From the NCBI GenBank assembly GCA_018895075.1, contig JAHIOW010000008.1, forward strand, positions 1 to 52,419: a stretch of DNA of 52,419 nucleotides. The letters are read 5' to 3'. The position numbers were made by a program, and so were the translations under genes. The notes under the pieces were generated by a model that worked only from the letters and a program-made list of their open reading frames with translations, did not search any database and was not told where the DNA came from. Positions 1-52,419 of the stretch are shown piece after piece. The stretch comes from Candidatus Omnitrophota bacterium (lineage in GTDB: Bacteria; Omnitrophota; Gorgyraeia; Gygaellales; Profunditerraquicolaceae). Within the stretch, counting starts at the first letter, position 1; every line of letters starts with the position of its first letter.

Positions 1-2
1 AA

Positions 3-683
3 AGCCATAAAGGGATTATCGCCAATCCCAATTGTTCTACTATCCAGATGGTTGTGGCTTTGTGGCCTATATATAAGAAAGTAGGTATAAAACGCATTGT
101 GGTTACTACGCTTCAAGCAGCATCAGGCGCAGGCAGGGGGGCAGTGGAACAGTTAAACAGAGAGACTTCATTGATAGCCTCTGGAGGATGTAAAGATATC
201 CATGTAAATGTAAAAGATAAGGCCTTGCCGCAGCAGATTGCCTTTAATGTATTTCCGCATCTAGGCAGTTTTCAAGAGCATGGTTACACCACCGAGGAGT
301 GGAAACTGGTTAAGGAGACCCATAAGATTATGCATGATGATAAGATAAAGATTTCCGCCACCACCGTAAGAGTGCCGGTAAGGACAGGCCACGCGGAATC
401 TATATACATTGAGACCAAAAAGGCGATTGCGCCCCAGCAGGCAAGAGATATCCTTTCTCAAAACGCATCGGCGGGTATAATCGTCATTGACGACCCCGTA
501 AACAATCTTTACCCTATGCCTAAGGATGCAGAGGGCAGGGATGAAGTCTTTGTGGGCCGCATTAGATCCGACCCATTTGTAAAAAATGGCCTATGGTTAT
601 GGGTGGTTGCCGATAATCTGCGCAAGGGCGCGGCCACCAACGCCGTGCAGATAGCTGAATGCCTAACATCAAGCTCACCATAG
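3..683 (+). CDS. asd: Aspartate-semialdehyde dehydrogenase, C-terminal part (5' end outside window)
   Basis: Frame is open from position 3 (SHKGIIANPNCSTIQMVVAL...), with the active-site Cys motif NPNCSTIQ, then TTLQAASGAGRGAVEQL and DNLRKGAATNAVQIAE. Confidence 0.93.
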   Translation, partial: SHKGIIANPNCSTIQMVVALWPIYKKVGIKRIVVTTLQAASGAGRGAVEQLNRETSLIASGGCKDIHVNVKDKALPQQIAFNVFPHLGSFQEHGYTTEEWKLVKETHKIMHDDKIKISATTVRVPVRTGHAESIYIETKKAIAPQQARDILSQNASAGIIVIDDPVNNLYPMPKDAEGRDEVFVGRIRSDPFVKNGLWLWVVADNLRKGAATNAVQIAECLTSSSP

Positions 684-1402
684 AATATGTCGGCACCAAC
701 TATTCAGGCTGGCAAACCCAAAAATACCGTCGCTCCCGGACTATCCAGAAGACAATAGAGAGGGTTCTTCAGAAAATACTCCAGGAAGATATAAGGCTTA
801 TTGCTTCAGGAAGGACTGATGCCGGGGTTCATGCCCGGGCCCAGGTAGCAAATTTTAAGACAGAATCAGATATGCCCTCAAGGAAATTACAGAGGGCCTT
901 AAATGGCAATCTCCCCGGCGATATTGCGATTACTAAAATAGAAAGAGTAAGCCCGGATTTCCATAGCCGTTTTTCTGCGCGGTCAAAGCTATATCGTTAC
1001 ACAATCTTAAATCGTAACTATCCTTGCGTATTTTTAAGAGATACCGCTTATTTTTATCCTTATCCTTTAGACATAAAACTTATGCGCGATGAATCAAAGG
1101 TTCTTTTAGGCAGGCACGATTTTAGCGCCTTTTGCGCATCCGGCAGTGCCCATAAAAATTCTGCGAGGGCCATAAAGAAAATAAAGATTATCAAGGAAAA
1201 TGATTTGCTATGCATAGATATTGAGGCAGATGGATTTTTATATAATATGGCAAGAAATATAGCCGGTACCCTGATTGAAATAGGCAGGGGTAGATTTCTC
1301 AAGGGCAGGTTGAGGAAGATATTGTTATCCAGGAGCAGGAGGCTCGCCGGTCCCACGCTACCTGCCCAAGGGCTCTGCCTGGTTAAGGTAAAATATAAGT
1401 GA
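659..1402 (+). CDS. truA: tRNA pseudouridine synthase A
   Basis: IEYVGTNYSGWQ, ASGRTDAGVHARAQVANF, YNMARNIAGTLIEIGRG motifs; overlaps the end of asd. Confidence 0.93.
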   Translation: MPNIKLTIEYVGTNYSGWQTQKYRRSRTIQKTIERVLQKILQEDIRLIASGRTDAGVHARAQVANFKTESDMPSRKLQRALNGNLPGDIAITKIERVSPDFHSRFSARSKLYRYTILNRNYPCVFLRDTAYFYPYPLDIKLMRDESKVLLGRHDFSAFCASGSAHKNSARAIKKIKIIKENDLLCIDIEADGFLYNMARNIAGTLIEIGRGRFLKGRLRKILLSRSRRLAGPTLPAQGLCLVKVKYK

Positions 1403-1515
1403 GGACATAAGTTATATGTCCGAACTTATCCGCCTTCGGCGGATTAAATTCGCAGACGCTCCGACGTATCGTCGGAGCTACAATTTATGTCGTCTTTTTA
1501 GACTCCATAAATTGT
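1403..1515. repeat. Intergenic multi-hairpin palindromic element (copy 1)
   Basis: Consecutive inverted repeats: GGACATA/TATGTCC (1403-1421), TCCGCC/GGCGGA (1429-1443), GCTCCGACG/CGTCGGAGC (1458-1478), ACAATTTATG/CATAAATTGT (1480-1515). Confidence 0.8.
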
Positions 1516-1535
1516 CTGCTCATTTAAAAATTTAT

Positions 1536-1563
1536 TTGACTTAGTGCCAAAATATGTTATAAT
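1536..1563 (+). promoter_or_regulatory. Sigma70-type promoter upstream of rplM
   Basis: TTGACT-N16-TATAAT. Confidence 0.7.
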
Positions 1564-1573
1564 TTTTGTGCTG

Positions 1574-2005
1574 ATGAATAAGACGCATATACCTAAAAAA
1601 CAAGAGATAAAAAGGAATTGGTATCTAGTGGATGCCAAGGATAGAATACTGGGAAGGCTGGCTAGCAAGGTTGCTATACTCCTGAGGGGTAAACACAAGG
1701 CCATATTTACCCCCCATTTAGATACAGGCGATGGTGTTATTGTCATTAATGCTGCGAAAATCAAGGTTACGGGAAGAAAATTAAAGCAGAAGGTTTATCG
1801 CCGTTACTCGGGTTATCCCGGCGGGCTAAGAGAAGTTTTCTTAGAGACGATGCTTAAGAAAAAACCTACAACCGTAATCATGCTGGCAGTGAGAAGGATG
1901 CTGCCCAAAGGCCCTTTGGGTAGAGATGTGATTAAGAAATTAAAGGTTTATGCAGATGACCAGCATCCACATAAAGGTCAGAAGCCTATTCCTTTGGAGA
2001 TTTAA
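1574..2005 (+). CDS. rplM: 50S ribosomal protein L13 (start moved to ATG at 1574)
   Basis: [27 protein letters not shown]...[11 protein letters not shown]...[13 protein letters not shown]; the ORF-track start at 1544 lies in the promoter. Confidence 0.95.
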
Positions 2006-2022
2006 TTATTTAGTTAGAAAAG

Positions 2023-2418
2023 ATGAATGAGATTGTTAAATATATGACTGTGGGCAGACGCAAAAATGCGGTAGCCAGGGTTCAACTTCTGCCCGGAAAG
2101 GGAGACATTGTGGTTAATAGGAGGCCTTATGAAAAATATTTTATCCGGGAGACGGATAGGATTATGATAAAACAGCCTCTGCACCTGACCGATACCCTGG
2201 CCAAATACGATATTATTGCTAATATCAGGGGTGGGGGGCTTACTGGCCAGGCCGGGGCTTTACGGCTGGGTATATCGCGTGCTTTGATATTGGCCACTCC
2301 GGATTATAAAGAGGTGTTGCGTAAAAATGGTTTTCTGACGCGCGACCCGCGTGCGAAAGAACGTAAAAAATACGGACAGAAAGGCGCGCGTAAACGCTTC
2401 CAGTGGACTAAACGATAG
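2023..2418 (+). CDS. rpsI: 30S ribosomal protein S9
   Basis: TVGRRKNAVARVQLLPGKG...GQAGALRLGISRAL...DPRAKERKKYGQKGARKRFQWTKR. Confidence 0.95.
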   Translation: MNEIVKYMTVGRRKNAVARVQLLPGKGDIVVNRRPYEKYFIRETDRIMIKQPLHLTDTLAKYDIIANIRGGGLTGQAGALRLGISRALILATPDYKEVLRKNGFLTRDPRAKERKKYGQKGARKRFQWTKR

Positions 2419-2461
2419 GAGTTTTTTGGAAAGGCGGTTTTAAAAAATCTTAAGTTTGTTT

Positions 2462-2495
2462 AATCCCGCTGGGAGAGCGGGATTTTTTATTTTTC
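2462..2495 (+). terminator. Rho-independent terminator after rpsI
   Basis: AATCCCGCT-gggag-AGCGGGATT stem followed by a T-rich tract. Confidence 0.85.
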
Positions 2496-2522
2496 ATCGT
2501 CGGCAATCCGACGAGAAAATAC

Positions 2523-2551
2523 TTGACTATGCAGATATTTTAATCTAAGAT
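2523..2551 (+). promoter_or_regulatory. Sigma70-type promoter upstream of argC
   Basis: TTGACT-N17-TAAGAT, about 26 nt before the argC ATG. Confidence 0.6.
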
Positions 2552-2577
2552 GTAGATATTAAACCTAGGGAGAGTTT

Positions 2578-3603
2578 ATGTTAAACGTAGGTGTTGTGGG
2601 CGCAACCGGTTATGCCGGGGAGGAATTAATTACTGTCCTTCTGGGGCATCCCCAGGTTAGGATAACAAATATCTGCGCCGAGATTGATAAGCCGCAGGCT
2701 ATCTCTGAGATTTTTCCGAAATTTAAAAATAGACTGGATTTAATCTGTACAGAGCCGGATATAAAAGAGATAGTCAACAAAAGCGATTTAGTATTTCTGG
2801 CCTTGCCTCATACTGTTTCTATGGGGATTGCCCCCGCTTTATTAGAGGCAGGCAAGAAGGTAATTGATTTGAGCGCTGATTATAGATTTAAGGATAAAGA
2901 GGTTTACGAAAAATTTTATAAGGCCAGGCATAAAGATAAAAAGCATCTGGTTGAGGCAGTCTACGGGTTGCCTGAACTCTATCGAGAGAAGATTAAAAAT
3001 GCGCAACTTATCGCCAACCCCGGTTGTTATCCTACGGTAAGTATATTGGCTTTGGCGCCAGTAACAGCCTTTATCCTGATGGATTCTGACTCAATAATTA
3101 TCGATGCAAAATCTGGCTTTAGCGGTGCCGGAAGAAAGAGCGTAGAAGAATTTTTATTTTCGGAGATTGAGGGAGATTTTAAGGCTTACAAAGTAAATAC
3201 GCACCAGCATATTCCGGAGATTAACCAGCAGTTGTCTAAGTTAGCCGGTAAGAAATTGCAGGTAACTTTTGTGCCTCACCTCCTGCCTGTATGCAGGGGG
3301 ATTTTAGAAACGATATATCTTAAAAGAGCCAAAGGCGCTAAGGCAGCCAAGGCGCAAGATTTAATCAATTTATATAGAAAGTTTTATAAAAAAGAGCCAT
3401 TTGTAAAAATTAGAGATGAAGGTGATTTTCCGCGGCTTAAAAATGTCATTGGTACAAATTTCTGCGAGATAGGGATTTATGAGGATAAAGAAAAGATGAT
3501 TATCATTGCCGCGATAGACAATCTTTTAAAGGGCGCATCCGGCCAGGCAGTGCAGAATATGAATATTATGTACAAATTTCCAGAGTATATGGGTTTGGTA
3601 TGA
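2578..3603 (+). CDS. argC: N-acetyl-gamma-glutamyl-phosphate reductase
   Basis: VGVVGATGYAGEEL, ANPGCYPT, KSGFSGAGRK, NTHQHIPEI, NLLKGASGQAVQNMN. Confidence 0.96.
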   Translation: MLNVGVVGATGYAGEELITVLLGHPQVRITNICAEIDKPQAISEIFPKFKNRLDLICTEPDIKEIVNKSDLVFLALPHTVSMGIAPALLEAGKKVIDLSADYRFKDKEVYEKFYKARHKDKKHLVEAVYGLPELYREKIKNAQLIANPGCYPTVSILALAPVTAFILMDSDSIIIDAKSGFSGAGRKSVEEFLFSEIEGDFKAYKVNTHQHIPEINQQLSKLAGKKLQVTFVPHLLPVCRGILETIYLKRAKGAKAAKAQDLINLYRKFYKKEPFVKIRDEGDFPRLKNVIGTNFCEIGIYEDKEKMIIIAAIDNLLKGASGQAVQNMNIMYKFPEYMGLV

Positions 3604-4790
3604 AACTATATAACAAGGCTATTCTTCCGCAGGGATTTAAGGCAAACGCTATTGCATCAGGCATCAAGGGATCCGGAAAATTAGATCTGGCTTTATTTTA
3701 TTCTGATATAGGAGCTTCTGCTTCTTGCAGATTTACGGCCAATACAATTCAAGGCGCCCCGATTATGATTAATAAAAAACACCTTAGGGCCAACCGCCAA
3801 TTCCGGGGGATATTGGTAAATAGCGGCAATGCCAATTGTTTTACCGGAGAGGCTGGATTAAAAGATGCCCAGGAGTCGGCTGAGTCCCTGGCCAGCGCCT
3901 TAAGGGTGGATAAGAAGAGTATACTGCTGGCTTCTACGGGTATTATCGGCAGAAGACTGCCCATAGCTAAGATTAAAAAGGCCTTACCCTTATTAATAAA
4001 GGGATTATCTAAACAAGGTATAGATAAGGCAAAGAGGGCGATATTTACCACTGATACCTTTACTAAAGAGTTTACGGTAAGCTTTAATATAGGTAAGCGT
4101 AGTGTTACCGTCTGCGGGATTGCCAAGGGCGCAGGTATGATTGCCCCAAATCTGGCAACGATGCTGGCCTTTATTTTCACAGATGCCAATATTACTCAAA
4201 GGGCCATAGATAAGGCCTTAGGCCTTTCTGTAGGCAATTCCTTTAATTGTATAACTGTTGACGGTTGTATGAGTACAAATGATACGGTAGCGATATTAGC
4301 AAATGGCGCTGCCGGCAATAAAACGATAGATATAAACCCCGCACCTTCTTATTCAAGTCGTAAGTTGTCTCGTAGAAGGTGCGGGGTTTATAACAATTTT
4401 AATTTATTTACCCGGGCATTAAACAGGGTGAGCCTGGAATTAGCCCAACTGATTGTGCGGGACGCAGAAGGGGCGACTAAATTTATCCGGATTAAAGTAA
4501 ATAAGGCAAAGAGTTTCCCTGAGGCAAAAAAGGTTGCTTTGCATATTGCTAACTCCAGCCTTTTTAAGGTAGCCATGTTCGGAGAAAATCCTAATTTCGG
4601 CAGGATTGTCTCTGCAGTGGGTGCCAGCGGCTTAAGGATAAAGGCCGAAGACCTAAAGATTAAGGTAAGCCCTTTAAATAAGAAAGAGATAGATGTAGAG
4701 GTATATCTTAACAGGGGAGATGCCAGTGCTATAATATATACTTCAGACTTGACTCCTGAATACGTCAAGATAAACGCAGAATACAATTAA
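3600..4790 (+). CDS. argJ: Glutamate N-acetyltransferase / amino-acid acetyltransferase, with an in-frame palindromic insertion
   Basis: GKGAGMIAPNLATMLAF autoprocessing region (read as KGAGMIAPNLATML), STNDTVAILANGAA, IVRDAEGATKFI, GENPNFGRIV. Confidence 0.95.
   Translation: MKLYNKAILPQGFKANAIASGIKGSGKLDLALFYSDIGASASCRFTANTIQGAPIMINKKHLRANRQFRGILVNSGNANCFTGEAGLKDAQESAESLASALRVDKKSILLASTGIIGRRLPIAKIKKALPLLIKGLSKQGIDKAKRAIFTTDTFTKEFTVSFNIGKRSVTVCGIAKGAGMIAPNLATMLAFIFTDANITQRAIDKALGLSVGNSFNCITVDGCMSTNDTVAILANGAAGNKTIDINPAPSYSSRKLSRRRCGVYNNFNLFTRALNRVSLELAQLIVRDAEGATKFIRIKVNKAKSFPEAKKVALHIANSSLFKVAMFGENPNFGRIVSAVGASGLRIKAEDLKIKVSPLNKKEIDVEVYLNRGDASAIIYTSDLTPEYVKINAEYN
4331..4392. repeat. Palindromic element inside the argJ CDS: perfect 19-bp inverted repeat with a 24-nt loop
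   Basis: TATAAACCCCGCACCTTCT (4331-4349) and AGAAGGTGCGGGGTTTATA (4374-4392). Confidence 0.9.
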
Positions 4791-4801
4791 GAAAGGTATA
4801 T

Positions 4802-5656
4802 ATGGAAGAGGCGATTAGAAAAGCAGATGTCTTAATCGAGGCCCTGCCTTACATCAAGAGGTTCCATAAGAAAATAGTGGTCATAAAATACGGCGGGAGT
4901 ATATTAGGCGAGGAGAAAATCAGAAAAAGGGTCTTAGAGGATATCGTCTTTTTAAACTTTACAGGCCTGAAGCCTGTGCTGGTTCATGGCGGAGGCCCGA
5001 ATATCAGCGACCGCATACGTACAACAGGTAAGAAAACCGAGTTTCTGGATGGTATGCGCGTAACCGATAAAGAAACTCTTAAGTTAGTAGAAGAGGAATT
5101 ACAGCATTTAAATAATCTTATTGTCAAAGAGATTTCTCAGCTCGGAGCAGAGGCTGTCAGTTTAAATGGTAAAGATAGGGATATAATCCAGGTTGAAAAA
5201 AAGAAGGCCAAGATAGACCTGGGGTTTGTGGGGCAGGTTGTAGGCATAAATACCCAGGCCTTATTAAAGGAACTAAAGAGTGAGAAGGTCGCCATAATTC
5301 TGCCTATGGGCAGGGGGCCGGACAAAAACGTATATAATGTCAATGCCGATGAGGCAGCCTCCAGTATTGCTGTGGCTTTAGGGGCAGAGAAATTAGTATT
5401 ATTGACCAATACCAAAGGTATTATGCGCGATTCCAGCGATTTGAATTCTTTTCTCTCCACCCTGACCGTAAAAGAGGCCAAGGGCCTGATCAAGGATAAT
5501 GTTATCCAGCAGGGGATGATCCCCAAGGTTAAGGCGTGCATTAATGCCTTGGATAAAGGGGTAAAGAAGACGCACATTATTGATGCCCGTCTTGCGCATG
5601 GCCTGCTTTTAGAGATATTTACTGATCAAGGCGTAGGCACAGAGATAGTAAAATGA
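4802..5656 (+). CDS. argB: Acetylglutamate kinase
   Basis: VVIKYGGSILGEE, VLVHGGGPNI, NVNADEAASSIAVALGAEKLVLLTNTKGI. Confidence 0.95.
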   Translation: MEEAIRKADVLIEALPYIKRFHKKIVVIKYGGSILGEEKIRKRVLEDIVFLNFTGLKPVLVHGGGPNISDRIRTTGKKTEFLDGMRVTDKETLKLVEEELQHLNNLIVKEISQLGAEAVSLNGKDRDIIQVEKKKAKIDLGFVGQVVGINTQALLKELKSEKVAIILPMGRGPDKNVYNVNADEAASSIAVALGAEKLVLLTNTKGIMRDSSDLNSFLSTLTVKEAKGLIKDNVIQQGMIPKVKACINALDKGVKKTHIIDARLAHGLLLEIFTDQGVGTEIVK

Positions 5657-6888
5657 AAGTAGAAGAGATATTTCAGACTTATAAAAATTATATAATGCCT
5701 ACCTATACAAAGACACCTTTGGTTTTTGTGAAAGGAAAAGGCAGCCGGCTCTGGGATATTCATCATAAAGAATATTTGGACTTTTTCCCGGGTTGGGGGG
5801 TAGGCAGCCTGGGGCATTGTCATCCCAAGGTTATGCAGGCAGTGCGCGAGCAGGTTTCCAAATTGATATTTATACCCAATAATTTCTATCACCTGCCGCA
5901 GGCAGGATTAGCCAAAGAGATAGTCCGTTGGTCTTATCCGTCTAAGGTATTTTTTTGCAATTCCGGAGCTGAGGCGAATGAGGCGGCGATAAAGTTTAGC
6001 CGCAAGTTTGGCACTTCGACTCAGCCTTCGGCTTCGCTTGAGTGCCATGGTGAGCGCAGTCGAACCATTGGAGGCGCAAGGTATGAAATTATTACCTTTG
6101 AAGATTCCTTCCACGGCAGGACATTGGCTGCCTTAGCGGCCACGGGCCAGAAAAAATACCAGCAGGGCTTTGCGCCTTTGCCCGAAGGGTTTAAGACAGT
6201 TAAATTTAATGAAATCAGCGCGGTAAAAGAGGCGCTTTCCGATAAGACAGTGGCCATAATGTTAGAGTTGATTCAAGGTGAGGGCGGGATTAATGTTGCG
6301 GACAGGGATTTTGTCCTGGAGTTAAGAAGGATTTGCGATGAAAAGAAACTGCTCTTGATTATAGACGAGGTCCAGACCGGTATCGGCAGGACTGGCAGGC
6401 TATTTTGTTATCAACACTACGGCATAATACCGGATATCGTGACCTTGGCCAAGGCACTGGGTGGAGGCCTGCCTGTTGGAGCAATGTTAGTAAAAAAGGA
6501 GATTGCTGATATATTAGGCCCGGGTATGCATGCCTCAACATTCGGAGGCAGCCCTTTGGTGTGCAAGGCAGCATTGGCGGTTTTGCGGGCAATACAGAAA
6601 GAGAAGCTGCTTACTAATACGCAGGGGATGGGAGAGTATTTGTTGCTCAAACTCGATGCATTAAAGAAAAAATACAAACTCATAAAAGAAATAAGAGGCC
6701 GGGGGCTAATGCTGGGTGCGGAATTAAACATGGAGGGGGCCTCAATAGTAGAGAAATGCGCGGAAAAAGGGCTTTTGATTAATTGCACGCATGAGAGAGT
6801 CCTGAGGTTTATGCCGGCATTGAATATCACCAAAAAAGAAATTGATAAGGCAATGGCAATTCTGGAAGAGGCACTGAGAGGTATTTAA
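5653..6888 (+). CDS. argD: Acetylornithine aminotransferase, with an in-frame palindromic insertion
   Basis: FFCNSGAEANEAAIKFSRKFG, SFHGRTLAALAATGQKKYQ, LLIIDEVQTGIGRTG, TLAKALGGGLPVGAM. Confidence 0.94.
   Translation: MKVEEIFQTYKNYIMPTYTKTPLVFVKGKGSRLWDIHHKEYLDFFPGWGVGSLGHCHPKVMQAVREQVSKLIFIPNNFYHLPQAGLAKEIVRWSYPSKVFFCNSGAEANEAAIKFSRKFGTSTQPSASLECHGERSRTIGGARYEIITFEDSFHGRTLAALAATGQKKYQQGFAPLPEGFKTVKFNEISAVKEALSDKTVAIMLELIQGEGGINVADRDFVLELRRICDEKKLLLIIDEVQTGIGRTGRLFCYQHYGIIPDIVTLAKALGGGLPVGAMLVKKEIADILGPGMHASTFGGSPLVCKAALAVLRAIQKEKLLTNTQGMGEYLLLKLDALKKKYKLIKEIRGRGLMLGAELNMEGASIVEKCAEKGLLINCTHERVLRFMPALNITKKEIDKAMAILEEALRGI
6010..6071. repeat. Palindromic element inside argD (encodes ...TQPSASLECHGERSRTIGG)
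   Basis: GGCACTTCGACTCAGCC...TTGAGTGCC plus CATGGTGAGCGCAGTCGAACCATTGG; the second module matches the element at the start of mtaB. Confidence 0.85.
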
Positions 6889-6889
6889 T

Positions 6890-7780
6890 ATGGAATGCGA
6901 TTTCATATCGATAAAAGACCTGACATTAGAAGAGATTGAAGAGATTTTTACTCTTACTCATCAACTCAAAAGAGACCCTGAGGGTTTTCATAAGGCACTG
7001 GAGGCAAAGACCCTGGCTTTAATTTTTGAGAAGCCATCCAACAGGACCTATGTCTCTTTTAGCGTAGGCATGTACCAGCTGGGAGGCAATTCCATATACC
7101 TGGGCCCTGAGCAGATAAAGTTAGGAATAAGGGAATCAATAAAGGATGTGGCCCAGACCCTCTCCAGATACGTGGAGGCCATAGCATTACGGACATCGGC
7201 GCATGAGAATGTCCTGGAGATGGCCAGGTTTGCCACAGTACCGGTGATAAACGGTTTATCGGAACTTGAGCATCCCTGTCAGGCATTGGCAGATATTTAT
7301 ACGCTCAGAGAAAAGTTAGGAGATATAAAAGGAAAAACCCTATCCTATATTGGCGATGGCAATAATGTTTGCAATTCCCTGATGCATATCTGCTCTAAGA
7401 TGGGCATGAATATGAATGTGGCTGCGCCCTTAGGGTATGAACCGCATTCCGGGGTTTTAAAAGAGGTAAATTTATTTCATCAGCCTCAGGAGGCAGTAAA
7501 AGGCGCTGATGTTATTTATACTGATGTCTGGGCAAGTATGGGGCATGAGAAAGAAACAGGGGTTAGAAAAAAGGCATTTGGAGGTTTTCAGATAAATAAA
7601 AATTTAACGGGATTGGCGAAGAAGGGCGCCCTGATTATGCATTGCCTGCCTGCCCATCGGGGCGAAGAGATAACTGATGAAGTTATTGACAGCGATAATT
7701 CCATTGTTTTTGACCAGGCAGAGAATAGGATGCATGTGCAGAAAGCAATCCTGATTAAACTAATGGGAGATAAGAAATGA
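6890..7780 (+). CDS. argF: Ornithine carbamoyltransferase
   Basis: FEKPSNRTYVSFSVGMYQLGG, ELEHPCQALADIYTL, VYTDVWASMG-like IYTDVWASMG, MHCLPAHRGEEIT. Confidence 0.95.
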   Translation: MECDFISIKDLTLEEIEEIFTLTHQLKRDPEGFHKALEAKTLALIFEKPSNRTYVSFSVGMYQLGGNSIYLGPEQIKLGIRESIKDVAQTLSRYVEAIALRTSAHENVLEMARFATVPVINGLSELEHPCQALADIYTLREKLGDIKGKTLSYIGDGNNVCNSLMHICSKMGMNMNVAAPLGYEPHSGVLKEVNLFHQPQEAVKGADVIYTDVWASMGHEKETGVRKKAFGGFQINKNLTGLAKKGALIMHCLPAHRGEEITDEVIDSDNSIVFDQAENRMHVQKAILIKLMGDKK

Positions 7781-8946
7781 AGAAGGTGGTCCTTGCCTAT
7801 TCCGGCGGGTTAGATACATCCTGCGCCGTTAGATGGCTAAAAGAGCAGGAGTTTGAGGTTATCTGTTTTGTTGCTGATTTAGGCCAGGGTGAGAATTTTG
7901 GCGAGATAGAGAAGAGGGCTAAGCTTGCAGGCGCCTCCAAGATTTATATTCAGGACCTGAAGGATGAATTTATCCAAGATTTTATTATACCGGCATTAAA
8001 GGCAGATGCTATATACGAAGGCAAATACTTGCTGGCTACTGCGTTAGGGCGGCCGTTAATCGCCAAACATCTTGTGGCTATTGCCCACAAGGAAAAGGCC
8101 CAATACGTGGCCCATGGCTGTACAGGTAAAGGTAATGACCAGGTAAGAATCGAGGTGACCATAGGTATACTGGATGCGAAACTGCAAATTATTGCGCCGG
8201 CAAGAGAATGGGAATTTAAGTCAAGGGAAGAAGAGTTAGAGTACGCTAAGATGTATAGTATACCTGTGGAAGTAACCAGGAAAAAACCGTATAGCATTGA
8301 TATGAATATCTGGGGCGTAAGCATCGAGGCAGGTGTTTTGGAGAATTTGGAGCAGGAACCTCCCGAGGATGCCTATCTAATAACCAAAAGCCCTACGCAT
8401 ATCTCTACATACCCTAAATATATTGAGATTGATTTTGACAAAGGCATACCTAAAAAGATAGACGGCAAGGCCTATAAATTAGAGGCCCTGATTAATCAAT
8501 TAAATGAAATAGGCGGGCTTTACGGCGTAGGCAGAAGCGATTTGATTGAAAATAGGCTGGTCGGTATCAAGTCCAGAGAGGTTTACGAGGCCCCTGCTGC
8601 CACCATACTTTATGCTGCGCATAGAGAATTAGAAAGCCTGGTTCTGGACAGGGAACTGGCGCATTTCAAGGAGATAGTCGCGCTTAAATATGCAGAGCTG
8701 GTTTATTATGGTTTCTGGTATACGCCATTGAGAGAGGCGCTGGATGGTTTTATTGAGCCTACGCAGAGATATGTCAGCGGAAAAATTAAATTAAGATTAT
8801 TCAAGGGAAGCTGTACGCCGGTAGCCAGGAAGTCGCCGTATTCCTTATACAAGAAAGAACTTAGTACTTACGGCAAGGAAGATAAGTTCAATCAGAAATT
8901 AGCAGAAGGGTTTATTAAGATTTGGGGCTTACCCTATCAGCGATAG
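7777..8946 (+). CDS. argG: Argininosuccinate synthase
   Basis: KKVVLAYSGGLDTSCAVRWL, AHGCTGKGNDQVR, YSIDMNIWGVSIEAG. Confidence 0.96.
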   Translation: MKKVVLAYSGGLDTSCAVRWLKEQEFEVICFVADLGQGENFGEIEKRAKLAGASKIYIQDLKDEFIQDFIIPALKADAIYEGKYLLATALGRPLIAKHLVAIAHKEKAQYVAHGCTGKGNDQVRIEVTIGILDAKLQIIAPAREWEFKSREEELEYAKMYSIPVEVTRKKPYSIDMNIWGVSIEAGVLENLEQEPPEDAYLITKSPTHISTYPKYIEIDFDKGIPKKIDGKAYKLEALINQLNEIGGLYGVGRSDLIENRLVGIKSREVYEAPAATILYAAHRELESLVLDRELAHFKEIVALKYAELVYYGFWYTPLREALDGFIEPTQRYVSGKIKLRLFKGSCTPVARKSPYSLYKKELSTYGKEDKFNQKLAEGFIKIWGLPYQR

Positions 8947-8964
8947 AAGCGTTGGGAGAATAAT

Positions 8965-10362
8965 ATGACCAAAAAATTGTGGGGGAGTAGATTTACAAAA
9001 AAGACTAACACATTGGTGGATAAATTTACCTCCAGTATATCTTTCGATAAGAGGCTGGCTAAGTATGATGCCTTGGGTAGTATTGCCCACGCTAAGATGC
9101 TGGGTGAGAAGAGGATAATACCTTTAAAGGATTCCCGACTTATTGTAAAAGGGTTGCAGTCTATTTTAAAAGACCTAGAGAAGGGTAGATTTAAATTTGA
9201 TTCCCAGGCCGAAGATATACATTCTAATATTCAGGATGCGCTTTCTAAAAAGATTGGTAAGGCGGCCCATAAGTTGCATGCTGCGCGCTCCAGAAATGAC
9301 CAGATAGTTTTAGATGTCAGGATGTATGTAAAAGATGAGTTAACGGCGTGCATTAAATTGCTTTCTTTACTTCAGAAATCAATATTAAGGTTCGCCAAAG
9401 ATAATTCCAAGATAATTATCCCCAGTTATACTCATTTGCAGATGGCGCAGTGCGTTCTCGTGAGCCACCATATGCTTGCTTATATCGAGAGTTTAGAGAG
9501 GGATAAGGAGAGATTCTGCGATGCTAAAAAACGGACAGACCAGATGCCTTTGGGCAGCGGTGCGCTTTCCGGAACAGGACTGCCTATTGATAGAGAACAT
9601 GTAAGAAAACAGTTAGGGTTTGACAGGCTCACCGAAAACAGCATCGATAGCGTCAGCGACAGGGACTTTATTATCGAGGCCCTGGCAGGCCTGTCAATCC
9701 TGGGGGTCCATTTTTCCCGAATGGCTGAGGATTTAATTCTTTGGTCCACCAAAGAATTCAATTTTATCGATATAGATTTTTCTTTCTGTACGGGTTCCAG
9801 TATTATGCCGCATAAGAAAAATCCTGATGTCTTAGAGTTAATCCGGGCATCCACAGGCAGGTTACACGGGGATTTATCCAGTGTGTTGATATTGATGAAA
9901 GGGTTACCTTTATCATATAATCGTGATTTGCAGTTAGACAAGCCGCCTTTATTTGACGCCATAGATACAGTAAAAGAAATCTTAGAGATTATGGCGCAAA
10001 TTTTTAAGCATATCAGATTAAATAAAGGTGTAATTGCTTTAAAACTCATGGATGAATCTCTTTTTTCTGTAGATATCGTGGAGTACCTCATTAATAAGGG
10101 CCTCTCCTACAGAGAAGCCCACGATACCGTAGGCAGGATGGTGAAGGGCTGTTTAGATAAAGGCATCAAGATATCTTCCTTAAGCACGGCGCAACTGAGG
10201 AGATATTCAGATAGATTAGGCGCGGATGTAAAAAATATTCTCAATGCCTGGGAATCCGTTAATCTTAAGAGATCATATGGCAGTACAAACCCTAAGCTGG
10301 TAGCCAGGCAGCTTAATATCTGGAGTAAAAGATTAAATGCACGAATTCAAATACGTAAATAA
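8965..10362 (+). CDS. argH: Argininosuccinate lyase
   Basis: KKLWGSRFTKKT, HAARSRNDQIVLD, CTGSSIMPHKKNPDVLELIR. Confidence 0.96.
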   Translation: MTKKLWGSRFTKKTNTLVDKFTSSISFDKRLAKYDALGSIAHAKMLGEKRIIPLKDSRLIVKGLQSILKDLEKGRFKFDSQAEDIHSNIQDALSKKIGKAAHKLHAARSRNDQIVLDVRMYVKDELTACIKLLSLLQKSILRFAKDNSKIIIPSYTHLQMAQCVLVSHHMLAYIESLERDKERFCDAKKRTDQMPLGSGALSGTGLPIDREHVRKQLGFDRLTENSIDSVSDRDFIIEALAGLSILGVHFSRMAEDLILWSTKEFNFIDIDFSFCTGSSIMPHKKNPDVLELIRASTGRLHGDLSSVLILMKGLPLSYNRDLQLDKPPLFDAIDTVKEILEIMAQIFKHIRLNKGVIALKLMDESLFSVDIVEYLINKGLSYREAHDTVGRMVKGCLDKGIKISSLSTAQLRRYSDRLGADVKNILNAWESVNLKRSYGSTNPKLVARQLNIWSKRLNARIQIRK

Positions 10363-11605
10363 TCATCTCTATTGCGAGAAAGTAAAACTAGAGGATTTAG
10401 CCCGGCGTTTTGGCACGCCGCTTTATGTCTACAGTTACCACACCTTGATTGACCACTTCATTAAGTTACAAACTGCCTTCCGTCAGATTGAGCCGCTTAT
10501 CTGTTATTCGGTAAAGGCGAATTCTAACCTGGCAATCCTGAAGGCGCTGGTGGATAAAGGCGCGGGGCTGGATATTGTCTCTGGAGGCGAACTTTTCCGG
10601 GCGCTGGAAGCAGGGTGTCCTGCGGATAAGATTGTCTATGCATCCGTCGGAAAAACCGATAGAGAAATAGAAGAAGCGGTCAGAAAGAAAATTCTGTTTT
10701 TTAATGTTGAATCTGGCGGTGAGCTAGAAAACATCAACCGTATATCAAAGAGGCTGAATAGAGTCAGTGGCGTTGCTATACGCATAAACCCGGATGTGGA
10801 ACCTAAGACCCACAAGTATATTACTACCGGCAAACTGACTAATAAGTTCGGCATAGATTTTAAGAGCGCCGAGCGGATTTTATTATTATGCAAGAGATTA
10901 ACCAATATCAGGATATCGGGTTTACATATACACATAGGTTCTCAGATAACCGAAAGCTCGCCTTATGTTTCGGCCATAACTAAAATGGTTGATTTTATCC
11001 AGAGATTGAGAAGAAAAGGAGTAGACTTAGAATACCTGAACATCGGAGGCGGGTTAGGTATTGTTTATGACCGTGAGACACCACAGACTGCGGCAAGATT
11101 TGCGGCCAGGATTTTACCCCTGTTAAAGGAGACTGGGCTGAAGATAATCTTAGAGCCAGGCAGGTTTATTGCCGGAAATGCCGGTGTCCTGCTTACCAAG
11201 GTTTTATATATTAAACCCACGCCCAAAAATAAATTTGTCATCGTTGATGCGGGGATGAATGATTTGATCAGGCCGGCCCTATATGATGCCTATCATCAGA
11301 TTATTCCATTGAAAGTATCAAAGTATCAAAGTATCAAAGTATCAGAGAAAGTAGATATAGTTGGCCCGATTTGCGAAAGCGCTGATTTTTTTGCTAAAGA
11401 CAGGAGGCTGCCTAAAATAAAGGAGGCAGACTTTTTAGCGATCATGGGCGCAGGCGCTTATGGCTTTAGCATGTCTTCTAATTATAACTCCCGCCTTAAA
11501 GCAGAAGAGGTGTTGGTAGTCAAGGACAGGGTATTTACAATCAGAAAGAGAGAAACGCGCAGAGATTTAATCTCTAAAGAGACAATTCCCGCATTTCTTT
11601 TATAG
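10337..11605 (+). CDS. lysA: Diaminopimelate decarboxylase
   Basis: CYSVKANSNLAIL, GLDIVSGGEL, HIHIGSQI, LEPGRFIAGNAG, GPICESADFFAKDR, MGAGAYGFSMSSNYNSR. Confidence 0.95.
   Translation: MHEFKYVNNHLYCEKVKLEDLARRFGTPLYVYSYHTLIDHFIKLQTAFRQIEPLICYSVKANSNLAILKALVDKGAGLDIVSGGELFRALEAGCPADKIVYASVGKTDREIEEAVRKKILFFNVESGGELENINRISKRLNRVSGVAIRINPDVEPKTHKYITTGKLTNKFGIDFKSAERILLLCKRLTNIRISGLHIHIGSQITESSPYVSAITKMVDFIQRLRRKGVDLEYLNIGGGLGIVYDRETPQTAARFAARILPLLKETGLKIILEPGRFIAGNAGVLLTKVLYIKPTPKNKFVIVDAGMNDLIRPALYDAYHQIIPLKVSKYQSIKVSEKVDIVGPICESADFFAKDRRLPKIKEADFLAIMGAGAYGFSMSSNYNSRLKAEEVLVVKDRVFTIRKRETRRDLISKETIPAFLL
11313..11344. repeat. Four perfect tandem copies of the octamer AAGTATCA inside lysA
   Basis: Direct reading: (AAGTATCA)x4; encodes KVSKYQSIKVSEK. 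Confidence 0.95.
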
Positions 11606-11612
11606 GCTATAA

Positions 11613-12431
11613 ATGAGCAATATGCATTTTACCAAGATGGTTGCTTCAGGGAATGACTTTGTGGTAATAGAGAGTAGTCAGGAGCCAGGAGTCAGGAGTT
11701 TGGGGTCTTTGGCAAAAACAATATGTGATAGAAAATACGGCATAGGTGCGGATGGATTATTAGTCTTAGAAAAATCTAAGATTGCGGATATAAAGATGCG
11801 TATCTTTAATTCAGATGGTTCAGAACCTAAGATGTGCGGTAATGGCGCAAGGTGCGTGGCATTATTTAAAAGCGCAGGGCGCAAAGCGCAAGGCGCAAAA
11901 CTAAAGATTGAAACCAAGGCAGGAATCATAAAAGCCGAAGTTAACAAGGATAATGTAAAAATAAAACTCACTGACCCTAAGGGCCTAAAGTTAGATATGC
12001 CGATTAGGTTAAATCGCACGCTCAAGGTGAATTTTATCAATACCGGAGTCCCGCATGCAGTAATATTTGTAGAAGGCCTGGATAAAATTGATGCGGTTAG
12101 TTTAGGCAGGCAGATACGTTACCATAAAAAGTTTAGGCCTGCAGGGGCAAACGCGGATTTTGTAGAGGTAGTGAATAATAATACTATCAAAATCAGGACG
12201 TATGAAAGAGGCGTGGAAGATGAAACTTTGGCCTGCGGGACAGGGGCAGTGGCGTCTGCATTACTATACGCTATACGCTATACGCTATCCGCTATCCATA
12301 AAATAAAGGTTGTTACAAAAAGTAAAGAGATATTAAAAGTCTATTTTAATAAAATAAATAATAAATTTACAGATGTTTGGTTAGAAGGTAAGGCAAGGAT
12401 AGTTCATAAAGGGTGCTGGTGCGACGAATAA
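11613..12431 (+). CDS. dapF: Diaminopimelate epimerase
   Basis: FTKMVASGNDFVVI, MCGNGARCVALF, NTGVPHAVIFV, YERGVEDETLACGTGAVASA. Confidence 0.95.
   Translation: MSNMHFTKMVASGNDFVVIESSQEPGVRSLGSLAKTICDRKYGIGADGLLVLEKSKIADIKMRIFNSDGSEPKMCGNGARCVALFKSAGRKAQGAKLKIETKAGIIKAEVNKDNVKIKLTDPKGLKLDMPIRLNRTLKVNFINTGVPHAVIFVEGLDKIDAVSLGRQIRYHKKFRPAGANADFVEVVNNNTIKIRTYERGVEDETLACGTGAVASALLYAIRYTLSAIHKIKVVTKSKEILKVYFNKINNKFTDVWLEGKARIVHKGCWCDE
11676..11703. repeat. 7-nt-period degenerate tandem repeat in dapF (AGTCAGG/AGCCAGG/AGTCAGG/AGTTTGG)
   Basis: Direct reading. Confidence 0.8.
11872..11899. repeat. 7-nt-period tandem repeat in dapF (GCGCAGG/GCGCAAA/GCGCAAG/GCGCAAA)
   Basis: Direct reading. Confidence 0.85.
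12264..12297. repeat. 7-nt-period tandem repeat in dapF (CTATACG x3, CTATCCG, CTATCC)
   Basis: Direct reading; encodes LLYAIRYTLSAIHK. Confidence 0.9.
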
Positions 12432-12490
12432 GGAACACCGTTTAGCACTCACTGCCTGAGACGGTGAGGCAGGCCGGTAAAGGAGGTAGA

Positions 12491-13369
12491 ATGTTTAAAG
12501 GTTCTTCTGTAGCCATAGTTACCCCTTTTAGAGGTGGTAAAGTCGATGAGAAGAAATTAAGGGATTTAATAGAATTTCAACTCAAGAATGGCACTGCCGG
12601 GATAGTGCCTTGCGGGACGACCGGTGAATCCGCCACTTTATCCTTCCAAGAGCACGATAAGGTGATTCAAATTACTATTGAGCAGGTTAAAAAAAGAGTG
12701 CCGGTTATTGCGGGCACAGGCTCAAATTCTACAGAAGAGGCAGTAATGTTGACCCGCCATGCTGCCAAGGCAGGCGCAGATGCCTCTTTACAGGTCTCGC
12801 CTTATTACAACCGTCCGACGCAAAAAGGCCTGTATGAGCATTTCAAGGCCATAGCTAATTCAGTGGATATACCTATAATACTTTACAATATTGCCTCGCG
12901 CACGGCAGTGAACATAGAACCAGAAACTATTGCCAGGTTGTCAGGCGATTGTAAAAATATTGTAGGCGTAAAAGAGGCCTCGGGGAATCTTGACCAGATG
13001 TCGCGCATCAAGGCATTATGCGCTGAAAATTTTGATTTGATTTCAGGAGACGATAGCCTGACCTTGCCGGTATTATCTATCGGCGGAACCGGTGTTATTT
13101 CAGTTGTGGCTAATATTGTCCCGCGAGATGTAGCAGATATGGTAGATGCATTTGGAAAAGGGAATATAGAAAAGGCACGCCTGTTACACTATAAACTGTT
13201 ACCCCTGATTAAGGCGATGTTTATGGAAACAAATCCTATACCCGTTAAGACGGCAATGGGTCTATTAGGGATGTGCGAGCCGGATTTAAGGCTTCCTATG
13301 TCTGCGTTGTCTGAAGGTAATTTGGAAAAATTAAAGAAGGCCTTAAAAGATTACGGATTGCTTAAATAG
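12491..13369 (+). CDS. dapA: 4-hydroxy-tetrahydrodipicolinate synthase
   Basis: GSSVAIVTPFRGGKVDE, VPCGTTGESATLS, GTGSNSTEEAVMLT, YYNRPTQKGLYEHF; AGGAGG precedes the ATG at 12491. Confidence 0.95.
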   Translation: MFKGSSVAIVTPFRGGKVDEKKLRDLIEFQLKNGTAGIVPCGTTGESATLSFQEHDKVIQITIEQVKKRVPVIAGTGSNSTEEAVMLTRHAAKAGADASLQVSPYYNRPTQKGLYEHFKAIANSVDIPIILYNIASRTAVNIEPETIARLSGDCKNIVGVKEASGNLDQMSRIKALCAENFDLISGDDSLTLPVLSIGGTGVISVVANIVPRDVADMVDAFGKGNIEKARLLHYKLLPLIKAMFMETNPIPVKTAMGLLGMCEPDLRLPMSALSEGNLEKLKKALKDYGLLK

Positions 13370-13389
13370 ATTAAAAAGGAGTCAGTTAG

Positions 13390-14100
13390 ATGATTAAGTT
13401 AGGTATAGCGGGTGTTTGCGGAAGGATGGGCAGGCGTATATTTGAATTGGCCTCTCATGAGAAAGACCTTGAAGTAACCCTGGCCTTAGAAAGAAAAGGC
13501 ACTCCTATGATTGGCAAGGACTTGGGTAGATTAAAGATATCTTCCAGCCCTGACGGTTTATTCCTTATAGATGTATTTGTGGATTTTACCACTGCCGAAG
13601 GCACAGAGATGAATTTAGATTATGTAGCCAGATATAAAAAGGCAGCAGTGATTGGAACAACCGGCCTTAATGATGAGCAGTTAAAAAAAATAGAGGAGGT
13701 TTCCAAGATTATTCCTATAGTATTTTCCCCTAATATGTCTATAGGCATAAATACACTCTTCGCAACTTTACCGGAAATCGCCAAGAGATTAGGCCCGAAT
13801 TATAATATTGAGATTGTGGAGGCGCACCATAAAGCCAAGAAGGATGCACCTTCAGGCACGGCTAAAAAGATGGCTCAAATCCTAGCGGATGCCACGGCCC
13901 GTCAGATTCCTACCCATGCTGTAAGATTAGGCGATATTGTGGGCGACCATACTGTTATTTTCTGCGGTAATTCAGAGCGCATTGAGATAAAACATCAGGC
14001 GCATTCACGGGATTTATTCGCCCTGGGGGCGTTGAAGGCGGCCAGATGGGTTTTTGGTAAACCGCCAGGTTTGTATTCGATGCAAGACGTATTGAAATAA
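13390..14100 (+). CDS. dapB: 4-hydroxy-tetrahydrodipicolinate reductase
   Basis: KLGIAGVCGRMGRRI, VFVDFTTAEGT, GTTGLNDEQL, EIVEAHHKAKKDAPSGTAKK. Confidence 0.95.
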   Translation: MIKLGIAGVCGRMGRRIFELASHEKDLEVTLALERKGTPMIGKDLGRLKISSSPDGLFLIDVFVDFTTAEGTEMNLDYVARYKKAAVIGTTGLNDEQLKKIEEVSKIIPIVFSPNMSIGINTLFATLPEIAKRLGPNYNIEIVEAHHKAKKDAPSGTAKKMAQILADATARQIPTHAVRLGDIVGDHTVIFCGNSERIEIKHQAHSRDLFALGALKAARWVFGKPPGLYSMQDVLK

Positions 14101-14109
14101 TTTAAAAAT

Positions 14110-14175
14110 AGGGACACTCTTAGCTTTTCCGCCACAGGCGGATCCGCCTTCGGCGGAAGCTGAAAGGGTGTCCCT
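14110..14175. repeat. Intergenic palindromic element between dapB and dapL
   Basis: AGGGACAC/GTGTCCCT outer arms enclosing TCCGCC-aca-GGCGGA and TCCGCC-ttc-GGCGGA hairpins. Confidence 0.8.
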
Positions 14176-14183
14176 GACAAGGA

Positions 14184-15344
14184 ATGTTTAAACTATCTAA
14201 AAGATTACAGAATCTTCCGCCTTATCTTTTCTTAGAAATTGATAAGGCAAAGAGAAAAGCCAGGCAAGAGGGCAGGGATATTATTGATTTAGGAGTGGGT
14301 GATCCTGATCAGCCTACTCCCAGCCATATAATTGAAAAACTTTGCCAAGCTGCGCATGAGCCTGCAACCCACCGTTATGCCTTAGAGCAGGGTATGCCGG
14401 CATTGCGCCAGGCGATAGCAGGCTGGTATGAAAGTCGTTTTCAGGTCAGACTTGACCCTGAATCTGAAATTTTACCTTTACTCGGGTCAAAGGAAGGCAT
14501 TGCCCACTTTCCCCTGGCTTTTTTGAATAGCGGCGACTATGCACTGGTGCCTGAGCCCTGCTATCCGCCTTATAAGAGCGGATCTATTTTGGCCGGGGCC
14601 AGAGTCTACCCTGTGCCGCTTCTTGAATCCAATGCATTTTTACCTGACCTGAAAAAAATACCTGGCCGCATTTGTAGAAAAGCAAAATTATTGTATATAA
14701 ATTATCCTAATAATCCTACTGCCAGCACCGCAGAAAAGGGTTTTTATGAAGACGTAGTTGATTTCGCAACCAAGAATAAGATTATAGTGATTTCGGATTT
14801 GGCTTATTCTGAGATTGCTTACGACGGATACAGGCCTGGAAGTTTCTTAGAGATTGAAGGGGCCAGGGATATCGGTATTGAGTTTCACTCTTTATCCAAG
14901 ACCTATGATATGACTGGCTGGCGCATCGGTTGGGCTTGTGGCCAGCCTAAGTTAATATCGGCATTGGCAAAACTTAAATCCAATATCGATTCCGGGATAT
15001 TCTCTGCAGTGCAATTAGCAGGTATTACTGCCTTAGAAGGGCCCCAGGGGCATATTCAGGATATATGCCAACTTTACCAAGAAAGACGCGACCTCCTCAT
15101 CAGCGGTTTGACTTCTTTGGGTTGGCAGGTAAACTCACCCAGGGCCACTTTTTATGTTTGGTTAAGGACCCCTGATAGAAGCGATTCCCTAAAATTTTCC
15201 AGGTTATTATTAGAGAAGGCAGATGTTGTAGTTACTCCGGGCGTAGGATTTGGCAGGTATGCAGAGGGCTATATCCGCATCGCCCTTACTGTATCTAAAG
15301 AGAGGATCCAAGAAGCCGTGGAGCGTTTAAAAAGAATTATTTAA
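14184..15344 (+). CDS. dapL: LL-diaminopimelate aminotransferase
   Basis: Class I aminotransferase fold motifs: IIDLGVGDPDQPTPSHI, GSKEGIAHFPLAFLNSGDYALVPEPCYPPYKSG, NYPNNPTAS, FHSLSKTYDMTGWRIGWACG; located next to dapB. Confidence 0.85.
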   Translation: MFKLSKRLQNLPPYLFLEIDKAKRKARQEGRDIIDLGVGDPDQPTPSHIIEKLCQAAHEPATHRYALEQGMPALRQAIAGWYESRFQVRLDPESEILPLLGSKEGIAHFPLAFLNSGDYALVPEPCYPPYKSGSILAGARVYPVPLLESNAFLPDLKKIPGRICRKAKLLYINYPNNPTASTAEKGFYEDVVDFATKNKIIVISDLAYSEIAYDGYRPGSFLEIEGARDIGIEFHSLSKTYDMTGWRIGWACGQPKLISALAKLKSNIDSGIFSAVQLAGITALEGPQGHIQDICQLYQERRDLLISGLTSLGWQVNSPRATFYVWLRTPDRSDSLKFSRLLLEKADVVVTPGVGFGRYAEGYIRIALTVSKERIQEAVERLKRII

Positions 15345-15742
15345 TGGTGGTTTGTTATTTGGGCATAGGTTCTAATTTAGGCAACAGAAGAAAAAATATC
15401 AAGCAGGCATTGCATCATCTAGACAGGGCCAAAGGTATAAAAATAGAAAAGAGCTCGCGGATTTATGAAACCGAACCCGTAGGCGGGCCGCCCCAGGGCA
15501 GGTTTTTAAATGCGGCTATAAAAATTAAGACTTCACTTACACCCGGTTTTCTTCTTAGGACCCTAAAGAAAATAGAGAAAGCCTTGGGCCGTAAGAAGGC
15601 CGTGCGTTTTGGGCCGCGAGAGATAGATTTGGATATCTTATTTTACGCAGATAAGATTATAAACAGAAAGAATCTTCAAGTCCCGCATCCCAAGATATTT
15701 GAACGTGAGTTTGTGGTCAGGCCGTTATTGGAAATAATATGA
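15344..15742 (+). CDS. folK: 2-amino-4-hydroxy-6-hydroxymethyldihydropteridine pyrophosphokinase
   Basis: YLGIGSNLGNRRKNI, YETEPVGGPPQGRFLNAA, RFGPREIDLDILFY, VPHPKIFEREFVVRPL. Confidence 0.94.
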   Translation: MVVCYLGIGSNLGNRRKNIKQALHHLDRAKGIKIEKSSRIYETEPVGGPPQGRFLNAAIKIKTSLTPGFLLRTLKKIEKALGRKKAVRFGPREIDLDILFYADKIINRKNLQVPHPKIFEREFVVRPLLEII

Positions 15743-16584
15743 GGATTATCCGCAGCAAAAAAGAGATGTCCGCAATTTCCCGCCAGATTAGACGCCAGGA
15801 AAAGACATTGGGCTTTGTGCCTACTATGGGCGCCTTACACCAAGGCCACCTTAGCCTTATCCAGAGGGCGCGAGAGGAAACTGATTTTTTGGTAGTAAGC
15901 ATATTCCTCAATCCTATTCAATTCGGCCCAGAGGAAGATTTCAAGAGATACCCTCGAGTTTTCAAGCGTGATGCCCGGTTATGCAGGAGGGAAGGGGCGG
16001 ATGTTGTTTTTTATCCAAAGGCAGACGATATGTATCCTGCGGATTTCAAAACCTCTGTTTCAGTCAGCGAATTAAGTCAAGTTCTGTGTGGCAGGTTTCG
16101 GCCCGGGCATTTTCAAGGCGTAGCCACAGTAGTAGCAAAACTTTTTAATATAGTGAGTCCTGATATTGCCTATTTTGGCCAGAAGGATGCCCAGCAGGCA
16201 ATAATTATCAAAAAAATGGCTTGGGACCTGAATATGCCGGTGAAGATAAAATTTGTATCCACTGTGCGCCAGAATGACGGATTGGCTTTGAGTTCACGCA
16301 ATATTTATTTAAAGCCGAAGGAGAGAAAGGATGCCACAGTCTTATATCAGGCATTAAATTTGGCGCGCCATTTAATTAAACAGGGAAACGTCAGTGCCCG
16401 GGATATTGTGCGCAGGATGAAACAATTAATCAATAAGAAAAAAACCGCTGTGGTGCAGTATATATCAATTGTAGATTTAAAAGATTTAAGGCCGGTAGAT
16501 AAAATAAAGGGTAAGGTATTAATTGCCCTGGCAGTATGGGTGGGTAAGACAAGGTTAATTGATAATATAATAGTTAATGTTTAG
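15739..16584 (+). CDS. panC: Pantothenate synthetase
   Basis: LGFVPTMGALHQGHLSLI, SIFLNPIQFGPEEDF, FGQKDAQQAIIIKKM, SSRNIYL. Confidence 0.95.
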   Translation: MRIIRSKKEMSAISRQIRRQEKTLGFVPTMGALHQGHLSLIQRAREETDFLVVSIFLNPIQFGPEEDFKRYPRVFKRDARLCRREGADVVFYPKADDMYPADFKTSVSVSELSQVLCGRFRPGHFQGVATVVAKLFNIVSPDIAYFGQKDAQQAIIIKKMAWDLNMPVKIKFVSTVRQNDGLALSSRNIYLKPKERKDATVLYQALNLARHLIKQGNVSARDIVRRMKQLINKKKTAVVQYISIVDLKDLRPVDKIKGKVLIALAVWVGKTRLIDNIIVNV

Positions 16585-17406
16585 ATGAATAAATTATTAA
16601 ATATAGGTATTGTAGGCTGCGGCGCCATAGGCTCTTCTCTGGCAAAGGCAATTATGTCTGATTTCGCCCAGCAGGCAGAGTTGGTCAGCCTGTATGATAG
16701 CGATATAGAGAAGGCCTATAATCTGGCCAATAAATTCAGCAACCGTAAATTAGCGGCTTTGAATTTGGATGAATTAATCAATAAGGCAGATTTGGTTATC
16801 GAAGCCACAAAGGCCGATTCCGCTTTTGATATTGCCAAGAAGGCAATCTCTTCATCAAGGGATATCCTGATTATGAGCGTGGGCGGACTAATCCAGCACT
16901 ATGGGGAATTAGAATCATTAGCCAGGGAAAAGAAGGCCGGTATATATATACCTTCCGGCGCTGTATGCGGTATAGACGGTTTAAAGGCAGCGAGTTTCGG
17001 TAAAATAAAAAAAGTTACCTTGACTACAAAGAAACCTCCCCGGGCATTCGCGGGCTCAGCCTTTGCCTTGAAGAAAAAGATACGCCTGGATGCCATAGAT
17101 AAGGATACGGTTCTTTTTGAGGGTAATGCCCTTTCTGCCATAAGATTATTTTCCCAAAATGTCAATGTTGCCGCAACGTTAAGTATTGCCGGTATCGGGC
17201 CTGAGCGTACAATTGTGCGCATAATAGCTTCGCCTTCTGCCAAAAGAAATACACACGAGATAGAGATAGAATCAGATGCAGGCAGGATTTTTACCAAGAC
17301 AGAAAATGTTATTCATCCTGATAATCCCAAGACCAGTTATTTAGCAGTGTTATCCGCTATTGCCACCTTGAAACAGATTTTAGAACCAGTGAGGATAGGC
17401 ACATAG
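16585..17406 (+). CDS. nadX: L-aspartate dehydrogenase
   Basis: NIGIVGCGAIGSSLA, VIEATKADSAFDIAKKAI, MSVGGLI, PSGAVCGIDGLKAA, FPQNVNVAATLS-like FSQNVNVAATLS. Confidence 0.85.
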   Translation: MNKLLNIGIVGCGAIGSSLAKAIMSDFAQQAELVSLYDSDIEKAYNLANKFSNRKLAALNLDELINKADLVIEATKADSAFDIAKKAISSSRDILIMSVGGLIQHYGELESLAREKKAGIYIPSGAVCGIDGLKAASFGKIKKVTLTTKKPPRAFAGSAFALKKKIRLDAIDKDTVLFEGNALSAIRLFSQNVNVAATLSIAGIGPERTIVRIIASPSAKRNTHEIEIESDAGRIFTKTENVIHPDNPKTSYLAVLSAIATLKQILEPVRIGT

Positions 17407-17452
17407 CAGTTTATAAATAATAAATAAGAAACGAAAGGGGGTGAAATAAGAA

Positions 17453-17695
17453 ATGGCTCAGAAATTAATGAAATTAGGAATTAAACGCGAAAAAGGTTAC
17501 CTCTACTATATTGACAAAAAAGGCGATGTCTCTTGTGCTAAGATGGCCAGAGGTAAGAAAAAAGGCGGGAGCCCCAAGAAAGTAGCTAAGTGCGGCATCA
17601 CGAGGAAAAAGGGTTACCTCTATTTCATTGACAAAAAAGGCGATGTCTCCTGCGCTATAATGAAGAGGGGTGGCAGGAAAAGAAAAAAAAGATAA
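17453..17695 (+). CDS. Small basic protein with a duplicated KGYLY(Y/F)IDKKGDVSCA.M.RG motif
   Basis: 80 aa; two units (LGIKREKGYLYYIDKKGDVSCAKMARG / CGITRKKGYLYFIDKKGDVSCAIMKRG), 21/27 identical; GGGGG-type RBS upstream (aaagggggtg). Confidence 0.8.
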   Translation: MAQKLMKLGIKREKGYLYYIDKKGDVSCAKMARGKKKGGSPKKVAKCGITRKKGYLYFIDKKGDVSCAIMKRGGRKRKKR

Positions 17696-17701
17696 ACACC
17701 C

Positions 17702-17912
17702 AAAAAAGAAAGCCCCTGTAAAATGTTAATGAGCACATAACTTACGGAATTATTTATTTAATTAACTGACATAAGTTATATGTGCGAATTAACCCCTCAC
17801 CCAGATACATCGAAGCGTCTCTTCGTAGTAACTGGGTGAGGGGTAAGTTCGTGCATACAATTTACGTTCCGTAAATTGTGCACTTACTTAATTTGCAGGG
17901 GTTTTCTTTTTT
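17702..17912 (+). terminator. Terminator-like 21-nt arms separated by a multi-hairpin palindromic element (copy 2, 17723-17891)
   Basis: AAAAAAGAAAGCCCCTGTAAA (17702-17722) pairs with TTTGCAGGGGTTTTCTTTTTT (17892-17912) with two G-U pairs; interior has ACCCCTCACCCAG/CTGGGTGAGGGGT and ACAATTTACG/CGTAAATTGT hairpins. Confidence 0.7.
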
Positions 17913-17930
17913 TTGATATAATTTTAAATT

Positions 17931-20720
17931 ATGGAAAATGCTATTGTTATCAGGGGCGCTAAAGAGCATAACCTAAAAAATTTAAATCTGCAATTGCCAC
18001 GCAATAAACTCATTGTGATTACCGGGCTTTCCGGCTCCGGTAAATCGAGCCTGGCCTTTGATACCATATATGCCGAGGGACAACGCCGTTATGTAGAGAG
18101 TTTATCCAGTTATGCCCGCCAATTTTTGGAACAGTTGCAGAAGCCCGATGTGGAATACATTGAAGGCCTATCGCCGGCAATAGCTATTGAGCAGAGGACT
18201 GCAGGAGGAAATCCCCGCTCTACAGTAGCCACCCAAACCGAAATTTATGATTACCTGAGATTGCTCTTTGCCCGTATCGGCAAAGTATCCTGTTATCAAT
18301 GCGGGCAACCCATAGAAAGACAGAGCTCCCAGGAAATTATAGAAAGAATAATGGCCTTACCACCGGGTCGAGATATTCAGATTTTAGCGCCTATAGTCAG
18401 AGGCAGGAAGGGAGAATATAAGGATATATTCAGCCACATTCAAAAAGCAGGATTTGCGCGCGCGCGTGTGGATGGTAAAGTCTATGAGTTATCAGCAAAA
18501 ATAAAACTTCAGAAATATAAGATGCACAATATAGAAGTGGTGGTAGATAGGCTTCAGATAAAACCTCAGATAAAAAACAGGATTACAGATTCCATTGAGA
18601 CTGCGCTTAAGGTGGGCAAAGGAACAATAGCTGTAATCACAGGCAGCAGGGAAATCATCTTCAGTGAACAGTATACCTGTAACAAATGTGGCATAGATAT
18701 TGCAGAAGTCCAGCCGCGCATCTTCTCTTTCAATTCTCCCTATGGCGCCTGTCCGGTTTGTAATGGCCTAGGCACAAAACCTGAGTTTGACCCGGATTTA
18801 ATCATTCCCGATAAAAATAAGTCCATAAATGCAGGGGCAATTGGGCCCTGGAGGAGGGGAGGAAAGGGATACATCCTTTATTACCGCTGGCTCATTCGCC
18901 GGCTCTCTTATCAGCTGGATTTTGACCTGGATGTACCGTTTAAGAAATTAAGCAAGGATATACAGAGGGCCATACTTTACGGGAGTGATGAACACATCAA
19001 TGGTAAGCCGTTTGAAGGTATAATTCCCCATTTAGAAAGATTATTCCATCAGACAGAAAGCGATTATTTAAAACAAGAAATATCCCGATTTATGTCCAGC
19101 TTGCCTTGTCCGGGATGCGCAGGGGCAAGGCTTAAAAAAGAGAGTTTATCTGTTACCATTGCCGGTAAAAATATATGGCAGTTAACTCAATATTCTATAA
19201 AAGAGGCATACGCTTTCTTTAAAAAATTAGAATTGAGGCCAAGAGAAAAGATTATTGGCCAGCAGGCCCTGAAGGAGATAATACAGAGATTGCAATTCTG
19301 TATTGATGTGGGTTTGGAATACCTGACTCTGGAGAGGAGAAGTTCAACCCTTTCAGGCGGCGAAGCGCAAAGGATCCGCCTGGCCACTCAAGTAGGCTCG
19401 GGGTTGGTAGGGGTATTATATATATTGGATGAACCCAGTATCGGTTTACATTACAGGGACAACGTAAAACTGATATCCACATTGAAGGCATTAAGAGACT
19501 TAGGCAATACCTTGATTGTAGTAGAGCATGATGAAGCTACGATTTTGGCTGCGGATTATATCCTGGATTTAGGGCCAGGCGCAGGCAGGGCAGGCGGTGA
19601 GGTGGTTTTCTCCGGCACAAAAGAAGAATTGCTAAGGCATCCGGATTCACTTACTGCCAGGTACCTAAGAAAAGAATTAAAAATAGATACACCTATAAAA
19701 AGAAGGCCCTGGCAGGATAAAAAATTTTTAGAGATAAAAGGAGCCAGAGAGCATAACCTCAAAGATATAGATGTAAAGTTTCCCTTAGGCCTTTTTATCG
19801 GTGTTACCGGCGTATCCGGCTCGGGTAAATCCACCTTGATTGATGAAATATTGTACCGGGGCCTGGCGCAGAAGTTATACAAGTCCAAAGAAAAACCCGG
19901 ATGGCATAAAGAGATTATTGGCCGAGAACTTATTGATAAGGTTATTGTAGTTGACCAGTCTCCTATAGGCAGGACCCCGCGTTCCAATCCTGCTACCTAT
20001 ACCGGTTTCTTTAGCCCTATCCGCCAGTTATTTAGCGGGATTCCCGAAGCGCGTATGCGCGGATATAAACCGGGGAGATTTTCTTTTAACGTCAAAGGCG
20101 GCCGCTGCGAGGCATGCACAGGCGACGGCATCAAGAGGATTGAGATGCATTTTTTACCTGACGTTTATGTAAAATGCGATGTCTGTAAGGGCAGGCGTTT
20201 TAATGAAGCAACGCTTGAGGTAAAATACAAAGGTAAAACTATTGCCGATGTCTTAGAGATGACTGTAGAGGAGGCATTGGATTTATTCAATAATATCCCT
20301 CAGGTAAAAAATATACTCCTTACGCTTTATAATGTGGGCTTGGGTTATATAGAGCTGGGCCAGCCGGCAACCACATTATCCGGCGGGGAGGCGCAGCGCG
20401 TAAAGCTTTCCCTGGAATTAAGCAGGCGCGGGACAGGCAAAACCCTGTATATTTTAGATGAGCCTACCACCGGACTGCATTTTGCAGATACGCAGAAACT
20501 CCTTTCTGTCCTTCAGAAGTTAGCGGACCGCGGCAACACCGTTATCGTCATTGAACATAATTTAGAAGTAATAAAATGCGCCGATTATATTATCGATTTA
20601 GGCCCGGAAGGCGGAGATAAGGGCGGTGAGATTGTAGCTAGCGGCAGCCCGGAGGAATTAATTAAAGTGAATAATTCTTATACGGGCGAGTTCTTGAAGA
20701 AATTGTTGAATAAGAGATAA
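17931..20720 (+). CDS. uvrA: Excinuclease ABC subunit A
   Basis: [60 protein letters not shown]; two ABC cassettes, zinc-finger CxxC motifs. Confidence 0.98.
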
Positions 20721-20742
20721 ATTAGTGTTATAGTTTAACAAA

Positions 20743-23220
20743 ATGGCAAAATTAAGATTATTTTTTATAATATTTTTTATATTTATTGCGATTTGGCAAA
20801 TGCCTTCTGCCATTTGCCAACCCTATGCCCAGGATTCTAAAGAGGAAGAGACGCTTTTTATAGCGCAAAAGGCATTTGGGGATGGTTTTTATGAAGTTGC
20901 CCTGGGCCTGCTTGAGCGTTTCTTAAAGAATTATCCTGCCTCGGGAAAAAAGGCAAAAGTAAATTTATTAATCGGGCAGTGTTATTTCTATCAGGATAGA
21001 TTCCTGGATGCCCTGGGGAAATTCCAGGGCCTTCTCAATCAACCCCAAGCCCAAGAGATTAAAGACGCTATTCTTTACTGGATTGCCGAGGTGCATTTTA
21101 AAGGCAATGATTTTGCCAAGGCGGCAAATTATTATCAAAAAATAACTGATGAATTTCCCAAATCTTCTTATATCACCTCTGCCTATTATTCTTTGGGCTG
21201 GTGTTTGTTTCAGGAGGCCAAATTTAATGAGGCCCTGAAAAATTTTAAGATGGTTGAAGAAAAATTCCCCAAGGATCCCCTGGCCGAAGACTCCAGGCTA
21301 AAGATAATTGAGTGCCTGTATAATTTAAAAGACTATACCGGCCTTAAGGATAGGGCCGGAGGCTATCTTAAGGCCTATTCCAAGGATAAGACAAAACTTC
21401 CCTATTTATATTTTTATCTTGCCGAGGCAGATTATTATCTGAATAATTTAGAAGAGGCTATTAACGATTACTCAAGGGTTCTGGCGAACTCCGATGACCG
21501 TAAGCTACAGGCATTATCCAAATTAGGAACAGGATGGGCTTACCTTAAGTTGAAACGCTACCGAGAGGCGCAAGGCGCATTCTTAGAGATAAACGCCGAT
21601 AATTTAGAAAAGAAAGATATTGATGTTTTATTATTAGCTAAAGCAATATTATGTTTTGAAACTAATAGGTTTGTGGAGGCAAAAAATATATATAACGAAT
21701 TATTAAATATAACTTCCGATCCTTTGGCCTTGATTCAGGCCTATCTAGGAAAAGCAGATGCCCTTTACAATATTGCTGAATACAAAGAAGCGATAAAGAC
21801 GTATAAAGAGGGCCTTGCGAATTCATCAGCGCCTATACCGCAAGAGGTTGTTGATAAATTGCATTATGGGCTGGCCTGGGCCTATTTAAAAGAAGGGGAA
21901 TTCAAGGAGGCAATAGCCGAGTTGCAAAAGATTGTTAAATATACCGAAGATAAGATTGTCAAAATCGCTGCCCTCTGCCATATCGGAGATACCTATCAAG
22001 ATTCCGGAGATTACGAGGAGGCAGCCTTAGCCTATGATAATATATTAAAAGATTATCCAGATAGTTTTTATAGCGACTATGTCCAATATCAGTTAGGCCT
22101 TACCCTGTTTAAGGCATCTAACTATGAGGGTGCGATTTTGGCTCTGCAGAGCCTCAAAAAAAACTTTCCTGATTCCAAGCTTTTAGATGATGCCTCTTAT
22201 GCTCTGGGGCTGGCCTATTTTCAAAGGGAGGATTACAATTCCAGTAAAGAAATTTTTTCAGAGTTTGTCCAAAAATATAAAGACAGTAACTTAAAATCCG
22301 AAGGCATGTATCTTTTGGGAACTAGTTTATATAATTTAACAAAATTTTCCGAGGCGATAGAGGTGTTTAAGGATATTATCAGGACGTATGAAAAGGATAC
22401 AGAACTTATACAGAAAGCAGAATACGAGATAGCAGACTGCTATTACCAGATGGGTAACGAAAAAGAGGCGATGGCCAGATTCAAGATGTTACGTTCCAAA
22501 TATCCTGATTCCAAACTCGCTCCAGAAGTCTTGTGGTGGTTGGGTGAATATTACTATAGGCAAAATGATCTGAATCTGGCACAGAGGTACTTTTCCTCCA
22601 TTATTCAGGATTTTTCCAAGAGCAATTTGATTGATTCCTGCTATTATGCCCTGGGTTCAATTTATGTAGAAGAATCGCGGTATCCGGAGGCAACAACTAA
22701 TTTTAAGAAGCTCATGGACTCAGACCGGTCTGATTTAGCCGGCGCAGCAGCTATTGCTTTAGCGGATATATATGTCAGAGAAGACAAAGTGGATTTTGCC
22801 CTCAAGACTTATAAAGATGTAGTCAGCAAATATACTAACCTGGCTAGTTTAATTTATCCCAAGATGGCGGATGTCTTTTATAGAATAAAGGATTACCCAC
22901 AGGCAATAGATTTTTATCGCCGGAGTCTGGATATAGTGCCGGTAAGACAGATGTCAGATATTCAATTTAGGTTAGCCGAGGCCTTAGAGGCAGAAGGAAA
23001 ACTTGAGGAGTCGATTGAAGAATACTTGAAGGTTACCTATCTTTATTCAGAGAATGAGGAGTTAGCGCTTAAATCCCTTTTGCGGGTAGCGGCAATCTAT
23101 GAAGGTAAAGAGAATTTTAAAGAAGCAGTTAATATTTACAGAAGAGTCATCTCAATGGATGTTCAAGAAGCAAAATATGCCCAAGAGAGGATTGACTGGA
23201 TAATCAAACACGTTAGATAA
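20743..23220 (+). CDS. Secreted multi-TPR protein (Tol-Pal/YbgF- or BamD-like repeats)
   Basis: N-terminal signal sequence and about 20 TPR-like repeats (YYRQNDLNLAQRYFSSIIQDFSKSNLIDSCYYALGSIY etc.); upstream of exbB/exbD. Confidence 0.85.
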   Translation: MAKLRLFFIIFFIFIAIWQMPSAICQPYAQDSKEEETLFIAQKAFGDGFYEVALGLLERFLKNYPASGKKAKVNLLIGQCYFYQDRFLDALGKFQGLLNQPQAQEIKDAILYWIAEVHFKGNDFAKAANYYQKITDEFPKSSYITSAYYSLGWCLFQEAKFNEALKNFKMVEEKFPKDPLAEDSRLKIIECLYNLKDYTGLKDRAGGYLKAYSKDKTKLPYLYFYLAEADYYLNNLEEAINDYSRVLANSDDRKLQALSKLGTGWAYLKLKRYREAQGAFLEINADNLEKKDIDVLLLAKAILCFETNRFVEAKNIYNELLNITSDPLALIQAYLGKADALYNIAEYKEAIKTYKEGLANSSAPIPQEVVDKLHYGLAWAYLKEGEFKEAIAELQKIVKYTEDKIVKIAALCHIGDTYQDSGDYEEAALAYDNILKDYPDSFYSDYVQYQLGLTLFKASNYEGAILALQSLKKNFPDSKLLDDASYALGLAYFQREDYNSSKEIFSEFVQKYKDSNLKSEGMYLLGTSLYNLTKFSEAIEVFKDIIRTYEKDTELIQKAEYEIADCYYQMGNEKEAMARFKMLRSKYPDSKLAPEVLWWLGEYYYRQNDLNLAQRYFSSIIQDFSKSNLIDSCYYALGSIYVEESRYPEATTNFKKLMDSDRSDLAGAAAIALADIYVREDKVDFALKTYKDVVSKYTNLASLIYPKMADVFYRIKDYPQAIDFYRRSLDIVPVRQMSDIQFRLAEALEAEGKLEESIEEYLKVTYLYSENEELALKSLLRVAAIYEGKENFKEAVNIYRRVISMDVQEAKYAQERIDWIIKHVR

Positions 23221-23231
23221 AGGAGGAAGCG

Positions 23232-23864
23232 ATGGATCTATACAGCATGGGTTTATGGCAGGTATTTTTAGCCGGCGGGCCAATAATGTGGCCAATTCTT
23301 TTCTGCTCCATATTTGCCTTGGCGATAATACTGGATAAATTCTGGCATCTGCATAGGATCAGGATAGACACCCAGAAGTTTTTGGGCAATATTTTAGATA
23401 AAATGAAGAGGCATGAGATAAAAGAGGCGCTGGGAATCTGCGATAATACCAAGAGCCCAATCTCCAATATATTAAAGGCGGGGATTTTGAAATATGACCG
23501 TCCGCGCGACAAGATTAAAGAGTCTATCGAAGATGCCTCTTTGTACGAAATACCCAAGTTAGAAAAAAATCTCTCAACCTTGGCTACCATAGCGCATATC
23601 TCCCCGCTTTTAGGTCTTTTAGGGACAGTCACAGGGATGGTCAGGTGTTTTCAAACTATCCAGGCCAAGGCTACTATCCTTCATCCTATTGCGCCGGGTG
23701 ATTTAGCAGGTGGCATCTGGGAATCACTGCTGAGCACGGTTGCGGGTTTGATCGTGGCTATACCGGCGTTCGTGGCCTATAATTATCTGGTCAGCCACAT
23801 AAATAATTTTATTTTGGAGATGGAAAAGGCATCTACCGAGTTAGTTAATTTCCTTACTGAATAG
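23232..23864 (+). CDS. MotA/TolQ/ExbB proton channel family protein
   Basis: LATIAHISPLLGLLGTVTGMVRCFQTIQ..., AGGIWESLLSTVAGLIVAIPAFVAYNYL. Confidence 0.93.
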   Translation: MDLYSMGLWQVFLAGGPIMWPILFCSIFALAIILDKFWHLHRIRIDTQKFLGNILDKMKRHEIKEALGICDNTKSPISNILKAGILKYDRPRDKIKESIEDASLYEIPKLEKNLSTLATIAHISPLLGLLGTVTGMVRCFQTIQAKATILHPIAPGDLAGGIWESLLSTVAGLIVAIPAFVAYNYLVSHINNFILEMEKASTELVNFLTE

Positions 23865-23873
23865 GGGGCAAAA

Positions 23874-24275
23874 ATGCGTTTTAAGCACCGGATGGAATTA
23901 GAGCACGGCCTTAAGCAGATAGACATTGCTCCTTTGATTGATGTGGTGTTTCAGTTGCTGATATTCTTTATGCTTACTTCCAGTTTTGTGATGCAACCGA
24001 GCATAAAAGTAAACCTGCCCAAGGCAGTAACCAGCAAGGTTGTCCAGGATAAAAATATAGAAATAATTATATCCAGCGAGAACGTCACTTATTTAAACGG
24101 TAGGGTCGTAACTACAGAAGAGCTGAAGGCCTTGCTGAGGCAGGTAGCCAAGAGGAACCAGCCGATTTTAATTAAGGCGGACAGGCGTGCATCTTTAGGC
24201 AGGGTGGTGGAAATGTGGGATATGTGCCGCGACCTGGGCATAACCCAGATTAATATCGCCACCAACCAGGAATGA
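23874..24275 (+). CDS. Biopolymer transporter ExbD/TolR family protein
   Basis: IDIAPLIDVVFQLLIFFMLTSSFVMQPSIKVNLPKA. Confidence 0.93.
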   Translation: MRFKHRMELEHGLKQIDIAPLIDVVFQLLIFFMLTSSFVMQPSIKVNLPKAVTSKVVQDKNIEIIISSENVTYLNGRVVTTEELKALLRQVAKRNQPILIKADRRASLGRVVEMWDMCRDLGITQINIATNQE

Positions 24276-24907
24276 GAAATAAGATTTTTAGCAAGAGTAT
24301 ATTTATTTCTCTGTTAGGGCATATAACCGTATTTAGTATTTTCGGTTTTACTTTCGGAAGTATAATTCCTAAGGTAAATTATGCCCCCGTTTCTTTTTTA
24401 GGGTCCATTCTAGCCAGTTCAGATTTAAATAATTTTACCTTCACTCAGCCCATTATACACAGAGGTGTGGGTTTTGGTAAAAAAGCCAATACCTTGATAC
24501 TGGATACAGCCAGCAGGGGTTATATCGTAGTCCTTAAGCCGTATTTTAAGCCCTGCGCGTCTTTATCTATAAACCAAGAGAAAAGAATAGTTGTGCCCAC
24601 AACAGAATTAACCTCTTTTGCCTGGGAGAAGAGAGAACCGGTCATCACTTTTTATCCGCACCTGCCCTATCATTTCCTGCTTTATTTTAAAGATAGACAG
24701 AAGGTCCATATTGAACTTATGTTTAATATTATATCAAATGCCAGGAGAAACAGGACATTGATAAGACGCAAGGTTTCCTCGGGCAACTTAGAGGTAGACC
24801 TTTTAACTATGCGTCATATCGGTCATTATATTTTTGTACAACAGGAGCAGTTTGCTCACAATACCTGGCAGACAGTAAAGATAGACCTTTCGGCGAGAAA
24901 TGATTAA
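24272..24907 (+). CDS. Hypothetical single-TM protein in the TonB/TolA position of an exbBD operon
   Basis: N-terminal TM segment (KSIFISLLGHITVFSIFGFTFG), overlaps exbD by 4 nt; no recognised C-terminal domain. Confidence 0.65.
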   Translation: MRNKIFSKSIFISLLGHITVFSIFGFTFGSIIPKVNYAPVSFLGSILASSDLNNFTFTQPIIHRGVGFGKKANTLILDTASRGYIVVLKPYFKPCASLSINQEKRIVVPTTELTSFAWEKREPVITFYPHLPYHFLLYFKDRQKVHIELMFNIISNARRNRTLIRRKVSSGNLEVDLLTMRHIGHYIFVQQEQFAHNTWQTVKIDLSARND

Positions 24908-25121
24908 TATTGATTTTTCTTGGGCTATTGCGTTATATATCTGTCTTTTTTTAAATTTTATCCTGGCCGTTTGGCTCTTTAACAAAAAGCAAAGTGACAA
25001 GGATTTATCTTTAGACCCCCGCTTTATCTGGTTTTGCTCCATATGTACCCATACCTATATTAATACCAAAGAAGATATAATCTCTATCTGCCCGCGTTGC
25101 GGCAGCTACAATAAAAAGTAA
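24900..25121 (+). CDS. Small membrane-anchored zinc-ribbon protein
   Basis: TM segment followed by CSICTHTYIN...CPRCGSY (CxxC...CxxC). Confidence 0.65.
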   Translation: MINIDFSWAIALYICLFLNFILAVWLFNKKQSDKDLSLDPRFIWFCSICTHTYINTKEDIISICPRCGSYNKK

Positions 25122-25149
25122 TTGACTTGGCCTTTTTTTTGTCTATAAT
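25122..25149 (+). promoter_or_regulatory. Sigma70-type promoter
   Basis: TTGACT-N16-TATAAT, 17 nt before the ATG at 25167. Confidence 0.65.
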
Positions 25150-25166
25150 AAAATCGGAGGCAAAAG

Positions 25167-25373
25167 ATGATTACTCAAATAGGAATAATTGCAGGCGATA
25201 TCTGGCATTTTTTGGATGAGCACACAGAGGTTATGCTTTCAGAATTAGTTAAGGATATTGATAAGCCCAGGGATAACGTGCTGATGAGTTTAGGCTGGCT
25301 TGCCCGCGAGGGCCATGTAATCCTACAGCAAATAGGCAGTGATTATAAATTGACCTTGAGGAAGAATGGCTAG
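25167..25373 (+). CDS. Winged-helix domain protein (DUF2582-like)
   Basis: IGIIAGDIWHFLDEHTEVMLSELVKDIDKPRDNVLMSLGWLAREGHVILQQ. Confidence 0.75.
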   Translation: MITQIGIIAGDIWHFLDEHTEVMLSELVKDIDKPRDNVLMSLGWLAREGHVILQQIGSDYKLTLRKNG

Positions 25374-25794
25374 GCAGGAGAGGGGCAAGAAGGGAATAGT
25401 ATTATTAATTGTTTTGAGTATAGTTTTAGTAACCGCTATCCTGGCTAATGTTGTCCTGAACCTAATTACCAGCCAATCCAGGCTTACCCACCATCAGATA
25501 TCCAGAATCCAGTCTTATTATGCGGCCTCTGCCGGAAAGAACTATGCCTTGGAGATGTTAAGAATTGGTAACGCTGCAGGAGGTTATGATGTTGGTAAAG
25601 ATTGTACCGAAAGTTCACCTTGCATAATGTCCTTTGCTGCGGGTGATTTTAGACCCGCCAGTATTGTAGATAACGAGGTTTCAATTATTATTAGACCGCC
25701 ACAGGATGCCAATCCGTTATGGCCTTGTTATAATCCTCCCGGAAACAGTGCTTGTGTTAGTATTACTGCCACCTATACCTACACAGAATCTTAA
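25366..25794 (+). CDS. PilX-like / pilus-assembly N-terminal TM protein
   Basis: GIVLLIVLSIVLVTAILANVVLNLITSQSRL...YYAASAGKNYALEML. Confidence 0.65.
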   Translation: MARQERGKKGIVLLIVLSIVLVTAILANVVLNLITSQSRLTHHQISRIQSYYAASAGKNYALEMLRIGNAAGGYDVGKDCTESSPCIMSFAAGDFRPASIVDNEVSIIIRPPQDANPLWPCYNPPGNSACVSITATYTYTES

Positions 25795-25931
25795 CCCCAC
25801 CCTCTAAAATCCATTATAGTTTATTATAGTATAAGTAAGTTTAAGTATGAGTATGAAAAAAAACACTTGACAAAGTAAGAATCTTATGTTTTAATTAATT
25901 TCATTATGTTTGAGGTAAAGGATAGATTTTT

Positions 25932-26120
25932 ATGACCAGACTGATCAATATTGATGAATTAGCGGATTACCTAAGATTGAGGAAGCAGACCATATATAAT
26001 TGGCTGCACCAGAGAAAGATCACGGGTATAAAAGTCGGGGGGGTCTGGAGGTTTGACCGCAAAGAGATAGATGACTGGTTAAAGAGCAGAAGACGTGTAT
26101 CTAAGGCAGGAGAACGCTGA
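25932..26120 (+). CDS. Small excisionase/MerR-like helix-turn-helix protein
   Basis: INIDELADYLRLRKQTIYNWLHQRKITGIKVGGVWRFDRKEIDDWL. Confidence 0.85.
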   Translation: MTRLINIDELADYLRLRKQTIYNWLHQRKITGIKVGGVWRFDRKEIDDWLKSRRRVSKAGER

Positions 26121-27499
26121 TGAATAGATTAGGGGTATATTTTGGACCTGAGGTTATTACTGTTGTTGAGACTAAAGGCGGGCATCCCATAAATAATATA
26201 GAGATTCCGCAATCACTAATCTCAGCCACTGCAGGACCAGAAGAAAAGGTGCCTGAGGAAGTAAAGATGGTTAACCTGCTTAAAGATGAGTTAGTAAAAA
26301 AGAAGATTGAGGCCAAAGAAGCAGCGTTGATCCTTTCCGGAAAGGACTTAATCATTCGTTCATTTGAGATGCCTGTTTTGTCGCGCGCAGAATTAAATAC
26401 CGCCTTAAGGTTTGAGGTCAAGAAATACATTCCCTTTAAAATCGAAGATTTAGTTTCAGATTTTCAGTGGGTATTAGATAAGTCTAGTAACAAGATTCAT
26501 GTTTTATTTGTAGGGATAAGGAAGGGAATCTTAGAGAAATATCTTTCTGTCTTAGACAAATTATCTCTTACGGTAACCTCGATTGAATATTCTGCCTTTA
26601 GCGTCTTAAGATTGTTTCGATTAGCTAAAGTCAGGGAAAAAGGTATTATGGCTGTTGTTGAGATTGACCTCATAAAAAACGACGAGGTTAATTTCTTAAT
26701 CTTGAAGAACGGATTCCCTTTGTTTAACCGCGATATAACCGATATAGGGACACTGCAGCAAGAAGATAAAGATACTAAAAAAACTCAGTCTCATGCTGTC
26801 TTAGAGAAAATAAAGAGAGAGATGCTTATCTCTTTAGAGTATTACGAACGTAAATTTATAGGCAAAAATCCTAAAAAGATGCTCTTTATAATGAATCCAG
26901 AACAGCATACACACCTCTTAGATCTATTCAAAGATGTGGAGCTGGAGGTCCAATTTATGGATTTTTATAAATATATAGATAAGTCTATCACATTTTCCTT
27001 GCCTTTGGTTAAGGCCTACACCGGGTCTTTATTAGAGATTGATGTGGGGATAAAGATAAACTTATTATCACTAATAAAAGAAAAAGTCACAAAAAAAATA
27101 AGCCTAGAACAACTGGACCTCTATTTTTTGATTACCCGGTTCAAGCCACATGTAAGAGTGGCTATAGGGTGCCTGTTGGTATGTATTATGGTTTACCTTT
27201 TTGGCGAATTTCAGAAATCCCCCTTTAAAAAAGAGTTGAGTAACATAATGGGTATGCGGCCACAGGTTTCCACCATAAGCCCGGGGTCCAATTATGCAGC
27301 GCTCTCCGATATCTCTTCAAAATACAGAGAAAAGATAAATACCTTAGATGCGCTGGTAAAAAAACAATTATACCTTACCGAATTACTTGATGCTATACCC
27401 CGTCTTATACCAAAGGGGATGTGGTTAGAAAGACTCGCCCTTGAAGATAAAATAAAGAACAATAAAAAGAGTTTATCCTGGAGGGTATGGTCTATTTAG
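26120..27499 (+). CDS. PilM-like protein with N-terminal part of a fused PilN-like domain; ORF ends at an apparent frameshift
   Basis: Actin-like PilM region (LGVYFGPEVITVVETKGG..., ALRFEVKKYIPFKIEDLVSDFQ) then TM and PilN-like periplasmic start; PilN continuation is in the -1 frame. Confidence 0.8.
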   Translation: MNRLGVYFGPEVITVVETKGGHPINNIEIPQSLISATAGPEEKVPEEVKMVNLLKDELVKKKIEAKEAALILSGKDLIIRSFEMPVLSRAELNTALRFEVKKYIPFKIEDLVSDFQWVLDKSSNKIHVLFVGIRKGILEKYLSVLDKLSLTVTSIEYSAFSVLRLFRLAKVREKGIMAVVEIDLIKNDEVNFLILKNGFPLFNRDITDIGTLQQEDKDTKKTQSHAVLEKIKREMLISLEYYERKFIGKNPKKMLFIMNPEQHTHLLDLFKDVELEVQFMDFYKYIDKSITFSLPLVKAYTGSLLEIDVGIKINLLSLIKEKVTKKISLEQLDLYFLITRFKPHVRVAIGCLLVCIMVYLFGEFQKSPFKKELSNIMGMRPQVSTISPGSNYAALSDISSKYREKINTLDALVKKQLYLTELLDAIPRLIPKGMWLERLALEDKIKNNKKSLSWRVWSI

Positions 27500-27684
27500 G
27501 CGATAGCAATAAAGAGATCGAATCAGTAAATACCTTTCTGACAAAATTAAAAGCAAATCCATTCTTTATCAAATATTTTAATGAGATAAATGTTGCCTCT
27601 TTGGACCGTAAACAAATTGAAAAAGAGACGATGACTAATTTTGTAATCTCATGCCAGAGTTATAAGGAAAAGATAAGGAATTAA
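27487..27684 (+). CDS. PilN-like C-terminal remainder, probably the continuation of the upstream ORF
   Basis: (EFILEG)MVYLGDSNKEIESVNTFLTKLKANPFF...FVISCQSYKEK. Confidence 0.6.
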   Translation: MVYLGDSNKEIESVNTFLTKLKANPFFIKYFNEINVASLDRKQIEKETMTNFVISCQSYKEKIRN

Positions 27685-27685
27685 T

Positions 27686-28276
27686 ATGGATATGAATATG
27701 AAATTGAACTTGACGGATTTACTCAGCAATAAAAATTTAAATATTAAAAATATTGTAAATATTCTCATCATCTTGATAACTTTAATTGTTGCCATTAACC
27801 TCTTTAAATCCCAGGGCAGAAACATTCAGTTACTTAAAGAGAGACAAGAGCAGGAGACAAAAAAGAATGCGCTATTAGGTAATATTAGTCAGTTAGAAAA
27901 AAAGATTGTTCCCTACAAAAATACCTTCAATAAGAATAAAAAGGATATATCCTTAGTTTTAAATACGGTAAGCAATATTGCCAATGAATCTAATATGAAG
28001 ATTATCTCCATTAGGCCTAATAAGGAGCAAGATTTTCCGGAATATAGCAAGTATTCTTTTGATTTAGTGGCTGGTACTGATAGTTATCATGTCCTAGGGC
28101 AGTTTATCAGTAATTTAGAGAGTCACCCTGATGTATATATGGTTGATAGGTTTGACTTAAAAATAGGTAAAAAATACGGGACACCAATAAAGAGACTCCG
28201 GCTTCCAGAAGAACTAGAGTCAACACAGGGTTTAAATATCCAGATAACATTAAGTACCATTGTGCTTAAGGATTAA
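27686..28276 (+). CDS. PilO-like type IV pilus inner-membrane assembly protein
   Basis: Single TM, coiled coil, SYHVLGQFISNLESHPDVYMVDRFDLK; follows PilN-like ORF. Confidence 0.8.
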   Translation: MDMNMKLNLTDLLSNKNLNIKNIVNILIILITLIVAINLFKSQGRNIQLLKERQEQETKKNALLGNISQLEKKIVPYKNTFNKNKKDISLVLNTVSNIANESNMKIISIRPNKEQDFPEYSKYSFDLVAGTDSYHVLGQFISNLESHPDVYMVDRFDLKIGKKYGTPIKRLRLPEELESTQGLNIQITLSTIVLKD

Positions 28277-28277
28277 A

Positions 28278-28841
28278 ATGAAGAGACAGGCGGATAACGT
28301 CATAATATTGTTGCTGGCAGTATTGATTTCTATGGTTAAGATAGGTGAAGCCCTATCAGAATCTACGGCAGAGGTTTTAGAACCAAGGCATATAGAATAT
28401 CGGGCAGGGGATTTAAGGGACCCTTTTGAATCCCTAAAGAAAGAAGAGCCGATAGAGGAGCCAGCATTAGCACCAACGCCAGCACCAAAGGAGCAGATTA
28501 TCAAGGCAGTCCAATTACCGGATTTAGTAATACAAGGAGTAATTTGGGGGGGTAGATTACCTCAGGCAATTATAAATAATAAAGTAGTAAAGATAGGGGA
28601 TACCATAGAAACAGTAGAGATTATTGATATAAATAAAGAAGGCATAATCATATCTTTTGAGAATAAAGAATATAATTTGTCTTCGCTGGCAGCAGATTCC
28701 GTCTTAACAGGTTACAGTAGATCTGCCGAAGTTCAAGAGGACACAGACAGGAATTTAATAGACTTTGAAAAATCCAGGAATGCTGGGCTAAATCACTGGT
28801 TAAGTTCTGCACCGTCACCCCCAGTCAGCCATAAGGAGTAG
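28278..28841 (+). CDS. PilP/GspC-like protein
   Basis: YRAGDLRDPFE..., LPDLVIQGVIWGGRLPQAIINNKVVKIGDTIETVEIIDINKEGIIISFENKEYNL; upstream of secretin. Confidence 0.75.
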   Translation: MKRQADNVIILLLAVLISMVKIGEALSESTAEVLEPRHIEYRAGDLRDPFESLKKEEPIEEPALAPTPAPKEQIIKAVQLPDLVIQGVIWGGRLPQAIINNKVVKIGDTIETVEIIDINKEGIIISFENKEYNLSSLAADSVLTGYSRSAEVQEDTDRNLIDFEKSRNAGLNHWLSSAPSPPVSHKE

Positions 28842-28844
28842 AAG

Positions 28845-30380
28845 ATGAAGAATAATTTAAGATTATGGGTGTTTATTTTATCTTTTTGTTTATTCTTTAG
28901 CCGAGCAAGCACAGAAGAGGAGGTATCGTCTTCTGTGCCAGAAGCGGAGGATACAAAGACCGCTATCTCTATGGACCTGCAAGACGCCAACCTAAAAGAT
29001 GTATTGAAGATATTATCCATCCAGTCAGGCCTGAACTTCCTTGCTTCAGGGGCAGTAGAGGATAGGCAAATGACCTTATATTTAGATAAGGTTTCCGTAA
29101 AACAGGCGATGGATAAATTATTTAAGGCCAATAACCTTACTTATGAGTTAGAGCAGGACTCAAATATCTTTATTGTCAAGGACTGGGGCAAGCCCAAGAT
29201 AGAAACTGTCACCAAGATCTTCTATCTTAAGCATGCCACGGTCTCCTCTTCTTCTTTAAAAGAAGAGATGAAGAGGGTTAGTGGTGCTACAGAAGAAGGA
29301 GTAGGCGGAAAGAGAAGCGAAGGCGGTAAATGGACAGTGGAAGAGAAAGCAGGTATTACTGAAGCAGTAAAAAAACTTCTTTCTAAATATGGCTCGGTAA
29401 TTGAGGATTACCGTACCAATAGCCTTATTGTGACCGATACGCCTGACCGGATGCCTATCGTTGCCCAGGTAATAGCTTCTCTGGATATACCTGCGCCCCA
29501 GGTAATGCTGGAAGTGGAGATGTTAGATGTGACTAAGAATACATTAGAGAAGATAGGATTAAAGTTTGGTGATATAAGTAGTTATCCATCAATGATGGCT
29601 ATGACTTTAACCGGCGCAATGCGGGGGACAAAATTCCCTTTTTCTGGCTTGTGGCCTGAGAATGATACGGGTATGCCGGATAGAAAAGGGACTGATTACA
29701 CTGCACCTGGTACCCTAAGTTTTGCTACTGCCTATCAAACGTTATTACAGTTTATTAAGACTCAAAATGATACAAAATATTTAGCCCGCCCCCGGCTTTT
29801 GACCTTGAACAATGAGACTGCGGAAATTAAGATTGCCACTGATGAGGTAATTGGTGAGGTACTACAATATGATAATGACGGAGTTCTTGAGAGCCGTAGT
29901 GCTGATAGAACAGAAACGGGTATTTCTTTACGGGTAACTCCCCAGATCAATCTTGATACAGGAGAGATTACCATGTTTATCAACCCCGAGGTTAAAGAGG
30001 CAGCAACGAGTAGTTTTAGTTCAAGTTATAGAGACCCAGAAGCGAGGGGGACGAAAAGCGTGGTGCGGGTTAAGGACGGGGAGACAGTGATTTTAGGGGG
30101 ATTAATTCGCAATGAATTTTCCCAGACTATCACTAAATTGCCTATCTTAGGAGACCTTCCCTTGATAGGATTTTTATTCAGGCATAAAAATAAAGATAAA
30201 GATAAACAGCGTGAACTGCTGGTTTTTATCACACCGCATATTATTAAGGAGACAGATGTTGAATCTACCCAGACAAAAAAGGTTTCTCTTTTAGAGAGAG
30301 AACAGAGTCTGGGCTTGGGATTTGAACGTCAACTGGCGATAAATACAAGTTTGAGTAATCTTGAGAAAACTACGGAATAG
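28845..30380 (+). CDS. Secretin (PilQ/GspD family)
   Basis: STN-like region DLQDANLKDVLKILSIQSGLNFL; VKDGETVILGGLIRNEFSQTITKLPILGDLPLIGFLFRHK...LLVFITPHII. Confidence 0.93.
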   Translation: MKNNLRLWVFILSFCLFFSRASTEEEVSSSVPEAEDTKTAISMDLQDANLKDVLKILSIQSGLNFLASGAVEDRQMTLYLDKVSVKQAMDKLFKANNLTYELEQDSNIFIVKDWGKPKIETVTKIFYLKHATVSSSSLKEEMKRVSGATEEGVGGKRSEGGKWTVEEKAGITEAVKKLLSKYGSVIEDYRTNSLIVTDTPDRMPIVAQVIASLDIPAPQVMLEVEMLDVTKNTLEKIGLKFGDISSYPSMMAMTLTGAMRGTKFPFSGLWPENDTGMPDRKGTDYTAPGTLSFATAYQTLLQFIKTQNDTKYLARPRLLTLNNETAEIKIATDEVIGEVLQYDNDGVLESRSADRTETGISLRVTPQINLDTGEITMFINPEVKEAATSSFSSSYRDPEARGTKSVVRVKDGETVILGGLIRNEFSQTITKLPILGDLPLIGFLFRHKNKDKDKQRELLVFITPHIIKETDVESTQTKKVSLLEREQSLGLGFERQLAINTSLSNLEKTTE

Positions 30381-30392
30381 GATTTTACGCAA

Positions 30393-32114
30393 ATGTTTCC
30401 TAAAGAAAAATACCTAAGATTAGGCGAACTGCTGATTAAAGAGGGTATTATCACCCAAGAGCAGTTAGAGAAGGCAATTAGCGTGCAGGCCCAACAAGGC
30501 TGGCGGCTGGGTGAGATATTGATTAAATTAGGGGTGATTAAAGAAGATCAACTGGTTATGGCATTGGGCAAACAACTAAAGATTTTTTATTATTCTTTGG
30601 GCAGCGAGTTGAAACCCACAACTGACCATGATCTACTCAACCTTATTCCCAAAGACTTTGCCCTGAAGAATAATATCATCCCTTTATCACGGACTTTAAA
30701 TTCAATAACTGTAGCGATGTTTGATCCTCTGGATCTTATTCTTATTGATAACTTAAAAAAACTAACCGGCTGTGAGATTAATCCCGTAATTGCCGCTAAA
30801 TCCGACATTACCAAGGCAATTGAGAAATTTTATGGCAAGTCTAAGATGTTTGAAGAGGCAATGGATGCCTCTTATGCCTCTGTTACTGAGAGCGTCAGCT
30901 ATAAGGAGTCAGAGATTGCCGATGAAGAGTTAAGTTTAGATAAGCTTGTTGCCCGGGCTGAAGAGGCGCCGGTAGTAAAGTTGGTAGATTTGATTATCCG
31001 CCAGGCAATTGACGAGCGGGCCTCGGATATTCATATTGAGCCATTTAAGGATAAGATATCTTTAAGGTACCGTATTGACGGCAAGCTCTACGAGATACCG
31101 CCGCCGGCTAAGCATTTGAACTTACCGATTGTATCCCGCATCAAGATATTGAGTAAATTAGATATTGCCGAGAAGCGCCTTCCCCAGGACGGGGCATTTT
31201 TAGTCAAATTAGAAGACCGTTTTATAGATATCAGGGTTTCCGTCATCCCGACAATATACGGAGAGAAGGTGGTCTTAAGGATACTGGATAGGGGCGCTGT
31301 CGCCTTAGACCTTGGCCGCATGGGTTTTGAGCCTGAACAGTTTGAGCAGATACGCCGCGCCGTAAATTCCCCTTATGGCCTGGTACTTATGACCGGGCCT
31401 ACGGGCAGCGGTAAGACTACTTCATTATACGCCATATTAAATGAAATAAAGAGCCCTGCCAAGAATATTGTCACGGTTGAAGACCCGGTTGAATATAAAT
31501 TAGATGGAATCAATCAGGTGCAGGTAAAATCAGATATAGGCCTGACCTTTGCCGCTACCCTGCGTAGCTTCCTAAGGCAGGACCCGGATATAATGTTAGT
31601 GGGAGAGATAAGGGATTTAGAGACCGCGCAGATTTGTATTCGTTCAGCCTTAACCGGCCATTTAGTATTAAGTACCCTGCATACCAATGATGCCCCCACA
31701 GCCGTAACCCGCCTGATAGATATTGGTATTGAACCTTATATGGTTGCGCCATCTCTGTTATTAGTCGTAGCCCAGCGCCTGATCAGGAAGTTGTGCCCTG
31801 ATTGTAAAGAGGCATACGAACCCACTGCCGAACAATTAGGTGGGGTAAAGATTAATGCCGAATTGATATATAAGCCCAAGGGTTGCACTAAGTGTAATAA
31901 TATTGGTTACCGGGGAAGGGTTTGTATTGCTGAGGTCTTGATAGTAAATGACCAGATAAAAGAACTGATTATTCAGAGCGCCTCTTTCCAGAAGATAAGA
32001 GAGGTGGCTAAGGCAGGCGGGATGAAGATGCTTTATGAATCAGCCATAAAAAAGGTTGAAGACGGTATTGCTTCCCTGGAAGAGGCGTTGAGCATTACCC
32101 TGGCAGGAGAATAA
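30393..32114 (+). CDS. Type IV pilus / T2SS assembly ATPase (PilB/GspE)
   Basis: LMTGPTGSGKTTSLYAIL, VEDPVEYKLDGINQVQV, LRQDPDIMLVGEIRDLETAQI, STLHTNDAPTAVTRL, CPDC...C..C. Confidence 0.96.
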   Translation: MFPKEKYLRLGELLIKEGIITQEQLEKAISVQAQQGWRLGEILIKLGVIKEDQLVMALGKQLKIFYYSLGSELKPTTDHDLLNLIPKDFALKNNIIPLSRTLNSITVAMFDPLDLILIDNLKKLTGCEINPVIAAKSDITKAIEKFYGKSKMFEEAMDASYASVTESVSYKESEIADEELSLDKLVARAEEAPVVKLVDLIIRQAIDERASDIHIEPFKDKISLRYRIDGKLYEIPPPAKHLNLPIVSRIKILSKLDIAEKRLPQDGAFLVKLEDRFIDIRVSVIPTIYGEKVVLRILDRGAVALDLGRMGFEPEQFEQIRRAVNSPYGLVLMTGPTGSGKTTSLYAILNEIKSPAKNIVTVEDPVEYKLDGINQVQVKSDIGLTFAATLRSFLRQDPDIMLVGEIRDLETAQICIRSALTGHLVLSTLHTNDAPTAVTRLIDIGIEPYMVAPSLLLVVAQRLIRKLCPDCKEAYEPTAEQLGGVKINAELIYKPKGCTKCNNIGYRGRVCIAEVLIVNDQIKELIIQSASFQKIREVAKAGGMKMLYESAIKKVEDGIASLEEALSITLAGE

Positions 32115-32131
32115 CATAAAACAGCAAAAAG

Positions 32132-33379
32132 ATGGCGAAGTTTTCTTATATAGCCAGAGATTACAAGAATAACAAGAGGATTACCGGGTCTGAAGAGGCC
32201 GCCTCAGCAGATGAATTGACTGTCCGGCTTCAGGCCAGAGATTTAATGGTAATAAATGTAGTATCTGATTCTGGGGAAGGGGCATTTAGTTTTAAAAAAG
32301 GAGGTCAACATAAGGGTGCCACCAGGAGGTTTCGGCGTTCCCGCATAACCCAGGATGACTTAGTGCTTTTCTGTCGGCAGTTAGCCACCCTTTTAACTTC
32401 AGGAGTAACTATTTTAAGGGCAGTAGATATAATCTCTAAGCAGGTATCCAGCCGCAGGTTTTATAACGTAATGGAGGAATTAAAGAAGAGCATGGAGGGA
32501 GGAACAAGTTTCCATGAAGCAATGTCTAAACACCCCAAGGTATTTTCAGAATTATGGATCAATCTGGTAGATAGCGGGGAGGCCAGTGGGAATCTAGCGA
32601 CTGTATTAGAACGCCTAGCCACTTATTTAGAAAAAATTTCTGGTTTTAAAAGCAAGGTTATCTCCAGTATGATGTACCCCATAATACTTCTGGTTGCCGG
32701 TATAGGCGCTTTTTTATTCTTGACGGTCAAGATTGTGCCTACCTTTGCGGAATTATTCAAGAGTTTTAATATAGCCTTACCACTCTTGACGCGCATGCTT
32801 ATCGTGGTGAGTGTGATTATTAGAAAATATTCAATGATTGCAATCGGCAGTATTATCGTTTGCTCTTTTATATTCAGGAAGTATATCCAGACAAAGGAAG
32901 GAAGGTTGAGATTGGAGAAATTCCAATTTAGTCTACCTATGTTTGGTGAATTCTTTTCTGCTTTAATTATGGAAAGGTTTTCTTCAGGGATGTCAACGTT
33001 AATTGAGAGCGGTGTCCCGCTGTTGTATTCTCTGGAGATAACCGAACATAGCGTAGATAATTTAGTGATGGCTGATATTATCCGCCGGGTCAAAGAAGAG
33101 GTGCGCGAAGGCAAATCTCTGAGTAGCACTTTAGAAAAGAGTCAATTTTTTGAGCCTATGGTGGTTCAGATGGTAGCAGTGGGAGAGGAGGTAGGCGATT
33201 TGCCGCAGATGTTTAAGCGCATAAATACATTTTATGAAGAACGCGTGGAGACATTTTTAGGGCGTTTTACCTCCTTGTTTGAACCGATTATGCTTATATT
33301 TATGGGGTTGATTATTGGAGTGATGGTTGTAGGGATGTTTCTGCCTATATTTCAGCTTGCTACCATTGGCGGCGGATGA
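32132..33379 (+). CDS. Type IV pilus / T2SS inner-membrane protein (PilC/GspF)
   Basis: LVLFCRQLATLLTSGVTILRAVDII, VVQMVAVGEEVGDLPQMF. Confidence 0.94.
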   Translation: MAKFSYIARDYKNNKRITGSEEAASADELTVRLQARDLMVINVVSDSGEGAFSFKKGGQHKGATRRFRRSRITQDDLVLFCRQLATLLTSGVTILRAVDIISKQVSSRRFYNVMEELKKSMEGGTSFHEAMSKHPKVFSELWINLVDSGEASGNLATVLERLATYLEKISGFKSKVISSMMYPIILLVAGIGAFLFLTVKIVPTFAELFKSFNIALPLLTRMLIVVSVIIRKYSMIAIGSIIVCSFIFRKYIQTKEGRLRLEKFQFSLPMFGEFFSALIMERFSSGMSTLIESGVPLLYSLEITEHSVDNLVMADIIRRVKEEVREGKSLSSTLEKSQFFEPMVVQMVAVGEEVGDLPQMFKRINTFYEERVETFLGRFTSLFEPIMLIFMGLIIGVMVVGMFLPIFQLATIGGG

Positions 33380-33385
33380 AAAAGA

Positions 33386-33414
33386 TTGACAATTAAGAAA
33401 AATAGACGTATAAT
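33386..33414 (+). promoter_or_regulatory. Consensus sigma70 promoter upstream of pilin genes
   Basis: Exact TTGACA-N17-TATAAT. Confidence 0.8.
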
Positions 33415-33488
33415 TTAAAAAGGGAGGGGGGTAGACGGCATACTAAGAAACTAGAAAATCAACCCTTAATAAAAAAAAGGAGTAAGAT

Positions 33489-33911
33489 GTGAAAAAAGCT
33501 TTTACGTTATTGGAATTAGTAGTAGTCGTAATCATCTTAGGGATCTTAGCCACCTTAGGCCTTACCCAGTATGGCAGGGTGATAGAGAGGTCACGCGGCG
33601 CTGAGGCCAAGGCAATCGCAGGAACTATCCGTCAGTATGCTGCTGCCTATTATATGGAATACGGAACGTTAACCGGAGTTAGTGATGAGCGGCTGGGCTT
33701 GGGCACTGCTAACGACCAGGTTCCTACTGCCTGTAGAACTTCTCATTATTTTTCCTATTCCGCGAGCGGTTCTGGTACTTCTGTTATCCTCACTGCCACG
33801 CGCTGTACCGCTGGTGGTAAGAATCCCCAAGCACTAGCAGCTAACACCCTTATCCTTACCTCAGATGTAAGCACAGGCGTAGATACCTGGTCTGGAACAG
33901 GCGGATATTAA
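33489..33911 (+). CDS. Type IV pilin / GspG-like prepilin (GTG start)
   Basis: MKKAFTLLELVVVVIILGILATLGLTQY prepilin cleavage/methylation motif; strong RBS aaaggag. Confidence 0.92.
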   Translation: MKKAFTLLELVVVVIILGILATLGLTQYGRVIERSRGAEAKAIAGTIRQYAAAYYMEYGTLTGVSDERLGLGTANDQVPTACRTSHYFSYSASGSGTSVILTATRCTAGGKNPQALAANTLILTSDVSTGVDTWSGTGGY

Positions 33912-33928
33912 ATCCAACTTAGCCTGAT

Positions 33929-34321
33929 ATGAAAGATGCTTTTACTTTAATGGAGATTGTTATTGTCTTGGTAATTATTGGTATTCTGACCACATTAGCC
34001 ATCTCACAATACACTCCTGGCAGAGAAACCGCTATGAGTAAAGAAGCTATTGTCAATCTTAAACTTATTGCTGCAGCAGAGAGGATTTACCGAATGGAGA
34101 CGGCAAGTTATTACCCCTCCTCGGGGTCAGAAAGCAATATAGCAGTAATAAATACAAATCTTAAACTTTATCTTACTGAGACGAATTGGGACTATTCCAT
34201 TACTGGTGGTGCAGATAGCTTTACTGCTTTTGCAGATAGGAACGGTTCGGGTGGATACTTAGACTGCCAATATTCGATTGATGCTGACGGAGAACCTAAC
34301 CCCAATGCCAGTTGTCCCTGA
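33929..34321 (+). CDS. Prepilin
   Basis: MKDAFTLMEIVIVLVIIGILTTLAISQY. Confidence 0.9.
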   Translation: MKDAFTLMEIVIVLVIIGILTTLAISQYTPGRETAMSKEAIVNLKLIAAAERIYRMETASYYPSSGSESNIAVINTNLKLYLTETNWDYSITGGADSFTAFADRNGSGGYLDCQYSIDADGEPNPNASCP

Positions 34322-34700
34322 GAAAAAGGCACTAACCCTTCTTGAAATTATTATCTCCACAGTTATTATGTCTTTAGTGATAACCGGCATGGCCAATATC
34401 TTTCTCGCGGGTAAAAGGCATATCTTGCATACTCGTTCGCGGATGACCGCAGGAGAATTGGGTAGACGCTTTTTAGACCCTTTACAGATGGATGTAAGAC
34501 AGGATGAGTGGTTTACTAACGGTAATTGTCTAACTGGAGATGGAAGCGTTGGTTGCGATACAACACCTTGGTCTCCAGATGGAATTGTGAGCTATACCCC
34601 TCAATATGAAATAAGTCGTCTTCTTGTAGATGCCCAAAATCCCTTAGGTCGCTTACGTAAGGTAAAACTTACTGTAACCTGGAATGAACTCTCTCCTTAA
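34305..34700 (+). CDS. Prepilin-like (PilV/GspI type); start moved to ATG at 34305
   Basis: MPVVPEKKALTLLEIIISTVIMSLVITGMANIF. Confidence 0.8.
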   Translation: MPVVPEKKALTLLEIIISTVIMSLVITGMANIFLAGKRHILHTRSRMTAGELGRRFLDPLQMDVRQDEWFTNGNCLTGDGSVGCDTTPWSPDGIVSYTPQYEISRLLVDAQNPLGRLRKVKLTVTWNELSP

Positions 34701-35268
34701 CAAATCCGTAACCCTCCTGGAATTATTAATTGCCATAACCTTGATAGGCCTGGTGGCCTTGGGTTTTTCTAGTATCGATTTATTTAGTCGCCACCATGTA
34801 TTGACAGCAGATAGACGGGCACAGATTCAAAATGATGTTTCTTATGTTTTAGACCATATGGCAAAAGAGATAAATAAGGCAATCGGTAATCGAGTTATTA
34901 CAGGAGAAGATCCCATCGATCTAGATAATATTGCAGGCGATATAGCCATAAGGATTTATGTAGATTTAGCCGCTGATGGGCAATCACCCGGTGATGGTCA
35001 AATAGGTACGCAGGGTGACCGTTGGAGAGCTTATCGCTTTAACGGTGTTGCAAATCAAATTTGGTATTATTCTGATTATCCTGGTTCCTATGAGGTTATT
35101 AGTCGGAAGATTTTAGATTTCGCTCCTAGCTCGATCGTAAGCGATAATTTTGTTGAGATTACTGTTACCGCACGCTGTGATCCAACAGATACAACCTCTT
35201 CTATTATCGATAATCCGTCTATTACTATGAGTACACGCATCAAGATGCCTTCCGTATCCACCAATTAA
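34684..35268 (+). CDS. Prepilin-like (PilW/GspJ type)
   Basis: MNSLLNKSVTLLELLIAITLIGLVALGFSSIDLF. Confidence 0.82.
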   Translation: MNSLLNKSVTLLELLIAITLIGLVALGFSSIDLFSRHHVLTADRRAQIQNDVSYVLDHMAKEINKAIGNRVITGEDPIDLDNIAGDIAIRIYVDLAADGQSPGDGQIGTQGDRWRAYRFNGVANQIWYYSDYPGSYEVISRKILDFAPSSIVSDNFVEITVTARCDPTDTTSSIIDNPSITMSTRIKMPSVSTN

Positions 35269-35336
35269 TCCCGCCTAATTTTATTTGCTAAAAGATAAAA
35301 GATGTGTTAGATTAAAAACTGAGAAACTAAGCCTAT

Positions 35337-35411
35337 GGGGCTGTAGCTCAGCGGGAGAGCATCTCGTTCGCAACGAGGGGGTCGGGGGTTCAAGTCCCCC
35401 CAGCTCCACCA
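35337..35411 (+). tRNA. tRNA-Ala (anticodon CGC), CCA encoded
   Basis: GGGGCTG/CAGCTCC acceptor with G3-U70, D-loop GCTCAGCGGGAGAGC, anticodon loop TTCGCAA, T-arm GGGGGTTCAAGTCCCCC, 3' ACCA. Confidence 0.96.
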
Positions 35412-35466
35412 AATTTTGCGACAAGCAAAATTTGGTGGATGCCAAAACAATGTGTTTTGGCGCCAC
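35406..35466. repeat. Two consecutive hairpins, the first overlapping the tRNA 3' end
   Basis: CCACCAAATTTTGC-gacaa-GCAAAATTTGGTGG (35406-35438) and GCCAAAACA-atg-TGTTTTGGC (35441-35461) flanked by GGTGG/CCACC. Confidence 0.85.
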
Positions 35467-35470
35467 CATT

Positions 35471-35501
35471 TAGCAAATAGCAAATAACTAATGGCTAATA
35501 G
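35471..35501. repeat. 7-nt-period degenerate repeat (TAGCAAA TAGCAAA TAACTAA TGGCTAA), inverted relative to 35559-35600
   Basis: Direct reading. Confidence 0.8.
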
Positions 35502-35504
35502 TAT

Positions 35505-37007
35505 GTGAAAATGAAAACAAAGAAAATCAGTAAAAACTTATGGAAAATATTTTTCTCTGGCTATTTGCTATTTGTTATTGGCTATCTGCTATTTGCTACT
35601 CATTGTTTCTCTCAAGATATAAAATCCCCTAATGTCGCAGGGAGTTTCTATCCGGATGAACCTGGCGAGTTATCTAAGATAATAGATAATTTTCTTGATG
35701 CTGCAAACCCGGAATCTGTTAAAGGAGATATTATTGCGCTTATTTCGCCACATGCAGGTTATGGATATTCTGCTGCGACAGCCGCCTATGGATATAAACT
35801 CATCAAAGATAAACCATACAAGACAGTGGTAGTGATTGGTTCCAGTCATTACTATAGATTTAGCGGGGTTTCGGTTTATCCTGAGGGTATCTTTCGCACG
35901 CCCTTGGGAGATTTAGAAATAGATAATGAGTTTACGCAGGGATTATTAGATAAAGATATTGAGATTTTCTTTGATCCAGACGCCTTCCAAAAGGAACATT
36001 CAATAGAGGTGCAGTTACCATTTTTACAAAAGGTTTTATCTAATTTTAAGATAGTGCCCATAGTTATGGGGGATTGCAGTTTCGCAACCTGCCAAAGATT
36101 GGCAGGTTTTCTTAGAGAGATAATCGGTAGTCGTTCGGACGTTTTGATTGTTGCCTCCAGTGACCTCTACCATGGCTATGATTACGAAGAGGCAGAAACA
36201 GTGGATGGCTTGACTTTGTCCTACCTTAATCAGATGAACCCCAAATTATTGGACCAAAAATTAAGAGAAGGAAGTGTCCAACTTTGCGGTGGCATTCCAG
36301 TGGTAACCACAATGCTTCTAGCCAGAGAACTTGGGTATGATAAACCGAAGGTATTAAAATATACAAATTCCGCTATTGTTACTGGTAAAAGGATTAAAGG
36401 AATTTGGACAGTAGGTTATGCCAGTTGTGTAGTTAGTAAAGAGGAGGAGAGTATGTTAAATGAGAAGCAAAAAAAGAGGTTATTGGAGATTGCGCGTGGC
36501 TCGATAGAGCATTACCTTAAGACAGGTAAAAAATTAGAGGTTTCGGAAGCTGATCCGGGGTTGTGCAAAGAGATGGGTGCCTTTGTTACCCTGCATAAAC
36601 AGGGCCAGCTGCGGGGATGCATAGGACATCTTATCGGGAATAAACCTTTATATCTTACGGTTAGAGATATGGCTATTGAGTCTGCGGTAGGTGACCCGCG
36701 CTTTACTCCTGTTGAAGAAAACGAACTTAAAGATATTGATATTGAAATTTCTGTGCTTTCTCCTCTGCAAAGAATAGACTCGTCTGATAAAATCCAATTA
36801 GGTATGCATGGTGTCTTAGTAAGACAAGGCCTAAGAAGCGGCGTTTTCCTTCCACAGGTAGCCATTGAAACCGGTTGGTCAAAGGAAGAATTCCTGTCAA
36901 ATTTGTGTGCTCACAAGGCAGGTATTTCGCCTGATGCCTGGAAAGATACATCTACAGAGATTTACATATTTACTGCAGAGTTATTCTCTGAAAAAGATTA
37001 TCAATAA
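35505..37007 (+). CDS. Secreted Memo-domain + AMMECR1-domain fusion (AmmeMemoRadiSam B-A type)
   Basis: Memo: SPNVAGSFYPDEPGEL...ISPHAGYGYSAATAAYGY...SSHYYRF...ASSDLYHGYDYEEA; AMMECR1: GAFVTLHKQGQLRGCIGHLIGNKPLYLTVRDMAIESAVGDPRF...SVLSPLQ. Confidence 0.92.
   Translation: MKMKTKKISKNLWKIFFSGYLLFVIGYLLFATHCFSQDIKSPNVAGSFYPDEPGELSKIIDNFLDAANPESVKGDIIALISPHAGYGYSAATAAYGYKLIKDKPYKTVVVIGSSHYYRFSGVSVYPEGIFRTPLGDLEIDNEFTQGLLDKDIEIFFDPDAFQKEHSIEVQLPFLQKVLSNFKIVPIVMGDCSFATCQRLAGFLREIIGSRSDVLIVASSDLYHGYDYEEAETVDGLTLSYLNQMNPKLLDQKLREGSVQLCGGIPVVTTMLLARELGYDKPKVLKYTNSAIVTGKRIKGIWTVGYASCVVSKEEESMLNEKQKKRLLEIARGSIEHYLKTGKKLEVSEADPGLCKEMGAFVTLHKQGQLRGCIGHLIGNKPLYLTVRDMAIESAVGDPRFTPVEENELKDIDIEISVLSPLQRIDSSDKIQLGMHGVLVRQGLRSGVFLPQVAIETGWSKEEFLSNLCAHKAGISPDAWKDTSTEIYIFTAELFSEKDYQ
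35559..35600. repeat. Six-unit 7-nt-period repeat coding the signal-peptide core of the Memo-AMMECR1 protein
   Basis: GGCTATT TGCTATT TGTTATT GGCTATC TGCTATT TGCTACT; encodes GYLLFVIGYLLFAT. Confidence 0.88.
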
Positions 37008-37012
37008 TCTAC

Positions 37013-37750
37013 ATGCATAGATTCTATAATCCTTGCCAAAATATCTCTGGCAATAAAATAATCATACAAGATAAGGGACTCCTCCATCATCTCAAAGATG
37101 TTTTACGCCTTAAGAGAGAAGACGAGGTTATAATATTTGATGGCCAACGTAACGAATATCAGTGTTCTATCGAAAAACTTACAGGTAAAGTCATCTTAAA
37201 TATCAAGCAGAAGCGGTCATTTTCAGAAATCAGAGAAGATATCAAGATTACTGTAGCTGTGGCTTTGCCTAAAAAATCTAAGATGGATGGAATTGTAGAT
37301 AAACTTACACAGCTGGGAGCAGATAGGATTATTCCTTTAGAGACTGAGCGTGTCAGTGTTAATCTTGATGATAGAAAGAAAAAGCTGCGACTTCAACGTT
37401 GGAGGAGAATCGCCTTAAGCGCCAGTCAGCAAAGCCAGAGAAATAACTTACCTATTATCGATTCAATAAAAGACATAAATGATGTATTATCTAATCTGCA
37501 GGGATTTGATTTGAAATTGATACCCACATTGACTGGAGAACGGGAACCATTAAAAGAAATTTTAGATAAATCTAAACCCCAAAATATATTAGTCCTTATT
37601 GGACCAGAAGGGGATTTTACGCTGCAAGAAGTCATTAAGGCTAAAAGAGCCGGCTTTATTGCAGTATCATTGGGTGATTTAGTCCTACGTGTGGAGACCG
37701 CCGCTATCGTAGTCGCTGGTTTTATTAGATTATATTATGAAAACGATTAA
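37013..37750 (+). CDS. rsmE: 16S rRNA (uracil1498-N3)-methyltransferase
   Basis: HHLKDVLRLKREDEVIIFDG, VDKLTQLGADRIIPLETERV, LIGPEGDFTLQEV, LGDLVLRVETAAIVVAG. Confidence 0.93.
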   Translation: MHRFYNPCQNISGNKIIIQDKGLLHHLKDVLRLKREDEVIIFDGQRNEYQCSIEKLTGKVILNIKQKRSFSEIREDIKITVAVALPKKSKMDGIVDKLTQLGADRIIPLETERVSVNLDDRKKKLRLQRWRRIALSASQQSQRNNLPIIDSIKDINDVLSNLQGFDLKLIPTLTGEREPLKEILDKSKPQNILVLIGPEGDFTLQEVIKAKRAGFIAVSLGDLVLRVETAAIVVAGFIRLYYEND

Positions 37751-39134
37751 CCCTTCGACTACGCTCAGGGTTAATGGTGAGCGAAGTCGAACCATTAAAT
37801 TCTTTACTTTGGGTTGTAAGGTAAATCAATATGAGACTCAAGTTATCAGGGAAAGATTTATTAAAGCCGGCTTTAGGGAATTAGAAGATGGTCAACCTGC
37901 CGATATCTATGTCATCAATACCTGTACCGTAACCTCAACAGCTGACCGTAAATCTCGCCGTCTAATTCATTATTCTCATCGGCAGAATCCTAAAGCCAAA
38001 ATTATCGTTACAGGCTGCTATACAGAATTAGATAGCGATGAAATCGCTAAAATTTCCGGGATAAGCCACATCGTTAAGAATAAAGAAAAAAATGGGATTG
38101 TGGGATTATTAGACGAACATAACGAACTTAACGAACATAACGAAGTAGGTATCCCGAATGCAGTTAATCAAGGTAGCCGTACTTCGGGATCCCGAAGAGA
38201 CACAGAAGCAGTTACTACATTCGGGATAAGCAATTTTTCTGGACATACCCGGGTATTTTTAAAGATTCAGGATGGTTGCAATAATCTTTGTTCTTATTGC
38301 AAGATACCTTTAGTCAGGGGAGCTTCAAAAAGTAGGCCTTTGAAGGAGATTATTCGAGAGGCAGAAAACCTCGTAAAAAATGGCTTTAAAGAAATAGTGC
38401 TTTCTGGCATTTGCTTAGGGGCTTATGGCAGAGATTTACAAGGACAGTTAAGTCTTGTTAATGTGGTTGAGGCATTAGAGAATATAGAGGGATTATTACG
38501 CATCAGATTAAGTTCTATAGAAGCGGCTGATGTCTCGGATAGATTAATCCAAAAGATGAGGCAATCTAGGAAATTATGTCGGCATCTGCACATTCCTATT
38601 CAAAGTGGCGATGATGCGGTTTTAAAGAAAATGAAGCGTAGCTATAAAGGTAGAGATTATTTAAATCTGATTAACAGGATAAAAAGATATATGCCAGGGG
38701 TAGCTATAACTACAGATGTTATGGTAGGCTTTCCCGGGGAAGATGAGATTAACTTCAAAAATACCACAGACTTGATTAAGAAAGTTCTTCCGCTTAGAGT
38801 GCATATTTTTCCTTATAGCCCAAGAGAAGGCACACCTGCTTATAATTTTAAAGATAAAGTAAATCCTGTCAAAATAAGAGAAAGGATTTTGCGTCTCCAA
38901 GGTATCGCCAAGGCCTGTGCACTTGCTTATAGAAAAGGATTCCTTACCAAAAATACGGATGTGCTTGATGTGCTTATAGAGACTCAATCCAAGGAAAATC
39001 CTACACTTTGGGAGGGTTACACTGATAATTATATAAAAGCCTTAGTTAAATCTAACCAAAACCTAAAAAACCAACTTGTCTCAGTGAGATTAGAAAAGAT
39101 AACTAAAGATTTTATCTTGGCAGAATTTCATTGA
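37737..39134 (+). CDS. mtaB: tRNA threonylcarbamoyladenosine methylthiotransferase MtaB-type, with two in-frame palindromic insertions
   Basis: FFTLGCKVNQYETQV, NTCTVTSTADRKSRRLI, KIQDGCNNLCSYCKIPLVRG (radical-SAM CxxxCxxC), TTDVMVGFPGE. Confidence 0.92.
   Translation: MKTINPSTTLRVNGERSRTIKFFTLGCKVNQYETQVIRERFIKAGFRELEDGQPADIYVINTCTVTSTADRKSRRLIHYSHRQNPKAKIIVTGCYTELDSDEIAKISGISHIVKNKEKNGIVGLLDEHNELNEHNEVGIPNAVNQGSRTSGSRRDTEAVTTFGISNFSGHTRVFLKIQDGCNNLCSYCKIPLVRGASKSRPLKEIIREAENLVKNGFKEIVLSGICLGAYGRDLQGQLSLVNVVEALENIEGLLRIRLSSIEAADVSDRLIQKMRQSRKLCRHLHIPIQSGDDAVLKKMKRSYKGRDYLNLINRIKRYMPGVAITTDVMVGFPGEDEINFKNTTDLIKKVLPLRVHIFPYSPREGTPAYNFKDKVNPVKIRERILRLQGIAKACALAYRKGFLTKNTDVLDVLIETQSKENPTLWEGYTDNYIKALVKSNQNLKNQLVSVRLEKITKDFILAEFH
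37746..37799. repeat. Palindromic element at the rsmE/mtaB junction (encodes INPSTTLRVNGERSRTIK in mtaB)
   Basis: ATTAACCCT/AGGGTTAAT, TTCGACTACGCTC/GAGCGAAGTCGAA (12/13), TTAATGGT/ACCATTAA. Confidence 0.9.
38115..38141. repeat. 9-nt tandem repeat in mtaB (GAACATAAC GAACTTAAC GAACATAAC)
   Basis: Direct reading; encodes EHNELNEHN. Confidence 0.9.
38150..38228. repeat. Double-hairpin palindromic element inside mtaB
   Basis: TATCCCGAATG...CTTCGGGATCCCGAAG...CATTCGGGATA; outer arms perfect 11 bp, central 16-bp palindrome. Confidence 0.9.
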
Positions 39135-39158
39135 TTGCCTATTTTAATATGATATAAT
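39131..39158 (+). promoter_or_regulatory. Sigma70-type promoter
   Basis: TTGATT-N16-TATAAT. Confidence 0.65.
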
Positions 39159-39195
39159 ATTTATTGAAAATTAAAATGAAACGAGGAGGTTAATA

Positions 39196-40013
39196 ATGCG
39201 CAGAACTATTATCTTTTCAGGTATAATTTTATTCTTTAGCGCGGGTCTCTGTTTTGCCCAAGAAGAATCTATCACCATCACCACCTATTATCCTTCACCT
39301 TATGGAAGTTATAATGAGCTAACCACTACAGGTGACACTTATCTGGCTATTGATTCTGGCAGTCAGGTCGGCATCGGCACGACGGATACAAATTCTTATA
39401 AGCTTCACGTAAAGGCAAATGCAACGTCTCCCGGCCAAATTGGCATAATGGTAGAGCAACCAGAGGGTAATCAAGTTGGTATTGTTACAGCAAATAGTAC
39501 AATTGGTGCATATATGGGAGTAAGCAACTTCTACGGTGCAGCACATATAGGAACATATACAAATCACCCCCTTATTCTAATGACTGGGGCTATACACGAA
39601 AGGTCACTATAGATACCTCTGGCAACGTCGGCATCGGGACGGCGAGTCCAGGAAACTATAAACTCTATGTTAACGGTAATCAATACGTAAACGGAACTAT
39701 CACTGCAAGTAGTTCTCGAAATAGGAAAACCAATATCCAGCCTTTTTCGCAGGAGGACTACCGAGAAATTTTAGAAAAACTGCAGAATATTGAGGTAGTG
39801 CGATATAATCTTAAAAGTCAAGATACCTCTTCTTTAGCAAAGAGGCATATTGGGGTTATTGCTGAAGATTCACCTGATGAGATTACCACCGAAGATAAAA
39901 GCGCAATTGAAATTGGTAGTTATTTAGGTTTTCTCTTGGCAGCAATAAAGTCGCAGAATGAAGAGATTAAAGCCTTAAAGCAACAGATAGACAGATTGAG
40001 TGGAACCAGGTAA
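39196..40013 (+). pseudogene. Secreted S74-type (intramolecular chaperone) surface protein, apparently frameshifted near 39585-39590
   Basis: Part 1 (39196-39612): signal peptide, ITITTYYPSPYGSYNELTTTGDTYLA, SQVGIGTTDTNSYKLHV. Part 2 in the other frame: YTRKVTIDTSGNVGIGTASPGNYKLYVNG...SSRNRKTNIQPFSQEDYREILEKLQNIEVVRYN...HIGVIAEDSPDEI. Confidence 0.75.
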
Positions 40014-40016
40014 CCA

Positions 40017-40358
40017 ATGAGGTGGGAAATGGGGACTTTTATAAAATTTTGTATTGTAATTATTTTAGCCGCATCTTTAATACTAGGTTTATTATCTTAT
40101 AAAGCAATCCTTGCCCAATGTAGTTGTGAGTGTGGGGATATTTGTACCTCCACCTCAACTACTCATGTAATAGAGCACCTTCCTTACAGCGCTACTTGGG
40201 AGGGTTCTTGTTGCGATGGAGGCCCTAAATCGGTTTCATTTAATACACTAGTCTTTTGGCATCAGGGCACTCAATATAATACACTTCCTGCCTACGTTAC
40301 CCATAGCTGGACTCAATTTGATGGATGCCTACCCTGTTTTCCAGAGGAAGGTATTTGA
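40017..40358 (+). CDS. Hypothetical secreted cysteine-rich protein
   Basis: N-terminal hydrophobic segment then CSCECGDICTSTST...GSCCDGG...DGCLPCF. Confidence 0.55.
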   Translation: MRWEMGTFIKFCIVIILAASLILGLLSYKAILAQCSCECGDICTSTSTTHVIEHLPYSATWEGSCCDGGPKSVSFNTLVFWHQGTQYNTLPAYVTHSWTQFDGCLPCFPEEGI

Positions 40359-40485
40359 GGGAGCGAATTGATGATAAGAAGAAGGGTGTCGGGGGAGAGC
40401 TCTTTTTAATATTACCCTTTTATAGATAACGGGTTACAATACCCTACCTATCAAAAAATAATTTTTAAAAAAGAAAGCGCTTTCC

Positions 40486-40514
40486 TTGATAATTACCTGT
40501 TTATATGTTATACT
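40486..40514 (+). promoter_or_regulatory. Sigma70-type promoter upstream of the cvpA-like gene
   Basis: TTGATA-N17-TATACT. Confidence 0.65.
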
Positions 40515-40548
40515 TTGAAGAACTTAGAGGTCAAAAGGAGAATAAGGT

Positions 40549-41142
40549 ATGTTATTAGGGGGCATAAGACAATTTAACTGGCTGGATATCGTTGTTCTAA
40601 TTCTAATATTACGAATAGGTTACATCGCGCTGAAGAATGGCCTACCAGTAGAACTATTTAAATTCTTCGGCACCATCTTTTCGGTGTATCTGTCTATGCA
40701 TTATTATGTTTTGTGGGCGGTGTATTTACAAGAACGTATCCCTCTAAAAAATATATCCTTGGGATTCTTAAGACTTTTTTCTTTTGTGGCCTTATCCGCC
40801 TTGGGTTATTTTATTTTTCTTCTCTTGCGTAAGGTATTTTACCGGTTGATTACAGTAGAGCCGGTCGAGAAATTAAATAAATGGGGGGGCTTTATCTTAA
40901 GTATGCTCAGGGGTATTTTATTGTTAAGTCTAATATTATTTATTCTGGCTCTCTCTAATATCAGTTATTTAAATAAGAGCGCCAGAAACTCTTATTTAGG
41001 CAGGCGTATTTTTAAGGTTGCTCCTTTTGTCTACAGCGGATTATGGAATAATTTGGTTTCTAAGTTTAGGACTGCTGAGGAATTCAATAAGGCTATCCTT
41101 GAGGTTCAACCCTTGGGTTCTGCTGTAAAACCTAATCCATGA
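40549..41142 (+). CDS. CvpA family membrane protein
   Basis: NWLDIVVLILILRIGYIALKNGLPVELFKFFGTIFSVYLSMHYY, four hydrophobic segments. Confidence 0.75.
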   Translation: MLLGGIRQFNWLDIVVLILILRIGYIALKNGLPVELFKFFGTIFSVYLSMHYYVLWAVYLQERIPLKNISLGFLRLFSFVALSALGYFIFLLLRKVFYRLITVEPVEKLNKWGGFILSMLRGILLLSLILFILALSNISYLNKSARNSYLGRRIFKVAPFVYSGLWNNLVSKFRTAEEFNKAILEVQPLGSAVKPNP

Positions 41143-42014
41143 AATTATTCCGTCTTTATAATCAGGTTATAAAATTTGGCAGGGCAGGCGATCCCAGAAA
41201 AAAAACCCGGATAGATTCTTATCCTGATACCGCTATACTGTATGGGGAAGCGGATACCCAGATAAAAAGGATTCTTATAGGTATAGATATAGAGGTAGGC
41301 GAACTCTTATTAGCAGATAAGATTCGTAAGCAACAGGGACTAGATTTAGTAATCTCTCATCATCCGCAAGGTAAGGCATTAGTTTCTTTATACAAGGTGA
41401 TGGGGGTGCAGGTAGATTTATTAAGAAAGTTAGGAATATCTAAGTCCGTTGCCCAGGAGCTATTAGAGGAGAGAAAGAGAGAAGTAGAGAGGAGGTTCCT
41501 GCCGCATAATCATATGCGCGCAGTAGACGCAGCGAGGTTGTTAGATTTGCCATTTATGTGCGCGCATACACCGGCGGATAATCAGGCGCACAGTTTCATA
41601 CAGGAATTATTGAATAAAGAAAAACCTAAGAAACTGAAGGACATCCTGGATATCTTGATGGGTATCCCTGAATACAAACAGGCAGCAGGAGACTTGGCCG
41701 GGCCAAGGATTATTTTGGGAAATCCTAATCGCCCGGCGGGTAAGATTTCTCTGGAGATGACCGGAGGTACGTCAGGCCCTAAAGAGGCATTTGCCAGGTT
41801 GTATAAGGCCGGGATTAGGACCCTGGTGTGTATGCATATGAATGAGGAACATTTTAAGAAAGTAAAGGATATCAATCTTAATGTAATTATTGCCGGGCAC
41901 ATCTCTTCTGATACCTTGGGTTTAAACCTGCTTTTAGACAGAATCGAAAAAGAAGACAAAGAAAAGTTCCAGGTTATTAATTGCTCAGGGTTCCACCGAA
42001 TTCCTCGTAGATAG
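41139..42014 (+). CDS. NIF3-like (NGG1p-interacting factor 3) family protein
   Basis: KRILIGIDIEVGELLLADKIRKQQGLDLVISHHPQGKAL, MCAHTPADN, INVIIAGHISSDTLGLN-type C-terminal motif. Confidence 0.75.
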   Translation: MKLFRLYNQVIKFGRAGDPRKKTRIDSYPDTAILYGEADTQIKRILIGIDIEVGELLLADKIRKQQGLDLVISHHPQGKALVSLYKVMGVQVDLLRKLGISKSVAQELLEERKREVERRFLPHNHMRAVDAARLLDLPFMCAHTPADNQAHSFIQELLNKEKPKKLKDILDILMGIPEYKQAAGDLAGPRIILGNPNRPAGKISLEMTGGTSGPKEAFARLYKAGIRTLVCMHMNEEHFKKVKDINLNVIIAGHISSDTLGLNLLLDRIEKEDKEKFQVINCSGFHRIPRR

Positions 42015-42462
42015 TAGAGTACAGAGAACAGAGTACAGATTACAGTAAAAGATGGAAGATAAAAATTCTGTTTTTGACTTTGAAAAATTAAAGGTTTATC
42101 AAAAAGCACTTGATTTTATAGATAAGATATTTGAGATTTGTAAAAACTTACCTCGTGAATATAAGTATTCTTTAGGAGATAATTTATTAAGAGCAGGTTT
42201 ATCAATAGCAAATAATTTGGCTGAAGGTAATGGAAAAAAATCCAAAAGAGAAAAACAGCGTTATTTTGGTATATCCTTAGATTCAACAAGAGAATGTATT
42301 TCGGTATTTAATGTTTTCAAAAGACAGAAGTTAATTACAAATGATAGATTTTTAGAAATTCGTTCAGATAGCAGAGAAATTACAGGTATGATTTATAATT
42401 TAATCGGTTCTTTAGCCTAGCCTGTCTTCTGTTTTCTGTACTCTGTTATCTGTAATCCAATA
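42009..42462. mobile_element. Putative S23/IVP cassette: four-helix-bundle ORF between inverted 42-nt heptamer-periodic arms
   Basis: Left arm 42009-42050 (AGATAGT AGAGTAC AGAGAAC AGAGTAC AGATTAC AGTAAAA); right arm 42421-42462 (CCTGTCT TCTGTTT TCTGTAC TCTGTTA TCTGTAA TCCAATA); 24/28 identical over the best inverted match. Confidence 0.6.
42052..42420 (+). CDS. Four helix bundle protein (S23 / 23S rRNA intervening-sequence protein family)
   Basis: FEKLKVYQKALDFIDKIFEICKNLPREYKYSLGDNLLRAGLSIANNLAEGNGKKSKREKQRYFGISLDSTRECISVFNVFKRQKLI. Confidence 0.88.
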   Translation: MEDKNSVFDFEKLKVYQKALDFIDKIFEICKNLPREYKYSLGDNLLRAGLSIANNLAEGNGKKSKREKQRYFGISLDSTRECISVFNVFKRQKLITNDRFLEIRSDSREITGMIYNLIGSLA

Positions 42463-42478
42463 CTATAGAGATATAAAC

Positions 42479-45430
42479 ATGGCCGGTCGTATACCAGAAA
42501 ATATATTAGAGGATATATTAAGCCGGGTAGATATCGCGGAGGTAATCTCCAGTTATATACCCTTGAAGCGCGCCGGGAGAAATTTTAAGGCCTGTTGCCC
42601 TTTTCATCATGAGAAGACGCCTTCTTTTATGGTCTCGCCTGAGCGTCAGATTTATCATTGCTTCGGATGTTTTCCCGCAGGTTCTTTAATAAAAACAGAA
42701 AAAGGCTTTCATAGAATTGAAGATGTACAAGTAGGGCAAATGGCTCTTACTCATCGTGGTAGATTTAAACCTGTTATAAGAACTTTATGGAGACCTTATA
42801 ATGGAGAATTAATAGAGGTATATACAAGAAAGTCTAGTTTCCCTGTAACTGTGACTGCGGATCACGAAATTTTTGCTATAAAAACAGAAAATTGTAAGTA
42901 CAAATCTAGAGAAAATAGAATATGTCAGTGGCGATGTAAGTTATATTGTCCGGAAAAGTTTTTCAAAAAATATAAGATACAACAATTACCAGCTAGACAA
43001 CTGACCCTTAACGATTATTTGTTATATCCAATTAATAAAAAAATAAACAACATTAAATTTATAGATTTAAATAAATACTATAACCGCAAAATTAGTAACT
43101 TCGGCCCAGATATAAAATCTATCCCTACAAAAATAGAAATTGGCGAAAGATTTTTAAAATTAATAGGATATTGGATAGCTGAAGGTAGCAATCATCGGGC
43201 TTATATTAGATTTAGCTTGGGTGGCCATGAAAGAAAATTTGCTGAGGAAGTAAAGAGACTCATTGAAGATATTTTCAACATTAAGACCGCCATTCATATT
43301 AGAAAGATTGGGAAAAGCGGGATAGAGGTAACCGCATGTAATTCAAAATTGGCTAATATTTTTGAGAATCTTTGTGGAAAATTGGCAGAAAATAAACATA
43401 TTCCATTTGAATTGCAAGATTTACCTCCTTTGAGTCAAAGAATAATTCTGGATGCTGTTTTTAAGGGAGATGGTTATACCGGTAAAATCAACAAATCTAA
43501 AACAAATAGAGAATTTAAAGCTATTACTACTGTATCTTTAGTTTTAGCGGAGCAGTTAAAAGATATCTTATTACGGCTCGGTGTTTCTCCTACTTTTAGT
43601 ATTGAGAAAGAAAAGGTAGATAAAAATAAGGTAAATCATAAAATGGCCTATACTATCTCATGGCAAGAAAATATTAGATTGCATTTTTCAGATATTACTC
43701 AAATTGACAATATTTTTTATCAAACCTTGCCAATTAAAAAAATTATAAAGAAAAAGTTTTCAGGAAATGTATATAATTTGACAGTAGCAGAAGATCATTC
43801 TTATACAACACCCAATTTTGTTGTTGGAAATTGCGGAAAAGGAGGGAATGCCTTCAATTTTCTGATGGAGTATGAACGCATGGAGTTTCTTGAGGCAGTC
43901 CAGACCCTGGCAAAAAAATGCGGTGTTTCCCTGCCAGAGGCGCAAAGACAGGACGCGCAGACTACAAGTCTTTATACGCAACTTTATAAAATAAATGAAT
44001 TAGCGGCTTTGTTTTATAGGAATACCTTGAATTCTCAAAATGGCCAGGAGGCAAAAGATTATCTCTTAAAACGGGGCGTAAAAGAAGAGAGTATGAAATT
44101 ATTCCAGTTGGGTTTTGCTGAGGATAAATGGGATGCCTTAATAAACCATTTAAGGGCTAAAAATATAAGTCTTTCCTTACTGGAGAAGGCAGGTTTAATT
44201 TTGGCTAAGGAAGGCGGCGGCTACTATGACCGATTTCGCCAGCGTATTGTCTTTGCGATATTGGATATGAAATCAAGGCACCTTGGTTTTGGCGCCAGGT
44301 TTCTTTCGGCTCATCCGGGCGCGGATAATAATTTAGCCAAATACATCAATTCGCCGGAGACGTTCATATACAGCAAGGGAAGGCACCTCTATGGATTGAA
44401 TTTTGCCAAAGAGGCCATTAAAGAGTTTGATTATGTAGTGATCGTGGAAGGTTATCTAGATTTTATCCTTCCTTTTCAGGAAGGTTTTAAAAACATTGTC
44501 GCCTCGCTTGGCACAGCCTTTACCACAGAGCAGGCACGACTTATAAAACGCTATACACATAATGTGGTGATGGTCTATGACGCAGACAAGGCCGGGGAAC
44601 TGGCTACTTTAAGGACATTAGATATATTTATTGAAGAAGGGATGGATGTGCGGGTTGTTTCTTTACCAGAAGGTTTTGACCCTGACCTATTCGTGCGCAA
44701 ACAGGGCATCGAAGATTTTAAAGAAAAGATTAAAAGGGGAGAAAACCTGTTTGACTATAAATTGAGAATCTTAAAATCGCGCTACAACCCTAAAGATATA
44801 GAGGGTAAGGCCAAGATTTCTCAAGAGATACTTCTGACCATAAACAAATTTAAGAACGCGGTTTTAAAATCCGAATATATCAAGAAACTGGCGCAGGATT
44901 TACGCCTAGAAGAAGATGCCTTATTACAGGAATTAAAGAAGATAAAAGAAGAAAGGCCGTATCCGGGCTTAAATCAGGCAGCGCCCAAGAAACTGAATAT
45001 AAATCCTGCAGAGAGGTTATTGATAAAGTTAATGTTAGAAGAGAGAGAACTTATTGAGCGTATAAGAGAGAGCGTTGAGCCCGGGGACTTTCAGGATGCA
45101 AGAATTTCCAGGGTGGTAGCAATAATGTTTGAGCTTATGGAGCAAGGGAAAAAAATAGAGCCCAGTATTTTAATAAATTATTTTGACGACGAGGATATTC
45201 TACAGGTTATCTCTGAGTCGGCTTTGCTGCCTGAGGTATCCAGCCAAGATAGAGAAAGGATAGTAGGGGATTGTATACAGCGCCTGAAGAGTTCAAGATT
45301 GGCCTTTAAAAGGCAGCGCCTGCAAGAGGAGATAAAGACAGCCGAAAGTTTGGGTGACGAGCAGAGACTAGATAGCCTCAAACAGGAATTTAACCTTTTA
45401 ATTAAAATGAAGCCCAAACTTACGGAATAA
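42479..45430 (+). CDS. dnaG: DNA primase precursor interrupted by an in-frame intein
   Basis: Zinc-binding domain CPFHHEKTPSFMVSPERQIYHCFG|C (split), GKGGNAFNFLMEYERMEFLEAVQTLAKKCG, TOPRIM VVIVEGYLDFILPFQEG...VVMVYDADKAG. Confidence 0.95.
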   Translation: MAGRIPENILEDILSRVDIAEVISSYIPLKRAGRNFKACCPFHHEKTPSFMVSPERQIYHCFGCFPAGSLIKTEKGFHRIEDVQVGQMALTHRGRFKPVIRTLWRPYNGELIEVYTRKSSFPVTVTADHEIFAIKTENCKYKSRENRICQWRCKLYCPEKFFKKYKIQQLPARQLTLNDYLLYPINKKINNIKFIDLNKYYNRKISNFGPDIKSIPTKIEIGERFLKLIGYWIAEGSNHRAYIRFSLGGHERKFAEEVKRLIEDIFNIKTAIHIRKIGKSGIEVTACNSKLANIFENLCGKLAENKHIPFELQDLPPLSQRIILDAVFKGDGYTGKINKSKTNREFKAITTVSLVLAEQLKDILLRLGVSPTFSIEKEKVDKNKVNHKMAYTISWQENIRLHFSDITQIDNIFYQTLPIKKIIKKKFSGNVYNLTVAEDHSYTTPNFVVGNCGKGGNAFNFLMEYERMEFLEAVQTLAKKCGVSLPEAQRQDAQTTSLYTQLYKINELAALFYRNTLNSQNGQEAKDYLLKRGVKEESMKLFQLGFAEDKWDALINHLRAKNISLSLLEKAGLILAKEGGGYYDRFRQRIVFAILDMKSRHLGFGARFLSAHPGADNNLAKYINSPETFIYSKGRHLYGLNFAKEAIKEFDYVVIVEGYLDFILPFQEGFKNIVASLGTAFTTEQARLIKRYTHNVVMVYDADKAGELATLRTLDIFIEEGMDVRVVSLPEGFDPDLFVRKQGIEDFKEKIKRGENLFDYKLRILKSRYNPKDIEGKAKISQEILLTINKFKNAVLKSEYIKKLAQDLRLEEDALLQELKKIKEERPYPGLNQAAPKKLNINPAERLLIKLMLEERELIERIRESVEPGDFQDARISRVVAIMFELMEQGKKIEPSILINYFDDEDILQVISESALLPEVSSQDRERIVGDCIQRLKSSRLAFKRQRLQEEIKTAESLGDEQRLDSLKQEFNLLIKMKPKLTE
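42668..43831 (+). other. DnaG intein (388 aa) with a LAGLIDADG-type homing-endonuclease domain
   Basis: N-terminal block CFPAGSLIKTEKGFHRIEDVQVGQMALTHRG; TADHEIFA; LIGYWIAEGS and ILDAVFKGDGYTG motifs; C-terminal blocks NVYNLTVAEDHSYTTPNFVVGN|C. Confidence 0.94.
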
Positions 45431-45545
45431 AATGAACGTAAGTTTGTGGCTGAATTTTACCCTTGACATCTTTGATGTCAAGGGTCAATTCGCAGACGCT
45501 TCGCTATAACTTACGTCGCTTACGCTCCATAAGTTATCTACTCAT
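45416..45545. repeat. Multi-hairpin palindromic element between dnaG and rpoD (copy 3)
   Basis: AAACTTACG/CGTAAGTTT spanning the dnaG stop; ACCCTTGACATC-ttt-GATGTCAAGGGT (45459-45485); ATAACTTA/TAAGTTAT; shares AATTCGCAGACGCT and CTCCATAA.TT.TCT.CTCATT with copy 1. Confidence 0.85.
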
Positions 45546-45552
45546 TGAAGAG

Positions 45553-47094
45553 ATGAAAAAAAGGATTATGAAGAAAAAAGAATATACCAAGAAAGACGTA
45601 GAAAAGATTATTGCCGTGGGCAGAAAGAAAGGATACCTTACCTATGATGAGGTAAATAACCTTTTGCCTGAAGATTTATACTCCTCAGAAGATATTGACC
45701 AGATCTTTGAGTTGCTCGGCAGCGAAGATATACAGATTGTAGAGAATGAAGCTGAGGGAGAGGCAGAAAAACCAAGCCGCACGCTTAAAGAGGGCCTGCT
45801 GAATGAACAGTTAAAAACAGAGGCAAGATTCCTTCCCCTGGATGACCCGGTAAAGATGTATCTTAAGCAGATGGGCTCTATACCCTTACTTTCCCGCAAA
45901 GATGAGATAGAGTTAGCTAAAAAGATAGAAGAGGCAGAGGAGAATTTTAAGCGGGCAGCCTTGAGCACAAAATTCAGCCGTAACCAGGTTATATCTTTAG
46001 CCAATGATATATTAGAAGATAGGGTGAATTTAGAAGATGTGATAAAAGAAGAGATTAAGCTAAAGAAGAGCAATGCCCTAAAAAAAATCAGAAGAATCAC
46101 CGAGCGCCTGAAGTATACACGCAGTAATGCCAAGAGCCTCCAACTTCTCTTGCAGTTTAATTTTGTTACTTCGGTAATTGAGGCGGCTGTGCGCAGGCTG
46201 AGCAATCTGGTTAGAGAATTGGATTATATAAAACGGCATAAGAGGCGCAATCTTTCCCGCAGGCGCGCGATATTAAAGCGGCTTGCTGAGCCGTATCTTA
46301 AGATAAAAGAGCAGATAAAATTGATTAGATACACGCACATAAAGTTTAACCGCGCTAAAAAACGGCTGGTAGAGGCAAACTTAAGGCTGGTAGTCAGTAT
46401 CGCTAAAAAATACACAAATAGGGGCCTGTCCTTTTTGGATTTGATTCAGGAAGGCAATATCGGGCTGATGCGCGCGGTGGAGAAATTTGAATATAAGAGA
46501 GGTTATAAATTCTCTACCTACGCTACCTGGTGGATAAGGCAGGCGATAACCCGTTCTATTGCCGACCAGGCGCGGATTATCAGAATCCCGGTGCATATGA
46601 CTGAGACCATAAATAAGATAATCCGGTTCTCCCGTATCTTTGTCCAGGAAAATGGCCGCGAGCCGGTTCCTGAAGAGATTTCCCACAAGATGAAGTTGCC
46701 TCAAGATAAGGTAAAGGCAATATTAAAGATTGCCCAGGAGCCGATTTCTCTACAGATGCCTATAGGAGACGAAGGCGATACGCATTTCGGAGATTTTATC
46801 CAGGATAAAAAAGCGGTTTCTCCGGCTAATGAGACAGTGCGCACGATGCTGAAGGAGGAGATAAATTCTGCCTTAAACACCTTGACGCTGAGAGAAAAAA
46901 AGATACTGGTCCTGCGTTTTGGGGTAATTGACGGTTCTGCGCGTACGCTGGAGGAAGTAGGCAATGTCTTTAAGGTAACAAGGGAGAGAGTACGCCAGAT
47001 TGAAGCCAAGGCCTTAAAAAAACTAAGGCACCCCACCCGCTCCCGCAGGTTGCGCAATTTTCTCGACCTAACCCTCACCCACCAGAGAGAATAA
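45553..47094 (+). CDS. rpoD: RNA polymerase sigma factor RpoD (start moved to 45553)
   Basis: [123 protein letters not shown]. Confidence 0.97.
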
Positions 47095-47121
47095 TAGCGT
47101 CCTCAAAAATACAAAAATAGG

Positions 47122-47150
47122 TTGAAAAAGGTTTTTATTTGCTGTAAAAT
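47122..47150 (+). promoter_or_regulatory. Sigma70-type promoter upstream of the second GspF gene
   Basis: TTGAAA-N17-TAAAAT. Confidence 0.5.
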
Positions 47151-47159
47151 AAGAAACTT

Positions 47160-48182
47160 ATGACTATCGTTAATTTTACCCGCCAACTCTATAATCTCTT
47201 AAAAGCAGGCATCCCGCTGCTGAAGGCCTTGCAGATTATCTGTTCCCAGTTGCCCGGCGGCAGGTTCAGGGACGATATCGAGAAGGTAATCCTGGATATT
47301 CAGGAAGGCAGGAGCCTTTCTGATGCCTTAACTTCTGCAGGGCGCTTCTTCTCTTTATTTTATATCAATATGATTAAGGCCGCAGAGGCAAGCGGCAATT
47401 TAGTAGGAATGTTTAAGGAACTCTCGCAGGATTTTACCCGCCAGCGCCGCATTAACCGTCAGGTCCAGGCTGCCTTTATGTATCCTGTGCTGGTCTTAAT
47501 TATCGCCATAACCATACTCACAATATTACTGGTTTTCATTATACCGATATTTGTGAGGATATTTGAGGATTTAGGGGGCCAATTGCCTCCAGCCACAGTA
47601 TTTCTTATTGGCCTAAGCAGATTCCTGACTCATCGGGGTTGGTTATTTTTAGTTTTGCTCGCAGCCACAGGTGCAGCAGCTATTTTTCTTTCCCGCAAGC
47701 CCCAGGGCAGATACCTGCTCAATAATCTCGCCTGGCACATACCGTTATTTGGCAAGATAGCCAAGACCGTGCATATAGGCAGGTTCTGCCGGATGTTAGG
47801 GACATTGCTTTCTTCGGGGATAAATCTGGTAAGGGCCCTGGAGGTATTAGGGGACACCAGCACCGCGGTATTGCTGGAGGCGGCTATCTCTGATATCAGG
47901 CTTAAGGTTGAGCAGGGAGCCAGCCTTTCCGAATCCATGGAGGAAACCGGTTTATTTCCCCTGACCTTAGTGAAGATGGCCCAGATAGGAGAGGAGAGCG
48001 GAAAGATTGCCGATTTATTTTTAGATGCCGCCGAGGATTACGAAGAAGAGGTCTCCTTTGCTGTGAGCGGGTTCTTGTCCCTGCTTGAACCGGTCTTGAT
48101 TGTGATTATGGGTGTCATCGTAGGATTTATTGTCGTGGCTTTATTTTTCCCCATCTTTACCATGAGCACCCTAATCCAATAA
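47160..48182 (+). CDS. Type II secretion system F family protein (second copy)
   Basis: NFTRQLYNLLKAGIPLLKALQII, FYINMIKAAEASGNLVGMF, VKMAQIGEESGKIADLF. Confidence 0.92.
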   Translation: MTIVNFTRQLYNLLKAGIPLLKALQIICSQLPGGRFRDDIEKVILDIQEGRSLSDALTSAGRFFSLFYINMIKAAEASGNLVGMFKELSQDFTRQRRINRQVQAAFMYPVLVLIIAITILTILLVFIIPIFVRIFEDLGGQLPPATVFLIGLSRFLTHRGWLFLVLLAATGAAAIFLSRKPQGRYLLNNLAWHIPLFGKIAKTVHIGRFCRMLGTLLSSGINLVRALEVLGDTSTAVLLEAAISDIRLKVEQGASLSESMEETGLFPLTLVKMAQIGEESGKIADLFLDAAEDYEEEVSFAVSGFLSLLEPVLIVIMGVIVGFIVVALFFPIFTMSTLIQ

Positions 48183-48207
48183 TTCTTAGCAACTAACAGC
48201 TGTCCTT

Positions 48208-48567
48208 ATGTTTAAATGTAAAAGAGGGTTTTCTTTAGTTGAGATCCTGGTATCTTTAGCGGTCCTGGGCATAGGGCTGGTTTTTGTGTTTACTATCTTT
48301 CCCTTGAGCTGGCAATCCTTTGCTTATAGCCGTAAATTAAATGAAGTCTCTATTTTCGCCCAGAGAAAGTTAGAAGAACTAAAATCAACAGAGGCGTTTT
48401 CCCCGGGCCAGATGAGCGGAGAAGAAAAAGATATAAATTGGAATATCAGTATTAGCCCCGTACAGCCGGATGCGGATATGGATTTGTGGCATGTAGAGTT
48501 AGACCTGGAATTTTATTTTCAAGGCAGGCCGCAAAAACAGAAGTTCCTTACTTATCTGTCAAGATAA
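48208..48567 (+). CDS. Prepilin-like protein (GspI/PilV type)
   Basis: CKRGFSLVEILVSLAVLGIGLVFVFTIFP. Confidence 0.88.
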   Translation: MFKCKRGFSLVEILVSLAVLGIGLVFVFTIFPLSWQSFAYSRKLNEVSIFAQRKLEELKSTEAFSPGQMSGEEKDINWNISISPVQPDADMDLWHVELDLEFYFQGRPQKQKFLTYLSR

Positions 48568-48588
48568 TATTTCAGCAATTTCAAATAT

Positions 48589-51351
48589 ATGCATACAGCC
48601 TTAAAATCATCATTGCCAAAAGCTAAAGCGCAGGGCCAAGCGCTGGTCGTGGTAGTGACTTTTCTGGCCATATTTTTTGTGGTGGGGATTGCCTTTTTTA
48701 CCCTCTCCCAGGCAGAAAGAGCAGCCAGCATCCGCCAATTGGATAGCATCCGCTGCCGCTACATTGCCGAGGCAGGTATTGCCTATGCCCAGAAGATTTT
48801 GGCTTTAGACAGAGAAGACAATCTTATTGACTCTTTGGAAGATTTATCCTTTAAGCATTTTCAGGGAGATGAAGTAGATTTAGACGGGGATGGCGAGCAG
48901 GAAAGCAGATGGTTTAATGTATTGGATTCCGCAGGCAGTATCTTTGGCAGGTTTGGCATCAGGGTTTTAGATGAGGCCGCTAAGGTTAATATCAATAGCT
49001 GTAAAGGGGAAACCCTGGAAAGACTATTTTCGCAACTGGGAATAAGTCAGGCAAAAACAGCCCTGGTCCTGGCACAGCGGCCGTTAAACGCCATAGAGCA
49101 GGCAGGCTCAATTTTAGGAAAAGAGGAATTGGCTTTGGCCAAGGATTTTATGACTATCTATTCCCGGGACTGGGAAGTAGATTTAGAAAGGCAAAGAAGA
49201 GGTTATATTAATTCTTTAAATCCCCAATTAATCTTAGAGATATTTTTAAAGCGCGGTATAGGCGCTGCCTATGAAAAAGCAGCGCTCTTAAAAGACGCCT
49301 CTGATACCGATTTGGCGCAGACCCTTTTGGATAAATTTTCGCTGAATAACCTTAAGCCTTCTGATTTATTGTCTGCAGGAGATTGGAGAAGAGTAGGTGA
49401 CTGTTATCGGGCGCCAGCAGGAGGCAGTGCGGGAGCATTTGCCTGGTCAAATTTGGCAGTGGAAGATGGTGAGTATTTCTGTTTTCTCTATGGGGAGCAG
49501 GATTCAGATATAGTAGGCGAAGTAGAAGGCCAGTATATTGCCTCTTCGGAAGGATTGGCCGATAAGGTAAAAGTCCAAGGCGGAGCGCTTACGCTTAATA
49601 TAACCCCGGCAAAGGAGGCTTCCAGTAGATTTTCCCACATTGAGCTGGTAAGTATGTATCCTAAGAACGGCCTCCAGAGAAAGATAATTGCCGCAACTGA
49701 GGCCATAGTAATCAATGAGTTAATGGTTAAGCCAATCAGAGAATTCAGTATTGACCCGATCGAGATTGGGCCTGGCGACACTGTAAAATACACCTTTTCT
49801 TCGCCACCGGGAAACTATTACCTGGTAGTTTTAGCGAAAAATCAAGGCGGTTTGGTAGGGGATGTATCTATCCTTGGCAGGAAAGGCGATAATCTCAAAG
49901 ATGGAGATTACTTTCCTTATACTGTTGAAGTTAAAAGTAATGGTTCGCTTAAATTAAGCATAAAAAATAATTCCCTGGGTAATTCTACCTTTGCCGGCAT
50001 AAGGCTCCTGCAGCAGCCGGACGGGGAATTTATTGAACTTTTAAACCTCTCCCCTGATGAAATCGACCTCAGTAATTTTTCTTTTGAGGTCTATTCAGAT
50101 GCGGGCGAAGTTATTGCCGGCTGGCCTGCAGTCCTCAAGGATACCGTGATTAAGCCCTTTCAGCATTTAACCTTTACTGTAGATAACATTGACACTTCGC
50201 CTTCGCCGGTTAAACTTAGAGGCAATGGGATTTCTTTTAAGAAAATATGGGGTTTTGAAGGCGCGGCACTTAATTTTGAAACTTCCCTTAATACCATAGA
50301 TAAAAATTTTGACCTCTTGCCTGATAACGGAGGCAGGGTAGTCTTAAAAGATGCGCAGGGAAACAGGATAGATGCTGTTGAATACCAGGGCGCAGCAGAT
50401 TCTGTGAGCCTGGAAAGGCCAGACCCTACAGCGAAAATAGATTCAGACGGGGATGGGTTTTTTGATGGCTGGTATAATTGCGAAGACGAGAAAAAAGCCA
50501 CTCCCAATTTAACTAATGAAAATATGGGAATGTATACTTATGCGGGAGAGGATTTAATTAAGCATTCACCCAGTGAGATAAAACTTTTTAACCGGCCCAT
50601 TTTGGATCCAAATGAAGTATTGCAGTTATCTTCAGGAGGACTTTGGAAAAAATTTAGTTTTTCAGATTTAACAAGAATGTGCGACTCTTTTTCCTATGAG
50701 GCAAAAACTTTAGATTTTATTGGCCATTATCTTGGCGGTGAGTTTAAAGAAAAAGATGAGCTATTTGAATCCATCCACAAAGAAGATTCGGGGATTTGGC
50801 AATTTTCTAATATACCCAGAGGAACCTATTGGTTAAAATTGGAAAGTATAAATTCAGAAGGGGCCAGGGTGCGGCTTGCCTACAGAGAAGATATAGAAAA
50901 AGAATTCGATAATTTTTCTACCCTTATTTTTTCTCATGGGAGCGCTTATTTCGGAGAGGTGCAATTGAGCCTGGGAGAAGAGGGTATTCTGCAGTTAAAA
51001 GCGATAAACGATTTAGAAAGAAAATTAATCTTAAAAAGAGCGGTCCTGGAACCGGTAACCTACAAGCCCGGCCGGATTAATGTAAATACTGCTGACGTTA
51101 AAGTCCTGCGTAGTTTATTGGATTCAGGGATGGCAGAAGAAGTATTAGAAAGCAGGCCGCTCGGTAATAAAGACCAGCGTCGATTAGGAATTGGGGAATT
51201 ACTTCTTCTAGATTCCAATTTCTTTCCTTTGCAAGACTCACTTACTGTAAAATCCGATGTCTATGAACTGCAATGCCGGGGTGAATATTCAATCCAAGCC
51301 AAGACCCCTCTATCTGTCAACATCCGCACCATAGTAGAAAGGGGTGAATAG
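48589..51351 (+). CDS. Large GspK/PilX-like pseudopilin with internal lamin-tail-like domain
   Basis: QALVVVVTFLAIFFVVGIAFFTLSQAERAASIRQLDSIRCRYIAEAGIAYA; KVNINSCKGETLERLFSQLG; LTD-like INELMVKP...GEFIELLNLSPDEIDLSNFSFEVYSDAGEVI...GGRVVLKDAQGNRIDAVEYQG; GRINVNTADVKVLRSLL. Confidence 0.75.
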   Translation: MHTALKSSLPKAKAQGQALVVVVTFLAIFFVVGIAFFTLSQAERAASIRQLDSIRCRYIAEAGIAYAQKILALDREDNLIDSLEDLSFKHFQGDEVDLDGDGEQESRWFNVLDSAGSIFGRFGIRVLDEAAKVNINSCKGETLERLFSQLGISQAKTALVLAQRPLNAIEQAGSILGKEELALAKDFMTIYSRDWEVDLERQRRGYINSLNPQLILEIFLKRGIGAAYEKAALLKDASDTDLAQTLLDKFSLNNLKPSDLLSAGDWRRVGDCYRAPAGGSAGAFAWSNLAVEDGEYFCFLYGEQDSDIVGEVEGQYIASSEGLADKVKVQGGALTLNITPAKEASSRFSHIELVSMYPKNGLQRKIIAATEAIVINELMVKPIREFSIDPIEIGPGDTVKYTFSSPPGNYYLVVLAKNQGGLVGDVSILGRKGDNLKDGDYFPYTVEVKSNGSLKLSIKNNSLGNSTFAGIRLLQQPDGEFIELLNLSPDEIDLSNFSFEVYSDAGEVIAGWPAVLKDTVIKPFQHLTFTVDNIDTSPSPVKLRGNGISFKKIWGFEGAALNFETSLNTIDKNFDLLPDNGGRVVLKDAQGNRIDAVEYQGAADSVSLERPDPTAKIDSDGDGFFDGWYNCEDEKKATPNLTNENMGMYTYAGEDLIKHSPSEIKLFNRPILDPNEVLQLSSGGLWKKFSFSDLTRMCDSFSYEAKTLDFIGHYLGGEFKEKDELFESIHKEDSGIWQFSNIPRGTYWLKLESINSEGARVRLAYREDIEKEFDNFSTLIFSHGSAYFGEVQLSLGEEGILQLKAINDLERKLILKRAVLEPVTYKPGRINVNTADVKVLRSLLDSGMAEEVLESRPLGNKDQRRLGIGELLLLDSNFFPLQDSLTVKSDVYELQCRGEYSIQAKTPLSVNIRTIVERGE

Positions 51352-51567
51352 CCCTACATTGTTAAAACATGACTACTTGAAATCACTGCAGTTACATCCC
51401 TGATAAAATCTCCTTCCCTACCATTACCAGCTCTCATTTTAACCTCATTATTATCTTGTATCAGTTAATCTTGCATAGTCTTGTCCCAATGTGCAGTTAA
51501 TCCCACGCTAGTGCTAATATGCTATCCCTATTGAAGGGGGTTTGTCATGCTTTGATGAAAAAAAAGC

Positions 51568-51596
51568 TTGACAAATAGCCAAAAAGTGTTTTAATG
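51568..51596 (+). promoter_or_regulatory. Sigma70-type promoter upstream of MerR-like gene
   Basis: TTGACA-N17-TTAATG. Confidence 0.5.
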
Positions 51597-51713
51597 GTTA
51601 CTAGTTGTCTTTTACTATGTTCAGATACCCCCAAGCATATACAGAGCAGAACAAAAGGTATCAAGATAAAATGAGATTAAACGAGGTAAGATTAAAAAAT
51701 AGGAGGAGAAGTT

Positions 51714-51896
51714 ATGGGTAAATCACTCTTTGCACCTAAAGAGGTAGCCAATATTTTAGGGATTTCCAAACAGACGCTTCTGCGTTATGAGAAAAAAAGA
51801 ATCTTTCCTCCCTCGCACAGGAGCCCGATCAATAAACGCAGGGAGTATACTCCCAAGGATATTGCCAAACTCAGAAGAATATTAGGCAGGGTTTAG
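51714..51896 (+). CDS. Small MerR-like helix-turn-helix protein
   Basis: FAPKEVANILGISKQTLLRYEKKRIFPPSHRSPINKRREYTPKDIAKLRRI. Confidence 0.85.
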   Translation: MGKSLFAPKEVANILGISKQTLLRYEKKRIFPPSHRSPINKRREYTPKDIAKLRRILGRV

Positions 51897-51904
51897 GAGA
51901 AAAA

Positions 51905-52419
51905 ATGATTTTAAGGCAAAGGAATATTATAGGCATTGATATTGACGAAGACGTTATCGCAGCCTGCGAACTGAGCAAAAAGAGCGGCGGCGTATATCTG
52001 AATAACTATAAAATTGTTTCCCATTTAAAACAACTTTCTGAGGGTGTTGCCCTTAAGAATCGTTCTGTAGTGATTTCTCTTCCCAGCCAACTTTTATTAT
52101 TCCGGACTTTTGTCGTTGGTTCCGGGACCTCCCAGGCCAGGGATCAGAAAAAGGCAATCCTTAGTTTCCTGCTGCGGCAAAATCTGCCTTTGGAATTAGA
52201 TGATTGTTTCTGGAATACATTTAAATTAAACGGTTATTTAAATCTGGTGGCAGCCAAGAAAGAAGTAGTGGAAAAATACCTGGGGCAACTGAAAGAGCAG
52301 GGATTTAATGTTGCGGCAGTCCTGCCTTCATTTCTGGCTTTATATAACCTCTTGGTCTACAATTACGGATATAAGGAAAATTTTTCCCTGTTAAATATGC
52401 GTTACGCATCTTCTGACCT
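51905..52419 (+). CDS. PilM-like protein, truncated by window end
   Basis: MILRQRNIIGIDIDEDVIAACELSKKSGGVYLNNYK...VVISLPSQLLLFRTFVVGSG...ILSFLLRQNLPLELDDCFWNTFKLNG; open to the window edge. Confidence 0.7.
   Translation, partial: MILRQRNIIGIDIDEDVIAACELSKKSGGVYLNNYKIVSHLKQLSEGVALKNRSVVISLPSQLLLFRTFVVGSGTSQARDQKKAILSFLLRQNLPLELDDCFWNTFKLNGYLNLVAAKKEVVEKYLGQLKEQGFNVAAVLPSFLALYNLLVYNYGYKENFSLLNMRYASSD

Follow-up and report, generated by a model that had tools for sequence, protein, structure and literature searches.

What kind of genetic unit is a small gene of the S23 (23S_rRNA_IVP) family that stands, framed by inverted arrays of 7-bp repeats, between the protein genes NIF3 and dnaG? The locus lies in a 1.05-Mb draft genome (88% complete) of a Candidatus Omnitrophota bacterium, of which the window (the whole stretch of DNA analysed, 52,419 nucleotides) is contig 71. 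S23/IVP, the "four helix bundle protein", was functionally uncharacterised as of 2024 (PMC11270868). A preliminary description of the locus had taken the unit for a free-standing, non-autonomous mobile cassette akin to the intervening sequences (IVSs) of rRNA genes.

Anatomy of the cassette and its surroundings

The features of the locus are as follows (window coordinates).

41139–42014, + strand: left flanking gene DUF34/NIF3, with its stop codon at 42012–42014
42015–42462, + strand: whole cassette, about 450 bp, between the NIF3 stop and the dnaG start; absent from most relatives, present in G037
42016–42045, + strand: left (5′) arm, tandem heptamers AGAGTAC/AGAGAAC/AGAGTAC/AGATTAC
42052–42420, + strand: S23 / 23S_rRNA_IVP four-helix-bundle ORF, 122 aa (PF05635, TIGR02436)
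42422–42457, − strand: right (3′) arm, heptamers CTGTNNT, the reverse complement of the left arm
42479–45430, + strand: right flanking gene dnaG, intein-bearing
35471–35598, no strand assigned: second inverted heptamer pair TAGCAAA / GCTATTT, with a 58-bp loop and without S23

The framing of the S23 gene by inverted heptamer arms is real: the inverted-arm score at the cassette was 19.0, whereas equally spaced arms at 18,876 random positions of the window reached 14.0 at most, and the 24/28 match between the arms given in the preliminary description was reproduced, with 34 nt matching at 82%. The left array (42016–42045; period 7; unit AGAGTAC; 4.3 copies) begins 2 nt past the NIF3 stop codon, and the right array (42422–42457; about five heptamer copies) begins 2 nt past that of S23; a period-7 score of at least 15 is found in 0.2% of random 150-mers. 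The arms had been given as six 7-mers (42 nt) each, the left one starting in the region of the NIF3 stop codon and the right one directly after that of S23. Both are indeed heptamer arrays beside those codons, but the clean stretches are shorter, the count takes in degenerate outer units, and each array keeps the 2-nt distance from its stop. As described, the unit is compact, with no transposase inside, and in the predicted RNA fold of the cassette the arms pair (MFE −97.7, z −3.2). The neighbouring dnaG carries an intein of 388 aa with LAGLIDADG matches (window 42668–43831; aa 64–451 of the ORF), and its orthologue in G037, a genome of a second genus, is without intein.

The S23 ORF matched PF05635 (23S_rRNA_IVP) with 94.7 bits (cut-off, 33.8) and TIGR02436 with 89.7 bits. 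It also matched, more weakly than S23, the Avd families of diversity-generating retroelements (DGRs), namely PHROG 3206 "Avd protein of DGR" (E-value, 2.7e-9), NF033474, and bAvd, in keeping with the earlier statement that Avd belongs to the same fold family. No families outside S23/Avd, including the Y1 (HUH) transposase, were matched. The dN/dS ratio between the window copy and that of G037 is 0.08, and S23 at stable sites shows values of about 0.08–0.13, indicating purifying selection. S23 proteins are mildly basic (median net charge, +3; window copy, +5), and the solved homologues 2gsc and 2rld were deposited with five chains per entry.

The host genome has one S23 gene. The preliminary description had staked its reading on further genomic copies of the arms, and ACAGANN arrays do recur on other contigs, those inspected lying inside apparently conserved genes. 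No reverse transcriptase (RT) was present among the ORFs listed around the cassette (37–47 kb), the only RT match of the host being on another contig, and a search limited to the Y1 family gave two transposase matches in the host genome. Other short repeats were observed in the window. The pair at 35471–35598, which may be a hairpin of a different heptamer lacking S23, overlaps the start of an ORF at 35505, its arm being translated as YLLFVIGYLLF in a signal-peptide-like N-terminus. Solo period-7 arrays at 12264–12297, 11668–11706, and 11872–11898 (units CTATACG, AGTCAGG, and AAAGCGC) stand alone, a search over 1.5 kb having found no inverted partner. The ORF at 37737 begins with INPSTTLRVNGERSRTI (window 37752–37790), which may resemble the peptides encoded by REP-type palindromes.

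Distribution of the design and evidence for movement

We surveyed 239 distinct S23 loci from the host family, the host phylum, and named genomes including Bacteroidota, Planctomycetota, Nitrospirota, CPR, Gammaproteobacteria, and Cyanobacteria, and scored the arms as inverted when the left arm against the reverse-complemented right arm reached at least 14. By these author-chosen thresholds, inverted arms are present at 149/239 and a period-7 array at 172/239 loci, counts of loci that are non-independent; the search for other S23 ORFs with such arms, proposed with the preliminary description, thereby found them in many phyla, and the arm–S23–arm build occurs in at least eleven bacterial groups. 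About one-third of the S23 loci are without inverted arms at the chosen threshold. In the host family, where 53/108 genomes contain S23 genes, about half of these genes have period-7 repeats no farther than 150 bp away, with other periods almost absent except multiples of 7 and little at 300–500 bp. The S23 gene's own arms are inverted at 60% of the family loci, as compared with 1.35% for mismatched arms and 4% for the direct orientation. The corresponding values for own and mismatched arms are 64% and 2.4% in the phylum sample, 65% and 2.2% in the named genomes (80 loci, including Bacteroidota, Planctomycetota, Nitrospirota, Atribacterota, CPR, Syntrophus, and one gammaproteobacterium), 62% and 3% in Gammaproteobacteria, and 50% and 6% on cyanobacterial plasmids. 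The best period among the loci with inverted arms (n = 142, before the cyanobacterial set) is 7 in 110, 8 in 16, and 6 in 4, and the median cassette length is 460 bp. Variant elements with 6-bp (AGGTAN) or 8-bp (ATAGTTCT, AGTTGACA) units were observed at L058, L060, L063, L065, L220, and L247.

Inverted arms were found at none (0%) of 98 other control genes. Heptamer arrays were likewise absent from all six Avd genes that stand beside an RT in DGR loci of several genomes of the same family (L253–L258), one of which has an unrelated inverted repeat. Eight conserved 16S/23S words occur in none of the 318 fetched loci, and an Rfam scan of 16 loci returned a single tRNA and nothing else. The genomes are mostly metagenome assemblies, but isolates (Flavobacterium, Dysgonomonas, Methylohalomonas, Nostoc, and Trichormus) are included, several of them with clear arms; neighbouring genes were called by script from ORFs, except on annotated plasmids.

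The architecture is conserved and the heptamer sequence is not. Units such as ACAGANN, TCAGCNN, CGTATNT, and AGGGAGT, among others, differ among elements, and even from copy to copy within one Flavobacterium genome, with both arms of one element agreeing. S23 has AGGGAAT-type arms in Gammaproteobacteria (L294 and L302) and AGGGAGT/GGGAACA-type arms on Nostocaceae plasmids. In non-orthologous pairs, arm similarity is found in 33% at S23 identities of at least 60%, against 1–3% below 50%, and it extends across phyla, the arms of L182 (Omnitrophota) being like those of L191 and L208 (Atribacterota). Since arm likeness tracks S23 relatedness across unrelated contexts, the arms and the gene travel together, and the arms do not derive from the site of insertion. 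Entry of S23 into pre-existing local heptamer hairpins is disfavoured, because arm sequence goes with the S23 clade instead of with the host.

Mobility of the cassette on an evolutionary time scale is well supported. More than 20 relatives without the cassette have NIF3 directly or almost directly beside dnaG, so that the unit does interrupt a conserved neighbourhood as had been stated, and an S23 gene at this site was found only in the window and in G037. An S23 gene in the same place with unrelated flanks had been named as the finding that would speak against the cassette, and the G037 copy has the same arms as the window. Between the two genomes the pS value is 0.37 for S23, as compared with 0.73 for dnaG and 0.83 for NIF3 (other S23 pairs of the same clade, 0.66–0.74). 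The pS of S23 is far below that of the flanks, and the arrival of the cassette at the NIF3–dnaG site in both lineages therefore postdates the divergence of the flanks; it came about by transfer with site preference. G050 contains two copies that are 91% identical across exactly the arms and the ORF, with an identical truncation of S23 in both, which would fit movement in trans. In G033, two copies with different surroundings are 99% identical from the left arm on, the contigs ending inside the copies. In eight genomes (L024, L030, L033, L039, L042, L052, L064, and L089) S23 has a hot spot where a porin-like gene (…IGSMKVTF) meets a GH57-like gene; it is occupied by different S23 clades with different heptamers and in both orientations. 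The free-standing, IVS-like mobile cassette of the preliminary description is thus supported by the empty sites, the same-site S23 of G037, and the duplicate copies elsewhere; the label "non-autonomous" stays unproven, since the factor acting in trans may be S23 itself.

The GC content of the S23 ORF is lower than that of its surroundings in 99% of the loci (35% versus 45%), and at 87 of 102 loci S23 lies in the sense direction between two co-directional genes. On cyanobacterial plasmids (L429, L437, and L441), S23 is located in CRISPR-Cas operons, in the orders cas6–S23–cas4 or cas10–S23–Cmr3 family. Such operon-internal S23 genes are probably insertions and not Cas components, and should be annotated with this in mind. 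The outer flanks of inverted-arm loci are no more alike than mismatched flanks, giving neither a target-site duplication (TSD) nor a defined junction chemistry. Among 107 genomes, neither RT nor Y1 transposase is associated with S23; no match was found in 50,697 phage records, and PADLOC gave no defence-related hit.

Heptamer arrays without S23

Over 870 kb around S23 loci, a second, S23-less inverted heptamer pair is present near many of them, usually repeating the resident unit. In the three genomes whose S23 has TCAGC arms, triplets of TCAGCNN number 133 (G050), 85 (G087), and 13 (G052), and 87 of the 107 family genomes have none (Fisher p = 0.006; rank test p = 1.5e-5). ACAGANN is found in 26/107, including all five with ACAGA-armed S23 (p = 0.0006; rank test p = 2.8e-6); these counts take in the S23 elements' own arms (5/9 hits in the host genome). 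Several further genomes likewise have arrays but no S23 that matches them, and G026 (L384–L392; 93% complete) has 108 TCAGCNN hits, several as tight hairpins, with no S23 detected. A TCAGC hairpin of G007 fills the pyrH–tsf junction, which is 12–17 nt long in most relatives examined. At the same junction G006 (L399) carries another insertion, about 217 bp long, in which CACGAATT-type repeats are inverted.

In-frame heptamer arrays of about 30–45 bp lie within conserved genes (LolD, EPSP synthase, DHPS, MiaB twice, YggS, ManC, and RnfC; loci L382, L385, L387, L389, L390, L392, L395, L396, and L397). Simple insertion of the arrays into these coding genes was considered, but the net change in length relative to solved homologues is only about +1 to +8 residues, and replacement of a surface loop is therefore the likelier event.

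Proposed mechanism, alternatives, and known systems

We consider it most plausible, with a probability of about 0.6, that the window locus belongs to a widespread family of cassettes of about 460 bp, [heptamer array]–S23–[inverted heptamer array], which have no transposase and in which the Avd-like S23 acts in trans on its own arms. In the mechanism that we propose, a pentamer of S23, with its Avd-like nucleic-acid-binding fold, would recognise the heptamer arms of its own cassette, as nucleic acid in single-stranded or hairpin form, and may help host enzymes to copy them to new sites, with or without the gene; this role and the chemistry of insertion are what we infer. The cassette lacks TSDs and probably depends on read-through transcription; its retention almost only in the sense orientation within strings of co-directional genes would be accounted for in this way. 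Several observations stand against this explanation: neither a TSD nor a defined junction chemistry came to light; the unit encodes no DNA-cutting or DNA-copying enzyme, with RT and Y1 transposase uncorrelated with S23; G026 and other genomes carry arrays without a matching S23; and about one-third of S23 loci have no inverted arms. Purifying selection on S23 at stable sites would suit a host function as well. More tentatively, and as a possibility that we rate below even odds, S23 proteins may drive a large and so far unrecognised class of systems that spread repeats: each S23 clade would recognise and spread its own heptamer, as arrays, as hairpins, or with the gene, through a DNA-copying process that overwrites or inserts short stretches without TSD and with no transposase or RT of its own, so that much of the unexplained heptamer abundance in bacteria (STRRs, GGGAATC of Xanthomonas, and others) would be its footprint.

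Among the alternatives, an IVS operating at the RNA level deserves the most attention, although we regard it as unlikely. Here the arms would pair in the transcript and be kept for folding, RNase III would excise the cassette from the operon mRNA, and S23 would be a passenger or leftover, in agreement with the pairing of the arms in the predicted fold, the sense orientation among co-directional genes, and the Coxiella 23S IVS, in which an S23 ORF, a terminal stem, and heptamers accompany excision by RNase III (PMC4990558). However, G·U-compatible mismatches between the arms are no commoner than A·C-type ones (87 versus 83), the conserved rRNA words are missing from all the fetched loci (0/318), S23 is under purifying selection, and the dispersed S23-less arrays of the S23-arm unit are left unexplained. 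Somewhat less credit is due to the idea that an unrelated host or IS enzyme moves heptamer hairpins, S23 being cargo useful to the host. This would account for S23-less arms that exist and move, and for the long persistence of S23 at some sites with a dN/dS of about 0.1, but among the gene loci examined such arms are present at S23 only, their sequence tracks S23 relatedness, and neither RT nor Y1 transposase goes with S23.

Highly improbable, in our judgement, is that the arms are regulatory or terminator hairpins, or operators for autoregulation by S23, of an ordinary horizontally transferred gene; the arms do abut the ORF on both sides and S23 is mildly basic, yet the duplicate copies end at the arms, arrays are dispersed in-frame within other genes, and comparison with the empty sites shows that the arms arrived together with the gene, as a single unit. 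Chance, or background simple-sequence repeats beside an unrelated gene, would draw on the heptamer arrays elsewhere in the window, but is refuted by the controls (period 7 limited to the near flanks of S23, no inverted arms at the 98 other genes, and none of the 18,876 random positions scoring as high), with 149/239 S23 loci sharing the design, and retains a negligible probability.

There is no accepted explanation for why heptameric repeats are so abundant in bacteria (PMC4692102), and in the open-access literature we found nothing that joins free-standing S23 genes to heptamer arms, the paper on the Coxiella IVS mentioning upstream heptamers. With S23 and its repeats seen as a tiny mobile element, which may help to account for 7-base tandem repeats in bacterial genomes, the function of S23 and the abundance of these repeats become one joint and testable question, each S23 gene carrying its presumed cis sites. 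If S23 does spread its arms, it would constitute a mobile system in which no recombinase can be recognised, and one that may be related to the accessory protein of DGRs.

In REP/REPIN elements with RAYT (TnpA-REP), a single trans-acting gene is flanked by short palindromic repeats, which also lie scattered through its genome. S23 would be analogous in its repeat pattern only, being flanked by a repeat dispersed in its genome (with G026 as an exception); it is unrelated to the Y1 HUH transposase, with which it is also uncorrelated, and its repeats are tandem heptamers of freely varying sequence. MITEs and insertion sequences share with the cassette the inverted repeats and the insertion at conserved sites, whereas the cassette has neither a transposase nor a TSD signal, and its arms are tandem heptamers instead of a family-specific TIR. 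The heptameric simple-sequence repeats of Xanthomonas (GGGAATC, often as inverted pairs; PMC4692102) and Beggiatoaceae (TAACTGA; PMC4679880), as well as cyanobacterial STRRs, are tandem 7-mers like the S23 arms, among which AGGGAAT- and AGGGAGT-types occur, but the published ones (PMC4692102 and PMC4679880) were described without a partner gene or mechanism. The Avd protein of DGRs is a homologous four-helix-bundle protein; the cassette differs from DGRs in having no adjacent RT and no template/variable repeat (TR/VR), and the RT-linked Avd genes of the host's family differ in turn by their lack of heptamer arrays. The Coxiella burnetii 23S IVS (428–444 nt) consists of an S23 ORF with a 28-bp terminal stem, is excised by RNase III, and has tandem heptamers GACAGAT upstream of the ORF (PMC4990558). 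Like the cassette, 23S rRNA IVSs have an S23 ORF inside stem-capable inverted terminal repeats, a length of about 430–450 nt, and no transposase; in contrast, the cassette is free-standing among protein genes in operons, not inside an rRNA gene, and has heptamer arrays on both sides. Altogether, the rRNA IVS is the closest known relative of the cassette, which is set apart by its location, its two-sided arms with a unit that follows the S23 clade, and its dispersed copies without S23.

Follow-up and report, generated by a model that had tools for sequence, protein, structure and literature searches.

The intein of Pyrococcus abyssi MoaA is inserted at the radical-SAM motif CxxxCxxC of its host. 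There, an N-extein cysteine at position -3 faces the intein's Cys1, and a disulfide between the two blocks splicing, as does the same cysteine pair in an engineered Ssp DnaE intein (PMC3922620, PMC10663303). In the DnaBi1 intein of M. smegmatis, the +1 residue is a P-loop Ser that coordinates metal in the mature protein (PMC6195587). Moreover, zinc inhibits some inteins, and zinc on the catalytic cysteine inhibits the DnaB intein of M. smegmatis (PMC7360933). Cyanobacterial DnaE inteins, on the other hand, carry Ser or Ala at the penultimate position and are active without a His there, and DnaG is already known as an intein host from the same source, whose table 1 of intein hosts enters DnaG of Eubacteria and gives neither insertion site nor organism (PMC5874633). 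A search of the open-access literature for papers on a DnaG intein at the site described below found none.

The locus lies in a stretch of 52,419 nucleotides (hereafter the window; contig JAHIOW010000008.1 of assembly GCA_018895075.1, Candidatus Omnitrophota bacterium) and consists of a dnaG gene interrupted within its zinc finger (Table 1). Like the MoaA intein, the insert has an N-extein cysteine at -3 facing Cys1, but its host is DnaG, the metal is zinc, a LAGLIDADG endonuclease is present and a disulfide is putative here. With DnaBi1 it shares a replication protein as host and a +1 residue predicted to coordinate metal in the mature protein, although DnaBi1 is a class 3 mini-intein without endonuclease, employs Ser+1 and interrupts a helicase rather than a primase. 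In our assessment, the insert is, with a probability of roughly 0.88, a class 1 intein with a LAGLIDADG homing endonuclease that spreads horizontally and sits in the chromosomal dnaG of this Omnitrophota bacterium before the fourth zinc ligand.

Table 1. Features of the interrupted dnaG gene (positions in the window; a slash in sequences in the text marks the insertion point)
Feature	Position	Strand	Remarks
dnaG, DNA primase precursor	42479..45430	+	ORF open over 983 aa including the intein; spliced product 595 aa
N-extein, aa 1-63	42479..42667	+	zinc domain to C61-F-G63; ligands C40, H43, C61
Intein, aa 64-451, 388 aa	42668..43831	+	Cys1 ... Gly387-Asn388; between Gly63 and Cys452
Block A CFPAGSLIKTEK	42668..42703	+	Cys1, predicted N-junction nucleophile
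Block B TxxH, T63-A-D-H66 of intein	42854..42865	+	T63 and H66 invariant in 5 aligned inteins
Four-cysteine module C76-x9-C86-x3-C90-x3-C94 of intein	42893..42949	+	zinc-knuckle-like
LAGLIDADG motif 1, LIGYWIAEGS	43160..43189	+	acid E172, invariant
LAGLIDADG motif 2, ILDAVFKGDGYTG	43448..43486	+	acid D268; G267-D268-G269 invariant
Blocks F and G, VYNLTVAEDHSYTTPNFVVGN	43769..43831	+	F-block His377, terminal Asn388
Cys+1 codon TGC	43832..43834	+	Cys452; predicted splice nucleophile and fourth zinc ligand in mature DnaG (C64, 1D0Q numbering)
C-extein	43832..45430	+	end of zinc domain (CGKGGNAF...), DNAG_N, Toprim, DnaB-binding

An NCBIfam search identified the window's DnaG by the model TIGR01391 (dnaG, 437.6 bits) and showed no intein-bearing DnaG model, while its weak matches include the intein-bearing Tes and GyrA models. 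In Pfam, Zn_ribbon_DnaG was matched in two pieces, with profile positions 2-69 before the insert and 59-96 after it. The sigma-70 gene rpoD starts at 45463, directly after dnaG, and dnaG-rpoD is the usual housekeeping gene order. Upstream, a PF05635 protein (23S rRNA-intervening-sequence type, 42052-42420) stands between a NIF3-like gene and dnaG; at another locus (L033) the NIF3-like gene adjoins dnaG directly, without a PF05635 protein in between. The host genome is a draft of 1.05 Mb in 73 contigs, 88% complete, in which the window's dnaG is the one PF01807 gene found; a single dnaG was found also in each of three further draft bins (G416, G417 and G418).

Over its residues 1-63, the solved primase zinc domain 1D0Q aligns with the same residues of the precursor and requires no gap (E 6.6e-22); we take its zinc ligands to be C40, H43, C61 and C64. 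Given this one-to-one match between N-extein and 1D0Q, C40, H43, C61 and Cys452 of the window's protein correspond to these ligands, and the CHC2 motif CxxH-x17-CxxC is complete when read across the intein. The earlier note had placed an intein inside the zinc finger of DnaG and taken the fourth zinc ligand for the +1 nucleophile, a reading that is fully supported: the residues of the zinc motif are exact, and the boundaries of the 388-aa insert before the last zinc cysteine are exact to the base. It had also proposed to look for intein-free dnaG in sister genomes, and each of the 30 such relatives read has an intact CxxH-x17-CxxC with CFG-C contiguous, which rules out that the 388 residues are an ordinary part of DnaG.

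The insert exhibits the sequence blocks of an intein, and these agree, as do its endonuclease and the predicted fold, with class 1. LAGLIDADG_3 (PF14528) exceeds its Pfam cut-off (8e-13), whereas Hint_2 and Intein_splicing were both matched below theirs. The two LAGLIDADG motifs reported before are both present, with their acids conserved. A C-terminal Asn followed by Cys+1, as in class 1 inteins, is found here. The penultimate His that is usual, though not obligatory, in that class is replaced by Gly, so that the intein indeed ends in Gly-Asn, as noted earlier; in view of the DnaE inteins with Ser or Ala at this position, this is no defect in itself. At F:4, the window's intein has Asn instead of the common Asp. 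Moreover, the four-cysteine module, which may bind zinc, occurs in all six inteins known to us at this site (see below) and in some related inteins. An AlphaFold model of the first 520 residues of the precursor (mean pLDDT 61.7) is confident in the intein core only. Its best solved matches in Foldseek are TliVMA, PhoVMA, PI-SceI and other endonuclease-bearing inteins (E 2e-16); like these, the window's intein is predicted to combine a Hint with a LAGLIDADG fold, although TliVMA, PhoVMA and PI-SceI reside in VMA hosts and share only 14-17% identity with it.

Five additional inteins at the same DnaG site are reported here as new, two of them in further Omnitrophota bins and three in Patescibacteria; occupation of the site by five homologues elsewhere shows that the observation is no chance finding. 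When one genome per species was scanned, four of the five came up: DeMMO4_14 and B70_G16 (Omnitrophota), Nealsonbacteria RBG_13_42_11 and Parcubacteria CG2_30_36_38. The fifth, G509, emerged from a search across the order to which the Nealsonbacteria genome belongs. All carrier genomes are draft bins. The Omnitrophota bins share 74-77% intein identity with the window's intein. In all six cases the insertion is directly before the last zinc cysteine, G509 reading CFGG/C. Cys1 is present in 6/6, and the TxxH motif, the LAGLIDADG acids and the Asn/Cys+1 pair are conserved as well, block B of G509 being TSNH. The F-block His is conserved in the aligned inteins and gone from G509. Five of the six have Gly as penultimate residue and one has Lys, and VVGN is kept in five members across two phyla. 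Within the family, the intein occurs sporadically, in 3 of 109 genomes, and a sample of the phylum gave a high-scoring intein in the window's own genome and in G390. The DnaG zinc domain was recovered in 88 of 98 relatives and, besides the window's gene, is split likewise only in one bin (G017, contig C129). That bin holds in addition an intact dnaG (C85) with neighbours of the same kind, which suggests that it is probably a mixed bin and does not reflect two genes per cell.

The identities between carriers speak for transfer rather than descent. Compared with the Nealsonbacteria sequence, the window's intein is 66% identical and its DnaG 39%; for Parcubacteria the values are 58% and 39%. In every cross-phylum pair, intein identity exceeds host identity, while the relation is reversed between Nealsonbacteria and G509 (50% versus 61%). 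Third codon positions are less dependent on protein constraint, and between the window's gene and DeMMO4_14 their identity is 0.67 in the intein versus 0.49 in the exteins. For the same pair, dN of 0.13 and dS of 0.92 indicate purifying selection on the intein. In addition, the G+C content of all six inteins is 30-33% compared with 36-45% in the host exteins (0.30 versus 0.42 in the window's gene). A host tree, built quickly and with few starred branches, rejects a single clade of intein carriers (p-AU 0.023). In the intein tree, the grouping of Nealsonbacteria with G509 has a p-AU of 0.037 and that of the three Patescibacteria one of 0.159, which does not reject a patescibacterial intein clade. 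The tests are modest, and host and intein trees agree in direction with the other comparisons; vertical inheritance is thus favoured neither by identities nor by G+C nor by the trees, the intein trees alone being weaker in this respect. Taken together, an identity above that of the host across phyla, the shared low G+C and the 30/30 intact relatives point to a horizontally spreading homing intein, and the sequence comparisons support transfer between the Omnitrophota and the Patescibacteria. The insert is probably a self-splicing, mobile element, its mobility by homing being inferred from its distribution. As for a phage vector, viral contigs and phage records contained distant inteins and no DnaG-site relative.

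Related inteins were found at other sites as well. They precede cysteines of IscU/NifU (at two positions), the third cysteine of the radical-SAM CxxxCxxC, and cysteines of SufB and an activase, all of which we presume to be metal ligands; others lie at PHP-protein, ribonucleotide reductase, DnaE and SAHase sites. The set was gathered largely by similarity to the window's intein, and site frequencies within it are therefore unrepresentative. One IscU/NifU-type protein (L066, G351:C34, 448-2376) holds two inteins, before the conserved cysteines of GNPV/CGDIM and KTFG/CGAAIA. In seven radical-SAM-like loci (L057, L060, L064, L067, L069, L071 and L072), of which only L067 and L072 have their Radical_SAM assignment confirmed by Pfam, the intein precedes the third cysteine of CxxxCxxC and thus has a cysteine at -3. 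The genome of the window itself harbours two more such elements, one in a PHP-type protein at VPAH/CWTPW (L144, G000:C18:36800-41500) and one in a protein reading as S-adenosylhomocysteinase (L145, G000:C37:44000-48000).

Under the homing reading, the dnaG precursor would be translated as a single chain, in which Cys1 forms the N-terminal thioester and Cys+1 then takes over the N-extein. Cyclisation of Asn388 would follow, and the joined exteins would display an intact CxxH-x17-CxxC, as the conserved residues suggest. Because the insert breaks an essential domain of the only dnaG found, primer synthesis very likely needs splicing first. The endonuclease, in turn, probably cuts intein-free dnaG at the conserved codons of HCFG/CGKGG and thereby spreads the intein. 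A metal-ligand position is most likely simply where conserved cysteine codons lie; related inteins often precede other metal-ligand cysteines, and the placement may thus merely reflect homing sites. A homing element at a conserved codon stretch is a simpler account of the comparative data than a switch.

The earlier note had further considered a metal- or redox-sensitive splicing switch on primase, which is chemically plausible by analogy. It had missed that the zinc CxxC places Cys61 at -3 relative to Cys1. As an addition to the homing intein, an oxidised Cys61-Cys1 disulfide within C-F-G-C might block the first splicing step until reduction releases it, so that active primase would form under reducing conditions only, as expected from the cysteine pair that traps the MoaA and engineered DnaE inteins; a cysteine stands at -3 in five of the six members (at -4 in G509) and likewise in the related radical-SAM inteins. 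This cysteine is, however, imposed by the zinc CxxC, and its conservation is hence uninformative on selection for a switch. We regard such control as unlikely, and an O2- or zinc-dependent delay of splicing via the Cys(-3)/Cys1 pair as a possible, secondary trait. Slightly less likely still is the wider proposal that the primase zinc finger senses its own maturation, whereby the disulfide or zinc state of C61-F-G-Cys1, together with C40 and H43, would hold the precursor, Cys1 would be swapped for Cys+1 at splicing and the same mobile switch would have been carried across phyla to many metal-ligand cysteines. Alternatively, since in the DnaG members Cys1 falls where C64 stands in the sequence, C40, H43, C61 and Cys1 of the precursor might bind zinc, masking the nucleophile and slowing splicing until zinc is lost or passed to Cys+1. 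The inhibition of the M. smegmatis DnaB intein is consistent with this, but the predicted model is unreliable exactly there (pLDDT about 30-40 over residues 1-70), and we consider it improbable. That the intein is decaying, with splicing slow or lost and DnaG working unspliced or supplied by another gene, is very improbable: Gly before the terminal Asn, Asn at F:4 and the missing F-block His of G509 would fit, but purifying selection, the retained VVGN and the single dnaG found in the host genome speak against it.

With the homing intein as the preferred reading, an essential and apparently single-copy replication gene would owe its metal site to a selfish element, and this in uncultured bacteria of two phyla. 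If the zinc finger did act as a sensor, replication priming would await a permissive redox or zinc status, and the -3/Cys1 arrangement makes the redox idea testable. Nature provides, with the six same-site inteins, a set on which to test whether those at metal-ligand cysteines serve as switches or are just passengers.
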